From Phaeobacter sp. B1627 (GTDB taxonomy: Bacteria; Pseudomonadota; Alphaproteobacteria; Rhodobacterales; Rhodobacteraceae): 64,000 nt of DNA. The notes under the pieces were generated by a model. That model searched no databases. It worked only from the letters and a program-made list of their open reading frames with translations, and was not told the origin of the DNA. The first letter of the stretch is position 1; the number at the start of each line of letters is the position of its first letter. The translations under genes and the position numbers were made by a program. The stretch spans positions 1 to 64,000 of the forward strand of contig NZ_VCNK01000028.1 of the NCBI RefSeq assembly GCF_006265095.1. The letters are read 5' to 3'. This document shows, piece by piece, positions 1-64,000 of the stretch.

Positions 1-86
1 CTGGCTAGGAGTCCTGACCCTAATAAGATTTTGAAAATACTTAATAAGAATTTCGGCAGGTATCAAACTGAGTGAAACCCGTCAGC

Positions 87-211
87 GCTCCCGCCCGCGT
101 CTCCGCCCCCCGTCGGGGACTGTCGAAACGTTTGGGCATGGCGCGGCGCGCGCCCGGAACGGGCGCGCGCCGCGCCGGTCGCTTCGGGCAAAGCCCGAAG
201 CGAAACCCCTC
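87..211 (-). repeat. Three-hairpin interspersed element, copy 1
   Basis: Read on the minus strand, the element starts GAGGGGTTTC (211-202). A 9-bp hairpin follows (181-189 with 193-201), then GACC, then a perfect 17-bp GC-rich hairpin (140-156 with 160-176, 3-nt loop), then GCCCAAACG, a short CCCC/GGGG hairpin (108-118) and the tail GGGCGGGAGC (96-87). The same architecture recurs at 8495, 41861, 51732 and 59672. It begins 56 nt downstream of the maiA stop codon and in the same orientation as maiA, so it may terminate or stabilise that transcript. That role is inferred. Positions 1-86 hold nothing I can assign. Confidence 0.75.
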
Positions 212-266
212 TCAAGCCGGTTCTATCGGGCAGGCTGACTATCCGGCAGGGTCCTTTGCGTGGCTC

Positions 267-914
267 CTACCGGGCAGGTCCCAAAGGACGATGGCGGTCG
301 GGATGTGCGGCGGCAAAGGCCGGGTGCGCGGAACAGATGTCTTCGACACGCAAAAGACGCGGAAAGGGCGTCAGATCAATACCCCAGCGCCGCGCATTGT
401 AGAGCTGCGGTATCAGGCAGATGTCGGCCAGCCCCGGAGCGGTGCCGGTGCAGTATGTGGTCTCGCTCCACCGGTCGAGGAGACGTGAGAAACTCGCAAG
501 CCCGGGAGCGATAAAGTGCTGCATCCAATCGCGCATATCGGGTTCTGCGTTGCGCTGGCTGGCACCATAGGAGGCGACGGAGAGGTTGCAGACCGGGTGC
601 AGGTCCACCGCGATGCTTTGGGCCAGCGCTTCCTGATAGGCCCGCTCGACCGGATCCTCCGACACGAGACCAAGGGCGCGCGTGACATCCAGATAGGTCA
701 GGATGGCCAGCGACTGGGTGAAGCGCTGACCATCGATCTCCAGCACCGGCACCAACCCCTGCGGATTGCGTTCCAGATGGGCAGGGCTTCGATGATCACC
801 GGCAAGCAGATCGAGGGCGCAGCGGTCATAGGTGATCCCGGCGAGGGCGAGCGCGATCCGCACCCGGTAGCTCGCCGAGGACCGCCAATAGTCGTAGAGC
901 ACCGCATCAGTCAT
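267..914 (-). CDS. maiA: Maleylacetoacetate isomerase
   Basis: This 215-aa zeta-class glutathione transferase isomerises 4-maleylacetoacetate to 4-fumarylacetoacetate in tyrosine and homogentisate breakdown, using glutathione as cofactor in the cytoplasm. The N-terminal thioredoxin-fold domain carries the family signature YDYWRSSASYRVRIAL at about residues 7-22, whose serines bind glutathione. The all-helical C-terminal domain follows from about residue 85. I chose the ATG at 914, which gives the usual MaiA N-terminus. In-frame ATGs at 923, 926 and 938 lie inside the end of the preceding DUF2783 gene. It is the last gene of the hmgA operon and overlaps the DUF2783 gene by a few bases, so it is probably translationally coupled. 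Confidence 0.93.
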   Translation of the reverse strand: MTDAVLYDYWRSSASYRVRIALALAGITYDRCALDLLAGDHRSPAHLERNPQGLVPVLEIDGQRFTQSLAILTYLDVTRALGLVSEDPVERAYQEALAQSIAVDLHPVCNLSVASYGASQRNAEPDMRDWMQHFIAPGLASFSRLLDRWSETTYCTGTAPGLADICLIPQLYNARRWGIDLTPFPRLLRVEDICSAHPAFAAAHPDRHRPLGPAR

Positions 915-1137
915 GCCCACCATCATGGGGCCGGTCATTGGAACCGGCGCCTTTGGCCTTTGTCAGAGCCTGAATGAATGTCGCCTGATCGCCGATGTGG
1001 TTGGCAAGGATCAGGATCAATCGTGCGTTCAGCGCGTCGCTTTGTGCCTTTGTCAGACCGTCATGCGCGGCCAGAAGCTCCGCGTAGACATCGTCTGGCC
1101 GGTCGAGGTTCGGGGTCAGGATCAGAGGGGAGGTCAC
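907..1137 (-). CDS. DUF2783 family small protein
   Basis: This 76-aa soluble, mostly helical protein has no membrane segment. It matches from memory the DUF2783 family, a small protein found beside FAD-dependent aromatic hydroxylases in alphaproteobacterial homogentisate clusters; its function is unknown. It starts at GTG (1137), overlapping the stop codon of the hydroxylase gene by 4 bases (GTGA), and its own end overlaps the start of maiA. This tight coupling suggests it acts with the hydroxylase, perhaps as a small subunit or chaperone, but that is inference. Nothing in the sequence reveals a catalytic motif. Confidence 0.8.
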   Translation of the reverse strand: MTSPLILTPNLDRPDDVYAELLAAHDGLTKAQSDALNARLILILANHIGDQATFIQALTKAKGAGSNDRPHDGGHD

Positions 1138-2756
1138 GGTCTATACTCCTGTCCGATGGCGCGGCGCAGAGCTGCCCGGATGGCGCCGTCGTCATATGTT
1201 TCCATGCGGGCCGCCACATGCTGATCAGGCCGGATCAGATAGACAGCCGAGCCTGCAGTGCCCAGATAGCGCGCGGCGAGTGCTCCTGTTTCATCCGCGT
1301 CTGTCGTCACTGCGAGCCGGGGGATCGTGAGGCCTGCCTCCTCCACCACATCCGGGGCATCGGCGTTGAGGGTCAGCAATGTGAAGCCGTGGCCAAGCTG
1401 CGGCAACAGGAAGCCATCGCCCAGAGGAGCATCCGGGCAGGGGGCACCGGGGCGGGTGCCTGCATCCGCACCGGGCAGCCGGTCGCCTGAATTCAAAACG
1501 GACCCGTCATAGACCGTGGGCAGGGACAGACGTCCGGAATTGACCAGAGGCCGTGCGAAGGGGTGGTGCTCGGAGAGGTCCAGCACCGCATCGCGAAAGA
1601 TCCGGGAGATGTCCGATTTCGGGGTGATGAAATCGGTCGAGCGGGAGGAGTTCAGAATATTCTCTTCGGCGGCGGCCACGCGCTCTGCGTCATAGCTGTC
1701 GAGCAGGCTGTCCTCGGCAAGCCCCTCCAGCACCAGTTGCAATTTCCAGATCAGATTGTCTGCATCCTGAAAGCCGGAATTCGCGCCCCGCGCCCCGAAC
1801 GGCGAGACTTGATGAGCGCTGTCACCGGCAAAGATCACCCGATCATGGCGAAACCGGGCCATCCTGCGGCATTGAAAGGTGTAGATCGAGACCCATTCCA
1901 GCTCGAACCCTGTGTCCTCGCCGAGCATGGCCTTCAGCCGGGGAATGACGTTCTCCGGCTTTTGTTCTTCGGTCTTGTCGATGTCCCAGCCGAGTTGCAG
2001 ATCAATGCGCCAGACACCATCCGGTTGCTTGTGCAGCAGCGCCGATTGGCCGGTGTTGAAGGGTGGGTCAAACCAGAACCAGCGCTCGGTCGGAAAATCC
2101 GCCTCCATGGTGACATCTGCGATCAGGAAGTTGTCCTCAAAGACGCGACCGATGAAATCCAGCCCCATCATGGCGCGGATCGCGGAGCCTGCCCCGTCAC
2201 AGGCGATCAGCCAATCTGCCTCCAGCGAATAGGGTCCGTCGGGGGTGTCGATCGTGAGCGCGGTGTGGCTGTCGTGGGGGCGGACAGCCGTCACCCGGTT
2301 CCGGCCCCGGATTTCGATCGAGGCCCCGTCGGCCTGGAGGGTGCGAATACGCTGCACCAGATAGTGTTCGATATAGTATTGCTGCAGGTTCACAAAGGCC
2401 GGGAACTGATGACCGGCTTCGGCCAGAAGATTGAAGTCATAGACTTTGCGGTCGCCGAAGAAAACTTTGCCCTGATTCCACTGCACCCCCTTGTCGACCA
2501 TGGCCTGACCGACGCCGAGCCGGTCGGCGATCTCCATCGTGCGCTTGGCAAAGCAGATGGCGCGAGAGCCGAAACTGACCTTGTCGTTGTCGTCCAGAAC
2601 CACTACCGGCACCCCGCGTTGAGCCAGATCGATCGCCGCCGCGAGGCCGACGGGGCCGGCGCCGACGACAATGACCTTGTGGCGCGGAGGGTGGTCCGCA
2701 TCTTGATCCCTGTTGCGCGCATAGGGGTACAGGGGGGTCTCAAATATCTTGTTCAC
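1134..2756 (-). CDS. FAD-dependent aromatic-ring hydroxylase (flavoprotein monooxygenase)
   Basis: This 540-aa class A flavoprotein monooxygenase belongs to the UbiH/MhpA/phenol hydroxylase-like family. It has the dinucleotide-binding motif GAGPVG at residues 32-37, the DG motif (LIACDGAG, about 183-190) and the GD motif GDSAHQ at 311-316, all needed for FAD and NAD(P)H binding. The C-terminal ~130 residues resemble the thioredoxin-like domain of the phenol hydroxylase group. It lies between fahA and maiA in the homogentisate operon. A plausible role is hydroxylation of a phenolic acid such as 3-hydroxyphenylacetate to feed homogentisate, but the substrate cannot be read from the sequence. 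No hpd gene is present in the window. Confidence 0.85.
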   Translation of the reverse strand: MNKIFETPLYPYARNRDQDADHPPRHKVIVVGAGPVGLAAAIDLAQRGVPVVVLDDNDKVSFGSRAICFAKRTMEIADRLGVGQAMVDKGVQWNQGKVFFGDRKVYDFNLLAEAGHQFPAFVNLQQYYIEHYLVQRIRTLQADGASIEIRGRNRVTAVRPHDSHTALTIDTPDGPYSLEADWLIACDGAGSAIRAMMGLDFIGRVFEDNFLIADVTMEADFPTERWFWFDPPFNTGQSALLHKQPDGVWRIDLQLGWDIDKTEEQKPENVIPRLKAMLGEDTGFELEWVSIYTFQCRRMARFRHDRVIFAGDSAHQVSPFGARGANSGFQDADNLIWKLQLVLEGLAEDSLLDSYDAERVAAAEENILNSSRSTDFITPKSDISRIFRDAVLDLSEHHPFARPLVNSGRLSLPTVYDGSVLNSGDRLPGADAGTRPGAPCPDAPLGDGFLLPQLGHGFTLLTLNADAPDVVEEAGLTIPRLAVTTDADETGALAARYLGTAGSAVYLIRPDQHVAARMETYDDGAIRAALRRAIGQEYRP

Positions 2757-2874
2757 GCGGTGTCCTCCCTCGGTCAGTGGACGGCAGGCCCGACCCGGTG
2801 GCGGGACCGGACCTTTCTGACCCGTCCCGCCCCGGCGTCATAAATCGCTCTCTTCAATGGAGAGAGGCGGACCC

Positions 2875-3825
2875 TCAGGATTGCAGAGCCTCCCACATGT
2901 CGAGATCGCGTTGCGCCGTCCATATGCGCGGGGTGTCGATGCCGCGGGCCTCGTCATAGGCGCGGGCAACGTTGAAGGGCAGGCAATGCTCGTAGATCGC
3001 GTAGTCCTTGAATTTGGGATCACAGACCGCGCGCACGGCATCCCAGGCGTCCTTCAAAGAGCCTCCCCGGGCGGCGACCTGTGCTGCCGGGCGATAGGTG
3101 CTGGCGACGAAATCGCGGGTATTTTCAATCGCGGCGTTGACCATGTCCTTGCCCACAAGGGCGTCGCCGCGGCCGGGAGCGATGGCATCCACGTCGTAGG
3201 ATTTGATGTTGTCGAGCGTTCGCCCCCAGTCGCCGAAATGGCCATCGCCGCAATAGCAGGCGGAGTGGTATTCGACGATATCGCCGGTGAACATGACATT
3301 CTGATCGGGCACATGGATGACCGCGTCACCGGCTGTATGCGCACGCCCGAGATGGCGGATGTCGACACGGCGGTTGCCGAGGTACACGGTCATGGAGTCG
3401 GAGAATGTGGTAGTGGGCCATGTCAGGCCGGGAATGCTCTCATGTCCTTCGAACAAGCGTGGAAAGCGTTGAAATTCACTGTCCCAGTCTTCCTGGCCCC
3501 GCTCTGCGACCATTGCGCGCGCGGTGTCCGACATGATGATCTGGCCCGCTCCGAAGGCCGAAGCACCCAGCACACGAACGGCGTGATAGTGGGTCAGAAC
3601 GACATGGGAAATCGGCTTGTCGGTCACGGATCGAACGCATTCGATGACCTTGTTTGCCAGGCGCGGTGTTGCCTGTGCCTCCACTATCATCACGCTGTCA
3701 TCGCCGATGATGACGCCGGAATTGGGATCGCCCTCGGCGGTGAAGGCATAGAGCCCATCGCCGATTTCGGTGAAGGAAATATTTTTCTCGCTCATGTCGC
3801 CTTGGGATGCGAATGCCTTGGCCAT
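2875..3825 (-). CDS. Metallo-beta-lactamase-fold hydrolase with incomplete metal site
   Basis: This 316-aa MBL-fold protein sits between fahA and the FAD hydroxylase. The family core motif HxHxDH appears as H79-Y-H81-A-V83-R84, so the Asp and last His that build metal site 2 are missing. H163 (RAHTAGD) and the bridging D182 (FTGD) are kept, and the final His is Arg (PGRGD, R219). A single-metal enzyme or an altered chemistry is therefore likely. The start at 3825 has GAAGGA about 9 bases upstream; an alternative ATG lies at 3795. Its conserved place in homogentisate clusters, which I recall from related genomes, suggests hydrolysis of a pathway intermediate or by-product. The substrate is unknown. 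Confidence 0.85.
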   Translation of the reverse strand: MAKAFASQGDMSEKNISFTEIGDGLYAFTAEGDPNSGVIIGDDSVMIVEAQATPRLANKVIECVRSVTDKPISHVVLTHYHAVRVLGASAFGAGQIIMSDTARAMVAERGQEDWDSEFQRFPRLFEGHESIPGLTWPTTTFSDSMTVYLGNRRVDIRHLGRAHTAGDAVIHVPDQNVMFTGDIVEYHSACYCGDGHFGDWGRTLDNIKSYDVDAIAPGRGDALVGKDMVNAAIENTRDFVASTYRPAAQVAARGGSLKDAWDAVRAVCDPKFKDYAIYEHCLPFNVARAYDEARGIDTPRIWTAQRDLDMWEALQS

Positions 3826-3870
3826 CGGGTCGTGTCCTTCTCAGACTGGGTCCGCAGGAGAGGCTGGGGA

Positions 3871-3904
3871 GCCTCCGGCGGAGGTATTTGGGAAAAGATG
3901 AAAG
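3871..3904 (+). repeat. CCTCCGGCGGAGG-TATTT-GATGAA intergenic element, copy A
   Basis: A 34-nt motif in the fahA-MBL gap: a GC-rich inverted repeat (CCTCCG/CGGAGG), then TATTT, GGGAAAAGATGAAAG. Related copies occur at 5211, 40200 and 54810, with a weaker one at 63374. It begins 14 nt downstream of the fahA stop codon. Confidence 0.75.
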
Positions 3905-3917
3905 GAAAGGGAGGAGG

Positions 3918-5174
3918 TCATCGCGCGTAGGGGTCTGCCAGAGCTGGTGTGACTTTGCCGGTGCATTCGCCAAAGCCGATGGTGTAGCCATCGCCTCTGG
4001 CTGCTCCTGTGAGTGTCAGGGTGTCGCCATCTTCAATGAAGCTGCGTGTGGCGCCCGAAGCCAGTGTGATCGGGTCTTTGCCGCCCCAGCTGAGTTCAAG
4101 GAGAGAGCCGCGTTCGTTCTTGTTGGGGCCCGAAATTGTACCCGACCCGAGAAGATCCCCTGCGTTCATCGGGCAGCCCGACGTCGTGTGATGCGCCAAT
4201 TGCTGCGCGGCGGAGTAGTACATTTCGCGGTAGTTTGTACGCGCCAGGGTTTCCTCCGCGCCGCCGTCCGGGCGAAGCGATACGGAGAGATCAATGTCAT
4301 AGAGCATCGGGCCGCAGTCTTCGAGGTGGTCAAGCAGTTCGACCTCACGCGCAGGCGTACTGCAACGAAACGGTTCCAATGCGGCTTTTGTGACGATCCA
4401 GGGGCTGATTGATGTTGCGGTGGCCTTCGATTGGAACGGGCCGAGGGGCTGGTATTCCCACGCCTGAATGTCCCGCGCGGACCAATCGTTCAGAAGCACA
4501 TAGCCAAAGATGTGATCATCGGCCTCCTGCACCGTGATCGGACGCTCGGACGGGGTGCCAACGATCGCTCCCATTTCCAGTTCGATGTCAAAACGGGTGC
4601 AAGGCGCCCAGCGAGGAGTTTCGTCGTCCGGCCCTCGGACCTGCCCCCATGGCCGGCGCACCTCGGTGCCCGAGACGACGACCGAAGATGCGCGCCCGTT
4701 ATAGCCGATGGGTATGTGCAGCCAATTAGGCGGCAAGGCGTTTTCTGCACCACGGAACATGGTGCCGACATTGGTGGCATGGTGGCGTCCGGCATAGAAA
4801 TCCGTGTATTCGGAGACCATAAACGGCATGTGGAGTTCGGCATCTTTTGTGGGCACCAAAAGCGGCTCAACCTTCTTCTGATCCTGTGCCCCGTCCTGCA
4901 ACAAGGTCGTCAACCGGTCGCGCAAGGCCGCCCAGACAGCGGGACCTTCTTCCATAAATTCGTTCCAGAATGGCATCTCGAAAAACGGCTCAGTGCCCAG
5001 CCGGACGACTCCCGCCTCTTCAGCGGCCTGCAGGTCGAGGATCATGTCCCCAATGGCGACGCCGCAGCGTGCCCTCCCACCACCGGTGGAAAAGACACCA
5101 TATGGCAGGTTGTTGAGCGGAAACGGGTGATGTGCATCATTTGCCGATGTGACCCAGGATTTCTTCAAAGGCAT
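3918..5174 (-). CDS. fahA: Fumarylacetoacetase
   Basis: This 418-aa enzyme hydrolyses 4-fumarylacetoacetate to fumarate and acetoacetate, the last step of homogentisate degradation. The expected active-site residues are visible: D125 and H132 in DFYAGRHHA, acidic metal ligands E198 and E200 in FDIELEMG, D230 and K250. An N-terminal SH3-like domain (about 1-115) precedes the catalytic mixed beta-roll domain. I chose the ATG at 5174 (MPLKKSW), which gives the normal family N-terminus; the longer open frame to 5333 reads through the hmgA-fahA spacer and is not credible. It is the second gene of the operon. Confidence 0.96.
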   Translation of the reverse strand: MPLKKSWVTSANDAHHPFPLNNLPYGVFSTGGGRARCGVAIGDMILDLQAAEEAGVVRLGTEPFFEMPFWNEFMEEGPAVWAALRDRLTTLLQDGAQDQKKVEPLLVPTKDAELHMPFMVSEYTDFYAGRHHATNVGTMFRGAENALPPNWLHIPIGYNGRASSVVVSGTEVRRPWGQVRGPDDETPRWAPCTRFDIELEMGAIVGTPSERPITVQEADDHIFGYVLLNDWSARDIQAWEYQPLGPFQSKATATSISPWIVTKAALEPFRCSTPAREVELLDHLEDCGPMLYDIDLSVSLRPDGGAEETLARTNYREMYYSAAQQLAHHTTSGCPMNAGDLLGSGTISGPNKNERGSLLELSWGGKDPITLASGATRSFIEDGDTLTLTGAARGDGYTIGFGECTGKVTPALADPYAR

Positions 5175-5210
5175 GCGTGATCCTTCTGGAGCGGGGACTG
5201 TCCCCCGTCC

Positions 5211-5236
5211 TTCATCTTTTTGAAAATACCTCGGGG
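5211..5236 (-). repeat. CCTCCGGCGGAGG-TATTT-GATGAA intergenic element, copy B
   Basis: Read on the minus strand it is GAGGTATTTTCAAAAAGATGAA preceded by a C-run; the left half of the inverted repeat is degraded. It lies 42 nt beyond the hmgA stop in the hmgA-fahA gap. The gap also holds a separate 9-bp hairpin (TGCGGCCCG/CGGGCCGCA, 5242-5260). Confidence 0.6.
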
Positions 5237-5277
5237 GTGAATGCGGCCCGACGGGCCGCAGAGGGGGCAGAGCCCCA

Positions 5278-6633
5278 TCATTTCCGCCCCGGAGCGCCGT
5301 CAAACTTCTTCTCGAGGCTGGTCCAGCAGTCAATGTAGTCGTCCTGCAACGGGGCGTCCCGGGCTGCGAATTCCGTCAGATGCTGCGGGAAACGGGTCTC
5401 GAACATGAAGGACATGGTATTTTCCAGCTTTTCAGGCCCGAGATTGGAATTGGACGCGCCCTCAAAGGCATTTTTATCCGGACCGTGCGGCAGCATCATA
5501 TTATGAAGACTGACACCGCCGGGGATGAACCCCTTCGGTTTGGCATCATACTGGCCGTAGATGTTACCCATCAGTTCCGACATTATGTTCTTGTGATACC
5601 AGGGAGGGCGAAACGTGTTCTCTGCCACCATCCAACGATCCCGGAACAGAACGAAGTCTATATTGGCGGTGCCCGGTTGTCCGGATGGTGCAGTCAGCAC
5701 AGTGAAGATCGACGGGTCGGGATGGTCGAACAGGATGGCGCCGACCGGACAATAGGTACGGAGATCATATTTATAGGGCGCATAGTTTCCGTGCCAGGCG
5801 ACCACATCGAGCGGGCTTTGCCCAATCCGGGTCTCGTGAAACTGGCCGCACCATTTGACGGTCAGTGTCGAGGGCACCTCCCGGTCCTCATAGGCTGCGA
5901 CCGGTGCCTTGAAATCGCGCGGGTTGGCCATGCAATTCGCCCCGATGGGCCCGCGTCCCGGCAGGTCAAATTTCTGGCCGTAGTTCTCGCAGACAAAACC
6001 GCGTGCGGGCCCCTGCAGTACTTCGACACGGTAGACAAGACCGCGGGGCAGGATCGCTATTTCCTGGGGTTCCACGTCAATGATCCCCAGCTCGGTGGCA
6101 AAGCGCAACCGGCCCTCCTGCGGCACCACGAGCATTTCCGAGTCGGCGGAATAGAAATAGGACTCCTGCATGGATTGGGTCACAAGATACACATGTGACG
6201 CCATGCCGACCTGAGTGTTCACATCCCCCGCCGTGGTCATCGTCCGCATGCCGGTCAGCCAGGTCAGGCCTTCGTCTGAATGCGGTATCGGGTCCCAGCG
6301 ATATTGACCCAGAGATGTCACATCCTGCGGAATATGGGGGGCTGTTTTCCAGTAGGGCAGCGCCACGCGTTCGTAGCGATGAGAATGTTTGACGCTGGGC
6401 CGGATGCGGTAGCACCAGCTGCGCTCGGGGCGTTCGGCGGTGAAGGCGGTGCCGGAGAGCTGTTCGCCATAAAGACCATAGTTGCATTTCTGCGGACTGT
6501 TCATCCCCCGGGGCAGCGCACCGGGCAGCGCTTCTGTTTCGAAGTCATTACCGAACCCGGGCATATAGCCCTCTGTCGTGCCCTGGTTGGAGGGAGCCTG
6601 GATCATCTGATCCGGAAGCGCGGCGCTGGTCAT
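5278..6633 (-). CDS. hmgA: Homogentisate 1,2-dioxygenase
   Basis: This 451-aa non-haem Fe(II) ring-cleaving dioxygenase converts homogentisate and O2 to maleylacetoacetate. The iron ligands are readable: H347 and E353 in [12 protein letters not shown], and H383 in MMLPHGPD. The catalytic His is H281 in [12 protein letters not shown]. Length and N-terminus ([19 protein letters not shown]) are typical of bacterial HmgA. It is the first gene of the minus-strand operon and diverges from the MarR gene across about 60 bp that contain a short dyad, so repression by that MarR protein, relieved by a pathway intermediate, is likely. Confidence 0.97.
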
Positions 6634-6667
6634 GGGGCAGTCTCCTCTTGCATCTTCTCCTCGGTAG

Positions 6668-6685
6668 TAGTTGTTTTTGTAACTA
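6668..6685. promoter_or_regulatory. Candidate MarR operator between hmgA and the MarR gene
   Basis: TAGTT and AACTA form an inverted repeat with an 8-bp spacer in the 59-bp divergent gap. Size and place fit a MarR-family operator controlling both directions. No binding evidence is available. Confidence 0.5.
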
Positions 6686-6707
6686 ACAAGGGATGCGAGA
6701 GGCAGAG

Positions 6708-7154
6708 ATGGCTGAAGACGACGATTTTGTTGTGCAGGACTTTCTGCCCTTTCTGTTGAACCGTGCGGCAGAGGACTCTTCGCTGGCGTTTCAGAAACAG
6801 TACAAGGGGCGCTATGGGATGTTGCGGACGGAATGGCGCGTGCTGTTTCATCTCGGCATATATGAGCGTCTGACGGCGCGCGACATCAGCCTGCGCGCCA
6901 AGATACACAAGACCAAGATCAGCCGCGCCGTGGCCAAACTGGCGGAGCGTCGCTGGATCACCCGCAGCCGCGATGTGGCGGACCGACGCTCTGAACATCT
7001 GCAGCTGACAGCCGCCGGCCGTGGGGTTTATGACGATTTGCGGCAGCAGGCCAGGATCTATGACGCCCGGCTCACCGAACGATTTGACCGCGCGGAGATT
7101 GCGCTGCTGCGCCGCATGCTGCGACAGCTGGCCAACATGGAGGACTCGGGCTAA
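6708..7154 (+). CDS. MarR-family transcriptional regulator (putative homogentisate regulator)
   Basis: This protein of about 148 aa has a winged helix-turn-helix at residues ~45-105, including the [11 protein letters not shown]-type recognition segment (here [17 protein letters not shown]) and the wing [13 protein letters not shown]. Long flanking helices mediate dimerisation. An upstream in-frame ATG at 6693 would add five residues; I prefer 6708 because GAGGCAGAG precedes it. It is transcribed divergently from hmgA, the classic arrangement for a local repressor of homogentisate genes such as HmgR/HpdR. The ligand is not deducible from sequence. Confidence 0.88.
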
Positions 7155-7190
7155 ACCCGGGCACATCAAAACTGATCCGAGCAGGATGCC

Positions 7191-8423
7191 ATGACACAGA
7201 CCTCTCCTTCTGACCTGTTGAATGTCTGGCTCATCGGTCAGGGTCTGAAAGCGCGGGGTCGCGAGGATATGCTGCGTGCCTTCTGCGAGCAGCTGGTGAA
7301 TTACGGTGTCCCCTTGGTGCGGATGCAACTGGCGCAGCGGGCGCTGCATCCGGAATTCGGAGGCATCGGGTTCACGTGGACGCGGGCCGAGGGTATGCAT
7401 TTTGAATATTTCAGGCGCCCCGATCAGGCGCAGGAAGATTGGTACGCCAGCCCGTTCTACGCCCTGATCAAAAGCGGCGAGGCGGAGATGCAGGCGGATC
7501 TGACGGGGCCGGAGGTGCATCGTTTCCCGATCTTTGCTGACTTGCGCGCGAAGGGGGCGACCTCGTATTTCGTCCATTGGCAGCCGATCGGAGAAGTGAC
7601 CCGTCGCGATTATGACCCGGAACGGCTCAACACCGAAGGGGTTCTGGCGTCCTGGACCTTTGATGGTGACCCTGCCGAAGCAGAGCGCCATCGGGACGTG
7701 ATCCGCGGCTGTTTTGAAACCCTGGTGGTGGTCCTGTCCACGGCGAGCAATCGGGAAATGGGACGCTCGTTGCTGAAGGTATATCTGGGCCGGGACGCGG
7801 GCGAGCGGGTCTTGTCCGGTGAAATCAGGCGCGGGTCGTCAGAGCTCATCGATGCGGTGATCTGTCTGTTCGATCTGCGGGGCTTTACGACGCTGTCGGA
7901 GCAGCTGCCGGGAGAGGCGCTGGTCGATCTGTTGAACGATTACTTCGGGCATGTGGTGGAGGTCATTCAGGCCCACGGCGGCAATATCCTCAAGTTCCTG
8001 GGGGATGGGGTGATGGCGATGTTCAACGTCGGGACGCTGGAAGAGGATGCCCGGGCCGCGTTGCGCGCGGTGTCTGAACTGGCACCCCGGATGGAGGCGG
8101 TGAATGCGGCGCGGGCGACGGCCGGCCTGCCTCTGGCGCAATATTCGGTGGCGCTGCACGCGGGAGAAATCCTCTATGGCAATATCGGGGCCCCGAACCG
8201 GCTTGATTTCACCGTCATCGGGCCTGCGGTCAACCTGACGGCGAGGATTGCCGATATGCATCGGACGGTGGAGCGGCCGATCATCCTGTCGGAGGATGTC
8301 CGCAGAGCGGTGGGGGGCGATGCTGAAAATCTGGTGTCGGTCGGGCGATACATGCTGCGCGGGGTGGCGGCGCCTATCGAGCTCTTCACGCTCTACATCC
8401 CGGAGGAGGCTCCTGCCTCCTGA
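7191..8423 (+). CDS. Class III adenylate cyclase
   Basis: This 410-aa protein has an uncharacterised N-terminal domain (~1-200) and a C-terminal class III nucleotide cyclase domain (~220-395). Catalytic residues are intact: metal-binding D228 (FDLRGFT) and D272 (FLGDG), transition-state N348 and R352 (AVNLTARI). K268 together with D339 (LDFTVIG) predicts ATP rather than GTP as substrate. It should make cAMP in the cytoplasm; no membrane segment is visible. The N-terminal domain is probably a sensor. It follows the MarR gene by 36 bases but has no evident link to homogentisate metabolism. The ATG at 7191 is preceded by GAGCAGG. Confidence 0.88.
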   Translation: MTQTSPSDLLNVWLIGQGLKARGREDMLRAFCEQLVNYGVPLVRMQLAQRALHPEFGGIGFTWTRAEGMHFEYFRRPDQAQEDWYASPFYALIKSGEAEMQADLTGPEVHRFPIFADLRAKGATSYFVHWQPIGEVTRRDYDPERLNTEGVLASWTFDGDPAEAERHRDVIRGCFETLVVVLSTASNREMGRSLLKVYLGRDAGERVLSGEIRRGSSELIDAVICLFDLRGFTTLSEQLPGEALVDLLNDYFGHVVEVIQAHGGNILKFLGDGVMAMFNVGTLEEDARAALRAVSELAPRMEAVNAARATAGLPLAQYSVALHAGEILYGNIGAPNRLDFTVIGPAVNLTARIADMHRTVERPIILSEDVRRAVGGDAENLVSVGRYMLRGVAAPIELFTLYIPEEAPAS

Positions 8424-8494
8424 TGGCCTGCGGCGGTTCCGTGGTGGCAGGGATGACACATCCGCATGGGCGGTGCGCGGGGGGCTGCTGCTCA

Positions 8495-8610
8495 GAGGTG
8501 TTTCCGTCCGTTCCGGACCGACCCGCGCGCGCCGGGCCAAAGGCCCGGCGCGCGCTCCCCGCCGACCCCGAGGGGGCCCACCTTTGGTGGGAGCAAAAGG
8601 GGGCGGAAGG
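8495..8610 (+). repeat. Three-hairpin interspersed element, copy 2
   Basis: GAGGTGTTTC (8495-8504), a 5-bp hairpin (8506-8518), GACC, a perfect 14-bp hairpin (8525-8538 with 8542-8555, AAA loop), a third hairpin (CCCACC/GGTGGG, 8577-8591) and the tail CAAAAGGGGGCGG. It lies in the convergent gap between the cyclase and mipZ, 72 nt after the cyclase stop and in its orientation. The stem sequences differ from those of the other copies while the spacers are similar. Confidence 0.75.
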
Positions 8611-8632
8611 CCTTCGCCGAGGCTTTCACATG

Positions 8633-9442
8633 TCAGATGTCGATGGTTACCTCGGGCAGATCCAGCGCCTTCATCATGTCCCGCAATTCCTGGCGGGCTG
8701 CGATATTTGAGATGTTGAGCTGCTTGACGCCGACGTCCTTCAGGTCAAGGAGCGTCAGCCCGCGCGGAAACAATTCGCGAAAGACCACCCGTTCGGAAAA
8801 GCCGGGAGCGACACGAAACCCGATGCGCTTTGACAGCATCTTGATGGCGCGTTCCATCTTTTCCTTGTTGACCATCCGCTGTGTCCCGACCCGGTTGCGG
8901 ATCACGATCCAGTCGATCGGTGGCAACCCTGCCTGCGCGCGCAATTGCCGCGCGTTCCAGACCATCTCTGAATAGACCGAAGGGCCTTTGATCTTTTCCC
9001 CCTTGTCGTCCGTATGGGCAAGGAGGTCAAAATCCACAAAGCTGTCGTTCAGAGGGGTGATCAGCGTATCCGCCAGCGAATGGGCCACCTGGCTCAACCG
9101 GGTGTGGGAGCCGGGGCAGTCGATCAGGATGAAGTCGTAGGCCGGCTCCAATTCAGAGATCGCAGCCGACAGGCGCAGGTCATAGATGTTCTCTCCTGGC
9201 TGCAGCGTATCCGGGTCTATCTCGGGCAGCTCGTGTAGGGACACCATGGGAAGGGTCACGTTGGAGGCCGCGATGAAGGCCAGTCGGTTCTCCAGATACC
9301 GCCCGAGCGAGCGTTGACGCAGGTCGAGGTCAAGTCCCGCCACTTTGTAGCCCATCCGGGCCAGAGTTGTGGCCACATGCATGGAGACGGTTGATTTTCC
9401 GGCACCGCCCTTTTCGTTGCCGACGACAATGATATGCGCCAT
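8633..9442 (-). CDS. mipZ: Division-plane positioning ATPase MipZ
   Basis: This 269-aa ParA/MinD-superfamily ATPase forms a gradient from the chromosomal origin/ParB complex and inhibits FtsZ polymerisation near the poles, placing the division site at midcell in alphaproteobacteria. The deviant Walker A motif KGGAGKST (residues 11-18) is followed by VAGLDLDLRQRSLGRYLENR, very characteristic of MipZ. The Walker B region LIDCPGSHTRLS is also present. Length is standard. It stands alone as a transcription unit, converging on the cyclase gene and divergent from nothing recognisable. Confidence 0.95.
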   Translation of the reverse strand: MAHIIVVGNEKGGAGKSTVSMHVATTLARMGYKVAGLDLDLRQRSLGRYLENRLAFIAASNVTLPMVSLHELPEIDPDTLQPGENIYDLRLSAAISELEPAYDFILIDCPGSHTRLSQVAHSLADTLITPLNDSFVDFDLLAHTDDKGEKIKGPSVYSEMVWNARQLRAQAGLPPIDWIVIRNRVGTQRMVNKEKMERAIKMLSKRIGFRVAPGFSERVVFRELFPRGLTLLDLKDVGVKQLNISNIAARQELRDMMKALDLPEVTIDI

Positions 9443-9660
9443 CTACAATGATCCCTTTGAAGCTGCACCTGTTTGCCAAGGCGCTCTTGTCTTTGCCGGG
9501 ACTATAGAGACCACGCGAATCAATGGAAAGCGCATAAGGCCCTGTATTAGAGCCTGATTCTCATCAAAGGCTTTGGCTGCGTGAATTCACGTCAGCGCAG
9601 TCGCGCCGCTGCGCCAAATTCCGCATGTGTTGCCGCATCCAGGGGGCGGTCCTCCTGCAG

Positions 9661-9730
9661 CAGGTCAAATGGAACAGGTCAAATGGAACAGGCCAGGTGG
9701 ATCAGACCAGGTGGATCAGGCCAGGTGGAT
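9661..9730. repeat. 14-bp tandem repeat, five units
   Basis: Two exact units CAGGTCAAATGGAA (9661-9688) are followed by three units of CAGGCCAGGTGGAT type (9689-9730, one base changed in the fourth unit). The array is non-coding, without spacers, so it is not a CRISPR. Unit number probably varies between strains. Confidence 0.9.
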
Positions 9731-9884
9731 CAGGGGAAGCGCTTCGGGCCGGACAGAGTCGGGGAGGGGCGCTGTCAGGTCGAGTTGCGTTGGGCCGAGT
9801 TGCGTCAGGTCAGGTGACGTCTGGCGCGCTGCAGGTGGTGAATCGGGGTGGCGGGGAGCGGGGGGCAACGGGTGCTGCAACGAA

Positions 9885-9909
9885 AAACGCCGCCCTGAGG
9901 GCGGCGTTT
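9885..9909 (-). terminator. Rho-independent terminator after rpmE
   Basis: An 11-bp stem (AAACGCCGCCC/GGGCGGCGTTT, 3-nt loop) followed on the minus strand by T residues, 28 nt past the rpmE stop. It ends the ffh-to-rpmE series. Confidence 0.85.
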
Positions 9910-9936
9910 CGTATCGTTTCGATCGGACGGGCCGGT

Positions 9937-10158
9937 TCAGAAACCGAGGCCTTCGTATTTCTTTTTGAACTTGGAAACACGGCCACCGGCATCCAGCAGG
10001 CGGGAGGTGCCGCCGGTCCATGCAGGGTGGACCGAAGGATCAATGTCCAGCGCCAGCTGGTCGCCTTCTTTGCCCCAGGTGGAGCGCATCTGAAGGACGG
10101 TGCCGTCGGTCATTTTGACGTTGATGAAGTGGTAGTCGGGATGGGTGTCTTTTTTCAT
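9937..10158 (-). CDS. rpmE: 50S ribosomal protein L31
   Basis: This 73-aa ribosomal protein starts [19 protein letters not shown] and ends in KFKKKYEGL, typical of alphaproteobacterial L31. The paired cysteines of the zinc-binding form are absent, so this is the C-minus type. It follows rplS by 11 bases and is the last gene before a strong terminator at 9885-9909. Confidence 0.96.
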
Positions 10159-10169
10159 GATACCACTCC

Positions 10170-10541
10170 TCAGGCTTTGGCTTTGTAGTGCGCGTCTTCG
10201 GCAATACGTGCGGATTTGCCACGGCGCGAACGGAGGTAGTAGAGCTTGGCGCGGCGGACACGGCCACGGCGCACAACCTCGATGGATTCGATGTTGGTCG
10301 AGAACAGCGGGAACACACGTTCCACGCCTTCACCGAAAGAAATCTTGCGGACCGTGAAGGAGCCGGCGATGCCGGAACCATTCTTGCGGCTGATGCAGAC
10401 GCCTTCGTAGGCCTGCACACGGGTCCGGGTGCCTTCGGTCACTTTGTAGCCGACGCGGATGGTGTCACCGGCTTTGAAGTCGGGGATGGTTTTCCCCAGG
10501 GCGGCGACTTGCTCCGCCTCCAGTTGTGCGATCAGATCCAT
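10170..10541 (-). CDS. rplS: 50S ribosomal protein L19
   Basis: This 123-aa protein lies at the 30S-50S interface. The sequence [21 protein letters not shown] and the basic segment [16 protein letters not shown] are typical L19. The start at 10541 ([10 protein letters not shown]) is fixed by AAGGAG 8 bases upstream. The frame stays open upstream with an ATG at 10613 that would add 24 residues, but it has no ribosome-binding site and no counterpart in the family. In most bacteria rplS directly follows trmD. Here an MFS/MerR pair intervenes, so rplS-rpmE need their own promoter upstream of 10541 or long read-through. Confidence 0.96.
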
Positions 10542-10866
10542 CTGATCTTCTCCTTTGCTGCTCGTGGTTTTGTCCACGAAGTTCGTATGATCCTCAGCGC
10601 TCGTGGTCTTCATCGGGTCCGCGCGGGGTTCAGGGAACCACATGCGCCCGCCAGAGTTGAGGTCTCGTTGCTTGTCGGCGCCGTCGGTAGTGCAGGACTG
10701 CTGAAGAAAGCAGGCTTGGGCAATACAAAACGGGTCCGGGCGACTCAAACAGAGCCTCGGACGCGCGGTGAATAGTCCAGATAGGCCCTGTTTGCAAGTC
10801 TCTTCCGCAGGCCCCGGTGCCACCAGGCAGAGCCGGTGCCACCAGACAGAGACAGGGGAAGGCGGC
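10542..10866. other. Intergenic region upstream of rplS
   Basis: About 325 bases. It should hold the rplS-rpmE promoter, which I cannot place with confidence. It contains a small hairpin (CGTGG/CCACG, 10563-10578) close to the rplS start and a 19-bp tandem duplication (10814-10832 and 10833-10851, one mismatch) 16 bases beyond the stop codon of the MFS gene. Confidence 0.6.
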
Positions 10867-12069
10867 TCAGGCCCGGAGCCGGAAAGGGAGCGACCGCAAG
10901 CGTATAACAAGGGCGGCCCCCGCGCAAACCCCGAGCGGCAGTACAATGGCAAGGAACAGTCCGGAATAGCCGAGGACCCGCAGGATTGGCAGGCTCAGCA
11001 AGGGCGAGGCGATCTGCCCGAGAAAGACCGATGTGGTCATGACCCCGGCGGCCCGTCCGCGTCGTGAGGGGGGCGCGGAATTCAACGCGATCTCATTGAA
11101 GTTGGGGGATACGATCGCAAAGCCGAGCCCGACCAGACCCGCACCGGCATAGATGGCGCGCAATTCGGTGGCCTGCGACAGGGTCAACATGCCCCCGCCC
11201 ATCAGGCTGAACCCCAGCGCGAAGAGGCCGGAGTGCCCCAGTCGCGGTTTCCACCTGGCATAGCGCGTGGCCACCAGTGCCCCTGCGAGGGTCAACGTGC
11301 CGAGAACGCTCCCGATTATGGCGGTATTGGTCACGCCGAGGCCCGATATGAAGTAGGGCAATTGCGTGGGCATGGTGAAGAAACACAGCGTCGTCAGCAT
11401 CTGCAGCGCCGCCATCGCCCAGAGACCGCGCCCAAGGGCCCGGTCGCCTGCATCCTGCGTGGTTGGGCGCGGGCGGGGGAGGTCAGAGCGCGCGCGGACG
11501 GGCAAGGCGCGCCAGAGAAACGGCAGCATCACGAGGGCGAGACCATGGATCGCAAAGGCGGAGTTGGGCGATATCACCGCCAAAGCGCCGGCCAGGGTGA
11601 TCGACACGAACCCACCGATATTGCGGGCCGAGATCTGCAGGCCCAACACGACGGTGCGGGCGGCGCCCTCAAAGTAATCCGCGATCAGGACCGTCTGCGC
11701 GGTCATGATCAGGGCCACCGCAGCCCCCAACGCAAACCTGCTCAGCAACAGGGCGGGCAGACTGTGCAACAGCACGCCGCTGCATCCCGCGATCGCGAAC
11801 AGCCCGACGCCGAGCAGCAGGAGCCTTCGGGGCGCGCTCCGGTCGGCCAGCAGGCCCGCCCAGCCTGCGAGCAGGACCACGGCAACCGACGGGGCGGGGA
11901 TCAGCATCCGGGTCAGCAGCGCCGCCTGCGGGTGGTGGGCAAAACGGGCTTCCAATCCCGGCAGGGCCGGGCTGATGGCGGCATTTGCCATGGTCGTCAG
12001 GGTTGCCGCCAGCAAGAGCGCCACCGCGCGACGGTCGCGCAGCACAGAGCGGGAGGGATGGACGGACAT
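10867..12069 (-). CDS. MFS transporter
   Basis: This 400-aa major facilitator superfamily protein has about 12 predicted membrane helices and the family signature between helices 2 and 3 ([18 protein letters not shown]). It belongs to the drug/metabolite efflux type; the substrate is unknown. It is divergent from a MerR regulator across a 19-bp-spacer promoter, which points to inducible efflux of a toxic compound. The pair sits between trmD and rplS, an interruption of a normally conserved ribosomal order, consistent with later insertion. Confidence 0.88.
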
Positions 12070-12103
12070 GAGGATCTCCTTGCCATGAACGGATCTGGCA
12101 GGC

Positions 12104-12134
12104 AGGCTACGAATTCAAGTCAGCTTGAGGTCAA
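12104..12134 (-). promoter_or_regulatory. MerR-type promoter with 19-bp spacer driving the MFS gene
   Basis: On the minus strand TTGACC (-35, 12134-12129) and TAGCCT (-10, 12109-12104) are separated by 19 bases. The spacer contains the dyad TCAAG-CTGA-CTTGA (12128-12115). An overlong spacer with a central dyad is the hallmark of MerR-family activation by DNA untwisting; the dyad resembles a SoxR box. Confidence 0.7.
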
Positions 12135-12136
12135 GG

Positions 12137-12559
12137 ATGAAGTTGCTGGATATCGCGACGGTCGCAGAGCGCAGCGGTCTGAAGCCGTCAACACTCAGGT
12201 ACTACGAGGAAAAAGGTCTGATCCATGCTCTGTCTCGGCACGGTCTCAGGCGGCAGTACGGGCCTGAGGTGCTGCAGCAATTGGCGCTTGTGGCGATGGG
12301 CAAGATGGCCGGATTCGCACTTGATGAGATCGCGGCGATGTTCGGCCCTTCGGGGCGGCCGGAGGTGCCGCGTGCAGATCTGCAGGCGCGGTCGGATGCG
12401 ATGCTGAAGCAGGCCCGCCAATTGGAGGTCCTGGCGCAGATGCTGCGGCACGTGGCGGATTGCCCGGAGCCAAACCATCTGGAATGCGGCAAATTCCAGA
12501 AGCTGCTGCGGCTCGCCACCAAGGCACAGAAGCGGGCGGGGCGAACCGCGCGCGGCTAG
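12137..12559 (+). CDS. MerR-family transcriptional regulator
   Basis: This protein of about 140 aa has an N-terminal MerR winged helix (KLLDIATVAERSGLKPSTLR followed by YYEEKGLI), a dimerisation helix and a C-terminal Cys pair in DCPEPNHLECGKF that could bind metal or sense redox or thiols. It is not SoxR: the CxxCxC iron-sulfur cluster motif is absent. I start at 12137, where GAGG lies 6 bases upstream. It is divergent from the MFS gene and probably activates it. Its stop codon overlaps the trmD stop on the other strand in the palindrome CTAG (12556-12559). Confidence 0.87.
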   Translation: MKLLDIATVAERSGLKPSTLRYYEEKGLIHALSRHGLRRQYGPEVLQQLALVAMGKMAGFALDEIAAMFGPSGRPEVPRADLQARSDAMLKQARQLEVLAQMLRHVADCPEPNHLECGKFQKLLRLATKAQKRAGRTARG

Positions 12560-13374
12560 TCGTCCCGGGACTGACGCTGTTGATAGGCCTGCCAGAGGTC
12601 GGGGCGGCGCGCCTTGGTGATCTCCTCGCTCATCTGGCGGCGCCAGTCGGCGATCTTGCCGTGATGGCCCGACATCAGCACCTCGGGGATCTGGCGTCCC
12701 TGCCATTCTGCGGGGCGGGTATATTGCGGATGTTCCAGCAGACCGGAGGAAAAGCTCTCCTCCTCGGTGGAGGCCTGATTGCCAAGCACGCCGGGGATCA
12801 GGCGCACGGTGGCGTCGATCAGGGCCTGCGCGGCCAGCTCGCCGCCGGTCATCACGAAATCGCCGAGGCTGACCTCCATGATGCCGTAGTGTTCCAGCAC
12901 CCGCTCGTCGACCCCTTCGAAACGGCCACACAGCAGGGTCATCCCGTCGCAACGGGCGAAGGTCTGCATCATGGCCTGATCCATCCGACGTCCGCGCGGC
13001 GACAGGTAGATCAGCGGCCAGTTGCCGCGGGTGCCGGTCCTGGCATGCTCGATCGCGTCTCCCAGCACATCGGCGCGCAGCACCATGCCGGCACCGCCCC
13101 CTGCGGGCGTGTCATCGACATTGCGGTGTTTGCCGATGCCGAACTGGCGCAGATCTATGGTTTCCAGCTGCCACAGCCCCTGCTGCAGGGCCTTGCCGGT
13201 CAGGCTCTCGCCCAATACGCCGGGAAAGGCGCCGGGAAAGAGGGTCAGGATCTTGGCCTTCCACACCCCGGCGAGGTCCGGCGTGTCGCGGATCAGGGCA
13301 CGCGGCTTCAGGGTGGCGCCAATCGAGAGGCGCCCGTGAGACTTCAGGGCTGGTTTGCGCGGAATATCGGTCAT
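12556..13374 (-). CDS. trmD: tRNA (guanine-N1-)-methyltransferase
   Basis: This ~272-aa SPOUT-class enzyme methylates G37 of tRNAs that read CNN and related codons, preventing frameshifting. The trefoil-knot motifs are clear: LSPRGRRMDQ, LLCGRFEGVDERV and the SAM-binding GDFVMTGGELAA. The start at 13374 (MTDIPRKP) gives the longer N-terminus typical of Rhodobacteraceae; an upstream ATG at 13410 is also open. It belongs to the rpsP-rimM-trmD series and converges on the MerR gene. Confidence 0.96.
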   Translation of the reverse strand: MTDIPRKPALKSHGRLSIGATLKPRALIRDTPDLAGVWKAKILTLFPGAFPGVLGESLTGKALQQGLWQLETIDLRQFGIGKHRNVDDTPAGGGAGMVLRADVLGDAIEHARTGTRGNWPLIYLSPRGRRMDQAMMQTFARCDGMTLLCGRFEGVDERVLEHYGIMEVSLGDFVMTGGELAAQALIDATVRLIPGVLGNQASTEEESFSSGLLEHPQYTRPAEWQGRQIPEVLMSGHHGKIADWRRQMSEEITKARRPDLWQAYQQRQSRDD

Positions 13375-13469
13375 GGCGATGTGATTGCCGCCCTTGTGGC
13401 GGCTTTGCAATAGTAATCTGCCCGGTCCTGTGATGCACCGCGTGGATGGCGCAGAGCTGCCGCAGAAAC

Positions 13470-13973
13470 CTAGAACAGCCCCTCGGGCGGGTCTGCCACG
13501 ATACGGCGCGCGCCAAGGTCAACAGTCGGCACGGCCGCCAGCGTAAAGGGCAGCAGCACGGTGCCCTTCAGCCCCGGCCCCTGCAGTTCCAGCAGATCAG
13601 CAGCCCCGTGATTCTGGACGGATTTGACCTGTCCCAACAGGGTGCCGCCGGTGTCATAGACCTCCAGCCCGATCAGATCGGCGTGGTAATATTCGTCATC
13701 CGGCAACGACGGCAGGCGGTCGCGCGGGGCATAGAGCTGCACGCCCTTCAGCGCATCGGCCTCTTCCTTCGTTTCCACTCCGGCCAGACGTGCGGCAAAG
13801 CCATTTTTCACCGCGCGGGTCAGGGCGAGCGCGTAGCGGGTCTTGCCGTCCTCGCTCAGAAGCGGCGAATAGTCTTCGATATCTTCGGGGGTGGCGCAAA
13901 AGCTCTTGAGCCGTATTTCGCCCCTCACACCGTAGGATCCGGCAATCGCGCCGACGCAGATGAGTTCGTCCAT
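13470..13973 (-). CDS. rimM: Ribosome maturation factor RimM
   Basis: This 167-aa protein binds S19 and helps mature the 3' domain of 16S rRNA in the 30S head. The N-terminal RimM beta-barrel ([21 protein letters not shown]) and C-terminal PRC barrel (about residues 93-165, ending VDPP-like segments) are present. It starts almost immediately after the small membrane ORF (stop at 13975) and precedes trmD. Confidence 0.95.
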
Positions 13974-13974
13974 G

Positions 13975-14124
13975 TCACATCCGGCAGATCATGCCGGTCC
14001 CCGTTTCTAGTCTGCCCCAGTCGCCGCCCGCGACAGCGCAGCGGTCGCGCGCGCCACTGCGTTCATATAGCACCCCCGCGCCAAAGGCGATCAGGGTGAA
14101 GATCAGCATGCGGATCAACCCCAT
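13975..14124 (-). CDS. Small single-pass membrane protein, 49 aa
   Basis: An ATG at 14124 opens a 49-codon frame ending one base before the rimM ATG. The product has an N-terminal hydrophobic helix ([20 protein letters not shown]) followed by a short polar tail with two cysteines (DRC...GMIC). It fills the gap between bluB (ends 14131) and rimM exactly, which argues for a real gene. Similar small proteins with a YER motif after the helix and a C...GG.W...C tail are, from memory, common at this place in Rhodobacteraceae. Function unknown. Confidence 0.65.
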
Positions 14125-14130
14125 AGCCGA

Positions 14131-14784
14131 TCAACGCGTCTCGACCGGCAGCGCGGCAAAGCGCTGTTCCCAGCCTTCCTGTTCCAGCTCCGGCGTGTCG
14201 GACAGACGTTCCGGATGGCCGATACAGACATATCCAACAAGGCTCCAGCCCTGTGGCACGTCCAGATCGCGCGACATCTGTTCGGGGTCCAGGATCGACA
14301 CCCAGCCAAGCCCGAGCCCCTCGGCCCTGAGGCTGAGCCAGAACAGGGTGATCGCAGTCACCACCGAGTAGCGGCGCATCTCGGGCATGGTCTGGGCCCC
14401 AAGCCCGTGGCCCTTTTCAGTCTCGTCATCGCAGTAAAATGCGATCTGCACCGGGGCATCGCGCATGCCGGACAGCTTGAGCCGGGCATAGGTCGCCGCG
14501 CGGTTCTCGCTGTAATCCGCAAGCGCGGCCGCGTTGGCGGTTTCAAAATTCTCCAGAGCCGCCGCACGGGCGGTCTCGCTCTCGACGCGGATAATGCGCC
14601 AGGGTTCGCTCAGCCCCACCGAAGGGGCCAGCGAAACGGCAGCGAGGCAGCGCGTCAGCACTGCCTCGTCCACCGGATCGGTGCGAAATCGCCGGACGTC
14701 CCGACGAAGCCGCATCAACAGGTCAAGCTCGGCGCGGAACGCTTCGGGGAAACACCCTTTCTGATCCACGCCGGGCCGTGTCAC
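14131..14784 (-). CDS. bluB: 5,6-dimethylbenzimidazole synthase
   Basis: This ~217-aa flavin-destructase of the nitroreductase fold cleaves reduced FMN with O2 to make 5,6-dimethylbenzimidazole, the lower ligand of vitamin B12. Typical BluB segments are RRDVRRFRTDPVDEAVLTRC, LAPSVGLSEPWRIIRVES, MRRYSVV and GLGWVSILDPE. The start is uncertain: GTG at 14784, five bases after the rpsP stop, is chosen; GTG at 14769 is an alternative. Its place inside the rpsP-rimM-trmD series is unusual, and it may share transcription with ribosomal genes. CobD and CobC for the same pathway lie at 33-35 kb. Confidence 0.92.
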   Translation of the reverse strand: MTRPGVDQKGCFPEAFRAELDLLMRLRRDVRRFRTDPVDEAVLTRCLAAVSLAPSVGLSEPWRIIRVESETARAAALENFETANAAALADYSENRAATYARLKLSGMRDAPVQIAFYCDDETEKGHGLGAQTMPEMRRYSVVTAITLFWLSLRAEGLGLGWVSILDPEQMSRDLDVPQGWSLVGYVCIGHPERLSDTPELEQEGWEQRFAALPVETR

Positions 14785-14788
14785 GGGA

Positions 14789-15157
14789 TTATTCCGCGTC
14801 TGCTGTGGCGTCTGCAGCCTCAGCCGCCTTGGCGGCTTTCTCGTCAGCGCGGTCCTGGGCTTTCTTGCCCGGGGTGCCCTTCTTGGGGTTGCTGCGGGCC
14901 GGCTTTTCACGGACGCCTGCGGCTTCCAGCATACGGGCAACGCGCTCGGTCGGCTGTGCGCCCTGGTCGAGCCATGCCTGCACGCGCTCCATGTCCATTT
15001 TCACGCGCTCTTCGCTGTCTTTCGGCAGCAGCGGGTTGTAGGTGCCCAGCTTCTCGATGAAGCGGCCGTCGCGCGGCATGCGGCTGTCAGCGGCCACGAT
15101 GCGGTAGAAGGGGCGTTTCTTGGAGCCGCCGCGGGCCAAACGGATTTTCATTGCCAT
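14789..15157 (-). CDS. rpsP: 30S ribosomal protein S16
   Basis: This 122-aa protein begins [20 protein letters not shown], the S16 signature. A lysine- and alanine-rich C-terminal tail of about 40 residues extends beyond the core, as in other alphaproteobacteria. GGAGAA lies 7 bases before the ATG at 15157. It starts the rpsP-rimM-trmD-rplS set. Confidence 0.97.
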
Positions 15158-15216
15158 GGTGTCATTCTCCTTTGATGGCGTTGAACGGGATGTCCTGATG
15201 TCAGGTCACATCCCGC

Positions 15217-15525
15217 CTATTCTTGGTGTTTCCTGTGATGGCGGATGACCTCATCGATGATGAAGTTCAAAAACGCCTTGGCGAATTCGGGGTCGAGGTC
15301 GGCCTCTTTCGCCAGGTCTTCGAGTCGTTCGATCTGTGCGGCTTCGCGCGTGGGATCGGACGGAGGAAGGTCGTGTTGCGCCTTGAGCATGCCCACTGCC
15401 TGGGTGTGCTTGAAGCGCTCTCCCAGGGTGTAGACGAGGATCGCATCAAGGCGGTCGATGCTGTCGCGGTGGCCTTTCAGCACCTCGGCGGCGCGGGCCA
15501 CAGGGTCGGTCGCAGGGTCGGTCAT
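15217..15525 (-). CDS. Chorismate mutase (AroQ type)
   Basis: This 102-aa all-helical single-domain enzyme converts chorismate to prephenate, the first step toward phenylalanine and tyrosine. The first helix HRDSIDRLDAILVYTLGERF and KHTQAVGMLKAQHDLPPSDP match the AroQ fold, with the R and K residues that bind the substrate carboxylates. The ATG at 15525 is only 4 bases beyond the stop of the GNAT gene upstream, so the two are co-transcribed. Confidence 0.9.
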   Translation of the reverse strand: MTDPATDPVARAAEVLKGHRDSIDRLDAILVYTLGERFKHTQAVGMLKAQHDLPPSDPTREAAQIERLEDLAKEADLDPEFAKAFLNFIIDEVIRHHRKHQE

Positions 15526-15529
15526 GGTG

Positions 15530-16135
15530 TCAGTCAATGGCCCATCCTTTTGGTTTGAACAGCGGGTCGGCGTAATGGCTGATTTCCATTTCGATCCCAT
15601 GTGCAAGCTGGCTGTCCCTGAGTTGCGCGGGCGTGGGGTGGCGATAGACCGCGTCATTGCCGTCGATGGTCTGCGCGTCATGGTCCTTTTTGGCGCCAAG
15701 GCGTTCTGCCAGACGGATCGAATCGAGGTTCTTCGGGTCGATGTAGCTGACCGCACCGTCCCAGCCCGCTTGCGTGTAGAGGTAATTCCGGGCGGCATGG
15801 GTGGCTTCCAGCGCATAGCCTTTGCCCGCCTTCTCCGGCCAGATGATCCAGGCGATTTCGCGCTCTGGCCAGCCCGCGGGCTGCCAGCCTCCGGCCATGC
15901 CGAGGGTTTCGCCTGTGGCCTTGTCGTGGATCATCCACATGCCAAAGCCACGGATCTGCCAGTGGCCGACCTCTGCCGCATAGAGCATCCAGGCCTCATA
16001 CGGGTTCAGTGGCCCGCCCATGAACCGCGCGCGATACGAGGTGAAGGTCGCCTTGAAGTTCGGGTAATCCTTTGCCTCGGGCCCACGCAGGACCAGACGC
16101 CCGGTTTCGATGACCGGGATGGCAGAAGCGGTCAT
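15530..16135 (-). CDS. GNAT-family N-acetyltransferase 1 (RimJ/RimL-like)
   Basis: This 201-aa protein has the GNAT layout of the RimJ/RimL group: N-terminal ETGRLVLRGPEAKDYPNFKA, acetyl-CoA-binding GKGYALEATHAARNYLY and the final IRLAERLGA. It is the third in transcription order of three tandem paralogs, each overlapping the next by 4 bases (ATGA). Substrates are unknown; protein N-termini or small amines are typical. It lies in the ffh-rpsP interval. Confidence 0.88.
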   Translation of the reverse strand: MTASAIPVIETGRLVLRGPEAKDYPNFKATFTSYRARFMGGPLNPYEAWMLYAAEVGHWQIRGFGMWMIHDKATGETLGMAGGWQPAGWPEREIAWIIWPEKAGKGYALEATHAARNYLYTQAGWDGAVSYIDPKNLDSIRLAERLGAKKDHDAQTIDGNDAVYRHPTPAQLRDSQLAHGIEMEISHYADPLFKPKGWAID

Positions 16136-16659
16136 GCCAGATCCTCTTGTTTCGGGTGACGCCAGATTTCGCAGGGCGTTCCGCGCAGGGTTCCGGTGGT
16201 CTCAAGCGTCGCGCCAAGCCGCTGGGCAAGCGCGCGCGAGCGATGGTTGTCCGGACGCACGTAGCTGATGACACCGTCGTGACCCTGATGCAGCGCCGCA
16301 TACCGGCGGGCCGCGGTGGCGGCTTCCAATGCGATGCCGCGGCCTTCGGCGGCGTCAAACACGGTCCAGCCCAGTTCGGGCTCCTGCCACCCCGGGGCAA
16401 AGATCACGCCGGCCCAGCCGACAAAGGCGCGCGTCGCCTTTTCGGTGATGTGCCAGAGGCCATGGTCGTTCAGCACCCAATGCCCCAGGCGCGCAACCAG
16501 CGCCTGCCATGCCCCGTCGAGGTCGCGGGGGCCGCCGACAAAATGGCTGCGCTCGGTCTCGAAGAAAGCGGCCATATGGGACAGGTCGCTGCCATGAGGG
16601 GCCCGCAGGATCAGCCGTTCGGTTTCGATCACCGGAATGGGGAGGGTCATCGCGGTCAT
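16132..16659 (-). CDS. GNAT-family N-acetyltransferase 2 (RimJ/RimL-like)
   Basis: This 175-aa middle member of the tandem trio begins IPVIETERLILRAPHGSDL and has the acetyl-CoA loop AEGRGIALEAATAARRYA and the closing segment ALAQRLGATLE. Its ends overlap both neighbours by 4 bases, so all three are translated as one coupled set. Sequence divergence from its neighbours suggests an old duplication with separate substrates. Confidence 0.88.
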   Translation of the reverse strand: MTAMTLPIPVIETERLILRAPHGSDLSHMAAFFETERSHFVGGPRDLDGAWQALVARLGHWVLNDHGLWHITEKATRAFVGWAGVIFAPGWQEPELGWTVFDAAEGRGIALEAATAARRYAALHQGHDGVISYVRPDNHRSRALAQRLGATLETTGTLRGTPCEIWRHPKQEDLA

Positions 16660-17186
16660 GCGTAGGCCTCCAGACCGGGGCCTGCCGTGTCGGGGAGATG
16701 GCGATAGACCAGATCAACCGGGTCGTAGCTGCGGGCATTGGGGTCCAGCACCGCCCCCAGCCGCTCGGCCAGCGCAATGGAGCGGGCGTTCTTTTCGTCA
16801 ATGTAGCTGACCAGCGTCGGCACATCTAGGATCTCGAAGGCATAGTCGCGCATGGCGGAGGCCGCCTCCAGCGCATAGCCCTTGCCCTCGAAGCCCTCAA
16901 ACAGGATCCAGCCCAGCTCCAGCTCGGGGAAATGCGGCGGTTTGCTGACGCAGACCTGACCGGCCAGTTCGCCCTCGGCGGTTTCGATTGCCAGGCCGCC
17001 CCAGCCGAAAATCTCCCATGCGCCGACTTCGGCCAGCATGCCCGACCACAGCTGCGACCGGGACTCGGGCGCCTCCATATAGCGCGACCGGTCGCTCTGG
17101 AAAAAGGTCCAGAACGCATCGAGATCCCCGGCCTCATGCGGGCGCAGGATCAGACGATCGGTTTCTATGGTGGGGGCGGAGGACAT
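16656..17186 (-). CDS. GNAT-family N-acetyltransferase 3 (RimJ/RimL-like)
   Basis: This 176-aa first member of the trio lies 8 bases after the ffh stop. It has TIETDRLILRPHEAGDLDAF at the N-terminus, the acetyl-CoA loop FEGKGYALEAASAMRDYAFE and IALAERLGAVLD near the end. Position directly behind ffh suggests co-transcription with the signal recognition particle gene. Confidence 0.88.
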   Translation of the reverse strand: MSSAPTIETDRLILRPHEAGDLDAFWTFFQSDRSRYMEAPESRSQLWSGMLAEVGAWEIFGWGGLAIETAEGELAGQVCVSKPPHFPELELGWILFEGFEGKGYALEAASAMRDYAFEILDVPTLVSYIDEKNARSIALAERLGAVLDPNARSYDPVDLVYRHLPDTAGPGLEAYA

Positions 17187-17194
17187 CGGGGGCG

Positions 17195-18730
17195 CTACTT
17201 TTTCTTGCCAAAACCGGAGAGGCCACCGGGCAGCCCCATGCCGCCACCGAGACCGCCGAGACCACCGGGAAGGCCCTTGCCGCCGCCCAGGGCCTTGGCC
17301 GCAGCCTCCAGCGCCTTCGGGTCCATCTGGCTCGGGTCCATGCCGCCGGGCAGACCGCCGGCCATGTCGGGCATGCCGCCTTTGCCGAACATGCCTTTCA
17401 TGGCCTGTTTCAGCATCGAGCCTTTGCCCATCTTGCCCATTTTCTTCATCATGTCCGCCATCTGGCGGTGCATTTTCAACAGCTTGTTGAGGTCAGAGAC
17501 CTCCATGCCCGAGCCCGCCGCGATGCGCTTCTTGCGGCTGGCCTGCAGCAAGGCGGGGTTGGCGCGTTCCTTCTTGGTCATCGACTGGATCATGGCGACC
17601 TGGCGTTTGATGGCGCGATCGTCAAAGCCCGAATCCTCGACCTGCTTGGCCATTTTCCCCATGCCGGGCATCATCTGCATCATGCCCTGCATGCCGCCCA
17701 TCTGCAGCATCTGTTCCAATTGCATGCGCAGGTCGTTCATGTTGAACTGACCTTTCATCATGCGCTTCATCATGCGCTCGGCCTGTTCGGCCTCGATGGT
17801 GTCCTGTGCCTTCTCGACGAGCGCCACAATGTCGCCCATGCCAAGGATACGGCCCGCAATCCGGTCCGGCTCGAAGGTCTCGATGGCGTCCATCTTCTCG
17901 CCGAGGCCGACAAAGCGGATCGGCTTGCCGGTCACCGCGCGCATCGACAGCGCCGCACCGCCACGGCCGTCGCCGTCCATCCGCGTGAGGACCACGCCGC
18001 TGATGCCGATCTTGGCGTCGAATTCCTCGGCAACCTCGACGGCGACCTGACCGGTCAGCCCATCCACCACCAAGAGCGTTTCGCGCGGGCTGACCACGCG
18101 GGCGACATCCTCGACCTCCTGCATGAGGACTTCGTCGATCTGCAGGCGGCCCGCGGTATCGAGCATATAGACGTCATAGCCGCCGAGCGCAGCCTGCTGC
18201 TTGGCGCGTTTGGCGATATCGACGGGTTTCTGCCCCGGCACGATCGGCAGGGTGTCAACGCCGACCTGCTGGCCAAGCACGGCAAGCTGATCCATCGCCG
18301 CCGGACGGTAGACGTCCAGCGAGGCCATCAGGACCTTCTTGCCTTCTTTTTCCTTCAGCCGTTTGGCCAGCTTGCCCGTGGTTGTCGTCTTGCCGGAGCC
18401 CTGCAGGCCGACCATCAGGATCGACGCGGGCGGATTGTCGATCTTGAGCGCGCCGGGGTCGCCTTCACCGCGCAGGGTCTCCACCAGCGCGTCGTGCACG
18501 ATCTTCACAACCTGCTGGCCCGGGGTCACCGATTTGGTGACCGCCTGACCGGTGGCGTCTTCCTGCACCTTCTTCACAAAGGCGCGCGCCACCGGGAGCG
18601 AGACGTCGGCTTCGAGCAGGGCGACGCGAACCTCGCGCAGGGCGGTTTTGACATCGTCGTCGGACAGGGCGCCCTGTTTGGTCAGCCGGTCAAAGACACC
18701 GGACAGGCGTTCGGATAGATTTTCAAACAT
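17195..18730 (-). CDS. ffh: Signal recognition particle protein Ffh
   Basis: This 511-aa GTPase binds the SRP RNA and signal peptides at the ribosome and targets membrane proteins to FtsY. The N domain (~1-90) is followed by the G domain with P-loop GLQGSGKTTTTGKLA, DTAGRL and the TRMDGDGRGG loop. The methionine-rich M domain (~300-460) ends in a glycine-rich tail (GGGKGLPGGLGGLGGGMGLP). It heads the minus-strand translation gene series. Confidence 0.97.
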   Translation of the reverse strand: MFENLSERLSGVFDRLTKQGALSDDDVKTALREVRVALLEADVSLPVARAFVKKVQEDATGQAVTKSVTPGQQVVKIVHDALVETLRGEGDPGALKIDNPPASILMVGLQGSGKTTTTGKLAKRLKEKEGKKVLMASLDVYRPAAMDQLAVLGQQVGVDTLPIVPGQKPVDIAKRAKQQAALGGYDVYMLDTAGRLQIDEVLMQEVEDVARVVSPRETLLVVDGLTGQVAVEVAEEFDAKIGISGVVLTRMDGDGRGGAALSMRAVTGKPIRFVGLGEKMDAIETFEPDRIAGRILGMGDIVALVEKAQDTIEAEQAERMMKRMMKGQFNMNDLRMQLEQMLQMGGMQGMMQMMPGMGKMAKQVEDSGFDDRAIKRQVAMIQSMTKKERANPALLQASRKKRIAAGSGMEVSDLNKLLKMHRQMADMMKKMGKMGKGSMLKQAMKGMFGKGGMPDMAGGLPGGMDPSQMDPKALEAAAKALGGGKGLPGGLGGLGGGMGLPGGLSGFGKKK

Positions 18731-19120
18731 GCCCTCTCGGCCTCCTTTGCCGGTTTAAAACGCGTGCCCCACATGTAGGGGGCGGTGGAACGATGCACAA
18801 TCATCCCCGGTCAGTGACACCACAATAGGGTGCCGGATGGGAACGATCCAAACAGTATTGCCCCCACGGGCGCAACGCGCTGGTGGAGGGCGATCCCCGG
18901 TATCAGCCGAGGACCGGAAGTCACAAGAGGCTTCCGGAGTTGCGAGGGACGTACCCCCGCTACACTCAGGAGTCAAGTCAGGCTTTGCCCGGCAGTGCTG
19001 GCCGTACGGGCAGTTCAGGCAGTTCAGGCAGGTCGGGGGGCACGGGCTGCGCTCGTGTCCCAACCGAGCCCGTGATCAAAGACCACCACGGGCTCTTGGC
19101 TTCGGGCAGGACGACCCGGA
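18731..19120. other. Intergenic region between azoR and ffh
   Basis: About 390 bases without a credible gene. It should hold the ffh promoter. A 9-bp direct repeat (CAGTTCAGG, 19011-19028) and a hairpin (19066-19095) near the azoreductase stop are visible. I looked for an SRP RNA beside ffh and did not find its conserved tetraloop region. Confidence 0.6.
19066..19095 (-). terminator. Candidate terminator after the azoreductase gene
   Basis: A 9-bp stem GAGCCCGTG/CACGGGCTC (19066-19074 with 19087-19095), 25 nt past the azoR stop on the minus strand. The T-tract is poor, so it may be a weak terminator. Confidence 0.5.
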
Positions 19121-19702
19121 TCAGGCAGCCAGGCCGGCGATCTCGTCCTGCGCTTTTTTGGCGGAGCCGTCAGGGTCCAGAGCCTGTTGGTCGGCGGCCA
19201 CGATGTCTACATTGGTGATCCCGATGAAGCCCAGCATATGGCGCAGGTAGCGGCTGGCGTAGTCGGCATCGGACCCGGCCGCGACGCCACCGGAGGCAAC
19301 CACCAGAATCGCGCGCTTTCCTGTCAGCAGACCTTCGGGACCGTTTTCCGTATACTGAAAAGTCAGCCCGGCGCGGGCAACCTGATCGATCCAGGCCTTC
19401 AGCGTCGTGGGCACGGTGAAGTTATAGATCGGGGCGCCGATGACGATGGTGTCGGCGGACTGCAGCTCTGCGACCAGAGAATCGGACAGGGCGAGCGTCG
19501 CCTTTTGCGCATCGCTGCGCTGGTCGGCCGGCGTGAAATTGGCCCCGACCCAGGCCTCATCCAACAGCGGCAACGGTGTGGCAAGATCCCGGCGGATCAC
19601 CTCTTTTGCGCCGAGACGCTCCACCACCTGTGCGGTGAGGTCGCGGGTCACGGACCCGGTGAGGCGGGCGGAGCTGTCGATATGCAGTACGGTCTGTGCC
19701 AT
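19121..19702 (-). CDS. azoR: FMN-dependent NADH-azoreductase
   Basis: This 193-aa flavodoxin-fold protein of the AzoR/AcpD family reduces azo compounds and quinones with NADH. It begins VLHIDSSARLTGSVTRDLTA and has the FMN-contacting APIYNFTVPTTLKAWIDQVA and VVASGGV segments. It is divergent from a LysR regulator 97 bp away, the common arrangement for quinone- or oxidant-induced azoreductases. Confidence 0.92.
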   Translation of the reverse strand: MAQTVLHIDSSARLTGSVTRDLTAQVVERLGAKEVIRRDLATPLPLLDEAWVGANFTPADQRSDAQKATLALSDSLVAELQSADTIVIGAPIYNFTVPTTLKAWIDQVARAGLTFQYTENGPEGLLTGKRAILVVASGGVAAGSDADYASRYLRHMLGFIGITNVDIVAADQQALDPDGSAKKAQDEIAGLAA

Positions 19703-19768
19703 TGTCTTGGTCCTTGTGCAGCAGAAATATCTGTGTCTGCGTCAAGAATGAGTATTTGCATCCGCGAA

Positions 19769-19779
19769 CACAATTTGTG
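19769..19779. promoter_or_regulatory. Short dyad in the azoR-lysR gap
   Basis: CACAA-T-TTGTG is a perfect 5-1-5 inverted repeat just upstream of the LysR start. It may be part of a LysR binding site, but it lacks the full T-N11-A spacing. Confidence 0.3.
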
Positions 19780-19799
19780 ATATTCAACAGGAGCTGTGC

Positions 19800-20711
19800 G
19801 TGTCCGCGCAGAGCGTCATCGCGGGGGTCAGGTTGGAAAATTGGGATGAGGTGCGCACCGCCTATCAGGTCGCGCGACTGGGTACGGTGAGCGGCGCGGC
19901 GGAGGTGCTGGGCGTGCATCATGCGACCGTGATCCGCCATATTGACGCGATCGAGGCCAAGCTGGGCGTGAAACTGTTCCAGCGTCACGCGCGCGGCTAC
20001 ACCCCCACCGAGGCCGGCCTGGATCTGTTGCGGGTGGCGCAGGCCACGGATGATCAGTTCAGTCAGCTGGTCGGGCGCCTCAAGGGGCAGGGGGATGAGG
20101 TCTCGGGCGAGCTGGTCGTGACCTCCCTGACCTCGATGGCGCCGATGCTGGCGCCCGCCCTGTCGGATTTCCAGAAGATGCATCCTGAACTGGTGATCCG
20201 CTACCTCACCGGCGAGCGGCTGTTTCGTCTCGAATATGGCGAGGCCCATGTGGCCCTGCGCGCAGGCGCCGCGCCGGAGCAGCCGGACAATGTCGTCCAG
20301 CCGTTCCTGGGGCAGCGGCTGGCGCTCTATGCCTCCCGCGATTATGTGGAGCGCTATGGCATGCTGAACGGGGTGGAGGACATGGTGAACCACCGCTTCG
20401 TTGCCAGCGACAATGAAAACACCCGCGCCCCCTTTGAGCGTTGGCTGCGCGCGAATATTCCCGCCAGCAACATCGTATTCCGCTGTTCGGATGCGGTTGC
20501 GGTCCATCAGGCCATTCACGCCAGTGCGGGCATCGGGTTCATCTCCCTGTGGGAGGCCGCATGCCGGTCGGAGCTGGTGCAGATGATGGCGCCGATGGAC
20601 GAATGGACAGGCCGGATCTGGCTGGTGACCCATGTGGATCTTCACCGGACCAACAAGGTGCAGAGCTTCGTACGGTTCCTGAAGGACCGGGCCAGGGACT
20701 GGCCGCAATAA
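19800..20711 (+). CDS. LysR-family transcriptional regulator
   Basis: This 303-aa regulator has an N-terminal winged helix-turn-helix (WDEVRTAYQVARLGTVSGAA, then VLGVHHATVIRHIDAIEAKL) and a C-terminal periplasmic-binding-like effector domain (~100-295). It starts at GTG (19800) with AGGAG 7 bases upstream. It is divergent from azoR, which it probably controls. Its stop codon overlaps the ATG of the downstream DMT transporter (TAATG), so regulator and transporter are co-translated. Confidence 0.92.
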   Translation: MSAQSVIAGVRLENWDEVRTAYQVARLGTVSGAAEVLGVHHATVIRHIDAIEAKLGVKLFQRHARGYTPTEAGLDLLRVAQATDDQFSQLVGRLKGQGDEVSGELVVTSLTSMAPMLAPALSDFQKMHPELVIRYLTGERLFRLEYGEAHVALRAGAAPEQPDNVVQPFLGQRLALYASRDYVERYGMLNGVEDMVNHRFVASDNENTRAPFERWLRANIPASNIVFRCSDAVAVHQAIHASAGIGFISLWEAACRSELVQMMAPMDEWTGRIWLVTHVDLHRTNKVQSFVRFLKDRARDWPQ

Positions 20712-21637
20712 TGACCGCCGACACCCCGTCCGGCCGGGCCAGGGTGCCGCTGGCCGCTGACCACAAGGGGCACCTTGCGATGCTGGCCTTCTCGGCGCTG
20801 GTGGCGGGGTCATTCTCGCTCGGGGCAATGGTGGCCAACGAGATCACCCCGGCGGCCCTGAATGCGGCCCGGTTTGGTCTCGCGGGCGTGCTGATCGGGG
20901 CGGCCTCGGCGCTTGGACCGGGGCTGCGACGGGCGCATTTCGCCGCGCCATGGCGGTATCTGCTGCTGGGCGGGGTCTTCGCGATCTACTTTGTGCTGAT
21001 GTTCTACGGGCTGCAGACCGCCGCACCGGTGAGCGCGGCCGCGGTCTTTACCCTGACGCCGGCCATGAGCGGCCTTTTCGGCTGGCTGCTGTTGCGACAG
21101 GTGACGACGCCCCGCATGGCGGTGGCTTTGGCCATTGGCGGGGCGGGGGCGATCTGGGTGATCTTCCGGGCCGATATCTCGGCTGTTCTGGCGTTCGAAC
21201 TGGGCCGCGGAGAAGCGATCTACTTCGTCGGCTGCGTCGCCCATGCCCTGTATACGCCGATGGTGCGGAAGCTGAACCGGGGCGAGCCGGCGCTGGTTTT
21301 CACCTTCGGGATGCTGGTGGCGGGGGCGCTGGTCCTGATCCTCTTTGGCTGGCGGGATCTGCGGGCGACCGACTGGACCGGGTTGAAGCCGATTGTCTGG
21401 ATCGGACTTTTCTATCTGTCCTTCTGTGCGTCGGCTTTTACCTTTGTGCTGCTGCAGTTCGCGACCCTGCGCCTGCCCTCGGCCAAGGTGATGGCCTATA
21501 CCTATCTGGTGCCCACATGGGTCATCCTGTGGGAAATCGCGCTGGGTGGGGCCTGGCCCGCTGGTCTGATCCTGTTCGGCATCGCACTGACCATTGTCGC
21601 GCTACTGCTGCTGCTGAAGGACGAGAGCGGCCCCTGA
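20711..21637 (+). CDS. DMT-superfamily (EamA) transporter
   Basis: This 308-aa membrane protein has about ten helices in two EamA repeats (roughly residues 20-150 and 165-300), the drug/metabolite transporter layout. Typical elements are ITPAALNAARFGLAGVLIGA and VFTLTPAMSGLFGWLLLRQ. The start at 20711 overlaps the LysR stop by one base. Substrate unknown; an exporter of metabolites or drugs regulated by the upstream LysR protein is likely. Confidence 0.9.
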   Translation: MTADTPSGRARVPLAADHKGHLAMLAFSALVAGSFSLGAMVANEITPAALNAARFGLAGVLIGAASALGPGLRRAHFAAPWRYLLLGGVFAIYFVLMFYGLQTAAPVSAAAVFTLTPAMSGLFGWLLLRQVTTPRMAVALAIGGAGAIWVIFRADISAVLAFELGRGEAIYFVGCVAHALYTPMVRKLNRGEPALVFTFGMLVAGALVLILFGWRDLRATDWTGLKPIVWIGLFYLSFCASAFTFVLLQFATLRLPSAKVMAYTYLVPTWVILWEIALGGAWPAGLILFGIALTIVALLLLLKDESGP

Positions 21638-21693
21638 CCGACCAACTGCTGCGGGCGCAACGGGGGGGGGCTGGTCCGCGCCGGACGCTCCGG

Positions 21694-21740
21694 ACTGGCC
21701 TGCGCGGGGCGCCAGGACTGGCCTGCGGCAGGGCGCTAGG
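21694..21740. repeat. Tandem duplication spanning the ArsR stop codon
   Basis: A 23-bp unit (21694-21716) and a 24-bp unit (21717-21740) beginning ACTGGCCTGCG share most positions. The second contains the ArsR stop codon (CTA on the plus strand, 21736-21738). Confidence 0.85.
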
Positions 21741-22077
21741 GCTCATCCGCCGGGGGCGCGGCGAGTTCGCTTTCCAGAAACCGTTCGAACGCATCGAGGT
21801 TCACCGGCTCGAACTGACCAAATCCCTGCATCCACACCGAGGCGGCTCGCAGGGCGTCGGGCTGCAGCTTGCACCACTTCACCCGCCCGCGCTTCTCCTG
21901 CGCGATCAGCCCGGCGCGGGACAGGATCACCAGATGTTTCGAGATCGCCGCCAGCGACATGTCGAAGGGGTCGGCCACATCGGTGACGGCCATGTCGTCT
22001 TCCAACAGCATGGTCAGGATTGCCCGCCGGGTCGGATCGGCCAGGGCCGCAAAAACGGTGTCGAGGGTTTCGCTCAT
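21736..22077 (-). CDS. ArsR-family transcriptional regulator
   Basis: This ~113-aa winged-helix repressor begins SETLDTVFAALADPTRRAIL and has the recognition helix SLAAISKHLVILSRAGLI and a basic wing. There is no metal-binding ELCVCDL motif. It belongs to the subgroup normally paired with an SRPBCC/AHSA1 protein, but no such partner is next to it here. The start at 22077 (MSETLD) is preferred to ATG 22104. Its last codons lie in a tandem duplication. Confidence 0.9.
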   Translation of the reverse strand: MSETLDTVFAALADPTRRAILTMLLEDDMAVTDVADPFDMSLAAISKHLVILSRAGLIAQEKRGRVKWCKLQPDALRAASVWMQGFGQFEPVNLDAFERFLESELAAPPADEP

Positions 22078-22483
22078 GGGGGACAGTCCTAAACCGCCGA
22101 CCACGGGCCGGCAATCCCGAACTCCTTGGCGCAGGCGCCATCACCCGGTGCGACGACCGGACCCGATACCGCGATACCGGGCCCGGGTCTTCTGTCGCTG
22201 CAATCGGCGCGGCTGTCTGCCATCCGTCCGGGCGTTCGACGCGGCGGTCCCGTCCCTGGGGGCGGTGGGGTCTTTTTCAAGATCAACCGGATGGTTGAAT
22301 ATGGCATTTGCCTCAAATTGCAGGCCCGCACCGGAAACCCGTTGGCTGAGCCAGAGAGGGAGCTTGGGTTTGTGCCTTGAAAATAAACGATAAATTCAAG
22401 TTTTCACCGGAGGATATGCGCAATTGACTCTCAGCGGGGGACCGCTTAGCAACAGGCTCAGATTTCGTGTGAGGATGCGTCCG
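22078..22483. other. Intergenic region between arsR and atpI
   Basis: About 400 bases with no credible gene. It carries a dyad at 22283-22298 and an AT-rich stretch around 22380-22405 that probably contains the atp promoter. A three-codon frame (ATG at 22416, MRN) sits behind GGAGG and may be a chance event. Confidence 0.6.
22283..22298. promoter_or_regulatory. Candidate ArsR operator
   Basis: TCAACC-GGAT-GGTTGA is a perfect 6-4-6 inverted repeat. AACCNNNNGGTT sites are typical of ArsR regulators of the AHSA1-associated subgroup (from memory). It lies about 205 bases upstream of the ArsR start. Confidence 0.5.
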
Positions 22484-22825
22484 TTGATCGACGATGACCA
22501 AAAGCAGCGCATGGCGCAGCTGGAGGAAAAGCTGGCTGCCGCCAAACAGGCGCATGAGGAGCCGGCGCCCCGCGCGGATGAACATTATTCGATGGCCAAT
22601 CAGGCCTGGCGAATGGTGACGGAATTGGTGGCCGGTCTCGTGATCGGCCTCGGCATCGGATACGGGTTGGATGTCCTTTTGGGGACGATGCCCATCTTCA
22701 TGGTGCTGTTTATAATGCTGGGTCTGGCCGCCGGGGTGAAAGTAATGCTCCGCAGCGCACGCGAGATCCAGGACAAGCAAATGGCCGAGGCGGAAAAACA
22801 CGCCGACGCTGATAAAGACGTATGA
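22484..22825 (+). CDS. atpI: ATP synthase accessory protein AtpI/AtpZ
   Basis: This ~113-aa small membrane protein with two helices ([20 protein letters not shown] and [19 protein letters not shown]) assists c-ring assembly or magnesium supply for the F1Fo ATP synthase. I choose a TTG start at 22484 (IDDDQKQRM): TGAGGA lies 8 bases upstream and it gives the normal family N-terminus. ATG 22475 and TTG 22424 are alternatives. It opens the Fo operon atpI-B-E-F'-F; the F1 genes are not in the window. Confidence 0.88.
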
Positions 22826-22863
22826 ATGCCGGGCTTCGGGCCGGCGACAGGAGAAGCGGAACG

Positions 22864-23667
22864 ATGGGCAAACTGGTCTTTTACGTAGCTTTGGCTCTGG
22901 TTGTTGTCTCGGGTGTGCTCTTCGCCCCGGAACATGCGGGTCTGGCCATCCATCCGATGGATCAGTTCACCGTCGAGGCGCTGTTTGGCGGCGCGCACGT
23001 GGCCTGGTATACCCCCACCAACGTGACGCTGTGGATGTTCCTGGCCATCGGCGCGATCTTCGTTCTGCTGGTGCTTGGCTCTGCCAACCGTGGCATCGTC
23101 CCCTCCCGCGCCCAGTCCGTGGCCGAACTCGCCTATGGCTTCATCTACAAGATGGTCGAAGACGTCGCTGGCAAGGACGCGGTGAAATTCTTCCCCTATA
23201 TCATGACACTGTTCATGTTCATCGTGACCGCGAACTTCCTCGGCCTGATCCCGATGAGCTTCACCACCACCTCGCATTTCGCCGTCACCGGCGTGCTGGC
23301 GGTCATCGTCTTCGTTGCCATCACCGTGACCGGCTTTGTGCTGCACGGCGCCAAGTTCCTCGGCCTGTTCTGGGTGAGCTCCGCGCCGCTGGCTCTGCGT
23401 CCGGTTCTGGCCCTGATCGAGGTGATCTCATACTTCGTGCGCCCCGTGAGCCTCTGCATTCGTCTGGCAGGCAACATCATGGCAGGCCACGCGGTTCTCA
23501 AAGTTTTCGCAGGATTTGCCGGGGCGCTCGGTTTCGCCTCCTTCCTGCCGATCTTCGCTATCAGCGCCTTTTACGCGCTCGAAGTTCTCGTGGCCTTCAT
23601 CCAGGCCTACGTGTTCACCATTCTGACCTGCGTCTATCTCAAGGACGCGCTGCACCCGTCGCACTGA
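22864..23667 (+). CDS. atpB: ATP synthase Fo subunit a
   Basis: This 267-aa integral membrane subunit forms the proton half-channels against the c-ring. The essential Arg lies in [18 protein letters not shown]. The ATG at 22864 has GACAGGAGAAG upstream. The N-terminus carries an extra hydrophobic stretch ([18 protein letters not shown]) before the usual HPMDQF segment; most relatives I recall start directly with a short polar segment there. This could be an additional helix or a cleaved signal-like sequence. Confidence 0.95.
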
Positions 23668-23735
23668 TAACCCCGCACGGACTGCTGGTCTGAACTACCA
23701 ATCTGCAACTTCCAAATCTGTAAGGAGATACTATC

Positions 23736-23960
23736 ATGGAAGGCGATCTCGCATACATCGGCGCTGGCCTGGCTGGCATGGGTACTGGTATTGCTGCTCT
23801 GGGTGTTGGCAACGTTGCTGCTAACTTCCTGGCAGGCGCGCTGCGCAACCCGTCTGCGGCTGCGTCCCAGACTGCAACCCTCTTCATCGGCATCGCATTC
23901 GCAGAAGCTCTGGGCATCTTCTCGTTCCTGGTTGCTCTGCTGCTGATGTTCGCCGTCTAA
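23736..23960 (+). CDS. atpE: ATP synthase Fo subunit c
   Basis: This 74-aa hairpin of two membrane helices forms the rotor ring. The polar loop is [12 protein letters not shown] and the proton-carrying carboxylate is the Glu in [11 protein letters not shown]. The glycine-rich first helix ([20 protein letters not shown]) is typical. AAGGAG lies just before the ATG. Confidence 0.97.
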
Positions 23961-24046
23961 GACCTTCGGAAGCTTTTTCCTTACGGCCGGGCGGAGCGCG
24001 ATCTGTGCGCCGCCCGGTGTAACGGCAAGTTCCATAGGAGGACGAC

Positions 24047-24613
24047 ATGGCAACCAATACGCATGACGCAGGTCATGGAGCTGCCGACGCGGCGCATGGT
24101 GCAGCAGATGCTGCCCACGGTTCTTCGGGCATGCCGCAGCTGGACTTCTCGACCTACGGAAACCAGATCTTCTGGCTTCTGGTCACGCTTGTCGTGATCT
24201 ATCTGATCCTGTCGCGCGTTGCGCTGCCTCGTATCGCAGCGATCCTGAACGAGCGCCAGGGCACCATCACCAACGACCTCGCCGCGGCAGAAGATCTGAA
24301 AGCCAAGGCACAAGAGGCCGAAAACGCATATAACAAGGCTCTGGCAGATGCCCGCGCCGAGGCACAGCGTATTGCCGTTGAAACCCGCGCCGAAATTCAG
24401 GCCGGTGTCGATGAGGCAATCGCCAAAGCGGATCTGGAAATCTCGGCCAAGGCTGCAGAATCCGAGGCCGCCATTGCCGAAATCCGGGCTTCTGCTCTGG
24501 ATAGCGTCAAAATCGTCGCGTCCGACACTGCCTCTGCGCTGATTGCGGCGCTCGGTGGCAAGGACGATGCCAAAACCATCGCGGCTGCGGTCGCCGAACG
24601 GACGGAGGGCTAA
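24047..24613 (+). CDS. atpG: ATP synthase Fo subunit b' (b2)
   Basis: This 188-aa peripheral-stalk subunit has one membrane helix ([20 protein letters not shown], about 43-62) followed by a long alanine-rich coiled coil. The N-terminal 28 residues are histidine- and alanine-rich with an internal repeat (HGAADA twice, then AHG), whose codons have diverged. Paired b' and b subunits occur in phototrophs and alphaproteobacteria. The symbol is often written atpF2 or atpG in Rhodobacteraceae. It ends 4 bases before atpF. Confidence 0.93.
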
Positions 24614-24617
24614 GATC

Positions 24618-25175
24618 ATGCGTGTTACTCTTGCACTGGCTTTGACCCTTGCCTCTGCCGCGCCTGCCTTCGCAGCCGGCGGGGGGGCCAACCTCGGCAA
24701 CACCGACTTTGTCGTTATTCTCGCGTTCCTGCTGTTCGTTGGCATCCTGCTCGCTGCCAAAGTGCCATCCATGATCGGCAAACAGCTCGACGGACGTGCG
24801 GAAAGCATCAAGTCGGAACTGGAAGAGGCGCGGGCGCTTCGTGAGGAAGCTCAGACACTTCTGGCATCTTACGAACGCAAGCAACAGGACGTTCAGGCTC
24901 AGGCGGACCGCATCGTTGCGAATGCACGCGCCGAGGCCGCTGCCGCTGCCGACCAGGCCAAGGCCGATCTCGAAGCCTCTATCGCGCGCCGCATGGCTGC
25001 TGCGGTGGAACAGATCGCGTCTGCCGAGGCCTCTGCCGTCAAAGAGGTGCGCGATCGTGCCATTACCATCGCCATCGAGGTCGCCGATCAGGTGATTTCC
25101 AAGCAGATGACCGCGACCGAAGCGAACAAGCTGATCGACGCGGCCATTCAGGAGGTCGACGCCAAGCTGCACTAA
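24618..25175 (+). CDS. atpF: ATP synthase Fo subunit b
   Basis: This 185-aa peripheral-stalk subunit begins with a cleavable-looking signal (LALALTLASAAPAFAAGGG), then a membrane helix (FVVILAFLLFVGILLAAKVP) and a long coiled coil that reaches F1. The start at 24618 lies just after the b' stop. It is the last Fo gene and is followed by a strong terminator. Confidence 0.94.
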   Translation: MRVTLALALTLASAAPAFAAGGGANLGNTDFVVILAFLLFVGILLAAKVPSMIGKQLDGRAESIKSELEEARALREEAQTLLASYERKQQDVQAQADRIVANARAEAAAAADQAKADLEASIARRMAAAVEQIASAEASAVKEVRDRAITIAIEVADQVISKQMTATEANKLIDAAIQEVDAKLH

Positions 25176-25201
25176 GCCGCTTGACCGTTGAAATCTATCT
25201 C

Positions 25202-25231
25202 AAAAGCCCCGGTGGAAACGCCGGGGCTTTT
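25202..25231 (+). terminator. Rho-independent terminator after atpF
   Basis: AAAAGCCCCGG/CCGGGGCTTTT forms an 11-bp stem with an 8-nt loop, ending in a T-run, 27 nt past the atpF stop. It can act in both directions. Confidence 0.92.
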
Positions 25232-25349
25232 GCATGGGGGCTTTTGCGTGCGGCCATGAATTTTTTATGACAGTTTTGCGTTGCGACGTGATCGATTAAC
25301 GCTCTTGTGCCACTGCAGGGAAAACCAATAGCCCCAAGGCAGTCTGCAC

Positions 25350-26162
25350 ATGTTTCATCCGCTCCCCTTCCATCAGCAAATGAAAGCCTCCGGCCCCGCT
25401 GAGGCGCCCGTCATGTCGTTGCGGGACTTCAGTCTTTCGCTGGATCAACGGGCGCTGCTGTCGGGGCTGACGTTTGATCTGTTCAAGGGCGAAGTGCTGG
25501 GGCTCATCGGTCGGGCGGGATCGGGCAAAACGGCCCTGTTGCGCGCCATGTGCCGTCTGCTGGACGAGAGCCGTGGAATTGCCACCAGCGGCGCACTGAT
25601 GTTCGGTCAGCACGACGTCTACGGTCGCGCCTGTGACCTCCCCGCCGTGCGCCGCAGGGTTGCCTTCGTGCCGCAGCGCGCCAACCCGTTCCCGACCTCA
25701 ATCTGGGACAATATCGCCTATGGCGCGCGCTTGCATCGGGTGGCCATGGACAAGCCCTCGATGGCGGAGCTGGTCGAGACCACCTTGCGCCGGTGCCTGT
25801 TGTGGGAGGCGCTGCGCGACGATCTTCACCGCAAACGGGGCACCGATCTGCCGATCCATCAGCAGCGCCTGTTGTGCATCGCCCGAAGTCTGGCAATCCA
25901 GCCGCACGTTCTTTTGCTGGACCGGCCGACGGGATCGATCGACCGCATGGAGCTGGAGCTCCTGAACCGGCTGGTGGACGATCTGAAAACGGATCATACG
26001 CTGGTTCTGGCCACCTCGACCCTGTCTGAAACGGCGCAGGTGGCCGACCGCGTGGCCTATATGGAAGCGGGCAGCATTGTCGAGATCGACAGCGCCGAGA
26101 TGATCTTTACCGCGGCCCTGAACGCGGGCACGCGCGCCTTCATCGACAGCATCGGGATGTGA
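25350..26162 (+). CDS. Degenerate PstB-like ABC ATPase
   Basis: This 270-aa protein aligns along its length with PstB, the phosphate-import ATPase: Walker A GRAGSGKT (54-61) and the Q-loop FVPQRANPFPTSIWDNIAYG (Q109) are kept. However, the signature SGGQQQR is LPIHQQR (167-173), the catalytic Glu after Walker B is Arg (LLLDRPT, R192) and the switch His is Ser (S223 in ATSTL). It should bind ATP but hydrolyse it poorly. No permease genes are near; it stands alone behind the atpF terminator. It may be a regulator or a dominant partner of a complete Pst system. Start at ATG 25350; later ATGs at 25380 and 25413 are possible. Confidence 0.88.
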   Translation: MFHPLPFHQQMKASGPAEAPVMSLRDFSLSLDQRALLSGLTFDLFKGEVLGLIGRAGSGKTALLRAMCRLLDESRGIATSGALMFGQHDVYGRACDLPAVRRRVAFVPQRANPFPTSIWDNIAYGARLHRVAMDKPSMAELVETTLRRCLLWEALRDDLHRKRGTDLPIHQQRLLCIARSLAIQPHVLLLDRPTGSIDRMELELLNRLVDDLKTDHTLVLATSTLSETAQVADRVAYMEAGSIVEIDSAEMIFTAALNAGTRAFIDSIGM

Positions 26163-26270
26163 CGTTTTCACAGGGCAGGGCGGCCCGGAGGCGGCAACGC
26201 GGCGCGTGGGGGGTGCGGGGGGCGCAGGGATGCCCGGTACTGCGCCCTCGGCTGAGGGCCTCAGCTCTTC

Positions 26271-27038
26271 CTAGCGGTTGCGCTCATGCTGCAACCGCTG
26301 GGCCGCGATCTCTGCATTGCGGTTGGCCCGGATCTGCTCTTCCAGCGCTTTCTTGACGTAGTCCAGGTGGGTCTCCACCGCGTGGCGTGCGGCTAGCGGA
26401 TCGCGGTCCTGAAGGGCGGCATTGATGGCGCGATGCTGCTCCAGCAGCGCCTCGCAGGTGGTGTGCTGGCGGAACATGATCTGCCGATTGTAGAACACGC
26501 CCTTGCGCAGCATATCGAACATGGAGCGCATCATATGCAGCATGACCACGTTGTGGCTGGCCTCCAGTATCGCGGAGTGGAATTGCGCATCGAGCTCTGC
26601 GGCGTCATCGGAGTGCCCGGGATCACCCGCCTGTGTCATCTTGTCAAAGATCGCCTGAATGACCTCCAGATCCGCATCCGATGCAAACCGGGCGGCACGT
26701 TCCGCCGCGAGACCCTCCAGATCCCGGCGGAAGGAGAGGTAGTCGAACACCGCTTCGTCATCGCTGGCGAACAGCTGGATCAGCGCCGGCGAAAAGGCCG
26801 ACCCCAGAACATCGGCGACAAACACGCCGGATCCTGCACGGCTGACCAGCAGGCCGCGCCCCTGCAGCTCGGTCAATGCGTCGCGCAACGAGGGTCGCGA
26901 CACGCCAAGCCGGTCGGAGAGTTCGCGCTCCGAGGGTAACCGCTCGCCCGGCCGCAGGATGCCACGCAGGATCAGCTTTTCGATCTGGCGCACGACTGCA
27001 GCCGAGAGCTTTTCCGGCTGAACTTTTTGAAACGGCAT
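26271..27038 (-). CDS. GntR/FadR-family transcriptional regulator
   Basis: This ~255-aa regulator has an N-terminal winged helix (ILRPGERLPSERELSDRLGV, SRPSLRDALTELQGRG) and a C-terminal helical FCD ligand domain with conserved Asp/His positions (FHSAILEASHN and later CEALLEQHRAI). I start at 27038 (MPFQKVQ) rather than at 27080. It is divergent from an aminotransferase gene, its probable target; the ligand may be an organic or amino acid. Confidence 0.9.
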   Translation of the reverse strand: MPFQKVQPEKLSAAVVRQIEKLILRGILRPGERLPSERELSDRLGVSRPSLRDALTELQGRGLLVSRAGSGVFVADVLGSAFSPALIQLFASDDEAVFDYLSFRRDLEGLAAERAARFASDADLEVIQAIFDKMTQAGDPGHSDDAAELDAQFHSAILEASHNVVMLHMMRSMFDMLRKGVFYNRQIMFRQHTTCEALLEQHRAINAALQDRDPLAARHAVETHLDYVKKALEEQIRANRNAEIAAQRLQHERNR

Positions 27039-27060
27039 TCGAAACCCCCGCGCCCTGAAT

Positions 27061-27079
27061 TGGTCAAAGTACATGACCA
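27061..27079. promoter_or_regulatory. Candidate GntR operator
   Basis: TGGTCA-AAGTACA-TGACCA is a perfect 6-7-6 inverted repeat, 22 bases upstream of the GntR start in the divergent gap to the aminotransferase gene. FadR-subfamily sites commonly contain TGGT...ACCA arms. Confidence 0.6.
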
Positions 27080-27192
27080 CTTTGTGCGCCCACTCGCAAG
27101 ATCACGAAGGTTGAAATAATAGGTCAGCACTGTTGACATTATTTTCCGTTTCCTATCCGTTGCACGCAGATCGACGAAAGGAAATATCGGAA

Positions 27193-28407
27193 ATGGCACT
27201 CCCTGCGCAATTTGCAACACGAATGAGCCGCATGAAAGCTTCGGAAATTCGCGAGCTGCTGAAGTTGCTGGATCAGCCCGGCATGCTGTCCTTTGCGGGT
27301 GGGATACCCGACGCCGCGTTTTTCCCGGCCGAGGCTTTCGCCGGCGCGTTTCAGGATGCGCTCTCGCCCGGCCGGCAGGCGCAGTCGCTGCAGTATTCGG
27401 TGAGCGAGGGCTACCTGCCGCTGCGACAGTGGATCGTGTCGCATATGGCGCGGCTCGGCGTGACCTGCCGGCCCGAAAACGTCTTGATCACTTCTGGCTC
27501 GCAACAGGCGCTGGATTATCTCGGCAAACTCTTCCTCAGCCCCGGCGACACGGCATTGGTCGGCTGGCCGACCTACCTCGGCGCGCTTGCCGCCTTCAAT
27601 GCCTATGAGCCCCGCTACGACCGGCTGCGGGTCGGCGAGAACCGGTCCCACGCTGAGTATGCCAGCGCCGCAGAGGCTGCGGGCGGGCGGGTCAAATTCG
27701 CCTATCTCAGCCCCGACTTCGACAATCCCACCGGGCTGACGCTGACGCCGGCCGAAAGGTTGCAGGTTCTGGACACGGCGGCAGCGCTCGATTGCGCGGT
27801 GATCGAGGACGCGGCCTATCAGGGGTTGCGCTACGATGGCGACCCCGTGCAGCCGCTGCTGGCGCTGGAACAGGCGCAAAAGGCGGGCGATCTGGAGGCC
27901 TGCCGGACGATCTATTGCGGGACCTTCTCGAAAACCCTGTCGCCGGGCCTGCGGGTCGGCTGGGTGGTGGCCTCCACCCCGGTGATTTCCCAATTGGTGC
28001 TGATGAAACAGGCGGCCGACCTGCATTCCCCGACCCTGAACCAGATCGCGATCCATCAGGTGGCCGATGCGCTCTTCGATCCCCACACCGCAGCGCTGCG
28101 AGAGGCATACCGCAGTCGTCGTGATGCGATGCTGGCGGCCCTGCAGGATCACATGCCGCCCGGTGTCAGCTGGACCCGGCCGGAGGGTGGCATGTTCATC
28201 TGGGTCACCCTGCCCGAGGGGCTGAATGCCGCAGCCCTGCTGGAACGGGCGCTGGCCGAGGAAAAGGTGGCCTTCGTGCCCGGACAGGCGTTTTTTGCGG
28301 ATGGGTCTGGCGAGAACACGCTCCGGCTGAGCTTTTCCAACAGCCAAGAGGCCGAGATTGCCGAGGGTATGACGCGACTGGGCCGCATCCTGACATCCGC
28401 GAACTGA
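27193..28407 (+). CDS. PLP-dependent aminotransferase (class I/II)
   Basis: This ~404-aa fold-type I enzyme has the PLP lysine in GTFSKTLSPGLRVGW and the segments SFAGGIPDAAFFPAEAF and LSPDFDNPTGLTL, closest to the 2-aminoadipate/LysN-like and MocR-related aminotransferases. It transfers an amino group between an amino acid and a 2-oxo acid; the specific substrate is not evident. The ATG at 27193 (MALPAQF) is preceded by GAAAGGAAAT. The divergent GntR gene probably regulates it. Confidence 0.9.
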   Translation: MALPAQFATRMSRMKASEIRELLKLLDQPGMLSFAGGIPDAAFFPAEAFAGAFQDALSPGRQAQSLQYSVSEGYLPLRQWIVSHMARLGVTCRPENVLITSGSQQALDYLGKLFLSPGDTALVGWPTYLGALAAFNAYEPRYDRLRVGENRSHAEYASAAEAAGGRVKFAYLSPDFDNPTGLTLTPAERLQVLDTAAALDCAVIEDAAYQGLRYDGDPVQPLLALEQAQKAGDLEACRTIYCGTFSKTLSPGLRVGWVVASTPVISQLVLMKQAADLHSPTLNQIAIHQVADALFDPHTAALREAYRSRRDAMLAALQDHMPPGVSWTRPEGGMFIWVTLPEGLNAAALLERALAEEKVAFVPGQAFFADGSGENTLRLSFSNSQEAEIAEGMTRLGRILTSAN

Positions 28408-28535
28408 ATCGGGGTTATCCACAAGATATGGTGGCGCAGCGTGAAGGGAAGTCCCGATTTTGCGGTCTGCCCCGTTGACTCCCAGCCCGCGAGCCGCTGT
28501 GATTTCTGGCGACGGAATCACTTGAAAGGACGCTC

Positions 28536-31500
28536 TTGCGGTTCTCCAAACTCAGGCTGACTGGCTTCAAAAGCTTTGTGGACCCCACCGACCTGATCAT
28601 CTCCGATGGTCTCACGGGCGTTGTGGGGCCAAACGGCTGTGGCAAGTCGAACCTGCTGGAGGCGCTGCGCTGGGTGATGGGCGAAACCCGCGCCAAGGCG
28701 ATGCGCGGTGGCGGGATGGAGGATGTGATCTTTGCGGGCACCGCCTCGCGTCCGGCCCGCAATTTCGCCGAGGTCAGCCTGCAGATCGACAACTCGGAAC
28801 GGCTGGCGCCATCGGGATTCAACGAGGCCGACCAGCTCGATATCGTGCGCCGCATCACGCGCGACGTCGGCTCCGCCTACAAGGCAAACGCGCGCGATGT
28901 GCGGGCCAAGGACGTGCAGATGCTCTTTGCGGATGCCTCCACCGGTGCCCATTCGCCGGCTCTGGTCCGACAGGGGCAGATTTCGGAACTGATCAATGCC
29001 AAGCCCAAGGCCCGCCGGCGGGTGCTGGAAGAGGCGGCCGGTATTTCCGGTCTCTATCAGCGCCGCCACGAGGCAGAGCTGAAATTGCGCAGCACCGAAC
29101 AGAACCTGCTGCGGGTGGACGATGTCATCGAACAACTGGCCAGCCAGCTGGGGCAGTTGGGGCGGCAGGCGAAACAGGCACAGCGCTACCGCGAGATTGG
29201 CGAAAAACTTCGGCTTGCCGAGGGGACGCTGCTGTATCGCCGCTGGCGCGAAGCGGACGATGCCCGGGCCAGCGCCGAGGACGACCTGCGCACCCGCGTG
29301 ACACAGGCCGCCAAGGCGGAGGCACTGGCCCGCGCCGCTGCGGTTCAACGCGCCGACGCCGAAGAGGGCCTGCCACCGCTGCGCGAGGAAGAGGCGATCG
29401 CAGCGGCGATCCTGCAGCGCTTCGTGGTGCAGCGGGATGCCCTGTCCGATCAGGAGGCGCAGGCCCGCCAGAGCATTGAGCGTCTGAACAACCGGATCCA
29501 GCAGCTCGGCAATGACATCGACCGTGAAACCGGCCTCAACAAGGACGCGGGCGAGACCATCGAGCGGCTGGAATGGGAGAAGCGGGAACTGGCCAAGGCG
29601 GGCGAGGGCCACGAGGACCGGATGGAGGAAGCCGCAGAGCTGGCCAAGGACTCCGCCGTGATCCTGCAGACGGGCGAGGATCACCTGTCGCAGGTGACAG
29701 AAGATGTCGCGCGCCTCGCCGCTCGCCACCAGTCCGCCCAGAGATTGGTCGAAGATTGCCGCCGTGCGCTGGACCGGGCGGAGGGGGAAGGCGCACGGGC
29801 GCAGGCCGCCATGGGCCTCGCGCGGGAGGCGCTCGCCGGATCGGAAGAGGCCTTCGAGACCGCGGTTGACGCCGAGGAAGAAGCGCGCGAAGCCGCTGAA
29901 ATGGCCGAAGACGCGCTGGCCGAAGCGGATGAGCTGCGCACGCAGACGCAGGCCCATGAGACCGAGGCTAGGGCGCAGCGCTCCGAGGCAGAAGGCGAGC
30001 TTGGTGCCCTCAGGGCCGAAGTCACGGCGCTGGCGAAACTGGTGGAACGCGACACCGCCGAGGGCGGGCAGATCATGGACGACCTGCGGGTCACACCGGG
30101 TTATGAAAAGGCGCTTGGGGCCGCTCTGGCTGACGATCTGCGGGCGCCCTTGGCCGATGAGGACGGCCCGACCGGCTGGCTTCATCTGCCGGCCTATGCA
30201 CGCGACATGCCGTTGCCCGACGGCGCGGATCCGCTGGCAAAGTATGTGGACGGGCCAGAGGCGCTCTGGCGGCGGATTTCACAGATCGGGGTTGTCGATC
30301 CGGACAGCGCGGCGCGCCTGCAGCCGAGCCTGCAGCCGGGTCAGCGGCTGGTGACGCTGGAGGGCGACCTGTGGCGCTGGGACGGCTATCGGTCCTGGGC
30401 GGAGGATGCACCCTCGGCGGCGGCGATGCGGCTGGAGCAGATGAACCGGCTGGAGGCGCTCAAGCAGGACATGGCCCACGCCAATGCCCGCACGGAAGGG
30501 GCGCAGGCTGCGCATGAAACCCTGATGCGCAAACTGGAGGAAGTGACCCGCGCCGATCAGGCTGCCCGCCAGGCCCGCCGGACCGCTGACCAGCGGGTGG
30601 CCGATGCGGCACGGGCCCTGAGCCGGGCCGAGGCGGAGCGCAACCTCGCCGAGGGCAAGCTGGAGAATTTTGGCATCGCCGTCGCCCGTCACGAAGAAGA
30701 CGCGATGACCGCGCGTTTGCAGCTGAAAGAGGCCGAAACGGCGCAGGCTGGGCTGGGCGATCTGGCCGAGGCCCGCGCCCGGGTCGAGGATATCAAACAC
30801 AGCGTCGAGGCGGCCCGGATCACCATGCTGTCCCATCGGTCGGCGCTGGATGAGCTGCGCCGCGAGGGCGAGGCCCGCACCAAGCGGGCGCAGACGGTGA
30901 CAAAGGAAATCTCCGGCTGGCGGCACCGGTTGGAGTCGGCCGACAAGCGGATTTCGGAGCTGGAAGAGCGCCGCGAGACCAGTCTCGAAGAGCTGGAGGA
31001 TGCGATGGCCGTCCCCGGTGAAATCGCCGAGATGCGCGAAGAGCTGAATGACCAGATCGCGGAGGCGGAAACCCGCAAGTCGGAGGCCACAGAGGCGCTT
31101 GTTGTCGCCGAGGGGGTCCTGCGGGAGGCGGTCCACACCGAACGGGAGGCGGAGCGCCTGGCCTCCGAGGCGCGCGAGGCCCGGGCCCGCTCCGAAGCCC
31201 GCACCGAGGCCGCCCGAGAGACCGTTGACGCCACTGCCGAGCGGATCTCGGAAGAGATGCAGCTTGCGCCGGAGGAGCTTCTGGAGACGCTCGGCGTCGC
31301 CCCCGAGGACATGCCCACCGCCGAGGAATTGGAGATCGAGGTCAACCGTCACAAGCGCCAGCGCGACGCGCTGGGGGCGGTGAACCTGCGGGCGGAAGAA
31401 GATGCCCGCGAGGTGCAGGAAGAATACGACACTCTGGTGGCCGAGAAACTGGACCTCGAAGAAGCGGTCAAGACCCTGCGCTCCGGTATTGCCAGTCTCA

Positions 31501-31991
31501 ACCGGGAAGGGCGCGAACGGCTTCTGACGGCCTTTGAACAGGTGAACAGCTCCTTCACCATGCTGTTCACCCATTTGTTCGGCGGCGGCGAAGCGAACCT
31601 GCTGATGGTCGAGAGCGATGACCCGCTGGACGCCGGGCTGGAGATCATGTGTCAGCCACCGGGCAAGAAACTGTCGACCCTGTCGCTTTTGTCGGGCGGT
31701 GAGCAGACCCTGACGGCGATGGCGCTGATCTTTGCGGTCTTCCTGTCGAACCCGGCGCCGATCTGCGTGCTGGACGAGGTCGACGCGCCGCTGGATGACG
31801 CCAATGTGACCCGCTTTTGCGATCTGCTCGACGAGATGTGCCGCCAGACAGACACGCGGTTCCTGATCATCACCCACCACGCGGTGACGATGGCGCGGAT
31901 GGACCGCCTGTTTGGCGTCACCATGCAGGAAAAAGGGGTCAGCCAGCTGGTCTCTGTCGACCTGAAAAAGGCCGAAGCATTGGTGGCCTGA
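28536..31991 (+). CDS. smc: Chromosome segregation protein SMC
   Basis: This 1151-aa ATPase of the condensin complex compacts and segregates the chromosome with ScpA and ScpB. The N-terminal head has Walker A GPNGCGKSN (31-39). Long coiled coils (~170-480 and ~640-960) flank a hinge (~500-620). The C-terminal head has the signature LSGGEQTLTA and Walker B VLDEVDAPLDD. It starts at TTG (28536), with GAAAGGA upstream. The stop codon lies in an 11-bp tandem repeat (31988-32009). Confidence 0.97.
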   Translation: MRFSKLRLTGFKSFVDPTDLIISDGLTGVVGPNGCGKSNLLEALRWVMGETRAKAMRGGGMEDVIFAGTASRPARNFAEVSLQIDNSERLAPSGFNEADQLDIVRRITRDVGSAYKANARDVRAKDVQMLFADASTGAHSPALVRQGQISELINAKPKARRRVLEEAAGISGLYQRRHEAELKLRSTEQNLLRVDDVIEQLASQLGQLGRQAKQAQRYREIGEKLRLAEGTLLYRRWREADDARASAEDDLRTRVTQAAKAEALARAAAVQRADAEEGLPPLREEEAIAAAILQRFVVQRDALSDQEAQARQSIERLNNRIQQLGNDIDRETGLNKDAGETIERLEWEKRELAKAGEGHEDRMEEAAELAKDSAVILQTGEDHLSQVTEDVARLAARHQSAQRLVEDCRRALDRAEGEGARAQAAMGLAREALAGSEEAFETAVDAEEEAREAAEMAEDALAEADELRTQTQAHETEARAQRSEAEGELGALRAEVTALAKLVERDTAEGGQIMDDLRVTPGYEKALGAALADDLRAPLADEDGPTGWLHLPAYARDMPLPDGADPLAKYVDGPEALWRRISQIGVVDPDSAARLQPSLQPGQRLVTLEGDLWRWDGYRSWAEDAPSAAAMRLEQMNRLEALKQDMAHANARTEGAQAAHETLMRKLEEVTRADQAARQARRTADQRVADAARALSRAEAERNLAEGKLENFGIAVARHEEDAMTARLQLKEAETAQAGLGDLAEARARVEDIKHSVEAARITMLSHRSALDELRREGEARTKRAQTVTKEISGWRHRLESADKRISELEERRETSLEELEDAMAVPGEIAEMREELNDQIAEAETRKSEATEALVVAEGVLREAVHTEREAERLASEAREARARSEARTEAARETVDATAERISEEMQLAPEELLETLGVAPEDMPTAEELEIEVNRHKRQRDALGAVNLRAEEDAREVQEEYDTLVAEKLDLEEAVKTLRSGIASLNREGRERLLTAFEQVNSSFTMLFTHLFGGGEANLLMVESDDPLDAGLEIMCQPPGKKLSTLSLLSGGEQTLTAMALIFAVFLSNPAPICVLDEVDAPLDDANVTRFCDLLDEMCRQTDTRFLIITHHAVTMARMDRLFGVTMQEKGVSQLVSVDLKKAEALVA

Positions 31992-32100
31992 GGGTGAACT
32001 GAGGGTGGGCTGAGGTCGCCTGAGCCTGTCCACCGGACCGTCCTCAGGCCCGGAAAAGAGACCCGTCGCAGAGAATGCAGAGAATACTGTCGCCGAGAGG

Positions 32101-33300
32101 CTACAGCGCCCGCAGGAGCGCCTCGGTCGGCCAGGCATCCGCAGGCATCCCGAGACGTTTCTGTTCCGCCTGCACCGCTGCCCGGGTGTTTGCCCCGAGA
32201 ATACCGTCCACAGCGCCAACGTCATGACCACGGGCCTGCAGACGCCGCTGCAGCTCCTTCATCTGCGCGCCCGATAGCCCGGCTTCGGGCGTGCCTGCGT
32301 CATAGACGGCCGCTCCGCTCAGGCGCGTGGCAAAGTAGGCGGCGGTCAGCACATAGGTGAAACTCTGATTCCATTCGAAATAGACGTCGAAATTCGGATA
32401 GGCGAGAAAAGCGGGCCCCCTGTGCCCCTGGGGCAGCAACAGCGAGGCCTTTGCATCCTTCATCGCAAAATCCCCCTGGCGGGGCGTCACGCCCATGGCG
32501 GCCCACTCGGAGACCGGGGTCTTGTAGGCGGGGCCGGATCGGGCCACATCCATTCCTGCGGGGATCGTCACCTCCTGCAGCCAGGGTTCGTTCGGCCGCC
32601 ACCCCAGCCCGGCAAGCATGCGGGCGCCGGACATCAGCGCATCGGCGGCAGAGGTCTTGAGCGTCACATGGCCGTCGCCGTCCGCATCCACCCCATGTTC
32701 AAGAATATCCCCCGGCAGCATTTGCACCATGCCGATTTCACCAGCCCAGGCGCCGGTGGTGCGGGCCGGATCGAAATCCCCCTTGCGGTAGAGCTCCAGC
32801 GCGGAGAAGATCTGGGGTCGGAACAATTCCGGGCGGCGGCAGTCATGGGCCAGCGTCACCAAAGCGTTGCGCGTGTTGAAATCCCCCTGAAACGCGCCGT
32901 AATCGGTCTCAAACGCCCAAAAGGCCAGCAACACGCCGCGATCAATCCCGTATGTGGTTTCGATCCGGTCGAATATCCTGTCGAACTCTTCTGATTTTCG
33001 CAGGCCCCGGGTCAGGCGGTCCTGCGAGATGAGGCGGCGCGAAAATTCAATGAACGGTTTCTGGAAAACGCCCTGTGCCCGGTCGGCGCGCAGAACCTTC
33101 GGGTCCTGTGCAACGCCCGCAAAGAAGCCGTTCACGGTGTTGATGGAATAGCCCGCGGTGACGGCCTCGTCCTTCAGGTGGCGCACGAAATCCTGAAACG
33201 CCCCCCCGCAGGCGGCGCTCGACAGGCCGGGGATGGCGGCAAGTGACGCAATCAGGGCGATGCGGTGCAGGACCGCTTTGGGGCTTGTCAGCGCACGCAT
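32101..33300 (-). CDS. Lytic murein transglycosylase (MltB-like) with peptidoglycan-binding domain
   Basis: This 399-aa exported enzyme cleaves the MurNAc-GlcNAc bond in peptidoglycan. A signal peptide ends near GLSSAACGG. The catalytic domain (~30-330) has the conserved AFWAFETDYGAFQGDFNTRN, with the catalytic Glu in FETDYG, and MVQMLPGDILEHGVDADGDG. A C-terminal peptidoglycan-binding domain 1 (LSGAQMKELQRRLQARGHDV) completes it. The start at 33300 (MRALTSPK) gives a good signal peptide; the longer frame is not needed. It converges on smc. Confidence 0.92.
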   Translation of the reverse strand: MRALTSPKAVLHRIALIASLAAIPGLSSAACGGAFQDFVRHLKDEAVTAGYSINTVNGFFAGVAQDPKVLRADRAQGVFQKPFIEFSRRLISQDRLTRGLRKSEEFDRIFDRIETTYGIDRGVLLAFWAFETDYGAFQGDFNTRNALVTLAHDCRRPELFRPQIFSALELYRKGDFDPARTTGAWAGEIGMVQMLPGDILEHGVDADGDGHVTLKTSAADALMSGARMLAGLGWRPNEPWLQEVTIPAGMDVARSGPAYKTPVSEWAAMGVTPRQGDFAMKDAKASLLLPQGHRGPAFLAYPNFDVYFEWNQSFTYVLTAAYFATRLSGAAVYDAGTPEAGLSGAQMKELQRRLQARGHDVGAVDGILGANTRAAVQAEQKRLGMPADAWPTEALLRAL

Positions 33301-33341
33301 GGCCGTCGTCCTTTGGTTGGGGCAATCGGGGCAGAGACTAT

Positions 33342-34253
33342 CTAGAACAGCAGGGCCAATGCAACCGTCAGCAGAAGGGCAAGGGCCCAGGATTTCCACA
33401 GAACCTCGGTGCATCTGTCTATGGCGTGGGCATCGGCGCTTTTGCTGCCCGCCTCATTGACCCAGGCGAAGCTGCGCAGTTCACCCTCGTAGGAGCGGGG
33501 GCCGGCCAGCGCCACGCCGAGGGCCCGTGCCATCGCCGCTTCGGGCCAGCCTGCGTTGGGAGAGCGGTGCTTGCGCGCATCGGTTGCGATCTCGCGCCAG
33601 TCGCGGCCACAGCCGGATACAATGGCGATCAGGGCGGCGCTCAGCCGGGCCGGGACCAGGTTCAAAAGATCGTCGAGCCGGGCCGCTGCCCAGCCGAATT
33701 CCTCATAAGTTTCGGTGCGGTAGCCGATCATGCTGTCGGCGGTGTTGATCAGTTTGTAGACCAACAGCCCCGGCAAACCGCCGATCAGGAACCAAAAGGC
33801 AGGCGCGATCACCCCGTCCGAGAAATTCTCGGCACCGCTTTCGATGGCGGATCTGGCCACCTGCGGCCCTGTCATCTGTTCGGTGTCGCGGCTGACGATC
33901 CGGGCCACCGCAGCGCGTCCCTCGGGCAGGGTCAGGCGCAGCCCGGCCGCGACCTCCTGCACATGGGTGATCAGCGAGCGATGCGCGATCAGAATGGCCG
34001 CGATCAGCAGCGAGACCAGCCCACCGAACCACGACAGGATCCAGCCGAGGATCAGCCCGCTGAGCACCAGCACGCCGACGGCGATCACGCCGTTGCGCCG
34101 CCGTCCCTCGCCGTCATTCAACCGGTCGTCCAATCTCTGAACCAGCCGGCCCATCAGAACCGCAGGATGCGGCAGCCGGGACCACAGCCATTTGGGCTCT
34201 CCAAGGGCGGCATCAAGGATCAGGGAGGGGATCAGCAGCAGGGCGGTGCTCAT
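33342..34253 (-). CDS. cobD: Adenosylcobinamide-phosphate synthase
   Basis: This 303-aa membrane enzyme (CbiB/CobD) attaches aminopropanol phosphate to adenosylcobyric acid in the late part of cobalamin synthesis. Family segments are [40 protein letters not shown] and [20 protein letters not shown], with several membrane helices. It overlaps the cobC gene by 4 bases (ATGA), so the two are coupled. No cobalamin riboswitch was recognised upstream. Confidence 0.94.
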
Positions 34254-35302
34254 GCGAGGGCGGTCTCCAGTTGGCTCCAGCGCGACTCTGGTGGCAGGCC
34301 CAGGCGCAGGAAGCGGGTGGAATAGGGGAAGATGCGGCTCCAGATGTGGGAGCGGGCCAGGCGGATCTGCCAGATGTGCGCATCCTCCACATCGTAGAGC
34401 CGGAACAGGTCGGTGCCGCCGACCGTCTGCGCGCCTGCCGCCTGCATCAACTGGTCGAGACGCGAGGCCCCATCCGCCAGTTGCAGGCGCGTTGCCGCCG
34501 CCCAGTCCTGATCCCGGAGCGCATGGGTGCCGGTCCGCAGCGCCGGGCCGGACACGGGCCAGGGTCCCATGGCGGCGCTCAGACCTGCGATCAGCTCCGG
34601 GTCGCCAATCGCAAACCCAAGCCGCAGACCAGCAAGGCCCCAGAATTTGCCAAAGCTCTTGAGGATCACGGTGCCGGGTGTCGCGGCCCGGGCGATCAGG
34701 CTCTGATCCGGGCAGATATCGCAGAAGCTTTCGTCAATCACGCAAAACGGGGCGCGCAGCTCATCGGCCAGCCACAGCCGTCCGTCCGGGTTGTTGGGGT
34801 GGACCACGACCTGTGCCTCGGTCGGGCCTTCATCGCGGATCTGCCAGCCAAAGGCGTCAAAGGCGGCCGCATGTTCATTATAGGTCGGGGTGGTGATCCG
34901 CACGGTGCCGGCCTGACGCAGCGCCGGAAGGCGGGCAATCAGCGCCGAAGCTCCGGGCGCGGCCAGAATGGCGGCTTCGGGCGGGACCTGCCAGAACGCC
35001 CGCGCCGCATCGATCAACGCATCCTGCGCCGCGCTGTCGGGCAGGGCAGTCCAGTCTTCGGTCCGCATCGGCGGCAGGGGGTAGGGGGCCGGGTTGATCC
35101 CGGTGGAGAGGTCGATCCAATCCTCGCGGCTGCCGCCGAACCGGGCCATCGCGGCACAGAGGTTGCCCCCATGGTCGCGTCCCCGCCCGGCAGCGCCGCC
35201 CTCGGTGGCGGAGGTCTCGGAAAACGGCGCCAGAGTCTGCACCTGAGTCTGCACCTGAGTTTGCATCTGGGATGGCGGGGCGGTGATGTGGCTTTCTGCC
35301 AT
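34250..35302 (-). CDS. cobC: Threonine-phosphate decarboxylase
   Basis: This ~350-aa PLP enzyme of fold type I makes (R)-1-amino-2-propanol phosphate from threonine phosphate for the cobalamin nucleotide loop. It shows [26 protein letters not shown] and the PLP lysine region [19 protein letters not shown] start at 35302 (MAESHI); the frame is open farther upstream without family similarity. The N-terminus has a 12-bp repeat encoding QVQT units (about residues 15-23). In some species this gene is called cobD. Confidence 0.92.
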
Positions 35303-35451
35303 GGGGGGACGGCCCTGTATCATATGCGGTTGCGCGCAGGATATGTCCCAGCCCGCCCGATAAAGCAAGCGTGGCGGCTGGGTCGCCCCCTGCCGCCGGA
35401 GTTGCCGCCAACCTGCCGCCACGCGTGCTGTCGCGGCCGCGTGATCCGGGA

Positions 35452-36426
35452 TCAGCCCCGATTGTGAGGCGCGGTCCAGTCGAGAACAGGATTGATCGGC
35501 AGGATGCGGTTTGGATTGATGGTGTCGTGGCTGTAGTGATAGTGGCGCACGATATGCGGCATGACGACGGTCTCGGCCACGCCGGGCATCTGATAGAGCG
35601 CGCGCGTGTAGGCCCAGAGGTTGGGATAGTCGATCAGCCGCCGGCGGTTGCATTTGAAATGCAGATGATACACCGGATCGAAGCGCAACAGGGTGGTGAA
35701 CAGCCGCCAATCGGCCTCTGTCAGCGTGTCGCCAAGCAGATACCGGTGCTGGCTCAGCAGGTCCTCAAGCCAGTCGAGACTGTCAAACAGCGGCACGACT
35801 GCGGCGTCATAGGCCTCCTGCGTGGTGGCAAACCCTGCTTTGTAGACGCCGTTGTTCACGGTATCATACACGCGCGCGTTGATCGCTTCGATCGGCTCGC
35901 GCAGGCTTTCGGGCCAGAAATCCAGCGTGTTGCCGGTGATCCCGTCAAAGGCCGAATTGAACATCCGGATGATGTCGGCGCTTTCATTGCTGACAATGGT
36001 GTTCTGCTCCTTGTCCCAGAGCACCGGGACCGTGACCCGCCCGGAATAATTCGGATCCGCCTTGGTATAGATCTGATGCATGAGGTCAAAGCCGAACAGG
36101 TCATCCCCGGTGGCGCCCTCGGCATCTTTTTCAAACGTCCACCCCTTGTCGAGCATGTCGGGATGGACCGCCGATACGCTGATATGGTCCTCCAGCCCCT
36201 TGAGCTTGCGGAAGATCAGCGTCCGATGCGCCCAGGGACAGGCGTAGGACACATAGAGATGGTAGCGGCCGCTTTGCGCTGCGAACCCTGTCTGACCGTC
36301 CGGACCTGCACGGCCGTCAGAGGTCAGCCAGTTGCGAAACTGCGCCGCCGAGCGCTTGAACGCGCCGCCCTGCGATTTCGTGTCATACCAAACATCTTGC
36401 CATTCGCCGTCAACCAGCAGTCCCAT
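35452..36426 (-). CDS. Glutathionyl-hydroquinone reductase
   Basis: This ~324-aa Xi-class glutathione transferase (YqjG/PcpF type) removes glutathione from glutathionyl-hydroquinones using a second glutathione. The active-site Cys lies in YVSYACPWAHRTLIFRKLKG, and the C-terminal helical domain has LFTTLLRFDPVYHLHFKCNR and YPNLWAYTRALYQMPGV. The start at 36426 (MGLLVDGEW) is the family N-terminus; the open frame extends upstream without similarity. Confidence 0.93.
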   Translation of the reverse strand: MGLLVDGEWQDVWYDTKSQGGAFKRSAAQFRNWLTSDGRAGPDGQTGFAAQSGRYHLYVSYACPWAHRTLIFRKLKGLEDHISVSAVHPDMLDKGWTFEKDAEGATGDDLFGFDLMHQIYTKADPNYSGRVTVPVLWDKEQNTIVSNESADIIRMFNSAFDGITGNTLDFWPESLREPIEAINARVYDTVNNGVYKAGFATTQEAYDAAVVPLFDSLDWLEDLLSQHRYLLGDTLTEADWRLFTTLLRFDPVYHLHFKCNRRRLIDYPNLWAYTRALYQMPGVAETVVMPHIVRHYHYSHDTINPNRILPINPVLDWTAPHNRG

Positions 36427-36732
36427 CCGTCGCCCTCGCTCTCCATTGCATGTGACAAAGGATAGGCAGCGAGGGAGGGCTCGGCCACCCATGCCCATGC
36501 GCAGCACCTCTGCACCGGTGCACAGTATCGCCGTATAGTGCCCCCATACAGTGCAGACACAGGGGCCTGAAACGGGGCCTGAAACGGGGCCTGCCGCAAA
36601 ACCCGGAGTTCACGGTCGCGGTCTGGGCACCACACCCTCTCTGGCGACGGAGGAGAAACGGTGTCTTCACTTGATTTTAGCGAAATTCGGGCCATCCTTG
36701 TTCCCGACTCAAGAGCCGCCGGGGGAACGAAC
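36427..36732. other. Intergenic region with a 12-bp tandem repeat
   Basis: About 300 bases between the reductase and the hypothetical gene. GGGGCCTGAAAC is repeated (36562-36573, 36574-36585) and followed by a partial third unit. A GTG at 36661 could extend the downstream gene by 24 codons. I see no other gene. Confidence 0.6.
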
Positions 36733-37098
36733 ATGACCACTTTCATTCCGCAGTCCGTACAGGACGCGTTGGACATGGCCCGTCGTCAGGGGCTGAAGAA
36801 AAAGAATCGCCTGCGGGTGCATGTGGGCGATGAGATCTTTCCGGTCTTGCGCCAGTGGGACGGGGGCTTTTGTGTTGAGGCTGACCGGGTACCGCAGCTG
36901 CGTGGACTTGTGGATCTGTATGAAGGCAGCCGGCATTTGTCGCAGTGTCTGATCGTCGCTTCTGAGGCGGACAGCGGCGAAATGCGGTACGAATTCAAAC
37001 GTGCGACGGCGGCGTCCGAAAAGGCGCCTCTGGATTTCTACCGAGCGCCGGATGCGCCCATCGGGCTGCTGGGCCACGACGCCTGGAGCGAGAGCTGA
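36733..37098 (+). CDS. Conserved hypothetical protein, 121 aa
   Basis: A soluble protein with a basic patch (ARRQGLKKKNRLRVHVGDEI) followed by beta-rich sequence (VLRQWDGGFCVEADRVPQLR) that could form a small beta-barrel, and a C-terminal segment ending in GLLGHDAW. I do not recognise the family with certainty; a PilZ-like barrel is one possibility, but the RxxxR motif is not clear. ATG 36733 is chosen; GTG 36661 would add 24 residues. It is followed by an 18-bp tandem repeat. Confidence 0.75.
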   Translation: MTTFIPQSVQDALDMARRQGLKKKNRLRVHVGDEIFPVLRQWDGGFCVEADRVPQLRGLVDLYEGSRHLSQCLIVASEADSGEMRYEFKRATAASEKAPLDFYRAPDAPIGLLGHDAWSES

Positions 37099-37112
37099 GG
37101 GGCGCGGAGAGA

Positions 37113-37166
37113 GCTGAAGCCAGGACGAAAGCTGAAGCCTGGACGAAAGCTGAAGCCTGAGCGCAA
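37113..37166. repeat. 18-bp tandem repeat, three units
   Basis: GCTGAAGCC(A/T)GGACGAAA at 37113-37130 and 37131-37148, and a diverged third unit at 37149-37166, starting 14 bases after the stop codon of the hypothetical gene. Confidence 0.88.
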
Positions 37167-37323
37167 TCTGAAGTATATGGCGCAAGGCGACGATGATCCC
37201 CTGCAACAGGCTTCTGCAGGGTGGGTCGGTTCGGGTTTGACCCGAAACGACGATTGTATTCGAAACCCATGCCGTGGCCCTGCCGATAGCGGTTCTGCTG
37301 ACAGCGGCCCTATTGCCTATTGC

Positions 37324-38496
37324 CTATTGAAGGTCAGCAAAGGCCTGCGTCAGCCGCTCACAGGCCTCCTGCACACGCGCCCGCTGGGTGCCGAGGTTGA
37401 ACCGGAGGCAGCTTTCCCCACCGCTGCCGAATGTGGTGCCATGGTTTGCGGCGATCCGCGCGCCCTGTTCGACGCGCCTGGTGAATTCCTCTCGGCTCAT
37501 ACCGGTGCCGGAGAAATCCACCCAGGCGAGATAGGTGGATTGAAGCTCCATCGACTTCAGGCCGGGAATGGCATTGACGGCAGCATCAAACAGCCTGCGG
37601 TTGCCATCGAGATAGGGCACCAGCGCCTCCACATAGGCGACACCCTCCGGGGAATAGGCCGCAATCGTGGCCGTCTCGCCCGCCGAATTCCCCTGCAGAT
37701 AGATCGCCAGCATCCGGCGCCGGAACTGTGCGCGCAGCCCCTCATCCGGCAGAATGACCTGCCCGGTATGAAGCCCTGCAAAGTTGAAGGTCTTCGACGG
37801 CGCGGTCAGCATGATCAGCCGGTCGCTGATCTCCGGCGCGGCCAGCGACATCGGGATGTGGCGCGCGCCACCAAAGACCAGATCATGGTGGATTTCGTCG
37901 GAAATCAGCAGCAGGTCATGACGTTTGCAGAACGCGGCCACGGCCTGCAATTCGTCCCGCGTCCAGACCCGGCCGCCGGGATTATGGGGCGAGCACAGGA
38001 TCACCATTTTCTCGCGCCCCGTCATTTGCGCGTCATAGGCGGCAAAATCCATCGTGTAGCGACCGTCCTGCACCACCATCGGGCATTCCACCACCTCGCG
38101 CCCGGCCAGGCGAATGACCTTGGCAAAGGCGTGATAGACCGGCGTGAACAGGACGATGCCGTCGCCCGCCTCAGTGAAGGTATCCAGACACAGGCCGACC
38201 CCGTTCACCAGACCGGTCGTGGTGAAGATCGCATCCGCATCAACCTGCCAGCCGTGCCGGTGCTCCATCCACCACTGGATCGCGGCTTTGTAGTCCGACT
38301 CGAGGTTGGCATAGCCATAGATGCCATGATCCGCCATCTCGCGCAGGCGCGCCGAGACCACCTCCGGCACCTCAAAGTCTGTATCCGCCACCCACATTGC
38401 CAGACCGTCGTCGGGCGCCACACCGTAGAGCGGCTCCATCATATCCCATTTTGCACAATGGGTCCCGCGGCGATCGGTGATCTTGTCGAAATTCAT
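37324..38496 (-). CDS. MalY/PatB-type C-S lyase (cystathionine beta-lyase-like)
   Basis: This 390-aa PLP enzyme of the MalY/PatB group cleaves cystathionine or cysteine conjugates. Recognisable parts are MWVADTDFEVPEVVSARLRE, ILCSPHNPGGRVWTRDEL and the PLP lysine region LTAPSKTFNFAGLHTGQVI. It begins MNFDKITDRRGTHCAKWD, typical of the group. It stands alone. Such enzymes act in methionine synthesis or in release of sulfur volatiles. Confidence 0.92.
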   Translation of the reverse strand: MNFDKITDRRGTHCAKWDMMEPLYGVAPDDGLAMWVADTDFEVPEVVSARLREMADHGIYGYANLESDYKAAIQWWMEHRHGWQVDADAIFTTTGLVNGVGLCLDTFTEAGDGIVLFTPVYHAFAKVIRLAGREVVECPMVVQDGRYTMDFAAYDAQMTGREKMVILCSPHNPGGRVWTRDELQAVAAFCKRHDLLLISDEIHHDLVFGGARHIPMSLAAPEISDRLIMLTAPSKTFNFAGLHTGQVILPDEGLRAQFRRRMLAIYLQGNSAGETATIAAYSPEGVAYVEALVPYLDGNRRLFDAAVNAIPGLKSMELQSTYLAWVDFSGTGMSREEFTRRVEQGARIAANHGTTFGSGGESCLRFNLGTQRARVQEACERLTQAFADLQ

Positions 38497-38656
38497 CAGA
38501 GGCTCTCTTTGGTGGTGTTTTTCCCGAGGCTAGCCAAATGTGCGCCCTGCGCAAGCCTTGCCAATGTGATGGTACAAACACATGGTCCGGGGATGATCGC
38601 CCCGAATGGGCGCAACAGGCGTTGCGGCCCTTGGGCGATTGGCCTAAATCGGGGGC

Positions 38657-39184
38657 ATGAAACGCCCGATCCTGATCCATCCCGACCCGCGTCTGAAAAA
38701 GACTGCCGCCGCCGTGCCTGACTTGTCGGACGACCTGCGCGTTCTGGCCGACGATATGCTGGAAACGATGTACGCCGCCCCCGGCATCGGTCTTGCCGCG
38801 CCCCAGATCGGTGTGTTGGACCGGCTGATCGTGTTGGATTGCATCAAGGAAGGCGAGGGGGAGGCCCGCCCGCTGGTCATGTTCAACCCACGTGTGCTTG
38901 CGGCCTCGGACGAGACCAACGTCTATGAGGAAGGCTGCCTGTCGATTCCGGAACAATACGCCGAAGTGACTCGCCCCAAGGTCGTGGATGTGGAATGGCT
39001 GGACCGCAACGGAGCCTTGCAGACCGAGACCTTCGACGGGCTCTGGGCCACCTGCGTCCAGCACGAGATCGATCATCTCGATGGCAAGCTGTTCATCGAC
39101 TACCTGAAGCCGCTCAAGCGGCAGATGATCACCCGCAAAATGCAAAAACTAAAGCGGGAACGCGCGCGCGGCGGCCCGTCATGA
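38657..39184 (+). CDS. def: Peptide deformylase 1
   Basis: This 175-aa metalloenzyme removes the N-formyl group from nascent proteins. All three motifs are intact: GIGLAAPQ (43-50), EGCLS (92-96, metal Cys) and HEIDH (136-140, metal His and catalytic Glu). It is the first of three tandem deformylase genes upstream of fmt and overlaps the second by 4 bases. It is probably the main housekeeping enzyme. Confidence 0.97.
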   Translation: MKRPILIHPDPRLKKTAAAVPDLSDDLRVLADDMLETMYAAPGIGLAAPQIGVLDRLIVLDCIKEGEGEARPLVMFNPRVLAASDETNVYEEGCLSIPEQYAEVTRPKVVDVEWLDRNGALQTETFDGLWATCVQHEIDHLDGKLFIDYLKPLKRQMITRKMQKLKRERARGGPS

Positions 39185-39690
39185 CGTCGCGGCCGATCGT
39201 CACCTGGCCGGACTCGCGGCTGACGACCCGCTGCGACCCGATCCGCCCGGACGAGGACCTCTCCGGGCTGATCGACGACATGCTGGACACCATGTATGCC
39301 GCGCCGGGGCGGGGACTTGCGGCGCCGCAGGTGGGCGTTCTCAAACGCCTCTTTGTGATGGATGTCTCCTGGGTGGATGGTCCTCGGCGGCCGGTCGTGA
39401 TGATCAACCCGGAAATCCTGTGGCGCAGCGACGGGATCGCATCCGGCGTTGAGGGCTGCCTGTCGATCCCCGGCGTTTCCACAGAGGTGGCGCGCCCGGT
39501 TCAGCTGCGGGTCCGGTGGCAGGATCAAGACGGGGCCTCTCAGGAACAGGACTTCGACGGTTTCGCCGCGCGCTGCATCCAGCATGAATACGACCACCTT
39601 GAGGGCCGACTGACCTTTGACCACCTCGCGGATGACGCCCGCAGACAGGCAGAGACCGACTATCTGGCAGCCAGGGACCCAGCTCAATGA
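39181..39690 (+). CDS. Peptide deformylase 2
   Basis: This 169-aa paralog keeps the catalytic motifs GRGLAAPQ (43-50), EGCLS (91-95) and HEYDH (135-139), so it should be active. Arg replaces the usual hydrophobic residue in motif 1, which lines the substrate pocket and may shift specificity. The ATG at 39181 overlaps the def1 stop (ATGA) and its end overlaps the third gene, so the three are translationally coupled. Confidence 0.93.
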   Translation: MTSRPIVTWPDSRLTTRCDPIRPDEDLSGLIDDMLDTMYAAPGRGLAAPQVGVLKRLFVMDVSWVDGPRRPVVMINPEILWRSDGIASGVEGCLSIPGVSTEVARPVQLRVRWQDQDGASQEQDFDGFAARCIQHEYDHLEGRLTFDHLADDARRQAETDYLAARDPAQ

Positions 39691-40184
39691 CGATACGCAC
39701 ATGCCTGCCATGGCCTGACAAACGCCTTCGCACAAAGGCGGAGGAGGTCACGGAAATCACCGATGAGATCCACGGCATCTGGTCCGACATGATTGATACG
39801 ATGGACGCGATGCCCGGGGTCGGGCTTGCGGCGACACAGATTGGCGTCATGCTGCGGCTTGCCGTCGTCGATGGCTCCTCCGAGCGGGGGCGCGCGGTAC
39901 GCCTCGCCAACCCGGAGATCCTGCACGCATCGATTGAGCTGCGCGAACATGACGAAGCCAGCCCCAATCTTCCCGGGGTTTCCGCGCGGATCAAACGCCC
40001 CCGCGCGGTCACAGTCCGCTTCCTCAATCAGGACGGTATCGTGGACCGGCGCGATTTCGTCGGCATCGAGGCAACCTCGGTGCAGCACCAGATCGATCAC
40101 CTGAACGGCCGGATGTATTTTGACCATCTCTCGAAGGTGAAGCGCGACATGCTGGTGAAAAAGGCCCGCAAGTTCCGCGGCTGA
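39687..40184 (+). CDS. Deformylase-like protein 3, probable pseudoenzyme
   Basis: This 165-aa paralog keeps the fold and motif 1 (GVGLAATQ, 44-51), but motif 2 EGCLSIPG is EASPNLPG, so the metal-binding Cys is Ser (residue 92), and motif 3 HExxH is HQIDH (134-138), so the catalytic Glu is Gln135. Deformylase activity should be lost or very low; the two His could still bind metal weakly. The frame is intact and overlaps def2 by 4 bases, which argues for a retained function, for instance binding formylated N-termini or partnering the active enzymes. Confidence 0.9.
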   Translation: MTIRTCLPWPDKRLRTKAEEVTEITDEIHGIWSDMIDTMDAMPGVGLAATQIGVMLRLAVVDGSSERGRAVRLANPEILHASIELREHDEASPNLPGVSARIKRPRAVTVRFLNQDGIVDRRDFVGIEATSVQHQIDHLNGRMYFDHLSKVKRDMLVKKARKFRG

Positions 40185-40199
40185 GGCTGCGATGGCCAT

Positions 40200-40232
40200 T
40201 TCATCTTTTCCGAAAATACCTCCGCCGGAGGC
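40200..40232 (-). repeat. CCTCCGGCGGAGG-TATTT-GATGAA intergenic element, copy C
   Basis: The plus strand reads TTCATCTTTTCCGAAAATAC followed by CTCCGCCGGAGGC, 16 nt after the stop of the third deformylase gene and before fmt. It is almost identical to copy D. Confidence 0.8.
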
Positions 40233-40355
40233 GCTCGCCTGCCCCACACGGGGGCAGGCTGATCTGTCGCGCATCAGCGCGCCTGCTCTGGCCCCGCGTC
40301 GCATCATGCGCTAAGCCTGTCGCCAATCGGCACGGACATCAGGAAGGACAGCGGG

Positions 40356-41300
40356 ATGCGGGTTATCTTCATGGGGACACCGGAGTTTTCGGTCCCTGTT
40401 CTCGACGCGCTGGTCGAGGCCGGTCACGAAATTGCAGCCGTCTATTGCCAGCCGCCACGTCCGGCGGGACGCGGCAAGAAAGACCGCCCCACCCCAGTGC
40501 ACGCCCGTGCTCTGGATCTGGTATTGGAGGTCCGGCACCCGGTCTCGCTCAAAGCGCCCTCCGAACAGGCGGCCTTTGCTGAATTGGAGGCGGATGTGGC
40601 TGTGGTTGTGGCCTATGGGCTGATCCTGCCGCAGGCGATCCTTGATGCGCCTGTCCGGGGCTGTCTCAATATACATGCAAGCCTGTTGCCACGCTGGCGC
40701 GGAGCGGCTCCGATCCATCGCGCGATCATGGCAGGCGATGCGCAGACCGGTATCTGTATCATGCAGATGGAAGCCGGGCTGGACACCGGGCCGGTGCTGA
40801 TGCGCAAGGCAATAGAGATCGGTCCCGAAGACACCACCGCGCGCCTGCACGACCGCCTGTCCCGGACCGGCGCCGATCTGATCGTCCAGGCGCTGGCCTC
40901 GCTCAGGGACCTGACGCCCGAACCGCAACCGGACGAAGGCGTGACCTATGCCGCCAAGATCGACAAGGCAGAGGCCGAGATCGACTGGACGGCGCCAGCC
41001 GTAGAGGTTGACCGCAAAATCCGCGGCCTGTCGCCCTTTCCCGGCGCGTGGTTTTCGGTGGATGGGCAGCGGATCAAGGTTCTGGCCTCCCGTCTGGCCA
41101 CCGGACTGTCGTCCCGAACGGCGCCCGGCAGCGATGCGCCGGGGATGGTGCTGGGGGACAGCCTGACGGTGGCCTGCGGCGAGGGTGCCGTGGACCTGTT
41201 GCGGCTGCAGCGCGCGGGCAAGGGCGCACAGGACCGGGAGACCTTTCTGCGTGGCTTCCCTCTCGCCGCCGGAACCCGACTGATGAGCGAAGGAGAATAA
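40356..41300 (+). CDS. fmt: Methionyl-tRNA formyltransferase
   Basis: This 314-aa enzyme formylates initiator Met-tRNA with 10-formyltetrahydrofolate. The N-terminal Rossmann domain begins [20 protein letters not shown]; the active site contains [20 protein letters not shown] and the tail [15 protein letters not shown]-terminal tRNA-binding domain spans about 205-310. It follows the three deformylase genes, the usual def-fmt linkage, separated by element copy C. Confidence 0.97.
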
Positions 41301-41303
41301 CCA

Positions 41304-41540
41304 ATGTTTCTTGCACTGATGGGCACCATCGTGATTGCCGGGATCGTGGGCTACGCTGCCGAGCGCAGCGGGTTCACGCAGAATGGGATATTGCCGTCGA
41401 TCATCATTTGTGTCGGTGGCGCGTTCCTGTTCTACTTCCTGCGGCTGATGTTTGGGGTAGGGTTCAATGCGCCGGGGTGGAATGCAATCGCCTCCTCAAT
41501 CGGCGCGCTTATCATCGTGCCATTTCACTGGCGGCGGTAA
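41304..41540 (+). CDS. Small membrane protein, GlsB/YeaQ/YmgE-like
   Basis: This 78-aa protein has three hydrophobic helices (LALMGTIVIAGIVGYAAERS, ILPSIIICVGGAFLFYFLRL, NAIASSIGALIIV). Layout and glycine pattern resemble the GlsB/YeaQ/YmgE family of stress-associated membrane proteins, but the similarity is loose. It starts 4 bases after the fmt stop behind GAAGGAGAA and is likely co-transcribed with fmt. Function unknown. Confidence 0.8.
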   Translation: MFLALMGTIVIAGIVGYAAERSGFTQNGILPSIIICVGGAFLFYFLRLMFGVGFNAPGWNAIASSIGALIIVPFHWRR

Positions 41541-41589
41541 CCTCCCAGGTGCGGGCAAGAAGGGTGTGGGCAAGAAGAAGGGTATAGAT

Positions 41590-41829
41590 ATGGGCAGCAT
41601 AGTGTTCCTGGTCATCATCGGCGCGGCGGCGGGGTTCATCGCCACGCGGATCATGCGGATCGAGACAGATCTCATAACCACGATTGCCATCGGCATCGCC
41701 GGTGCAGTCATCGGCGGTCTGGTGTTGCGGACCCTCCTGGCGGTGCTGGGAATGATGGCAGGTCTGATCGGCGCGATTCTCGGCGCGCTGCTGTTGATCT
41801 TCTTGTGGCAGAAGCTACGCAACCGCTGA
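41590..41829 (+). CDS. Small membrane protein, GlsB/YeaQ/YmgE family
   Basis: This 79-aa protein begins GSIVFLVIIGAAAGFIATRI and continues with ETDLITTIAIGIAGAVIGGL, the pattern of the GlsB/YeaQ/YmgE (transglycosylase-associated) family with three helices. It follows a similar small gene by 49 bases, so the pair may act together in the inner membrane. I start at 41590; the longer open frame upstream crosses the previous gene. Confidence 0.82.
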   Translation: MGSIVFLVIIGAAAGFIATRIMRIETDLITTIAIGIAGAVIGGLVLRTLLAVLGMMAGLIGAILGALLLIFLWQKLRNR

Positions 41830-41860
41830 AGGGGCCCACGGCCGAAGATCGGACATGCGC

Positions 41861-41987
41861 GAGGTGTTTCGCTTCGGGCATAGCCCGAAGCGACCGGCGC
41901 GGTGGCGCGCCCTGCGGGCGCGCCACCGCGCTCCGCCCAACCGAACGAGGGCCTGAAAGGCATGAGGTTTGGGCGGGAGGTCACCCC
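41861..41987 (+). repeat. Three-hairpin interspersed element, copy 3
   Basis: GAGGTGTTTC (41861-41870), a 9-bp hairpin (41871-41879 with 41883-41891), GACC, a perfect 16-bp hairpin (41897-41912 with 41916-41931), GCCCAAC, a short hairpin GCCT-GAA-AGGC (41951-41961) and the tail GGGCGGGAG-GTCACCCC. It starts 32 nt after the small membrane gene and in its orientation, in the convergent gap before the TRIC gene. Confidence 0.8.
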
Positions 41988-42017
41988 GGCCCGCGCAAGA
42001 ACCAAGAGACTGCTGAT

Positions 42018-42641
42018 CTATTGGCGCGGTGGACGGGACCTATAGACCGGAAGGTGCCATCCAAAGATCAGCGAGCCGGCCCGGGTGACCCAGGTGACGG
42101 CTGAACAGGCAATCAGCGCGGTCGTGGCAGGCAGATCGAATGCCACCAGGACCACTGCCACAATGGCTCCGGCCATGGCGCAGGAGATATATAACTCGCC
42201 CTGCTTCAGCACCAGCGGCACCTCGTTGCAGACCACGTCCCGCATCAAACCGCCGAGACTGCCGGTGGCCATGCCCATCAGCACCACAATCACCGGACCA
42301 TGTCCCATTTCCATCGCGGCGGCAGTCCCGGCAGGCACGGCGATCGCCAGGGCGAACGTATCCAGCCAGATCACCCACCGCAGGCGGCTTTCCACCAGAT
42401 GGGCAGTGAAGAACACCAAACCGGCCATCCCGGAGGCGAGCAGTACCGGCACCGGGTCACCCATCCAGAACACCGGATTTCGGTCCAGCAGCACATCGCG
42501 CACCGTGCCGCCTCCGACCGCTGTCAGGCAGGCAATGAAGGCAAAACCCACGATATCCAGCTGGGCCCGGCTGGCGACCAGCGCGCCGGATGCTGCAAAA
42601 ACCAGGACCGAAGCATAGTCCAGAAGCGTCAAGATGCTCAT
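42018..42641 (-). CDS. TRIC-family (UPF0126) cation channel protein
   Basis: This ~207-aa membrane protein has seven helices in two repeats, each with a conserved glycine-rich GG motif (TAVGGGTVRDVLLDRNPVFW and GMATGSLGGLMRDVVCNEVP). Bacterial TRIC proteins form trimeric monovalent-cation channels. The start at 42641 (MSILTLL) is preferred to 42665. It lies downstream of rnhA on the same strand. Confidence 0.92.
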   Translation of the reverse strand: MSILTLLDYASVLVFAASGALVASRAQLDIVGFAFIACLTAVGGGTVRDVLLDRNPVFWMGDPVPVLLASGMAGLVFFTAHLVESRLRWVIWLDTFALAIAVPAGTAAAMEMGHGPVIVVLMGMATGSLGGLMRDVVCNEVPLVLKQGELYISCAMAGAIVAVVLVAFDLPATTALIACSAVTWVTRAGSLIFGWHLPVYRSRPPRQ

Positions 42642-42674
42642 GCCAACCTGTGGTGACCCCTGCAAAGCGCGGGC

Positions 42675-43133
42675 TCAACCGCCCTTTTTGAACGGTGCCA
42701 TACCGGCCCGGGCCAGCTCGTCGGCGCGCTCGTTTTCAGGGTGACCTGCGTGGCCTTTGACCCATTTCCAGATCACCTCGTGGCGGGCCTGTGCGGCATC
42801 AAGACGTTGCCACAGCTCGACATTTTTGACGGGCTTCTTGGCGGCCGTCTTCCAGCCGTTCTTTTTCCAGCCGAAAATCCACCCCGTCACCCCATTCTTC
42901 ACATAGGCCGAATCGGTGACGACGGTGATCTTCGAGGGCCGGGCGAGGCTCTCGAGCGCGTGGATCGCGGCGAGCAGTTCCATCCGGTTGTTGGTGGTAT
43001 CTTTCTCGCCGCCCTTCAGTTCGCGTTCCTTGACGACGGTTTCGCCGTCCATGGCACGCAGCAGAGCGCCCCAGCCGCCGGGGCCGGGATTTCCGGAGCA
43101 GGCTCCGTCGGTATAGGCAAATAAATCAGACAT
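42675..43133 (-). CDS. rnhA: Ribonuclease HI
   Basis: This 152-aa enzyme degrades the RNA of RNA-DNA hybrids. The catalytic carboxylates are D9 ([15 protein letters not shown]), E52 ([14 protein letters not shown]), D74 ([10 protein letters not shown]) and D138 (ADELARAG). It overlaps the 3' end of the methyltransferase gene by 8 bases, so the two are coupled. Confidence 0.97.
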
Positions 43134-43725
43134 GCGCGGTCAGTACGACAAAGGTCTCCTCTGCGCCAGCCAATCCTTTGCCATTTCCCCGCCGCGCGCC
43201 GAGCACGGTATATCCTAGCACGCCGAGCAGATCGCGCAGCTCTTCTTCGCTGTAGTAGGCGTAGAACCGGCCCAGCTCGTCGCGGCCCTCGCCTTCGCCC
43301 AGTTTCATGCCGAGCGTCAGCCGCCCGCCGGGCACAAGGGCGCGCCCCAGACGCAGCAGGTGGCCGGGGAAATCGTCGCGCGGTGCATGCAGCAGGCTGA
43401 AGAACGCCCAGATCCCGTCAAACACCCCTTCGGCGGCGATATCGTCAAATTCGGCGATGCTGACCTCGATGCCATAGGCGTCCTTTGCATAGGCTGCCAT
43501 CTCGGGCGAGGCATCGACGGCAGCAACCCGGTAGCCGGCATCGCGAAATCGCGCCGCCCAATGGCCGGGGCCGCATCCCAGATCCAGAACCGTACCGCCC
43601 TTTGGGAGGCCCTCGACAAAGGCCTCGTAGTCGGCTTCGTGGAATGTGTCCTTGACCTGGGAAAAACCGGCCGCATAGTCTGCCGCCGACCGCGCATAGA
43701 CGGCCATTGTCTCCTCATCGCTCAT
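43126..43725 (-). CDS. Class I SAM-dependent methyltransferase
   Basis: This 199-aa protein has the SAM-binding motif [15 protein letters not shown], the acidic ribose-binding loop [13 protein letters not shown] and motif [20 protein letters not shown]. The substrate is unknown. It lies directly upstream of rnhA and overlaps it. Confidence 0.9.
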
Positions 43726-43807
43726 AAATCGCTCCTATGCTGCAAAACGGCCCCCAAAGAGGGCCCAGTCTCAGGCCGTCGGTCTCGGGCAGTTCAGGTC
43801 GCCTGTC

Positions 43808-44764
43808 TCAGGCACTCTGTCTCAGCACGCGCGGTACTTTGAACTCGACTTTCTCAACGGCGGTTTCCACCATCTCGACGGTGACATCGTAGCGATCCCC
43901 AAAGGCGTCGATGACCTCGTTGACCAGCAATTCCGGCGCCGAGGCCCCGGCCGTGATCGCCACCGAGCGGATGCCCTCCAGCGCGCGCCAGTCTATGTTT
44001 TCGGCCCGTTGCACCAATTGCGCATATTTGCAGCCGGCCTTGGCGCCCACTTCGACCAAACGGCGGGAATTCGACGAATTCGGCGCGCCGACCACCAGCA
44101 GGGCATCGGATTTCGGCGCCACCGCCTTGACCGCCTCCTGGCGGTTGGTGGTCGCATAGCAGATGTCTTCCTTGTGGGGGCCGATGATGGCGGGGAAGCG
44201 GGCCTGCAATGCCGCCACGATGTCCTTGGTATCATCGACCGACAGGGTCGTCTGAGTGACAAAGGCCAGCCGGTCAGGGTCACGCACCGCGACGTCAGCA
44301 ACATCCGCAACCGTCTCCACCAGCAGGACCTCGCCCTCCGGCAATTGCCCCATGGTTCCGATCGTCTCCGGGTGGCCCTTGTGGCCGATCATGATCATTT
44401 GCAAACCGGCCTCCGCATGGCGCTGCGCCTCGATATGAACCTTGGACACCAGCGGGCAGGTCGCATCGACAAACACCATCTCGCGGGCACTGGCCGCATC
44501 GGGCACGGATTTCGGGACGCCATGGGCGGAAAAGATCACCGGCCGGTCATCGGGACATTCCTCCAGCTCCTCGACAAAGACCGCGCCTTTTTCCCGCAGG
44601 CCATCGACGACGAACTTATTGTGCACGATCTCATGGCGCACATAGACGGGCGCGCCCCATTTCTCGAGCGCCATTTCCACGATCTTGATCGCGCGGTCGA
44701 CGCCGGCACAAAAACCACGGGGCGCAGCAAGGTAGAGGGTGAGCGGAGGTTTGGGGGTCGTCAT
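43808..44764 (-). CDS. ispH: 4-hydroxy-3-methylbut-2-enyl diphosphate reductase
   Basis: This 318-aa iron-sulfur enzyme makes IPP and DMAPP in the last step of the MEP isoprenoid pathway. The three cluster-binding cysteines are C19 ([11 protein letters not shown]), C103 (DATCPLVSK) and C202 ([11 protein letters not shown]). It is upstream of the methyltransferase-rnhA pair. Its stop codon lies in a 14-bp imperfect duplication (TGTCTCAG at 43804 and 43818). Confidence 0.97.
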
Positions 44765-44886
44765 GCGGGGGCGGTCCTCAGCAGGCAGGAGGCGTTCATG
44801 TTTGTCCCACAGGTAAGCTGTGCATGCGTCAACGTCCAGTGCCAGCGTTCCCAGCTTGGGCGGCTCAGGCGGTCGCTGGCATGAGA

Positions 44887-44918
44887 AAACGCCCGGCGGA
44901 AGGATCTGCCGGGCGTTT
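44887..44918 (-). terminator. Rho-independent terminator after the NYN gene
   Basis: AAACGCCCGGC/GCCGGGCGTTT forms an 11-bp stem (44887-44897 with 44908-44918). On the minus strand it ends in a T-run, 74 nt past the NYN stop codon. Confidence 0.85.
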
Positions 44919-44991
44919 CAGGGATTGAAATCTCGCCGTGCTGGCGTTCTCAGACAGTGACAGTCCTGGTGTCAGCCTGAAACAGAGGGGC

Positions 44992-45561
44992 TCAGCCTGA
45001 GACAGAGGCCGGGCGCACATCGGCGGGAATATCCCGCGGCGGCCGCCCGATCACGTCGCGCAATTCCTCCAGTTCGATGAAATTGTCGGCCTGACGGCGC
45101 AGCTCATCCGAGATCATGGGCGGTTGGCTGCGAATGGTCGAGACGACGGACACCCGAACGCCCTGCCGTTGCAGGCTGGCGATGAGCGGGCGAAAATCGC
45201 CATCGCCGGAGAACAGCACGATGTGGTCCACGCGTGGTGCCAGCTCCATGGCATCGACCGCGAGTTCGATGTCCATATTGCCCTTCACTTTGCGTCGGCC
45301 CATGCTGTCGGTGTATTCTTTGGCCGGTTTTGTCACCATGGTGAAACCATTGTAGTGCAACCAGTCCACCAAAGGTCGGATCGGGGAGTACTCGTCATTT
45401 TCCAGCAGCGCAGTATAGTAGAACGCTCGAACAAGTTTTCCACGCCGCATAAATTCCTGGCGCAGAAGCTTGTAGTCGATGTCAAAGCCCAATGCCTTCG
45501 CAGCGGCATATAAATTCGAGCCATCTATGAACAGCGCAAGCCGTTCGTCCTTGTAAAACAT
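44992..45561 (-). CDS. NYN-domain putative ribonuclease (LabA/DUF88)
   Basis: This ~189-aa PIN-like nuclease has the conserved acidic residues in LALFIDGSNLYAAAKALG, KGNMDIELAVDAMELAP and LFSGDGDFRPLIASLQ, the NYN catalytic set for metal-dependent RNA cleavage. The start at 45561 (MFYKDERLA) is typical of LabA-like proteins. It is divergent from folK. Its leader contains a large inverted repeat. The last codons and stop lie in a 20-bp duplication. Confidence 0.9.
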   Translation of the reverse strand: MFYKDERLALFIDGSNLYAAAKALGFDIDYKLLRQEFMRRGKLVRAFYYTALLENDEYSPIRPLVDWLHYNGFTMVTKPAKEYTDSMGRRKVKGNMDIELAVDAMELAPRVDHIVLFSGDGDFRPLIASLQRQGVRVSVVSTIRSQPPMISDELRRQADNFIELEELRDVIGRPPRDIPADVRPASVSG

Positions 45562-45581
45562 TAATCTTGTCCTTCTGGTGT

Positions 45582-45631
45582 CGCGGATTTCGTATGCCGT
45601 GAGTGAGTGAAAAAAAATCCCGAAATCCGCG
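45582..45631. promoter_or_regulatory. Long inverted repeat in the NYN leader / folK promoter region
   Basis: CGCGGATTTCG (45582-45592) and CGAAATCCGCG (45621-45631) form a perfect 11-bp inverted repeat with a 28-nt loop, 20 bases upstream of the NYN start. It could be a leader hairpin in the NYN mRNA or a DNA-level operator. Confidence 0.55.
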
Positions 45632-45698
45632 GGTGGACTTAATTTAGGTTTTTTGGCACTCCCCGCAAGGGTGAGGTCATAGGGAATTGGGGTCAACT

Positions 45699-46268
45699 AT
45701 GACCGAATACCGGTCAAATTATCTTATAGCACTCGGCAGCAACCTGGAAAATGAGGGAAATTCCCCACTGAAGACCCTGCAGGACTGTCTGCAGGATTTT
45801 TCGGTCGAGGGGCTGCAGCTCGCCGCCGTGTCGCGGTTTTTCAGCACGCCCTGCTTTCCGGCGGGCGCCGGGCCGGACTATGTGAACGCTGCGGTCGCAC
45901 TCCATGCCGAATGCGCTGCCTCGGAGGTTCTGGCCCGGCTGCACCGGATCGAGGCGCGGTTCCGGCGGACCAGAACAGAGCGATGGGGCATGCGCACGCT
46001 GGATCTGGATCTGCTGGCGGCGTCCGATCAGGTGGTGCCCGACCTGGCCGAATTCAGGCGCTGGCACCGGCTCCCTCCGGAGGCGCAGCGGAGCAAAGCA
46101 CCGGACCAGCTGATCCTGCCGCACCCGCGTCTGCAGGACCGCGCCTTTGTGCTGGTGCCCCTCGCGGACATCGCGCGCCACTGGGTGCATCCGGTCCTGC
46201 GGCAGAGCGTGGCGCAGCTGTTGTCGGAGTGCCCGGCGGCGGATGTCGCCGAGGTAAGGCCGCTTTGA
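45699..46268 (+). CDS. folK: 2-amino-4-hydroxy-6-hydroxymethyldihydropteridine pyrophosphokinase
   Basis: This ~189-aa HPPK transfers pyrophosphate from ATP to 6-hydroxymethyl-dihydropterin in folate synthesis. Motifs are IALGSNLENEGNS, FFSTPCFPAGAGPDYVNAAV, RWGMRTLDLDLLA and LPHPRLQDRAFVLVPLADIA. The start is ATG 45699. It is divergent from the NYN gene and lies 110 bases upstream of rpoZ. Confidence 0.95.
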   Translation: MTEYRSNYLIALGSNLENEGNSPLKTLQDCLQDFSVEGLQLAAVSRFFSTPCFPAGAGPDYVNAAVALHAECAASEVLARLHRIEARFRRTRTERWGMRTLDLDLLAASDQVVPDLAEFRRWHRLPPEAQRSKAPDQLILPHPRLQDRAFVLVPLADIARHWVHPVLRQSVAQLLSECPAADVAEVRPL

Positions 46269-46378
46269 TCGCATTTTGGGGAATTTCCGTCGAATGTGAT
46301 GGCGCGATGCTTGTCAAGCCCTCAAAATCGTCATAGAAGCACTCCCTCTGGACCCAGAACTGTATTGGAGAGTCGCCC

Positions 46379-46732
46379 ATGGCCCGCGTGACGGTCGAAG
46401 ACTGCGTTGACAAGGTTCCCAACCGATTTGAACTGGTGATGCTGGCCGCACACCGGGCGCGCGAGATTTCCGCCGGTGCCGCACTCACCGTGGATCGGGA
46501 CAACGATAAAAACCCGGTCGTCTCCCTGCGCGAGATTGCCGAAGAAACACAAAGTGCCGACGCCCTGCGCGAACGTCTGATCGAAAGCAATCAGACCCAG
46601 ATCGAGGTCGACGAGCCGGAAGAGGATTCCATGGCTCTGCTGATGGGCGGCGAAGCGGACAAGCCGCAGGAAGACGACATGAGCGAAGAAAAGCTCCTGC
46701 GGGCGCTGATGGAGGCCCAGGGTCAGGGCTGA
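46379..46732 (+). CDS. rpoZ: RNA polymerase omega subunit
   Basis: This 117-aa subunit assists RNA polymerase assembly and, with beta', binds ppGpp. [20 protein letters not shown] and [11 protein letters not shown] are typical. The acidic C-terminal tail is alphaproteobacterial. It is followed 36 bases later by rel, the ppGpp synthetase gene, the usual rpoZ-spoT linkage. Confidence 0.96.
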
Positions 46733-46768
46733 CCCAGGTGGTCATGAACGAAAGGTTGCGGACCGGCG

Positions 46769-48901
46769 ATGACATCTGCTGATGACCTGATTTCGCTGGT
46801 CCGCGACTACAACCCGAAAGCGAACGAAACGCGCCTCCGCGATGCCTATGAGTTCGGCAGGGCGATGCATGAGGGGCAGTTTCGTCACTCGGGAGAGCCG
46901 TATTTCTCGCATCCCGTAGCGGTGGCTGCGATCCTGACGGAACAGCGGCTGGATGATGCGACGATCATCACCGCCCTTCTGCATGACACCATCGAAGATA
47001 CCAAAGCCTCCTACGAGGAGGTCACCTCGCGCTTTGGCGAAGAGGTGGCGATGCTGGTCGATGGGGTGACCAAGCTGACCAATCTGCAGCTGTCCTCGCG
47101 CGAGACCAAACAGGCGGAAAACTTTCGCAAACTGTTCATGGCGATGTCGAAGGACCTGCGGGTCATTCTGGTCAAACTTGCCGACCGTCTGCACAATATG
47201 CGTACCATTCGCGCCATGCGCCCCGAAAAGCAGGCCCAAAAAGCCCGCGAAACGATGGATATCTACGCCCCGCTGGCAGGCCGCATGGGCATGCAATGGA
47301 TGCGTGAGGAACTGGAAGACCTCGCCTTCAAGGTGCTGAACCCCGAGGGCCGTCAGTCGATCATCCGCCGTTTTGTCACCCTGCAGCGCGAAACCGGCGA
47401 TGTGATCCACCGCATCACCGGCGACATGCGGCGGGAACTGGAAAAGGCAGGCATCGAGGCCGAGGTCTTTGGCCGCGCCAAGAAACCCTATTCGATCTGG
47501 CGCAAGATGCAGGAAAAGGATCAGGGGTTCTCCCGTCTCTCCGACATCTACGGCTTTCGCGTCATCACCCGCTCGGAGGAGGATTGCTACCGCACGCTGG
47601 GCACGATCCATCAACGCTGGCGGGCGGTTCCAGGGCGGTTCAAGGACTATATCAGCCAGCCGAAATCGAACGGCTACCGCTCTATTCACACCACGGTCTC
47701 CGGTCGCGACGGCAAGCGCGTCGAGGTGCAGATCCGCACCCGCCAGATGCATGACGTCGCCGAATCGGGGGTCGCCGCGCATTGGTCCTATCGCGACGGG
47801 GTGCGGACCGAGAACCCGTTTGCCGTCGATCCGGCCAAGTGGATTGCCTCGCTGACCGAACAATTCGACGGCGAAGATGATCACGACGAATTCCTCGAAG
47901 CGGTGAAGCTCGAGATGTATTCGGATCAGGTGTTCTGCTTCACCCCCAAGGGGGACGTGACCAAACTGCCGAAAGGCGCGACGCCGATTGATTTCGCCTA
48001 TGCGATCCACACCCGAATCGGTCACGCCTGTGTGGGCGCAAAGGTCGATGGCATCCGGGTGCCGCTCTGGACGCGGCTGCGCAATGGTCAGTCGGTCGAG
48101 GTCATTACCGCCGAGGGCCAGACCCCGCAGGTCAGCTGGCTGGAAATCGCCACCACCGGCAAGGCGCGCACCGCCATCCGCCGTGCCCTGCGCGAGGCCG
48201 ACCGCGAGCGGTTCGTCAAACTCGGGCACGAACTGGCCCGGTCTGCGTTTGAACATGTGCACAAGAAGGCCACCGACAAGGCGCTGGAAACTGCGGCAAG
48301 GGCGCTGCGGGTCAGCGATGTGACCGAACTGCTGGCCCGGCTCGGCGCGGCGGTGATCACCGCCCATGACGTGGTACAGGCGGTCTATCCGGAACTGACC
48401 GCCAAGGAGGGCGAAGAAGTCTCGCCGCGCCGGGCAGTGATCGGTCTGGAGCCCGGACAGAAATTCGAGCGCGCCTCCTGTTGTGAACCGCTGCCGGGAG
48501 AGCGAATCATCGGCATCACCACGCGCGGGCAGGGCGTGATCGTCCACACGGCAGATTGTGACCGGCTGGGTGAATTTGAGGATCAGATGGAGCGTTGGGT
48601 CGATGTGCATTGGCACTCCGGGACCCATCCGGCCGCCTATGGGGTGACGCTGGAATTGACGATCGGCAATGATGCAGGTGTCCTGGGCCGGATCTGTACA
48701 CTTGTTGGCGAAAAAAAAGCCAACATTTCTAATCTTGAATTCGTCGACCGGAAACCTGACTTTTACCGCTTGATGATCAATGTGGAATTGCGTGATGTAG
48801 AACAGCTGCATTCGTTGATTTTGACATTGGAAGCTGAGAGCGATGTCGCCGCGGTTGCGCGCTACCGGCAAAGGCCAGGAACGCACTCTCGCCCGGCCTA
48901 G
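46769..48901 (+). CDS. rel: Bifunctional (p)ppGpp synthetase/hydrolase
   Basis: This 710-aa RelA/SpoT homolog controls the stringent response. The N-terminal HD hydrolase domain has LLHDTIEDT (residues 71-79); the synthetase domain has RLSDIYGFRVITRSEEDCY and FKDYISQPKSNGYRSIHTTV. A TGS domain (CFTPKGDVTKLPKGATPIDF) and a C-terminal ACT domain complete the protein. Intact motifs in both catalytic domains predict a bifunctional enzyme. Confidence 0.96.
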   Translation: MTSADDLISLVRDYNPKANETRLRDAYEFGRAMHEGQFRHSGEPYFSHPVAVAAILTEQRLDDATIITALLHDTIEDTKASYEEVTSRFGEEVAMLVDGVTKLTNLQLSSRETKQAENFRKLFMAMSKDLRVILVKLADRLHNMRTIRAMRPEKQAQKARETMDIYAPLAGRMGMQWMREELEDLAFKVLNPEGRQSIIRRFVTLQRETGDVIHRITGDMRRELEKAGIEAEVFGRAKKPYSIWRKMQEKDQGFSRLSDIYGFRVITRSEEDCYRTLGTIHQRWRAVPGRFKDYISQPKSNGYRSIHTTVSGRDGKRVEVQIRTRQMHDVAESGVAAHWSYRDGVRTENPFAVDPAKWIASLTEQFDGEDDHDEFLEAVKLEMYSDQVFCFTPKGDVTKLPKGATPIDFAYAIHTRIGHACVGAKVDGIRVPLWTRLRNGQSVEVITAEGQTPQVSWLEIATTGKARTAIRRALREADRERFVKLGHELARSAFEHVHKKATDKALETAARALRVSDVTELLARLGAAVITAHDVVQAVYPELTAKEGEEVSPRRAVIGLEPGQKFERASCCEPLPGERIIGITTRGQGVIVHTADCDRLGEFEDQMERWVDVHWHSGTHPAAYGVTLELTIGNDAGVLGRICTLVGEKKANISNLEFVDRKPDFYRLMINVELRDVEQLHSLILTLEAESDVAAVARYRQRPGTHSRPA

Positions 48902-48933
48902 GCTCTTGGCTAGGAAGAATAGGGAAAATACCG

Positions 48934-49680
48934 TTGGTATTCAGGCGCCGAGACAGACGTACGCCACTCAGGGCGGTTGCGGAGTTTCTCTGGCCTCGTG
49001 GGGGCTGGGCCAGGGCGTTTCACTATGTCAAACACCGAATTCGGCGGCTGCCGGATAGTCCCGAACGCATTGCGCGGGGCATCGGTGCCGGGCTTTTCAC
49101 CACGTTCACTCCCTTTTATGGTATTCATTTTGTGGTCGCGGCGATCCTTGCCAGGGGTATGAACGGCAATCTTCTGGCGGCGCTGTCGGCGACATTCTTC
49201 GGCAACCCCCTGACCTATGTGCCAATCGGAGTGATCTCGCTGCAGACCGGTCACTGGTTGCTCGGCAGCCAGCCCGTGGCCGAGGTCAACGCGACCCTTG
49301 CGGATAAATTCCTGGCGGCGGGCCGTGATCTTTGGCTCAATCTTCATGCGTTTGTCACCGGCACCGCGACCGACTGGACCGGATTGGTGATCTTTTATCA
49401 TGAGGTTTTCTACCCCTATCTGATCGGCGGCTTGATCCCGGGCCTTGTGGCGGGACTGGTGGGCTATATTGTGTCGGTGCCCCTGATCCGGAGCTATCAG
49501 GACCGGCGCAAACGCAAGATCAAGGCAAAGTTCGAGGCGATCAAGAAACGGGCCGAGCTGGAGGCCGTGAACAGTCCGCATCCGCCGCGTGGCACCCAGC
49601 CCCCCAGCAGTTCGACCCGCCCTGCTTCTCCGCCCCCTTCCACGCCCGGTCGGCGACCGAAGGCGTCCCGACCCGACTAG
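48934..49680 (+). CDS. DUF2062 membrane protein
   Basis: This 248-aa protein starts at TTG (48934) behind AGGGAAA. Its core is the DUF2062 region: basic N-terminus, PDSPERIARGIGAGLFTTFT, HFVVAAILARGMNGNLLAAL and SATFFGNPLTYVPIGVISLQ, with three or four membrane helices and a proline-rich C-terminal tail. Function is unknown. It lies between rel and pdxJ, as in other Rhodobacteraceae. A 20-bp repeat follows at 49758-49797. Confidence 0.88.
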   Translation: MVFRRRDRRTPLRAVAEFLWPRGGWARAFHYVKHRIRRLPDSPERIARGIGAGLFTTFTPFYGIHFVVAAILARGMNGNLLAALSATFFGNPLTYVPIGVISLQTGHWLLGSQPVAEVNATLADKFLAAGRDLWLNLHAFVTGTATDWTGLVIFYHEVFYPYLIGGLIPGLVAGLVGYIVSVPLIRSYQDRRKRKIKAKFEAIKKRAELEAVNSPHPPRGTQPPSSSTRPASPPPSTPGRRPKASRPD

Positions 49681-49952
49681 GGGGCTGCTGTCGGTGCCGG
49701 ATGTCCGGCGCAGCCTTTCGGTTGCCCTGTTCCGGGCGGCGCAGCGCATCCTCCCGGCAACAGGGGGCGACAGGGGGCAACAGCGGGCGACGGAGGGCAG
49801 CAGGGGGGGGGGCGACACGCCAATGATGCGCCAATAGGGGTACAGAATTGTATCACTCCGGTCGTTGCCGCTTGCCACCGGCTCCGGGGCGACTAGGCTC
49901 TGGGCTGACGAGCCGATCCATGCATTCAACCAACCGATAAAGAGCCCATTCC

Positions 49953-50711
49953 ATGTCCGCGACCCCTCTGCGCCTTGGCGTCAATATCGATCATGTGGCC
50001 ACCGTGCGAAACGCCCGGGGCGGTGCCTACCCGGACCCGATCCGGGCTGCGAAGCTGGCCGAAGAGGCCGGGGCCGACGGCATCACCGCGCATCTGCGCG
50101 AGGACCGTCGCCACATCACAGATGCCGATATTGACGGGTTGATGGCCACCCTGACCGTGCCGCTGAATTTTGAGATGGCAGCGACCGACGAAATGCAGGC
50201 GATTGCCCTGCGCCACAAGCCACATGCAGTTTGCATCGTCCCCGAGAAGCGGGAAGAGCGCACCACCGAAGGCGGGCTTGACGTCGCCCGCGATGAAAAC
50301 CGTCTGGCACATTTCATTGCGCCCCTGCGTGAGGCGGGCTGCCGCGTGTCGATCTTCATCGCGGCGGATCGCAACCAGATTGAGACGGCGCATCGGATTG
50401 GCGCCGAGGTGATCGAGCTCCACACCGGGGCCTATTGCGACCATCACGCCGAGGGCAATTTTGCCGCCCGCGACGCGGAGCTGGCCGCCCTGAAGGAGAT
50501 GTCGGCCTTTGCGCATTCCCTCGGGCTGGAGGTGCACGCAGGCCATGGTTTGACCTATGAAACGGTGCAGCCCGTCGCTCGATTTCCCGAGGTGCGGGAG
50601 TTGAATATCGGTCACTTTCTGATCGGTGAGGCGATTTTCCGCGGTCTTGAGCCTGCGGTACAGGAAATGCGCCGGCTGATGGATCACGCGCGGCAGGGAG
50701 CAACGGAATGA
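49953..50711 (+). CDS. pdxJ: Pyridoxine 5'-phosphate synthase
   Basis: This 252-aa TIM-barrel enzyme condenses 3-amino-2-oxopropyl phosphate with deoxyxylulose 5-phosphate to pyridoxine phosphate. Clear segments are [57 protein letters not shown] and [17 protein letters not shown]. Its end overlaps the next gene by 4 bases. Confidence 0.97.
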
Positions 50712-51145
50712 ACCTGCGTCGTTTCACTCTGGTCTATCTGGCATTGATCCTCGCCATGATGGTGCTCGTCGTTCTGGTCCAGGCGGTGACGGGGTTCGAC
50801 ATCGCCAATGCCGGTATGGCGATCATCCCTGCGATGGGGGCTGCCATGATTGAAGGGCAGAAATTTGCTCGGCGGGAAGGCCGTCAGCCCGAGTCTGCGC
50901 AGATGTGGCGCTTTGCGCGCCAGTCGGTCGTCATCATCCTTGGCCTGTCGATGGTCGCGGTCATGCTCTTCAGCGTCACGGCGCCGGAGATAAAGATGCT
51001 GCTGTCGCAACAATACGGCGGCGCCCTCTTGTTGGGGGCACTCCTTTTTCAGGTCGCGGTCTCTTTCATTCTGGTGCGCCATTTCGTGGGGCTCGGGGCG
51101 CGCTCCGTTCTGGGGGCGCCCACCGGCAAAGGGGGGCGGGGCTGA
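50708..51145 (+). CDS. ABZJ_00895-family membrane protein
   Basis: This 145-aa protein has four hydrophobic helices ([77 protein letters not shown]) with the short [12 protein letters not shown] loop typical of the ABZJ_00895 family. Function unknown. It is coupled to pdxJ by an ATGA overlap and followed by acpS. Confidence 0.85.
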
Positions 51146-51163
51146 AGCTCCGCGATCCGGTTC

Positions 51164-51577
51164 ATGATCCTGGGTATCGGCACTGATCTGGCGAATATCG
51201 ATCGCATCCAGGGGACGCTGGACCGCTTTGGCGATCGGTTCCGCAATCGCGTTTTCACTGCAGTCGAACAGGCCAAATCCGAGCGTCGTCACGATGTTGC
51301 GGGCACCTATGCCAAGCGCTGGGCGGCAAAGGAAGCCTGCTCCAAGGCGCTGGGCACCGGCCTGCGCATGGGGATCGCGTGGAAGGACATGGCGGTGTCC
51401 AACCTGTCGTCCGGCCAGCCGGTGATGCATGTCACTGGCTGGGCCGAGGCCCGGCTGGCCCAGATGACGCCACCCGGCCATGAGGCGATCATCCATGTGA
51501 CGCTGACCGACGATCACCCCTGGGCGCAGGCCTTCGTTCTGATCGAGGCGCGACCTGTAGCGCCAGATCGAGGCTGA
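51164..51577 (+). CDS. acpS: Holo-[acyl-carrier-protein] synthase
   Basis: This 137-aa enzyme transfers 4'-phosphopantetheine from CoA to acyl carrier protein. The Mg-binding motif [15 protein letters not shown] and the second motif [19 protein letters not shown] are present. It lies between the pdxJ pair and lepB, a conserved arrangement. Confidence 0.95.
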
Positions 51578-52002
51578 CGAAGGCTGGCAAAAGCCGAGAC
51601 CGGAGGTGCCGGAATGCGGGGTAAACGGGCCGGGATGAATGCCTGGCAGTGCGTGCCCCTGTTGTAGCCCCGGTACCAACTTGCTGTTCCAGCCACCTGC
51701 AACAGCCCGTTTCACAAGGGACGAACGGCACGAGGGGTTGCGCTGCGCCATGCGCATCGCGAGGGGGCGGGGGCCGCGCCTTCGGCGCGGCCCCCGCCCG
51801 GCCCAACGCTTTGCCGGGAGGCATCGCCTCATGGTCAAAGGGGCGGGAGCTCCCCCTACTGGATCCGGAAACCTGCGGCATAGGGTCCACAATCTCATGT
51901 GATCCTGCCCTTGCATGGCGGCCTCCCGCCGGGCCGGCTTGACTTGCGGCGGGCAGGCCCGCATGTACGCCCGGACCTGTCCCATAATGACCGGAGAGCC
52001 TG
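51578..52002. other. Intergenic region between acpS and lepB
   Basis: About 425 bases holding element copy 4 (51732-51856). Nothing else is identifiable; lepB probably has a promoter here but I cannot place it. Confidence 0.6.
51732..51856 (+). repeat. Three-hairpin interspersed element, copy 4
   Basis: GAGGGGTTGC (51732-51741), a 9-bp hairpin with one mismatch (51740-51748 with 51752-51760), a perfect 16-bp hairpin (51765-51780 with 51784-51799, TTC loop), GGCCCAACG, a 5-bp hairpin GAGGC/GCCTC (51818-51830) and the tail CAAAGGGGCGGGAGCTCCCC. It is closely similar to copy 5 on the opposite strand and lies 155 nt after acpS in the same orientation. Confidence 0.85.
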
Positions 52003-52839
52003 ATGGCGTCGAAAACCACTGCCGGAAGTTCAATCCTCGAGACGATCAAGACCATCGTCTACGCGCTGTTGATCGCCGGTGTCTTCCGCACCCTGTTCTT
52101 TCAACCCTTCTGGATTCCCTCCGGTTCGATGAAGGAAACGCTGTTGGTCGGCGATTTCCTGTTCGTGAACAAGATGGTCTACGGCTACTCCTACGCCTCC
52201 TGCCCCTCGATACGGCTCGGCATGATCGGCCTGAACATTGACGCGCAGGACCTCTGCGGCGCCCTTGACGGCGACAACACCCGTTTCCTCGGGAGCGATC
52301 CGGAGCGGGGTGATGTCGTTGTCTTCCGTCACCCGGTCAGCGGTACCGACTATATCAAACGTCTTGTCGGCCTGCCCGGTGACAAGCTGCAGATGAAGGA
52401 GGGCGTGCTGCATATCAACGGCACCGCAGTCGGTCTCATGGATGATGGCGAGTTTACCGAAACCATGGAGCGCCAGGGCCCGCAAGGCAGCTTTCCGCGC
52501 TGTGAAAACAACCCTGTCGGCCAGGGCGGTGTCTGCAGAAAATCGCGCCAGATCGAGACATTGCCGGGCGGCGTGAGCCATGCCATCATCAATATCGGCA
52601 ATCAGGCGAGCGACCATACCAAAGTCTACCATGTGCCGGACGGGCACTTCTTCTTCATGGGCGACAATCGCGACAATTCGGCCGACAGCCGGGTCCCGCA
52701 AGCCGTTGGCGGGGTTGGCTATGTGCCCTTGGAAAACCTGATCGGACGCGCCGACCGGATCATGTTCTCTTCTGCCGGCCGGTCGATGCTTTTCTTCTGG
52801 ACCTGGCGGGCGGATCGCTATTTCAAAGCGATCAACTGA
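52003..52839 (+). CDS. lepB: Signal peptidase I
   Basis: This 278-aa inner-membrane protease removes signal peptides. One N-terminal membrane helix (about 15-33) is followed by the catalytic Ser42 in [17 protein letters not shown] and the general base Lys119 in [13 protein letters not shown]; the closing motif is [20 protein letters not shown]. It heads the lepB-rnc-era-DUF1491-recO set, although a terminator-like hairpin follows it. Confidence 0.96.
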
Positions 52840-53188
52840 GCTGACACCGGACGTCCCGCGGCGCAAGCGATCGCTTGCGGGATGTCCGATCAAGGCGCGC
52901 GGGCACGGCGGCGCTCCGGTGCCACTTGCGCATGCCCGCGCGCGACTGGACGGGGGACGGCCGCGGACAATGGTCTGCCTGTTCGACCCGCCCCTATCGA
53001 AACCTTGCCAGCGGGCCGCAATTCCACGATCCTCCTCACCACGTCAGACGCAGGAGCGGAACCGGCCGACCCTCGGCACGGCCCATAGAGGGCGATTTGA
53101 GGGGGCGACATGTCCTTGTCACCGCGCGCGCCGCGGCGTATTGGGCGAACTCGACACCGAATTGCCACCAGATGTTCAAGGAGACGAA
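52840..53188. other. Intergenic region between lepB and rnc
   Basis: About 350 bases. A 12-bp stem (52848-52888) begins just after lepB. The rest carries overlapping GC-rich open frames without family similarity or codon logic, which I do not call. An rnc promoter may lie here. Confidence 0.55.
52848..52888 (+). terminator. Hairpin after lepB
   Basis: CGGACGTCCCGC/GCGGGATGTCCG is a 12-bp stem with one wobble pair, 8 nt past the lepB stop. The loop edge contains the self-complementary GCAAGCGATCGCTTGC, giving an alternative fold. There is no T-run. Confidence 0.6.
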
Positions 53189-53875
53189 GTGAAGTTATCT
53201 CGGGAAATTCGCTCCTTTCAGGATCGGCTCGGGCATCAGTTCGCCAGCCCCGAACTGTTGATCCGCGCGCTGACTCACCCGTCGATCTCCTCGCCGAACA
53301 GACAGGATAACCAGCGTTTGGAATTCCTCGGCGACCGGGTGCTGGGGCTGGTGATGGCCACGGCGCTGCTGGACCAGGACAAAACGGCCACCGAAGGTCA
53401 GCTGGCGCCCCGCTTCAATGCCCTGGTGCGCAAGGAGGCCTGCGCGGAAGTCGCGCGCCAGATCGACATCGGCGCAGTGCTGAAACTGGGCCGCTCCGAG
53501 ATGCTGTCGGGGGGGCGGCGCAAACAGGCCTTGCTGGGCGACGCGATGGAGGCCGTCATCGCAGCGGTCTACAAGGATGCAGGCTTCGAGGCGGCGCAGG
53601 CGGTGATCCTGAAACTCTGGGGCGCGCGTATCGGCTCGGTCGAGGAAGACGCCCGCGACCCCAAGACGGCGCTGCAGGAATATGTTCAGGCCCGTCGCCA
53701 ACCGCCGCCGGACTATATTCAGATCGCCCGCAGTGGCCCCGATCACGAACCCGTATTCACCATTGCCGCCCGGATTGAGGACGGCACCGAGGAACAGGCC
53801 ACCGCCGGATCAAAACGGCTGGCGGAACAGGCGGCGGCCAAGGCGCTTCTCGCCAAGCTGGAGCAAAAGTCATGA
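53189..53875 (+). CDS. rnc: Ribonuclease III
   Basis: This ~228-aa double-strand-specific RNase processes rRNA and mRNAs. The nuclease signature is [20 protein letters not shown], with a second acidic site in [18 protein letters not shown]. The C-terminal dsRNA-binding domain ([20 protein letters not shown] to the end) is complete. It starts at GTG (53189) with AAGGAGA 5 bases upstream; longer open frames upstream are ignored. It overlaps era by 4 bases. Confidence 0.96.
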
Positions 53876-54777
53876 GCACACGTGCAGGTTTCATCGCCCT
53901 CATAGGCGAACCCAACGCCGGCAAGTCCACTCTTTTGAACCGCATGGTCGGGGCCAAGGTCTCAATCGTGACCCACAAGGTACAGACCACCCGGACCCGC
54001 ATCCGGGGCGTCGCGATGGAAGGCGACAGCCAGCTGGTCTTCGTGGACACGCCGGGGCTGTTTCAACCCCGGCGCCGTCTTGACCGGGCCATGGTTGCCG
54101 CTGCCTGGGGCGGCGCGGCCGACGCGGATGTGATCGTGCTCCTGATCGAGGCGCACCGCGGCATCACCGAAGGGGTCGAACGTATTCTGGACGGCCTGCA
54201 AGAGGTCGCCAAGGGGCGCCCGGTGGCCTTGGCGGTCAACAAGATCGACAAGGTGCAGTCCGATGTGCTCCTGGGGCTGACCCGGGAGCTGAATGACCGC
54301 TTCCCCTTCTCGGAAACCTACATGATCTCGGCGGAAAAGGGATATGGGGTCGATGATCTGCGCAAATGGCTCGCAGGCAAAGTCCCGGAGAGCCCCTGGC
54401 TCTACCCGGAGGATCAGATCGCCGACCTGCCCCTGCGCATGATCGCGGCCGAAACCACCCGCGAGAAACTGACGCTGCGCCTGCATCAGGAACTGCCCTA
54501 TCAGCTGACGGTCGAAACCGAAGCCTGGGAGGAACGCAAGGACGGCTCCGCCAAGATTGACCAGATCATCTATGTAATCCGCGACGGCCACAAAGGCATC
54601 GTGCTGGGCAAGAAGGGCGAAACCATCAAGGCGGTGTCCCAAGCCGCGCGGGCCGACCTTGAAGAATTCCTCGACCGCAAGATCCACCTCTTCCTGCAGG
54701 TCAAGGTCCGTCCCAACTGGCTCGAGGAAAAGGAGCGCTATTCGGAAATGGGGCTGGAGTTCAAGGACGGCAACTAG
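53872..54777 (+). CDS. era: GTPase Era
   Basis: This 301-aa GTPase binds 16S rRNA and helps 30S maturation. G motifs are [16 protein letters not shown] (G1), TRTRI (G2), DTPG (G3) and NKID (G4). The C-terminal KH domain includes [20 protein letters not shown]. It is translationally coupled to rnc (ATGA). Confidence 0.97.
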
Positions 54778-54809
54778 CGGCGGACCAGAGCCATAGCTTG
54801 CACGCCCCT

Positions 54810-54841
54810 TTCATCTTTTCCAAAATACCTCCGCCGGAGGC
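54810..54841 (-). repeat. CCTCCGGCGGAGG-TATTT-GATGAA intergenic element, copy D
   Basis: The plus strand reads TTCATCTTTTCCAAAATACC then TCCGCCGGAGGC, 33 nt after the era stop and before the DUF1491 gene. It differs from copy C by one missing base near the centre. Confidence 0.8.
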
Positions 54842-54899
54842 TCCCGCGATCAGCCCCCGGCGCGATCCTCTGCGATCCAAGACGCGACAGGAGCCTCCA

Positions 54900-55229
54900 A
54901 TGCCCCGCCTTACCGCCCGCTTCTGGGTTGATGCCTATCTGGCCCGGTTGCGGTTTCAGGACATACCCGCCTTTGTCACCGCGCATGGGGACGACACGGC
55001 CGGTGCGGTTCTGGTCAAGCTCAACACCCTCGACGGGCAGGCCCGGGCCTTCCAGCGCAGCTTCGACCTGCTCAGCGGGGCCCGCACCTGGACCGAGCTG
55101 ACGGCGGGCGAGGAGCGCGCGGTCGATGCATCCATTGCCAGGCAACGCCAGTTCGACAGCGATCTCTGGGTGATCGAAGTCGAGGATCGTCAGGGCCGTC
55201 ATCTGCTGGACGAGCCGGGGCTGGACTAG
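54900..55229 (+). CDS. DUF1491 family protein
   Basis: This 109-aa soluble protein matches DUF1491: [39 protein letters not shown] and [20 protein letters not shown]. Function unknown. It occurs between era and recO in Rhodobacteraceae, and its stop is 2 bases before recO. The ATG at 54900 gives the family N-terminus. Confidence 0.92.
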
Positions 55230-55231
55230 GG

Positions 55232-55957
55232 ATGGACTGGCGCGATCACGGCATTCTGCTCACCGTGCGCCGCCATGGCGAATCCTCGGCGCTGATCGAT
55301 GTCTTCACCGCAGGCCACGGTCGCCACGCGGGACTTGTGCGGGGCGGTGCCAGCCGCCGGATGGCGCCGGGGCTGCAGCCGGGCGCGCAGCTGGATCTGG
55401 CCTGGTCCGCACGGCTGGAGGACCACCTTGGCACCTACAAGGCCGAACCCTCGCGCAGCCGCGCGGCAGCGGCCTTTTCCGGACGTCTCGCCCTGGCCGG
55501 GCTGAATGCGGTCTGCGCCCTTCTGGCCTTTGCCCTGCCGGACCGCGAACCTCACCCAGACCTGTACCAGCGCAGCGAGTCGCTGCTGGATCTCCTCGAA
55601 CAGGAAGACCTCTGGCCGCTGGCCTATTTGCACTGGGAGCTTGCACTGCTGGAGGAGCTGGGCTTTGGCCTGGACCTCTCCGCCTGCGCCGCCACCGGCA
55701 GCACGGAGGGGCTGATCTATGTCTCGCCCAAATCCGGCCGCGCCGTCTCGGCCGCCGGGGCAGAGGGCTGGGCCGACCGCATGCTGCCACTGCCGCCGGT
55801 GATGCTGGGGCAGGGAGAGGCCGAGGATGCCGAGATCCTGACCGCGCTCAGAACCACCGGCTTCTTTCTCGAATCACGGCTGGCGCCTGCGCTCGGCAAT
55901 CGCCCCGTACCGGAGGCCCGAGGCCGGTTCCTCGATGTTCTGGCACGGCGAACCTAG
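55232..55957 (+). CDS. recO: DNA repair protein RecO
   Basis: This 241-aa protein helps load RecA at gaps in the RecFOR pathway. The N-terminal OB-fold begins [20 protein letters not shown] and includes [20 protein letters not shown]; a helical C-terminal domain follows. The zinc-finger cysteines of some RecO proteins are not evident. It is the last gene of the lepB-era set. Confidence 0.95.
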
Positions 55958-56122
55958 AACAATACGCCGGGAATCAATCGCTTGTGTTTCAGGACCCCGG
56001 CATATGCCGCTACGTCATACGCATGATACACTGGCGCAGGAAGAACAGTCTCGCGGTTCAGCCCCCCATCTCCCCCATCCGGGGCTGCATCCCAGCCACT
56101 TTGACAGCGAGGAGCGCGAACA

Positions 56123-58006
56123 ATGGTTGATAAGACCCTCATTGATCTTTCATGGGACGATTTCGACGAACACCGGGACCCCCGTCCGGAGGGGAACGAG
56201 TTCGACCAGGTTGTCGATCGCGCGATCTCCCGCCGTGGCTTTCTCGGCGGGACGCTGGCCTTTGGCTCTGGTGCCGCCGTCTTTGGCGCCGGGCTGATGT
56301 CTTCGACCACGGCGGCGCGGGCGGCAGGATCCGCGACCTTCGCCTTCGACCCGATCGCCATTGCGACGGATCATGCGGTCCATGTGCCCAGAGGCTATAA
56401 ATCGCAGGTTCTGATCCGCTGGGGCGATGCGCTCTGGTCCGAGGCTGAGGGGGCCTACACCCCGGAAACCGGCGTCTCTGCCGCACTGTCCGACAAGGTT
56501 TTTGGCGAAAACACCGACGGGATGGAGCTGTTCGACATCGATGGCCGCGAGGTCATCGCGGTCAACTCCGAATATGTGAACCCGAAGATCAACCTGCCCG
56601 CCGCCTCTGAGGGCGTGCCTCAATCTGCCGATGAGGTCACGCTGCTGAAGAACCTTCAGGGCGTCACCGTGATGGAGATCGCCAGGGGCGAGGCGGGCTA
56701 CGCCGTGGTCAAGGACAGCCCCCTGAACCGCCGCATCACCCACGAGACCGAGATGACCCTCGCGGGCCCTCTTGCCGGGCATGAGCTGGTGAAAACCAGT
56801 GCCGATCCCACAGGGCGCAGGGTCAAGGGGACCATGAACAACTGCGGCTCCGGCCGGACGCTCTGGGGGACCTATCTGACCTGCGAGGAGAATTTCAACG
56901 GCTACTTCGGCGCCACCGGAGAGATGCCCGCCGGTGAGGGCTACATTCGCTACGGTATCGGCGGCACCGGCCGCTACGCCTACGAGAAATTCGACGACCG
57001 CTACGATCTGTCGAAAGAGCCGAACGAGCCGCACCGCCATGGGTTCGTCACCGAAATCGATCCCTCCGATCCGACCTCCACACCGGTGAAACGCACGGCT
57101 CTGGGCCGTTTCAAACACGAAAACGCCGAGATGGTGCAGGCGAGCGACGGCCGTATCGTGGTCTATCTCGGGGATGATGAGCGCGGCGAGTATCTCTATA
57201 AATACGTCTCCTCCGGTGTCTATACCGAGGGCGCTGCAACGGACGGTCTGTTGGATGACGGCACGCTGTTTGTGGCCAAATTCAACGACGACCAATCCGG
57301 CGAATGGCTGGCTCTGACACCTGAAACCACCGGCATGGAGGCGGCCGAGATCCTCTGTTTCACCCGGCTGGCGGCCTCTGCCGTGGGGGGCACCACCATG
57401 GACCGTCCCGAATGGGTGGCCTGCAATCCGCTCCGGGCCGAGGCCTATTGTGCCCTCACCAACAACAAGAACCGGGGCGTGAAGCCAAACGCCGGTGGTG
57501 ACGACACATCGGTGAATGCGCCCAACCCGCGCGAGACCAACAAATACGGCCAGATCGTACGCTGGACCCCGACCGGGGGCAATCACGCCGCCGAGGGCTT
57601 CACCTGGGATCTCTACGTGATGGCCGGCAATCCGACGGTCTACAGCAACGCATATGGAGGGTCCGCGAACATCAACGCGGGCAATATGTTCAACTCGCCC
57701 GACGGGATGGCGTTTTCCTCTGACGGGATGCTCTGGATCCAGACCGATGGCGATGACGACAACGAAGGCGACTTCGCCGGCATGGGAAACAACCAGATGT
57801 TGGTCGGCGATCCGGAGAGTGGGGAAATTGCACGGTTCATGACTGTCCCGAATGGCGCCGAGGTCACTGGCCTGTGCTGGTCGCTCGACAAGACGGTGGC
57901 GTTTGTCGGCGTGCAGCACCCGGGCGGATCCTGGCCTGACGGCGCGGGCAAACCGCGATCCTCTGTGGTGTCGGTCTGGCGCGAGGATGGCGCGGCCTTC
58001 GGCTGA
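56123..58006 (+). CDS. phoX: PhoX-family alkaline phosphatase (Tat-exported)
   Basis: This 627-aa protein of the PhoX/DUF839 family is a calcium- and iron-dependent periplasmic phosphatase that frees phosphate from organic esters, important for marine bacteria. A twin-arginine signal (SRRGFLGG, residues 36-43, then a hydrophobic stretch to about 70) marks Tat export. Family motifs include NCGSGRTLWGTYLTCEENFN and YLGDDERGEYLYKYVSS. GAGGAG precedes the ATG. No clear Pho box was found upstream. It is isolated, and a 36-bp palindrome follows. Confidence 0.92.
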   Translation: MVDKTLIDLSWDDFDEHRDPRPEGNEFDQVVDRAISRRGFLGGTLAFGSGAAVFGAGLMSSTTAARAAGSATFAFDPIAIATDHAVHVPRGYKSQVLIRWGDALWSEAEGAYTPETGVSAALSDKVFGENTDGMELFDIDGREVIAVNSEYVNPKINLPAASEGVPQSADEVTLLKNLQGVTVMEIARGEAGYAVVKDSPLNRRITHETEMTLAGPLAGHELVKTSADPTGRRVKGTMNNCGSGRTLWGTYLTCEENFNGYFGATGEMPAGEGYIRYGIGGTGRYAYEKFDDRYDLSKEPNEPHRHGFVTEIDPSDPTSTPVKRTALGRFKHENAEMVQASDGRIVVYLGDDERGEYLYKYVSSGVYTEGAATDGLLDDGTLFVAKFNDDQSGEWLALTPETTGMEAAEILCFTRLAASAVGGTTMDRPEWVACNPLRAEAYCALTNNKNRGVKPNAGGDDTSVNAPNPRETNKYGQIVRWTPTGGNHAAEGFTWDLYVMAGNPTVYSNAYGGSANINAGNMFNSPDGMAFSSDGMLWIQTDGDDDNEGDFAGMGNNQMLVGDPESGEIARFMTVPNGAEVTGLCWSLDKTVAFVGVQHPGGSWPDGAGKPRSSVVSVWREDGAAFG

Positions 58007-58160
58007 GGCGCGGCCGTGATGTCACAGGAAGAGCCCCCAAACCACTTGCGGGCCCTTTCTGTTGATGCCTCGTTGTGTTGCAGCCTGTCCCGAACGGCGG
58101 GCGCTCCGGTAACGATCCGGTAAATTTTGATAACAAAAACAAAATGATAGGTATGTGCCC

Positions 58161-58196
58161 CTGACCCATTGTTTCGCGCGCGAAACAATGGGTCAG
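58161..58196. terminator. 36-bp perfect palindrome between phoX and dgt
   Basis: Two 18-nt arms, CTGACCCATTGTTTCGCG and its exact complement, meet without a loop. It lies 155 nt past phoX and 26 nt past dgt in a convergent gap, so it may terminate both. There is no T-run outside the stem. A protein-binding site is the alternative. Confidence 0.6.
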
Positions 58197-58221
58197 AAAG
58201 GGTGACCTATTTGCGCGGTCC

Positions 58222-59580
58222 TCAGCCCGGCACCTGACCGGTGATCATGTCTCGCACGCGCAGGGCATAGCGGTCCGTCATGCCGGAGACAAAATCCGTC
58301 AGCGCATGGGCGGCCGTATAGTCATCGACGACCCCCCGCAGGTCGAGATCCACGGCCCGCACGAGTTGCGTCCAGTAGCCGTGCTGGCTCAGCAGGCGAT
58401 CGGCCTCCCAGTTGCAGGCCTTCAGCGCCACAAACAGCGCGTGGAACTCGTCGAGGATGGTGAACAGGACCTGGCGGCCGACGATCTCCAGCTCCGTCTT
58501 GCGCCGCGCGGTGAAGATACGGGCGTTCGAGATTTCCTTCAGCCTGGCGAAGGCGGGGGCCTTGCCGGAGACCTCCATCAGCCCATCGTCGAACGTGCCG
58601 GCCATGATGCTGTCGTAGTTGTCGAGAAAGGCCGCGACGGCGCTGTCGATGGCGGCCCCGATGGCCATTGCACGCAGCATGCCGACGCGGTCGCTCAGGG
58701 TCATCTGCGGGTCGTCCTCGCGGTTGCGCTTGCCGGTGATGTCTTCAAGAATTTCGGAGACGACATCGCTGTCGAGGTCCCCGACGGTGGCGGCGTCTTC
58801 GAGGTCCAGGATACGGTAGCAAATGTCGTCTGCGGCCTCGACCAGAAAGGCCAGCGGGTGGCGTCGCCACCAGCGCAAGCCCTTGGGGCTGCGCTCTTCG
58901 GGCAGGCCAAGGGCCTCGGCCGCCTCGGCAAAGAGCGCCTCATCACCGGCAAACACGCCGAATTTCTTGAGCCCCACGTAGGAGCCTTTTGCATCGGCCG
59001 CGCTCGCGGCGGTGCAGGGGTATTTGGCAAAGGCGCCCAGGGTGGCGTAGGACAGACGCATGCCGCCCTCGCGCCGCCCCATCTCCAGCCGGGCGGTGAT
59101 ACGAAAACCCTGTGCGTTGCCCTCAAAGGCCTCGAATTCCGCACGCTGATCCGGAGAAATACCAGCACCGAGCCCGGTCCCGGTGGCAAACAGCCGCGCG
59201 AACCAGGCACCGATGCTGGCCTCGCCTGAATGGCCAAACGGCGGGTTGCCGATGTCATGCGCCAGACAGGCCGCCTGCACCGTGCCGGCCATCACATGCT
59301 GCAGCCCATCCTCCAGCCGCCCCTGGCGGACCAGGGCCTGGCCAACCTGGATGCCAAGGGACCGCCCGACCGAGGAGGTCTCCATCGAATGGATCATCCG
59401 GTGGTGCACATGGTCGTGATCGTAGAGGGGATGCACCTGCGTTTTCTGGGCAAGACGCCGAAACGGTTCGGAGAACAGGATCCGGTCATAGTCCTGCAGA
59501 TAGGCAGGCCGGCCGGGTCTGTCGGTATAGTCCGGGCGGCACAGGCGGCCAGAGCTCAGCAATTGTGTCCAGTCCATCAT
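58222..59580 (-). CDS. dgt: Deoxyguanosinetriphosphate triphosphohydrolase
   Basis: This ~452-aa HD-domain enzyme hydrolyses dGTP (or dNTPs) to nucleoside and triphosphate. The HD residues are visible: H64 region in HHRMIHSMETSSVGRSLG, HD in CLAHDIGNPPFGHSGE (108-109) and D in EAADDICYRILDLEDA. I start at 59580 (MMDWTQ), where GGAG lies 6 bases upstream; the frame is open through the repeat element upstream, which is not coding. Confidence 0.94.
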   Translation of the reverse strand: MMDWTQLLSSGRLCRPDYTDRPGRPAYLQDYDRILFSEPFRRLAQKTQVHPLYDHDHVHHRMIHSMETSSVGRSLGIQVGQALVRQGRLEDGLQHVMAGTVQAACLAHDIGNPPFGHSGEASIGAWFARLFATGTGLGAGISPDQRAEFEAFEGNAQGFRITARLEMGRREGGMRLSYATLGAFAKYPCTAASAADAKGSYVGLKKFGVFAGDEALFAEAAEALGLPEERSPKGLRWWRRHPLAFLVEAADDICYRILDLEDAATVGDLDSDVVSEILEDITGKRNREDDPQMTLSDRVGMLRAMAIGAAIDSAVAAFLDNYDSIMAGTFDDGLMEVSGKAPAFARLKEISNARIFTARRKTELEIVGRQVLFTILDEFHALFVALKACNWEADRLLSQHGYWTQLVRAVDLDLRGVVDDYTAAHALTDFVSGMTDRYALRVRDMITGQVPG

Positions 59581-59671
59581 TGTCATCTCCAGCACAAGTC
59601 TCACGGTGGCGGCATAAAGACCGGGTTTGGACGAGAATTGCAAACGGTCTGGCTGAGGTCTGATCGGGCGG

Positions 59672-59796
59672 GGGGGAGCTCCCGCCCCTTTGAAATGCGC
59701 CAGAGGCACATTGTAAAAGCGTTGGGCCGGGCGGGGGCCGCGCCGAAGGCGCGGCCCCCGCCCCCCGGCGATGCGCGAAGCGCAGCGCAATACCTC
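59672..59796 (-). repeat. Three-hairpin interspersed element, copy 5
   Basis: On the minus strand: GAGGTATTGC (59796-59787), a 9-bp hairpin with one mismatch (59768-59788), a perfect 16-bp hairpin (59729-59744 with 59748-59763), GGCCCAACG, an 8-bp hairpin with one wobble (59694-59712) and the tail CAAAGGGGCGGGAGCTCCCC (to 59672). It lies 35 nt after the cation transporter gene in the same orientation. Stem 2 is identical to copy 4; stem 3 is wholly different in sequence but still paired. Confidence 0.85.
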
Positions 59797-59830
59797 AGGC
59801 GGTGGGGCGGGGCAGGTTGTTTTCGCAGGG

Positions 59831-60754
59831 TCAGGGTGGCTCGAACGCGGTCGGTTCCAATCCTGTATCTTCCAGCTTGTGATCCGGCTCCACATGGATG
59901 GTGACGTAAACGCCCGGCAGCGTCGCTTCGATCTCGGCCTCAAGCCGGTCACAGATATCGTGGCTTTCGGCAACGCTCATTTCACCATCGACCACCATGT
60001 GAAATTCGACAAACATGGCCTTGCCTGCGCGACGGGTCTTGATGTCGTGGATCTGCAGCGCACCTCCGCCGGACCCGAGGATGACGGTTCGGATCTTGTC
60101 CTGTTCCTCCTCGGTGGCAGCGCGGTCCATCAGCCCGTCCACAGAGGTGGAAACAACATGCAGCCCCTCGCGCAGGATGTTGACGGCCACCAGCAGGGCC
60201 AACACCGGGTCCAGCAGGGTCCAGCCTGTGACCAGGGCCAGCCCCAGCGCCGCCAGCACTCCGGCAGAGGTCCAGACGTCGCTCATCAGGTGACGCCCGC
60301 CTGCCGCGAAGGCCGGAGAGCCGAGGCGCGCGCCGGAGTTCAACAGCACTTGCGCCCAGATCAGGTTGACCACCAGGGCCGCCGCATTCACGATCAAGGC
60401 CAGCGGTGACAGGTCGGCGTGCGCCTGGGTGACCAAAGCGCTCACCGCCTGATCCACGATCAGCACCGCCGCGAGTATGATCATGATGCCTTCGATCACC
60501 GCCGAAAAATATTCCGCCTTGTGGTGGCCAAAGGGATGGCTGTCATCTGCCGGGCGCTCCGCATATCGGATAGCGAACCACGCCAGAACCGCGGCCGAGA
60601 CATTGACCAGGCTTTCCATCGCATCGGAAAACAGCGCCACGGACCCCGTCAGCGCCCAGGCCGCGAGCTTCAGCAGAAGGACCAGAACCGAGACGGCAAT
60701 GGTGCCGCCGGCGATCTGACGGGCGGACAGCCGGGAGCTGAGGCCAAGGGGCAC
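59831..60754 (-). CDS. Cation diffusion facilitator transporter
   Basis: This 307-aa proton antiporter exports divalent metals such as zinc or iron. Six helices and the C-terminal cytoplasmic domain are complete. Metal-site segments are ALFSDAMESLVN in helix 2, HPFGHHKAEYF after it and RHLMSDVWTSAG in helix 5. Compared with FieF, the paired Asp of helix 2 appear as Glu47 and Asn51, which may change metal preference. It follows the TauE/SafE gene by 4 bases. Confidence 0.92.
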   Translation of the reverse strand: MPLGLSSRLSARQIAGGTIAVSVLVLLLKLAAWALTGSVALFSDAMESLVNVSAAVLAWFAIRYAERPADDSHPFGHHKAEYFSAVIEGIMIILAAVLIVDQAVSALVTQAHADLSPLALIVNAAALVVNLIWAQVLLNSGARLGSPAFAAGGRHLMSDVWTSAGVLAALGLALVTGWTLLDPVLALLVAVNILREGLHVVSTSVDGLMDRAATEEEQDKIRTVILGSGGGALQIHDIKTRRAGKAMFVEFHMVVDGEMSVAESHDICDRLEAEIEATLPGVYVTIHVEPDHKLEDTGLEPTAFEPP

Positions 60755-60758
60755 CGGC

Positions 60759-61526
60759 TCAGCCCACCACTGCGCGGCGCAACAGGTTCAGCCCGGCAAT
60801 CAGCAGCACAAACAGCGTCGCCCGGCGAAACCCCTTCTGGTCGATCTTGTCCTGCAATCGGCCCCCGACCCACATGCCCAGCAGGGCGGGCAGGATCATC
60901 AATACGGAAAACGGCCAGGTTTCGCTGCGCATCACGCCGGAGCCAATATGCGCAAAGAACAGGACAACCGCGCCAAGACCGTAGATCACGCCCTGGATCC
61001 GCATCTGTTCGTGTTTTTCGGTGCCGAGTGCGGTCAGATAGGCCACCGTGGGTGGCCCCCAGATGCCGGAGAACCCGCCGATGAACCCCGCAAAGGCACC
61101 GATCGACAGTTCCATCCGGTGCGACGGCGCGGAGAGGGTGAGGTGCTTGCCCATCAGCTGCGTCAGGGCAAACAGGGTGATCGGCCCGCCGATGATCAGC
61201 AGCATCACCTGCGACGGCAGAACACGCACCAGTTGCGCACTGATCAAGAGGAACACACCTCCGATCAGGAGGAAGGCGCGAAAGCGGAGCATCGACTCCC
61301 AGGCGGCGCGCGGCCCCTGCCGCAGGGCCTGAAACCCGTTGGTTGCAAGGGTGGGCAGGATCAGACCGGCCAGCGCAAGGTCCGGAGCCATGATCGAGCT
61401 GAGGCCGGACACCATGATCATCGGCATGGCAAAGCCCACCAGACCCTTGATGGTGCCTGCGATCAAGGCGACGACGAAGGCCAGCACGAATCCGGCCGGG
61501 GCGAGAAATGGAACAAGATCAGTCAT
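60759..61526 (-). CDS. TauE/SafE-family anion exporter
   Basis: This 255-aa membrane protein has about eight helices in two repeats typical of TauE/SafE (GTIKGLVGFAMPMIMVSGLS and GAFAGFIGGFSGIWGPPTVA). The family exports sulfite, sulfoacetate or other organosulfur anions. It is co-transcribed with the cation transporter gene and divergent from mcd; the substrate is unknown. Confidence 0.9.
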   Translation of the reverse strand: MTDLVPFLAPAGFVLAFVVALIAGTIKGLVGFAMPMIMVSGLSSIMAPDLALAGLILPTLATNGFQALRQGPRAAWESMLRFRAFLLIGGVFLLISAQLVRVLPSQVMLLIIGGPITLFALTQLMGKHLTLSAPSHRMELSIGAFAGFIGGFSGIWGPPTVAYLTALGTEKHEQMRIQGVIYGLGAVVLFFAHIGSGVMRSETWPFSVLMILPALLGMWVGGRLQDKIDQKGFRRATLFVLLIAGLNLLRRAVVG

Positions 61527-61582
61527 GATCCAGCCCTTAGCACATTCGGGCGGCGCTGCACTGCGAAAACGAAAGGGTAATT

Positions 61583-61598
61583 ATTGAACGAATTGAAC
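61583..61598. promoter_or_regulatory. Direct repeat upstream of mcd
   Basis: ATTGAAC occurs twice (61583-61589 and 61592-61598) with a 9-bp period in the TauE-mcd gap, next to an AT-rich stretch. It may be a binding site for a regulator of the ethylmalonyl-CoA pathway; this is speculative. Confidence 0.3.
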
Positions 61599-61673
61599 TT
61601 CTATTTGGTTTTTTTGTTGCGCTGCGCCTGCGAAGTGACCTATCACCAAGCGACCCTGAGGAGGATGTGATTC

Positions 61674-63359
61674 ATGCCCCATGACGGACAGGATTTTGAT
61701 ATGACCGCCCCGCTTTTGCCGGATCTTCTGAACCTGACACGGGATGCGCTGGTGCCGCTGGACCAGCTCCTGGAGACTGCGACCCAACGGGTGCGCGACC
61801 GCGTGAGCGAGGGCGGGCGGGTGTCCGGCGCCTTGGTGGAAGCGAACCAATACGGGGCGCACGGGCTGGCCTGGCTTGCGACCTATGTCTGTGCCCTGCG
61901 GCAAATGCAGCGGTGGGCCGAGGCGCTGACCGGCGAGGGGCGCTTTGCGGAGCTGGAGGGGCTGATCCACCAGATTGCGTTCGGCGAGTATCTCGCGCAG
62001 ATCGCGGGCGGCATCGCGATGAACCAGGGCGAGGTGCTGCGGCTGCAGGATCTCGGGCTGAGCGAAGAGGACCGGCAGGGGCTGACGGAGCCTGCGATCC
62101 AGGCGCTGATCCAATCGGGCAATACGCAGGCGGCGCGGGTGCGGCTGGTCGCGCTGATGGAGGCGCAGGCGGGCAGCACCATGTTTGGCGCTTCGGGGCT
62201 GGATGAAGAGCTGGAAATGATCCGCGACCAGTTCCGCCGCTATGCGCAGGAGAAGGTCGAGCCCTTCGCGCATGACTGGCACCTACGCGACGAGCTGATC
62301 CCGATGGAGGTCATCGAGGAGCTCGCGGAAATGGGCGTTTTCGGACTGACCATACCGGAGGAGTATGGCGGTTTCGGCCTGTCAAAGGCCTCGATGTGCG
62401 TGGTGTCTGAAGAATTGTCGCGCGGCTATATCGGCGTCGGCTCGCTCGGGACCCGGTCGGAAATCGCCGCCGAGCTGATCCTCGCTGGTGGCACGCAGGC
62501 ACAGAAAGAGAGCTGGCTGCCCCGGATCGCCAGCGCCGAGATCCTGCCCACGGCGGTGTTCACCGAACCGAACACCGGTTCGGACCTCGGGGCGCTGCGG
62601 ACCCGGGCGGTCAAGGGGGCGGAGGGGGACTACTCCGTGACCGGCAACAAGACCTGGATCACCCATGCCGCCCGCACTCATGTGATGACCCTTCTGGCGC
62701 GCACGGATCCGGAGACCACCGATCACCGGGGCCTGTCGATGTTCCTGGCCGAGAAAACACCGGGGACCGAGGCTGATCCCTTTCCGACCGAGGGCATGAG
62801 CGGCGGCGAGATCGAGGTTCTGGGCTACCGCGGTATGAAGGAATATGAACTAGCCTTTGACGGGTTTCAGATCAAGGCAGAGAACCTGCTGGGAGGCGAA
62901 GAGGGCAAGGGCTTCAAACAGCTGATGGAGACGTTTGAATCCGCGCGCATCCAGACCGCCGCCCGCGCCATCGGGGTGGCTCAGTCGGCGCTCGATATTG
63001 CCATGCAATATGCGCAGGACCGCAAGCAGTTCGGCAAGGCGCTCATTGCCTTTCCACGGGTATCGTCCAAACTGGCGATGATGGCGGTTGAGATCATGGT
63101 GGCGCGCCAGCTGACCTATTTCTCCGCCTGGGAAAAGGACAATGGCCATCGCTGCGATCTGGAGGCGGGCATGGCCAAGCTGCTGGGTGCACGGGTGGCC
63201 TGGGCTGCAGCGGACAATGGGTTGCAGATCCACGGCGGCAATGGGTTTGCGCTGGAATACAAGATCTCGCGCGTGCTGTGCGATGCGCGGATCCTCAATA
63301 TCTTTGAGGGTGCGGCAGAGATCCAGGCGCAGGTGATCGCGCGGCGTCTGCTGGCCTGA
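61674..63359 (+). CDS. mcd: (2S)-methylsuccinyl-CoA dehydrogenase
   Basis: This 561-aa flavoprotein oxidises methylsuccinyl-CoA to mesaconyl-CoA in the ethylmalonyl-CoA pathway of acetate assimilation. An N-terminal extension of about 170 residues (LLPDLLNLTRDALVPLDQLL onward), absent from ordinary acyl-CoA dehydrogenases, distinguishes Mcd. The acyl-CoA dehydrogenase core follows (YGGFGLSKASMCVVSEELSR, TEPNTGSDLGALRTRAVKG), with the catalytic Glu in ILNIFEGAAEIQAQ. GAGGAGGA precedes the ATG. Other pathway genes are not in the window. Confidence 0.92.
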   Translation: MPHDGQDFDMTAPLLPDLLNLTRDALVPLDQLLETATQRVRDRVSEGGRVSGALVEANQYGAHGLAWLATYVCALRQMQRWAEALTGEGRFAELEGLIHQIAFGEYLAQIAGGIAMNQGEVLRLQDLGLSEEDRQGLTEPAIQALIQSGNTQAARVRLVALMEAQAGSTMFGASGLDEELEMIRDQFRRYAQEKVEPFAHDWHLRDELIPMEVIEELAEMGVFGLTIPEEYGGFGLSKASMCVVSEELSRGYIGVGSLGTRSEIAAELILAGGTQAQKESWLPRIASAEILPTAVFTEPNTGSDLGALRTRAVKGAEGDYSVTGNKTWITHAARTHVMTLLARTDPETTDHRGLSMFLAEKTPGTEADPFPTEGMSGGEIEVLGYRGMKEYELAFDGFQIKAENLLGGEEGKGFKQLMETFESARIQTAARAIGVAQSALDIAMQYAQDRKQFGKALIAFPRVSSKLAMMAVEIMVARQLTYFSAWEKDNGHRCDLEAGMAKLLGARVAWAAADNGLQIHGGNGFALEYKISRVLCDARILNIFEGAAEIQAQVIARRLLA

Positions 63360-63373
63360 CGGGCGGCGCCGGC

Positions 63374-63400
63374 CGTCCCCGCGGGGAGATTTTTGGCGAC
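63374..63400 (+). repeat. Possible degenerate copy E of the intergenic element
   Basis: CCGTCCCCGCGGGGAGATTT followed by TTGGCG resembles the inverted repeat plus AT-rich core of copies A-D, 15 nt after the mcd stop. The GATGAA end is not clear. Confidence 0.4.
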
Positions 63401-63430
63401 CTGTCGGCGGCGAGGATGGTAGATGTGGGT

Positions 63431-64000
63431 ATGATCTGGATTCGCCGTTTTATCGCCCCGATGCCGACCTCGCTGCTGACCCGGCCGCTCACTCTGGCTC
63501 TCACGCTGGCTCTCACCCTGGCGCTGACGCTTCTGGCCGCCTGCGGAGACGTGATTCCCCCCGCGTCAGAGAAGGCGCGCATTCTGGCCATGGGCGATTC
63601 GCTTCTGGCGTGGAACAGGCTCTCGGGGCAGTCGATCCCGGATGTGGTCGAGCAGAGCCTGGAAGAGCCGGTGGTGGACCGCTCGGTGATCGCGGCGCGG
63701 ATGATCTATCGTCTGCCAGTGAGCGGGGCGGCGGGGCTGAGCATTCCAAAACAGTACCGCCCCGGCCCCTGGGACTGGGTGATTCTGAACGGTGGCGGCA
63801 ATGACCTGTGGTTCGGTTGCGGCTGCGGCAGGTGCACGGACAAGCTGGACAAGCTGCTGAGTGAGGATGGCACCCGGGGCGCGATTGCCGGGGTCGTGCA
63901 AAGAATTCGCGCCGACGGGGCGCGGGTGGTTTTTGTCGGCTACCTGCGCAGCCCGGGCCGGTCCTCTCCGATCGAGCCCTGCAAGGACGAAGGCGATGCG
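63431..64000 (+). CDS. SGNH/GDSL-type esterase lipoprotein (partial, runs off the window)
   Basis: The frame is open from ATG 63431 to the window end (190 codons). A signal with the repeat TLAL three times ends in the lipobox LLAAC, so the protein is probably a lipoprotein. The SGNH motifs are AMGDSLLAWN (block I, catalytic Ser) and LNGGGNDLWF (block III). An unusual Cys cluster GCGCGRC follows. It likely hydrolyses esters in the cell envelope. It is directly downstream of mcd. Confidence 0.85.
   Translation, partial: MIWIRRFIAPMPTSLLTRPLTLALTLALTLALTLLAACGDVIPPASEKARILAMGDSLLAWNRLSGQSIPDVVEQSLEEPVVDRSVIAARMIYRLPVSGAAGLSIPKQYRPGPWDWVILNGGGNDLWFGCGCGRCTDKLDKLLSEDGTRGAIAGVVQRIRADGARVVFVGYLRSPGRSSPIEPCKDEGDA

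Follow-up and report, generated by a model that had tools for sequence, protein, structure and literature searches.

Hairpin elements in the window

The window analysed here (the whole stretch of DNA, 64,000 nucleotides) carries five multi-hairpin elements, E1 to E5, all proposed in an earlier note made from the letters alone and all found when we read the DNA directly and folded it; the limits given below are refined ones taken from that reading. E3 (41861-41979, + strand), a whole type A element beside genes with the Pfam domains Transgly_assoc and Gly_transporter, consists of hairpin 1 (H1; 41870-41892, +), with a 10-bp stem and a 3-nt loop, hairpin 2 (H2; 41896-41932, +), with 17 pairs and the loop TGC, hairpin 3 (H3; 41935-41974, +), in which GCCC and an AACC bulge precede the stem and GGGC closes it, and a GGGAG tail (41975-41979, +). 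E1 (88-211, - strand) is also of type A, with H1, H2, H3 and a GGGCGGGAG tail at 88-96, and lies beside a glutathione S-transferase assignment; R1, a model built from 23 copies, matches it at 80-153 with an E-value of 0.044. E4 (51732-51849, +; ACPS and Peptidase_S26), whose H1 runs GCGCTGCGC..GCGCATCGC, and E5 (59679-59796, -; HD domain and Cation_efflux) are of type B, and both match the pattern GCCCAACN{30,55}GGGCGGGAG exactly, which 100 shuffles of the window never did. E2 (8495-8609, +; guanylate cyclase domain and MipZ) belongs to a diverged subfamily that R1 misses at E≤1: it has a GAGG-tg-TTTCC H1, GACC, a GC-rich H2, an H3 closed by CCCC..GGGG and the tail GGGGGCGGAAG. The H1-GACC-H2 plan of E2 recurs at the orthologous gap in two other genomes (G156 and G159) and is decayed in a third (G160); by eye, the H1 stem of the G159 orthologue is compensated.

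On one strand, the window copies each have H1, a GC-rich H2 with a 3-nt loop, a spacer, H3 and a G-rich tail. The plan of the family is (GAGG-nn-TTTC hairpin 1) - GC-rich hairpin 2 - GCCC[AACn] hairpin 3 GGGC - GGGAGCNC, in which a clamp forms between GCCC and the GGGC of the tail, and AACn is an unpaired bulge separating this clamp from the upper stem. Past the tail the consensus continues as GGGCGGGAG-C-N-C-Y-M-C-C, with C at position 3 in 49 of 55 copies and at position 6 in 50 of 55.

The claim that no named Rfam family has this description held in a cmscan search against Rfam 15, in which neither the window nor six element loci gave a gathering-threshold match over an element, all matches there being sub-threshold. 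Likewise, none of the titles and abstracts searched in the open-licence literature names this repeat. The sole Rfam match over threshold in the window is an ffh RNA (RF01793) at 18853-18904 on the - strand. A 30-nt stretch of the E4 hairpin 2 (51770-51800) is ~93% identical to 13 sphingomonad plasmids, a match that is likely to reflect a common GC hairpin.

Copy number and distribution

Searching the source genome with GCCCAACN{20,50}GGGCGGGAG gave 55 exact matches (the strict copies), compared to 0 for the reversed control, and every one of the 55 is preceded, a few bases or less on the 5' side of GCCCAAC, by a 6-19 bp hairpin containing no more than one mismatch. R1 gave at least 68 matches in this genome at E≤0.1, the weakest at 0.087, from 150 scored of 5505 first-look candidates; it found nothing in 400 kb of the genome's sequence picked away from known matches. 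By all methods the genome holds at least 80 copies, comprising 77 placed copies (pattern matches, R1 matches including weaker ones in fetched loci, and E2) and three further H1+H2 matches (C70:197622, C51:54519 and C42:144008). The earlier note had expected hundreds of copies per genome, which is more than we found, and had taken a lack of further copies as evidence against its proposal; further copies are present, and together with the covariation described below they bear out its idea of one dispersed family with fixed spacers and variable stems. Its three-hairpin plan describes all five window copies, but just 20 of the 55 strict copies have an H1, and the three-hairpin form is thus a subclass rather than the rule for the family.

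All 18 genomes of the genus carry the element, with 4-86 exact matches each, the count of 4 coming from a 67%-complete genome. Across the family Rhodobacteraceae, sampled as one genome per genus, 35 of 149 genomes have at least one match and 16 have at least five: G073 has 129, the source genome 55, G037 50, G007 46, G096 28, G005 27, G125 23, G031 17, G089 16 and G063 15, followed by G015, G038 and G048 with 10 each, G069 with 7, and G075 and G100 with 5 each. The other 19 genomes with matches have 1-3 each, a level that the reversed control also reaches. At the level of the class, matches occur in 21 of 289 genomes, the source genome included. Spread beyond the family was rejected, as the 20 of 285 class genomes outside it that match do so once or twice each and the reversed control matches in about 36 genomes; matches outside Rhodobacteraceae are at chance level. 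Among the matches in the 80 stretches listed, of at least 116 from named records, an H2 of at least 7 bp accompanies 31 of 38 in Rhodobacteraceae (sorted by title) but only 4 of 46 elsewhere, indicating that most of the latter arise by chance; the listed carriers with such an H2 include Leisingera, Phaeobacter, Ruegeria, Tritonibacter and Epibacterium. The megaplasmid of Ruegeria sp. TM1040 (NC_008043.1) also carries a copy. Several contigs of G150, G156 and G158 start inside elements, which suggests that draft assemblies may break off at the elements or collapse copies of them.

Position relative to genes

Genes were called with a home-made caller trained on the window. Seventy of the 77 placed copies are flanked on either side by a called gene, in 37 convergent, 14 tandem sense, 16 tandem antisense and 3 divergent arrangements, compared to 29 convergent, 123 tandem and 45 divergent among 197 background gaps of at least 100 bp (window plus 400 kb). 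Against this background, whose stretches were chosen non-randomly, the convergent excess has p of about 1e-13 and the divergent deficit p of 2e-5. Because tandem copies lie in sense (14) and antisense (16) to the upstream gene in similar numbers, transcription from that gene is not required. The median distance from the tail to the downstream gene is 51 nt in convergent and 32.5 nt in antisense tandem arrangements. Of the 37 convergent gaps, 28 have the tail nearer to the gene on its side than H2 is to the gene on the other (p = 0.003), a number that becomes 25 (p = 0.047) when 45 nt are allowed for H1. Pairs of copies also occur tail-to-tail or head-to-head, and the tail itself is pseudo-palindromic (GGGCGGGAGCNC).

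Intrinsic terminators likewise present GC-rich hairpins after stop codons, and the earlier note had conceded that the stems might prove to be unrelated GC-rich terminators. No U-tract follows the element on either strand, however, so the elements are not ordinary terminators. With a simple scanner, terminator-like matches turned up at 16 of the 96 gene ends that have an element and at 10 of the 91 that lack one, and this lack of contrast led us to reject a depletion of classical terminators at element sites; because such matches are rare at both classes of gene end, the scan says nothing about replacement.

Covariation and the folding strand

The earlier note had proposed a test for covariation, and the stems do covary: an alignment of 62 copies scores 0.529 for covariation, compared to 0.124 (SD 0.011) for shuffled and 0.04-0.07 for slid alignments, although the score leans towards the model because the alignment was fitted to it. 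In the same alignment 92.2% of 1199 cells are paired, compared to 68.2% after shuffling. The H2 hairpins of the source genome were also recovered by plain complementarity, and the closing pair of the H3 upper stem covaries across the 62 copies, being G-C in 37, C-G in 13, G-U in 7, A-U in 2, other pairs in 2 and a gap in 1.

To determine the folding strand, we scored G-U and A-C equally and counted both inside H3 stems. The G-U:A-C counts are 21:5 in the source genome, 16:4 at loci from the genus and 13:1 in G073, compared to shuffled ratios of 1.24, 0.85 and 1.12, and they are 86:26 in 143 sequences of the genus and only 35:24 (shuffled ratio, 1.19) in mixed named records, many of which are chance matches. 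Among 4-nt loops, GNNA accounts for 48 of 80 and its complement TNNC for 2 of 80. The copies are related, and these counts are thus not independent events. Mismatches in H2 (G-U:A-C of 4:8, 3:5 and 12:6) carry no clear strand signal, and the commonest listed 3-nt H2 loops have no strand preference (TTC, TGC and TCC, 24; GCA, GAA and GTA, 23). The excess of G-U over A-C in H3 and of GNNA over TNNC indicates single-strand folding of the strand on which the earlier note had read the plan. An RNA would explain this more simply than single-stranded DNA; folding of RNA is not proven by these counts, because G-T pairs and GNNA loops may stabilise single-stranded DNA too.

This asymmetry bears on two other accounts of the family. 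A duplex-site role has been proposed for E. coli BIMEs, and the elements might similarly be double-stranded sites (for gyrase, a nucleoid protein or a cruciform) that mark convergent gene ends, as their position, the pseudo-palindromic tail and the tail-to-tail and head-to-head pairs would allow; we regard this as improbable, since a duplex or two-armed cruciform predicts no asymmetry and both the G-U excess and the GNNA loops are strand-specific. It is also quite unlikely that the copies are multi-copy trans-acting small RNAs, of the SorX/SorY or cuckoo kind, read from either strand. In one copy, L034, which was analysed closely, the opposite strand does resemble SorX/SorY (Rfam RF02784 and RF02651) in having a stem-loop, a CCUCCC-GUUGG spacer that reads ACCUCCC(C/U)GUUGG(G/A)C and a second stem-loop, and the L034-type opposite strand often reads CUCCUCCCGUUGGGC in G073. 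The scores, however, are 26.5 and 27.7 against gathering scores of 46.6 and 111, the copies lack the terminal U-run of the SorX/SorY models, the strand tests favour the other strand, and no common promoter-like sequence was seen upstream by eye. With respect to the cuckoo comparison, CUCCUCCC occurs on the opposite strand in G073, as sequence only. Cuckoo/CcsR RNAs go with a DUF1127 gene at the CIN1 locus (PMC10253847).

Shared, empty and rewritten sites

For the other species of the genus, we took the first listed loci of each genome plus two paired-copy loci, giving 33 elements. A flank orthologue lies within the element loci of the source genome for 22 of these, the other 11 being not judgeable; at those 22 sites the source genome has its own copy by pattern in 18 (17 in the same orientation) and by R1 in three more (L114, L116 and L119). 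Thus, 21 of 22 sites are shared, and the remaining one, L113, has its matched flank 1069 nt away. In G073, which belongs to another genus, 18 of 54 rows (some loci listed twice) have a flank orthologue within the element loci of the source genome, which has a copy there in 5 of the 18.

Sites corresponding to the window copies were located in sister species by gene order rather than by pattern. The E5 site is full in G156 and G154, retains H1 and tail only in G159 and lacks the element in G160, G153 and G157; the gap measures 221-235 nt in the source genome (G000), G156 and G154 and 47-62 nt in G160, G153 and G157. G150 has a copy matching E5 close to a contig end. The E3 site is full in G154; G159 and G152 keep H1+H2 without recognisable core and tail, and G150 and the G156 assembly have H1 only. 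The filled E3 gap is 188 nt, compared to 3-15 nt in G160, G153, G149 and G151, where the element is absent, and gaps without the motifs measure 53 nt in G155 and 79 nt in G161; this comparison leaves out G158, G165, G162 and G164, in which the right anchor is missing. At the E4 site, G156 has a full element and both G159 and G160 have decayed ones; at the E2 site, G156 again has a full element, whereas that of G159 is still recognisable and that of G160 is decayed. In G154 neither E4 nor E2 was seen. A difference between filled and empty gaps may reflect either gain or loss of the element. By eye, and with diverged flanks, alignments of filled with empty sites contain no target-site duplication or terminal inverted repeats.

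At full shared sites, H1+H2 are 91-97% identical and both motifs are identical. H3 identity between the source genome and G156 is 100% at E5, 94% at E4 and 73% at E2, and between the source genome and G154 it is 42% at E3 and 30% at E5, where G156 and G154 also share 30%; H1+H2 of the source genome and G154 are 93% identical at E3 and E5. In G073, 28 of 55 pairs with near-identical H3 have a different H2, near-identical copies differ by compensated H2 changes, and homogeneous subfamilies are present. The family is thus a mosaic, in that the same H3 joins different H2 in G073 and H3 has changed far more than H1 and H2 at some sites. H3 may, more specifically, be an exchangeable cassette between GCCCAAC and GGGCGGGAG that can be swapped or re-templated within an existing element, H1+H2 being kept, such that the last hairpin of some eighty modules would turn over far faster than H1 and H2 with its fold preserved. 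The contrast of 42% and 30% H3 identity with 93% for H1+H2 in G154 and the recombined hairpins of G073 speak for such exchange; we nevertheless consider it unlikely, and the H3 that the source genome and G156 share at E4 (94%) and E5 (100%) speaks against it.

These site comparisons also fit a selfish REP- or MITE-like element whose folding as single-stranded DNA (or RNA) serves its own propagation, with the gene-end bias reflecting tolerance and the shared sites slow loss. Filled and empty E5 and E3 gaps among sister species, near-identical subfamilies inside G073, H1+H2 matches of about 80-95% scattered through the genus and the avoidance of divergent gaps are all consistent with selfish spread. 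At shared sites, however, the stems have kept their complementarity, for which dead copies would have no use, no target-site duplication was seen by eye, and no mobiliser was found, and we judge this account possible but somewhat unlikely. Mobilisation by a RAYT was not supported: a Y1 transposase (PF01797) occurs in 16 of 149 genomes of the family, comprising 4 of the 16 with at least five matches (the source genome, G007, G015 and G089) and 12 of the 133 others, a slight excess that does not track copy number, and it is absent from G073 (129 copies), G037 (50), G096 (28), G005 (27), G125 and G031. The sole Y1 match of the source genome is a 134-aa frame at L050 1501-1860 (G000:C44), and both strands of its 3.4-kb locus lack GCCCAAC and GGGCGGGAG.

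Interpretation

The earlier note had proposed no function for the elements. Our preferred reading, with a probability of roughly 45%, is that the family is a mosaic REP-like repeat of mobile origin that is kept as an RNA 3'-end module in the Roseobacter group. Dispersal, empty sites and homogeneous subfamilies argue for the mobile origin, and the strand-specific fold, the position at gene ends and the shared sites argue for the folded 3'-end module. A dispersed multi-hairpin intergenic repeat would have spread by some mechanism, and copies would then have been retained at gene 3' ends where one strand, once transcribed, folds into a useful 3'-end module. RNA from the folding strand would be expected to form H2 and H3, and the module might mark or shield the RNA end or limit read-through into the opposing gene; the median distance from the tail to the stop codon of that gene is 33-51 nt. 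The fixed AACn bulge and GGGAG tail could provide the contact for a protein or for copying machinery.

The hallmark of a known dispersed palindrome is usually a conserved stem. In the present family the stems vary freely, whereas the bulge and tail are constant and the fold is strand-specific, which points to a partner that reads the single strand. If this partner is a host factor, the Roseobacter group, in which few classical terminators came up in a simple scan, would have an RNA 3'-end system to which the elements belong; a mobiliser, in contrast, would have to be one that the Y1 transposase does not explain. For comparison, sister species have a given gap in filled, decayed and empty states.

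Comparison with known systems

By behaviour, the nearest known systems are REP/BIME elements with RAYT, which in E. coli and Pseudomonas are dispersed intergenic palindromes at gene 3' ends, with inverted pairs and mosaic modules. The present family shares dispersal at gene 3' ends, rarity in divergent gaps, inverted pairs and mosaic modules, but differs in that its stems vary across the 55 strict copies while the unpaired motifs are fixed, and in having 2-3 hairpins over about 80-125 nt. ERIC, BOX and NEMIS-type MITEs are dispersed imperfect palindromes of about 100-130 nt. Compared with this general description, the elements are similar in size, dispersed and found at filled and empty sites, whereas no terminal inverted repeats or target duplication were seen and the stems are rewritten between copies.

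In integron attC sites, which occur in arrays and fold strand-specifically, an RYYYAAC box pairs with GTTRRRY. GCCCAAC fits the RYYYAAC box and the folding here is also strand-specific, but the tail lacks GTTRRRY, GCCC pairs with GGGC, AAC is unpaired and the copies are scattered. By reading, GCCCAAC faces GGGCGGGAG in the strict copies, an arrangement for which the pattern itself selects.

Two further candidates were rejected. Pairs of copies 1.9-3.2 kb apart (L181-L186) do not form composite transposons, since the genes listed between them are ordinary ones such as zapE and a transporter gene, and an apparent replication polarity in G073 came from a strand-ordered listing of '+' copies only, the fuller listing being mixed. 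At L181 and L182 (G149 and G151), two inverted copies 2.9 kb apart flank zapE and the transporter gene, and in each of the two species the pair shares an almost identical hairpin 3. Many G073 copies (for example, L153, L184 and L165) have upstream of them a stretch that resembles an inverted element and contains GCCCAAGGCCG on the opposite strand; in L153 this stretch also has a GGGCGCGGGAG-like tail.
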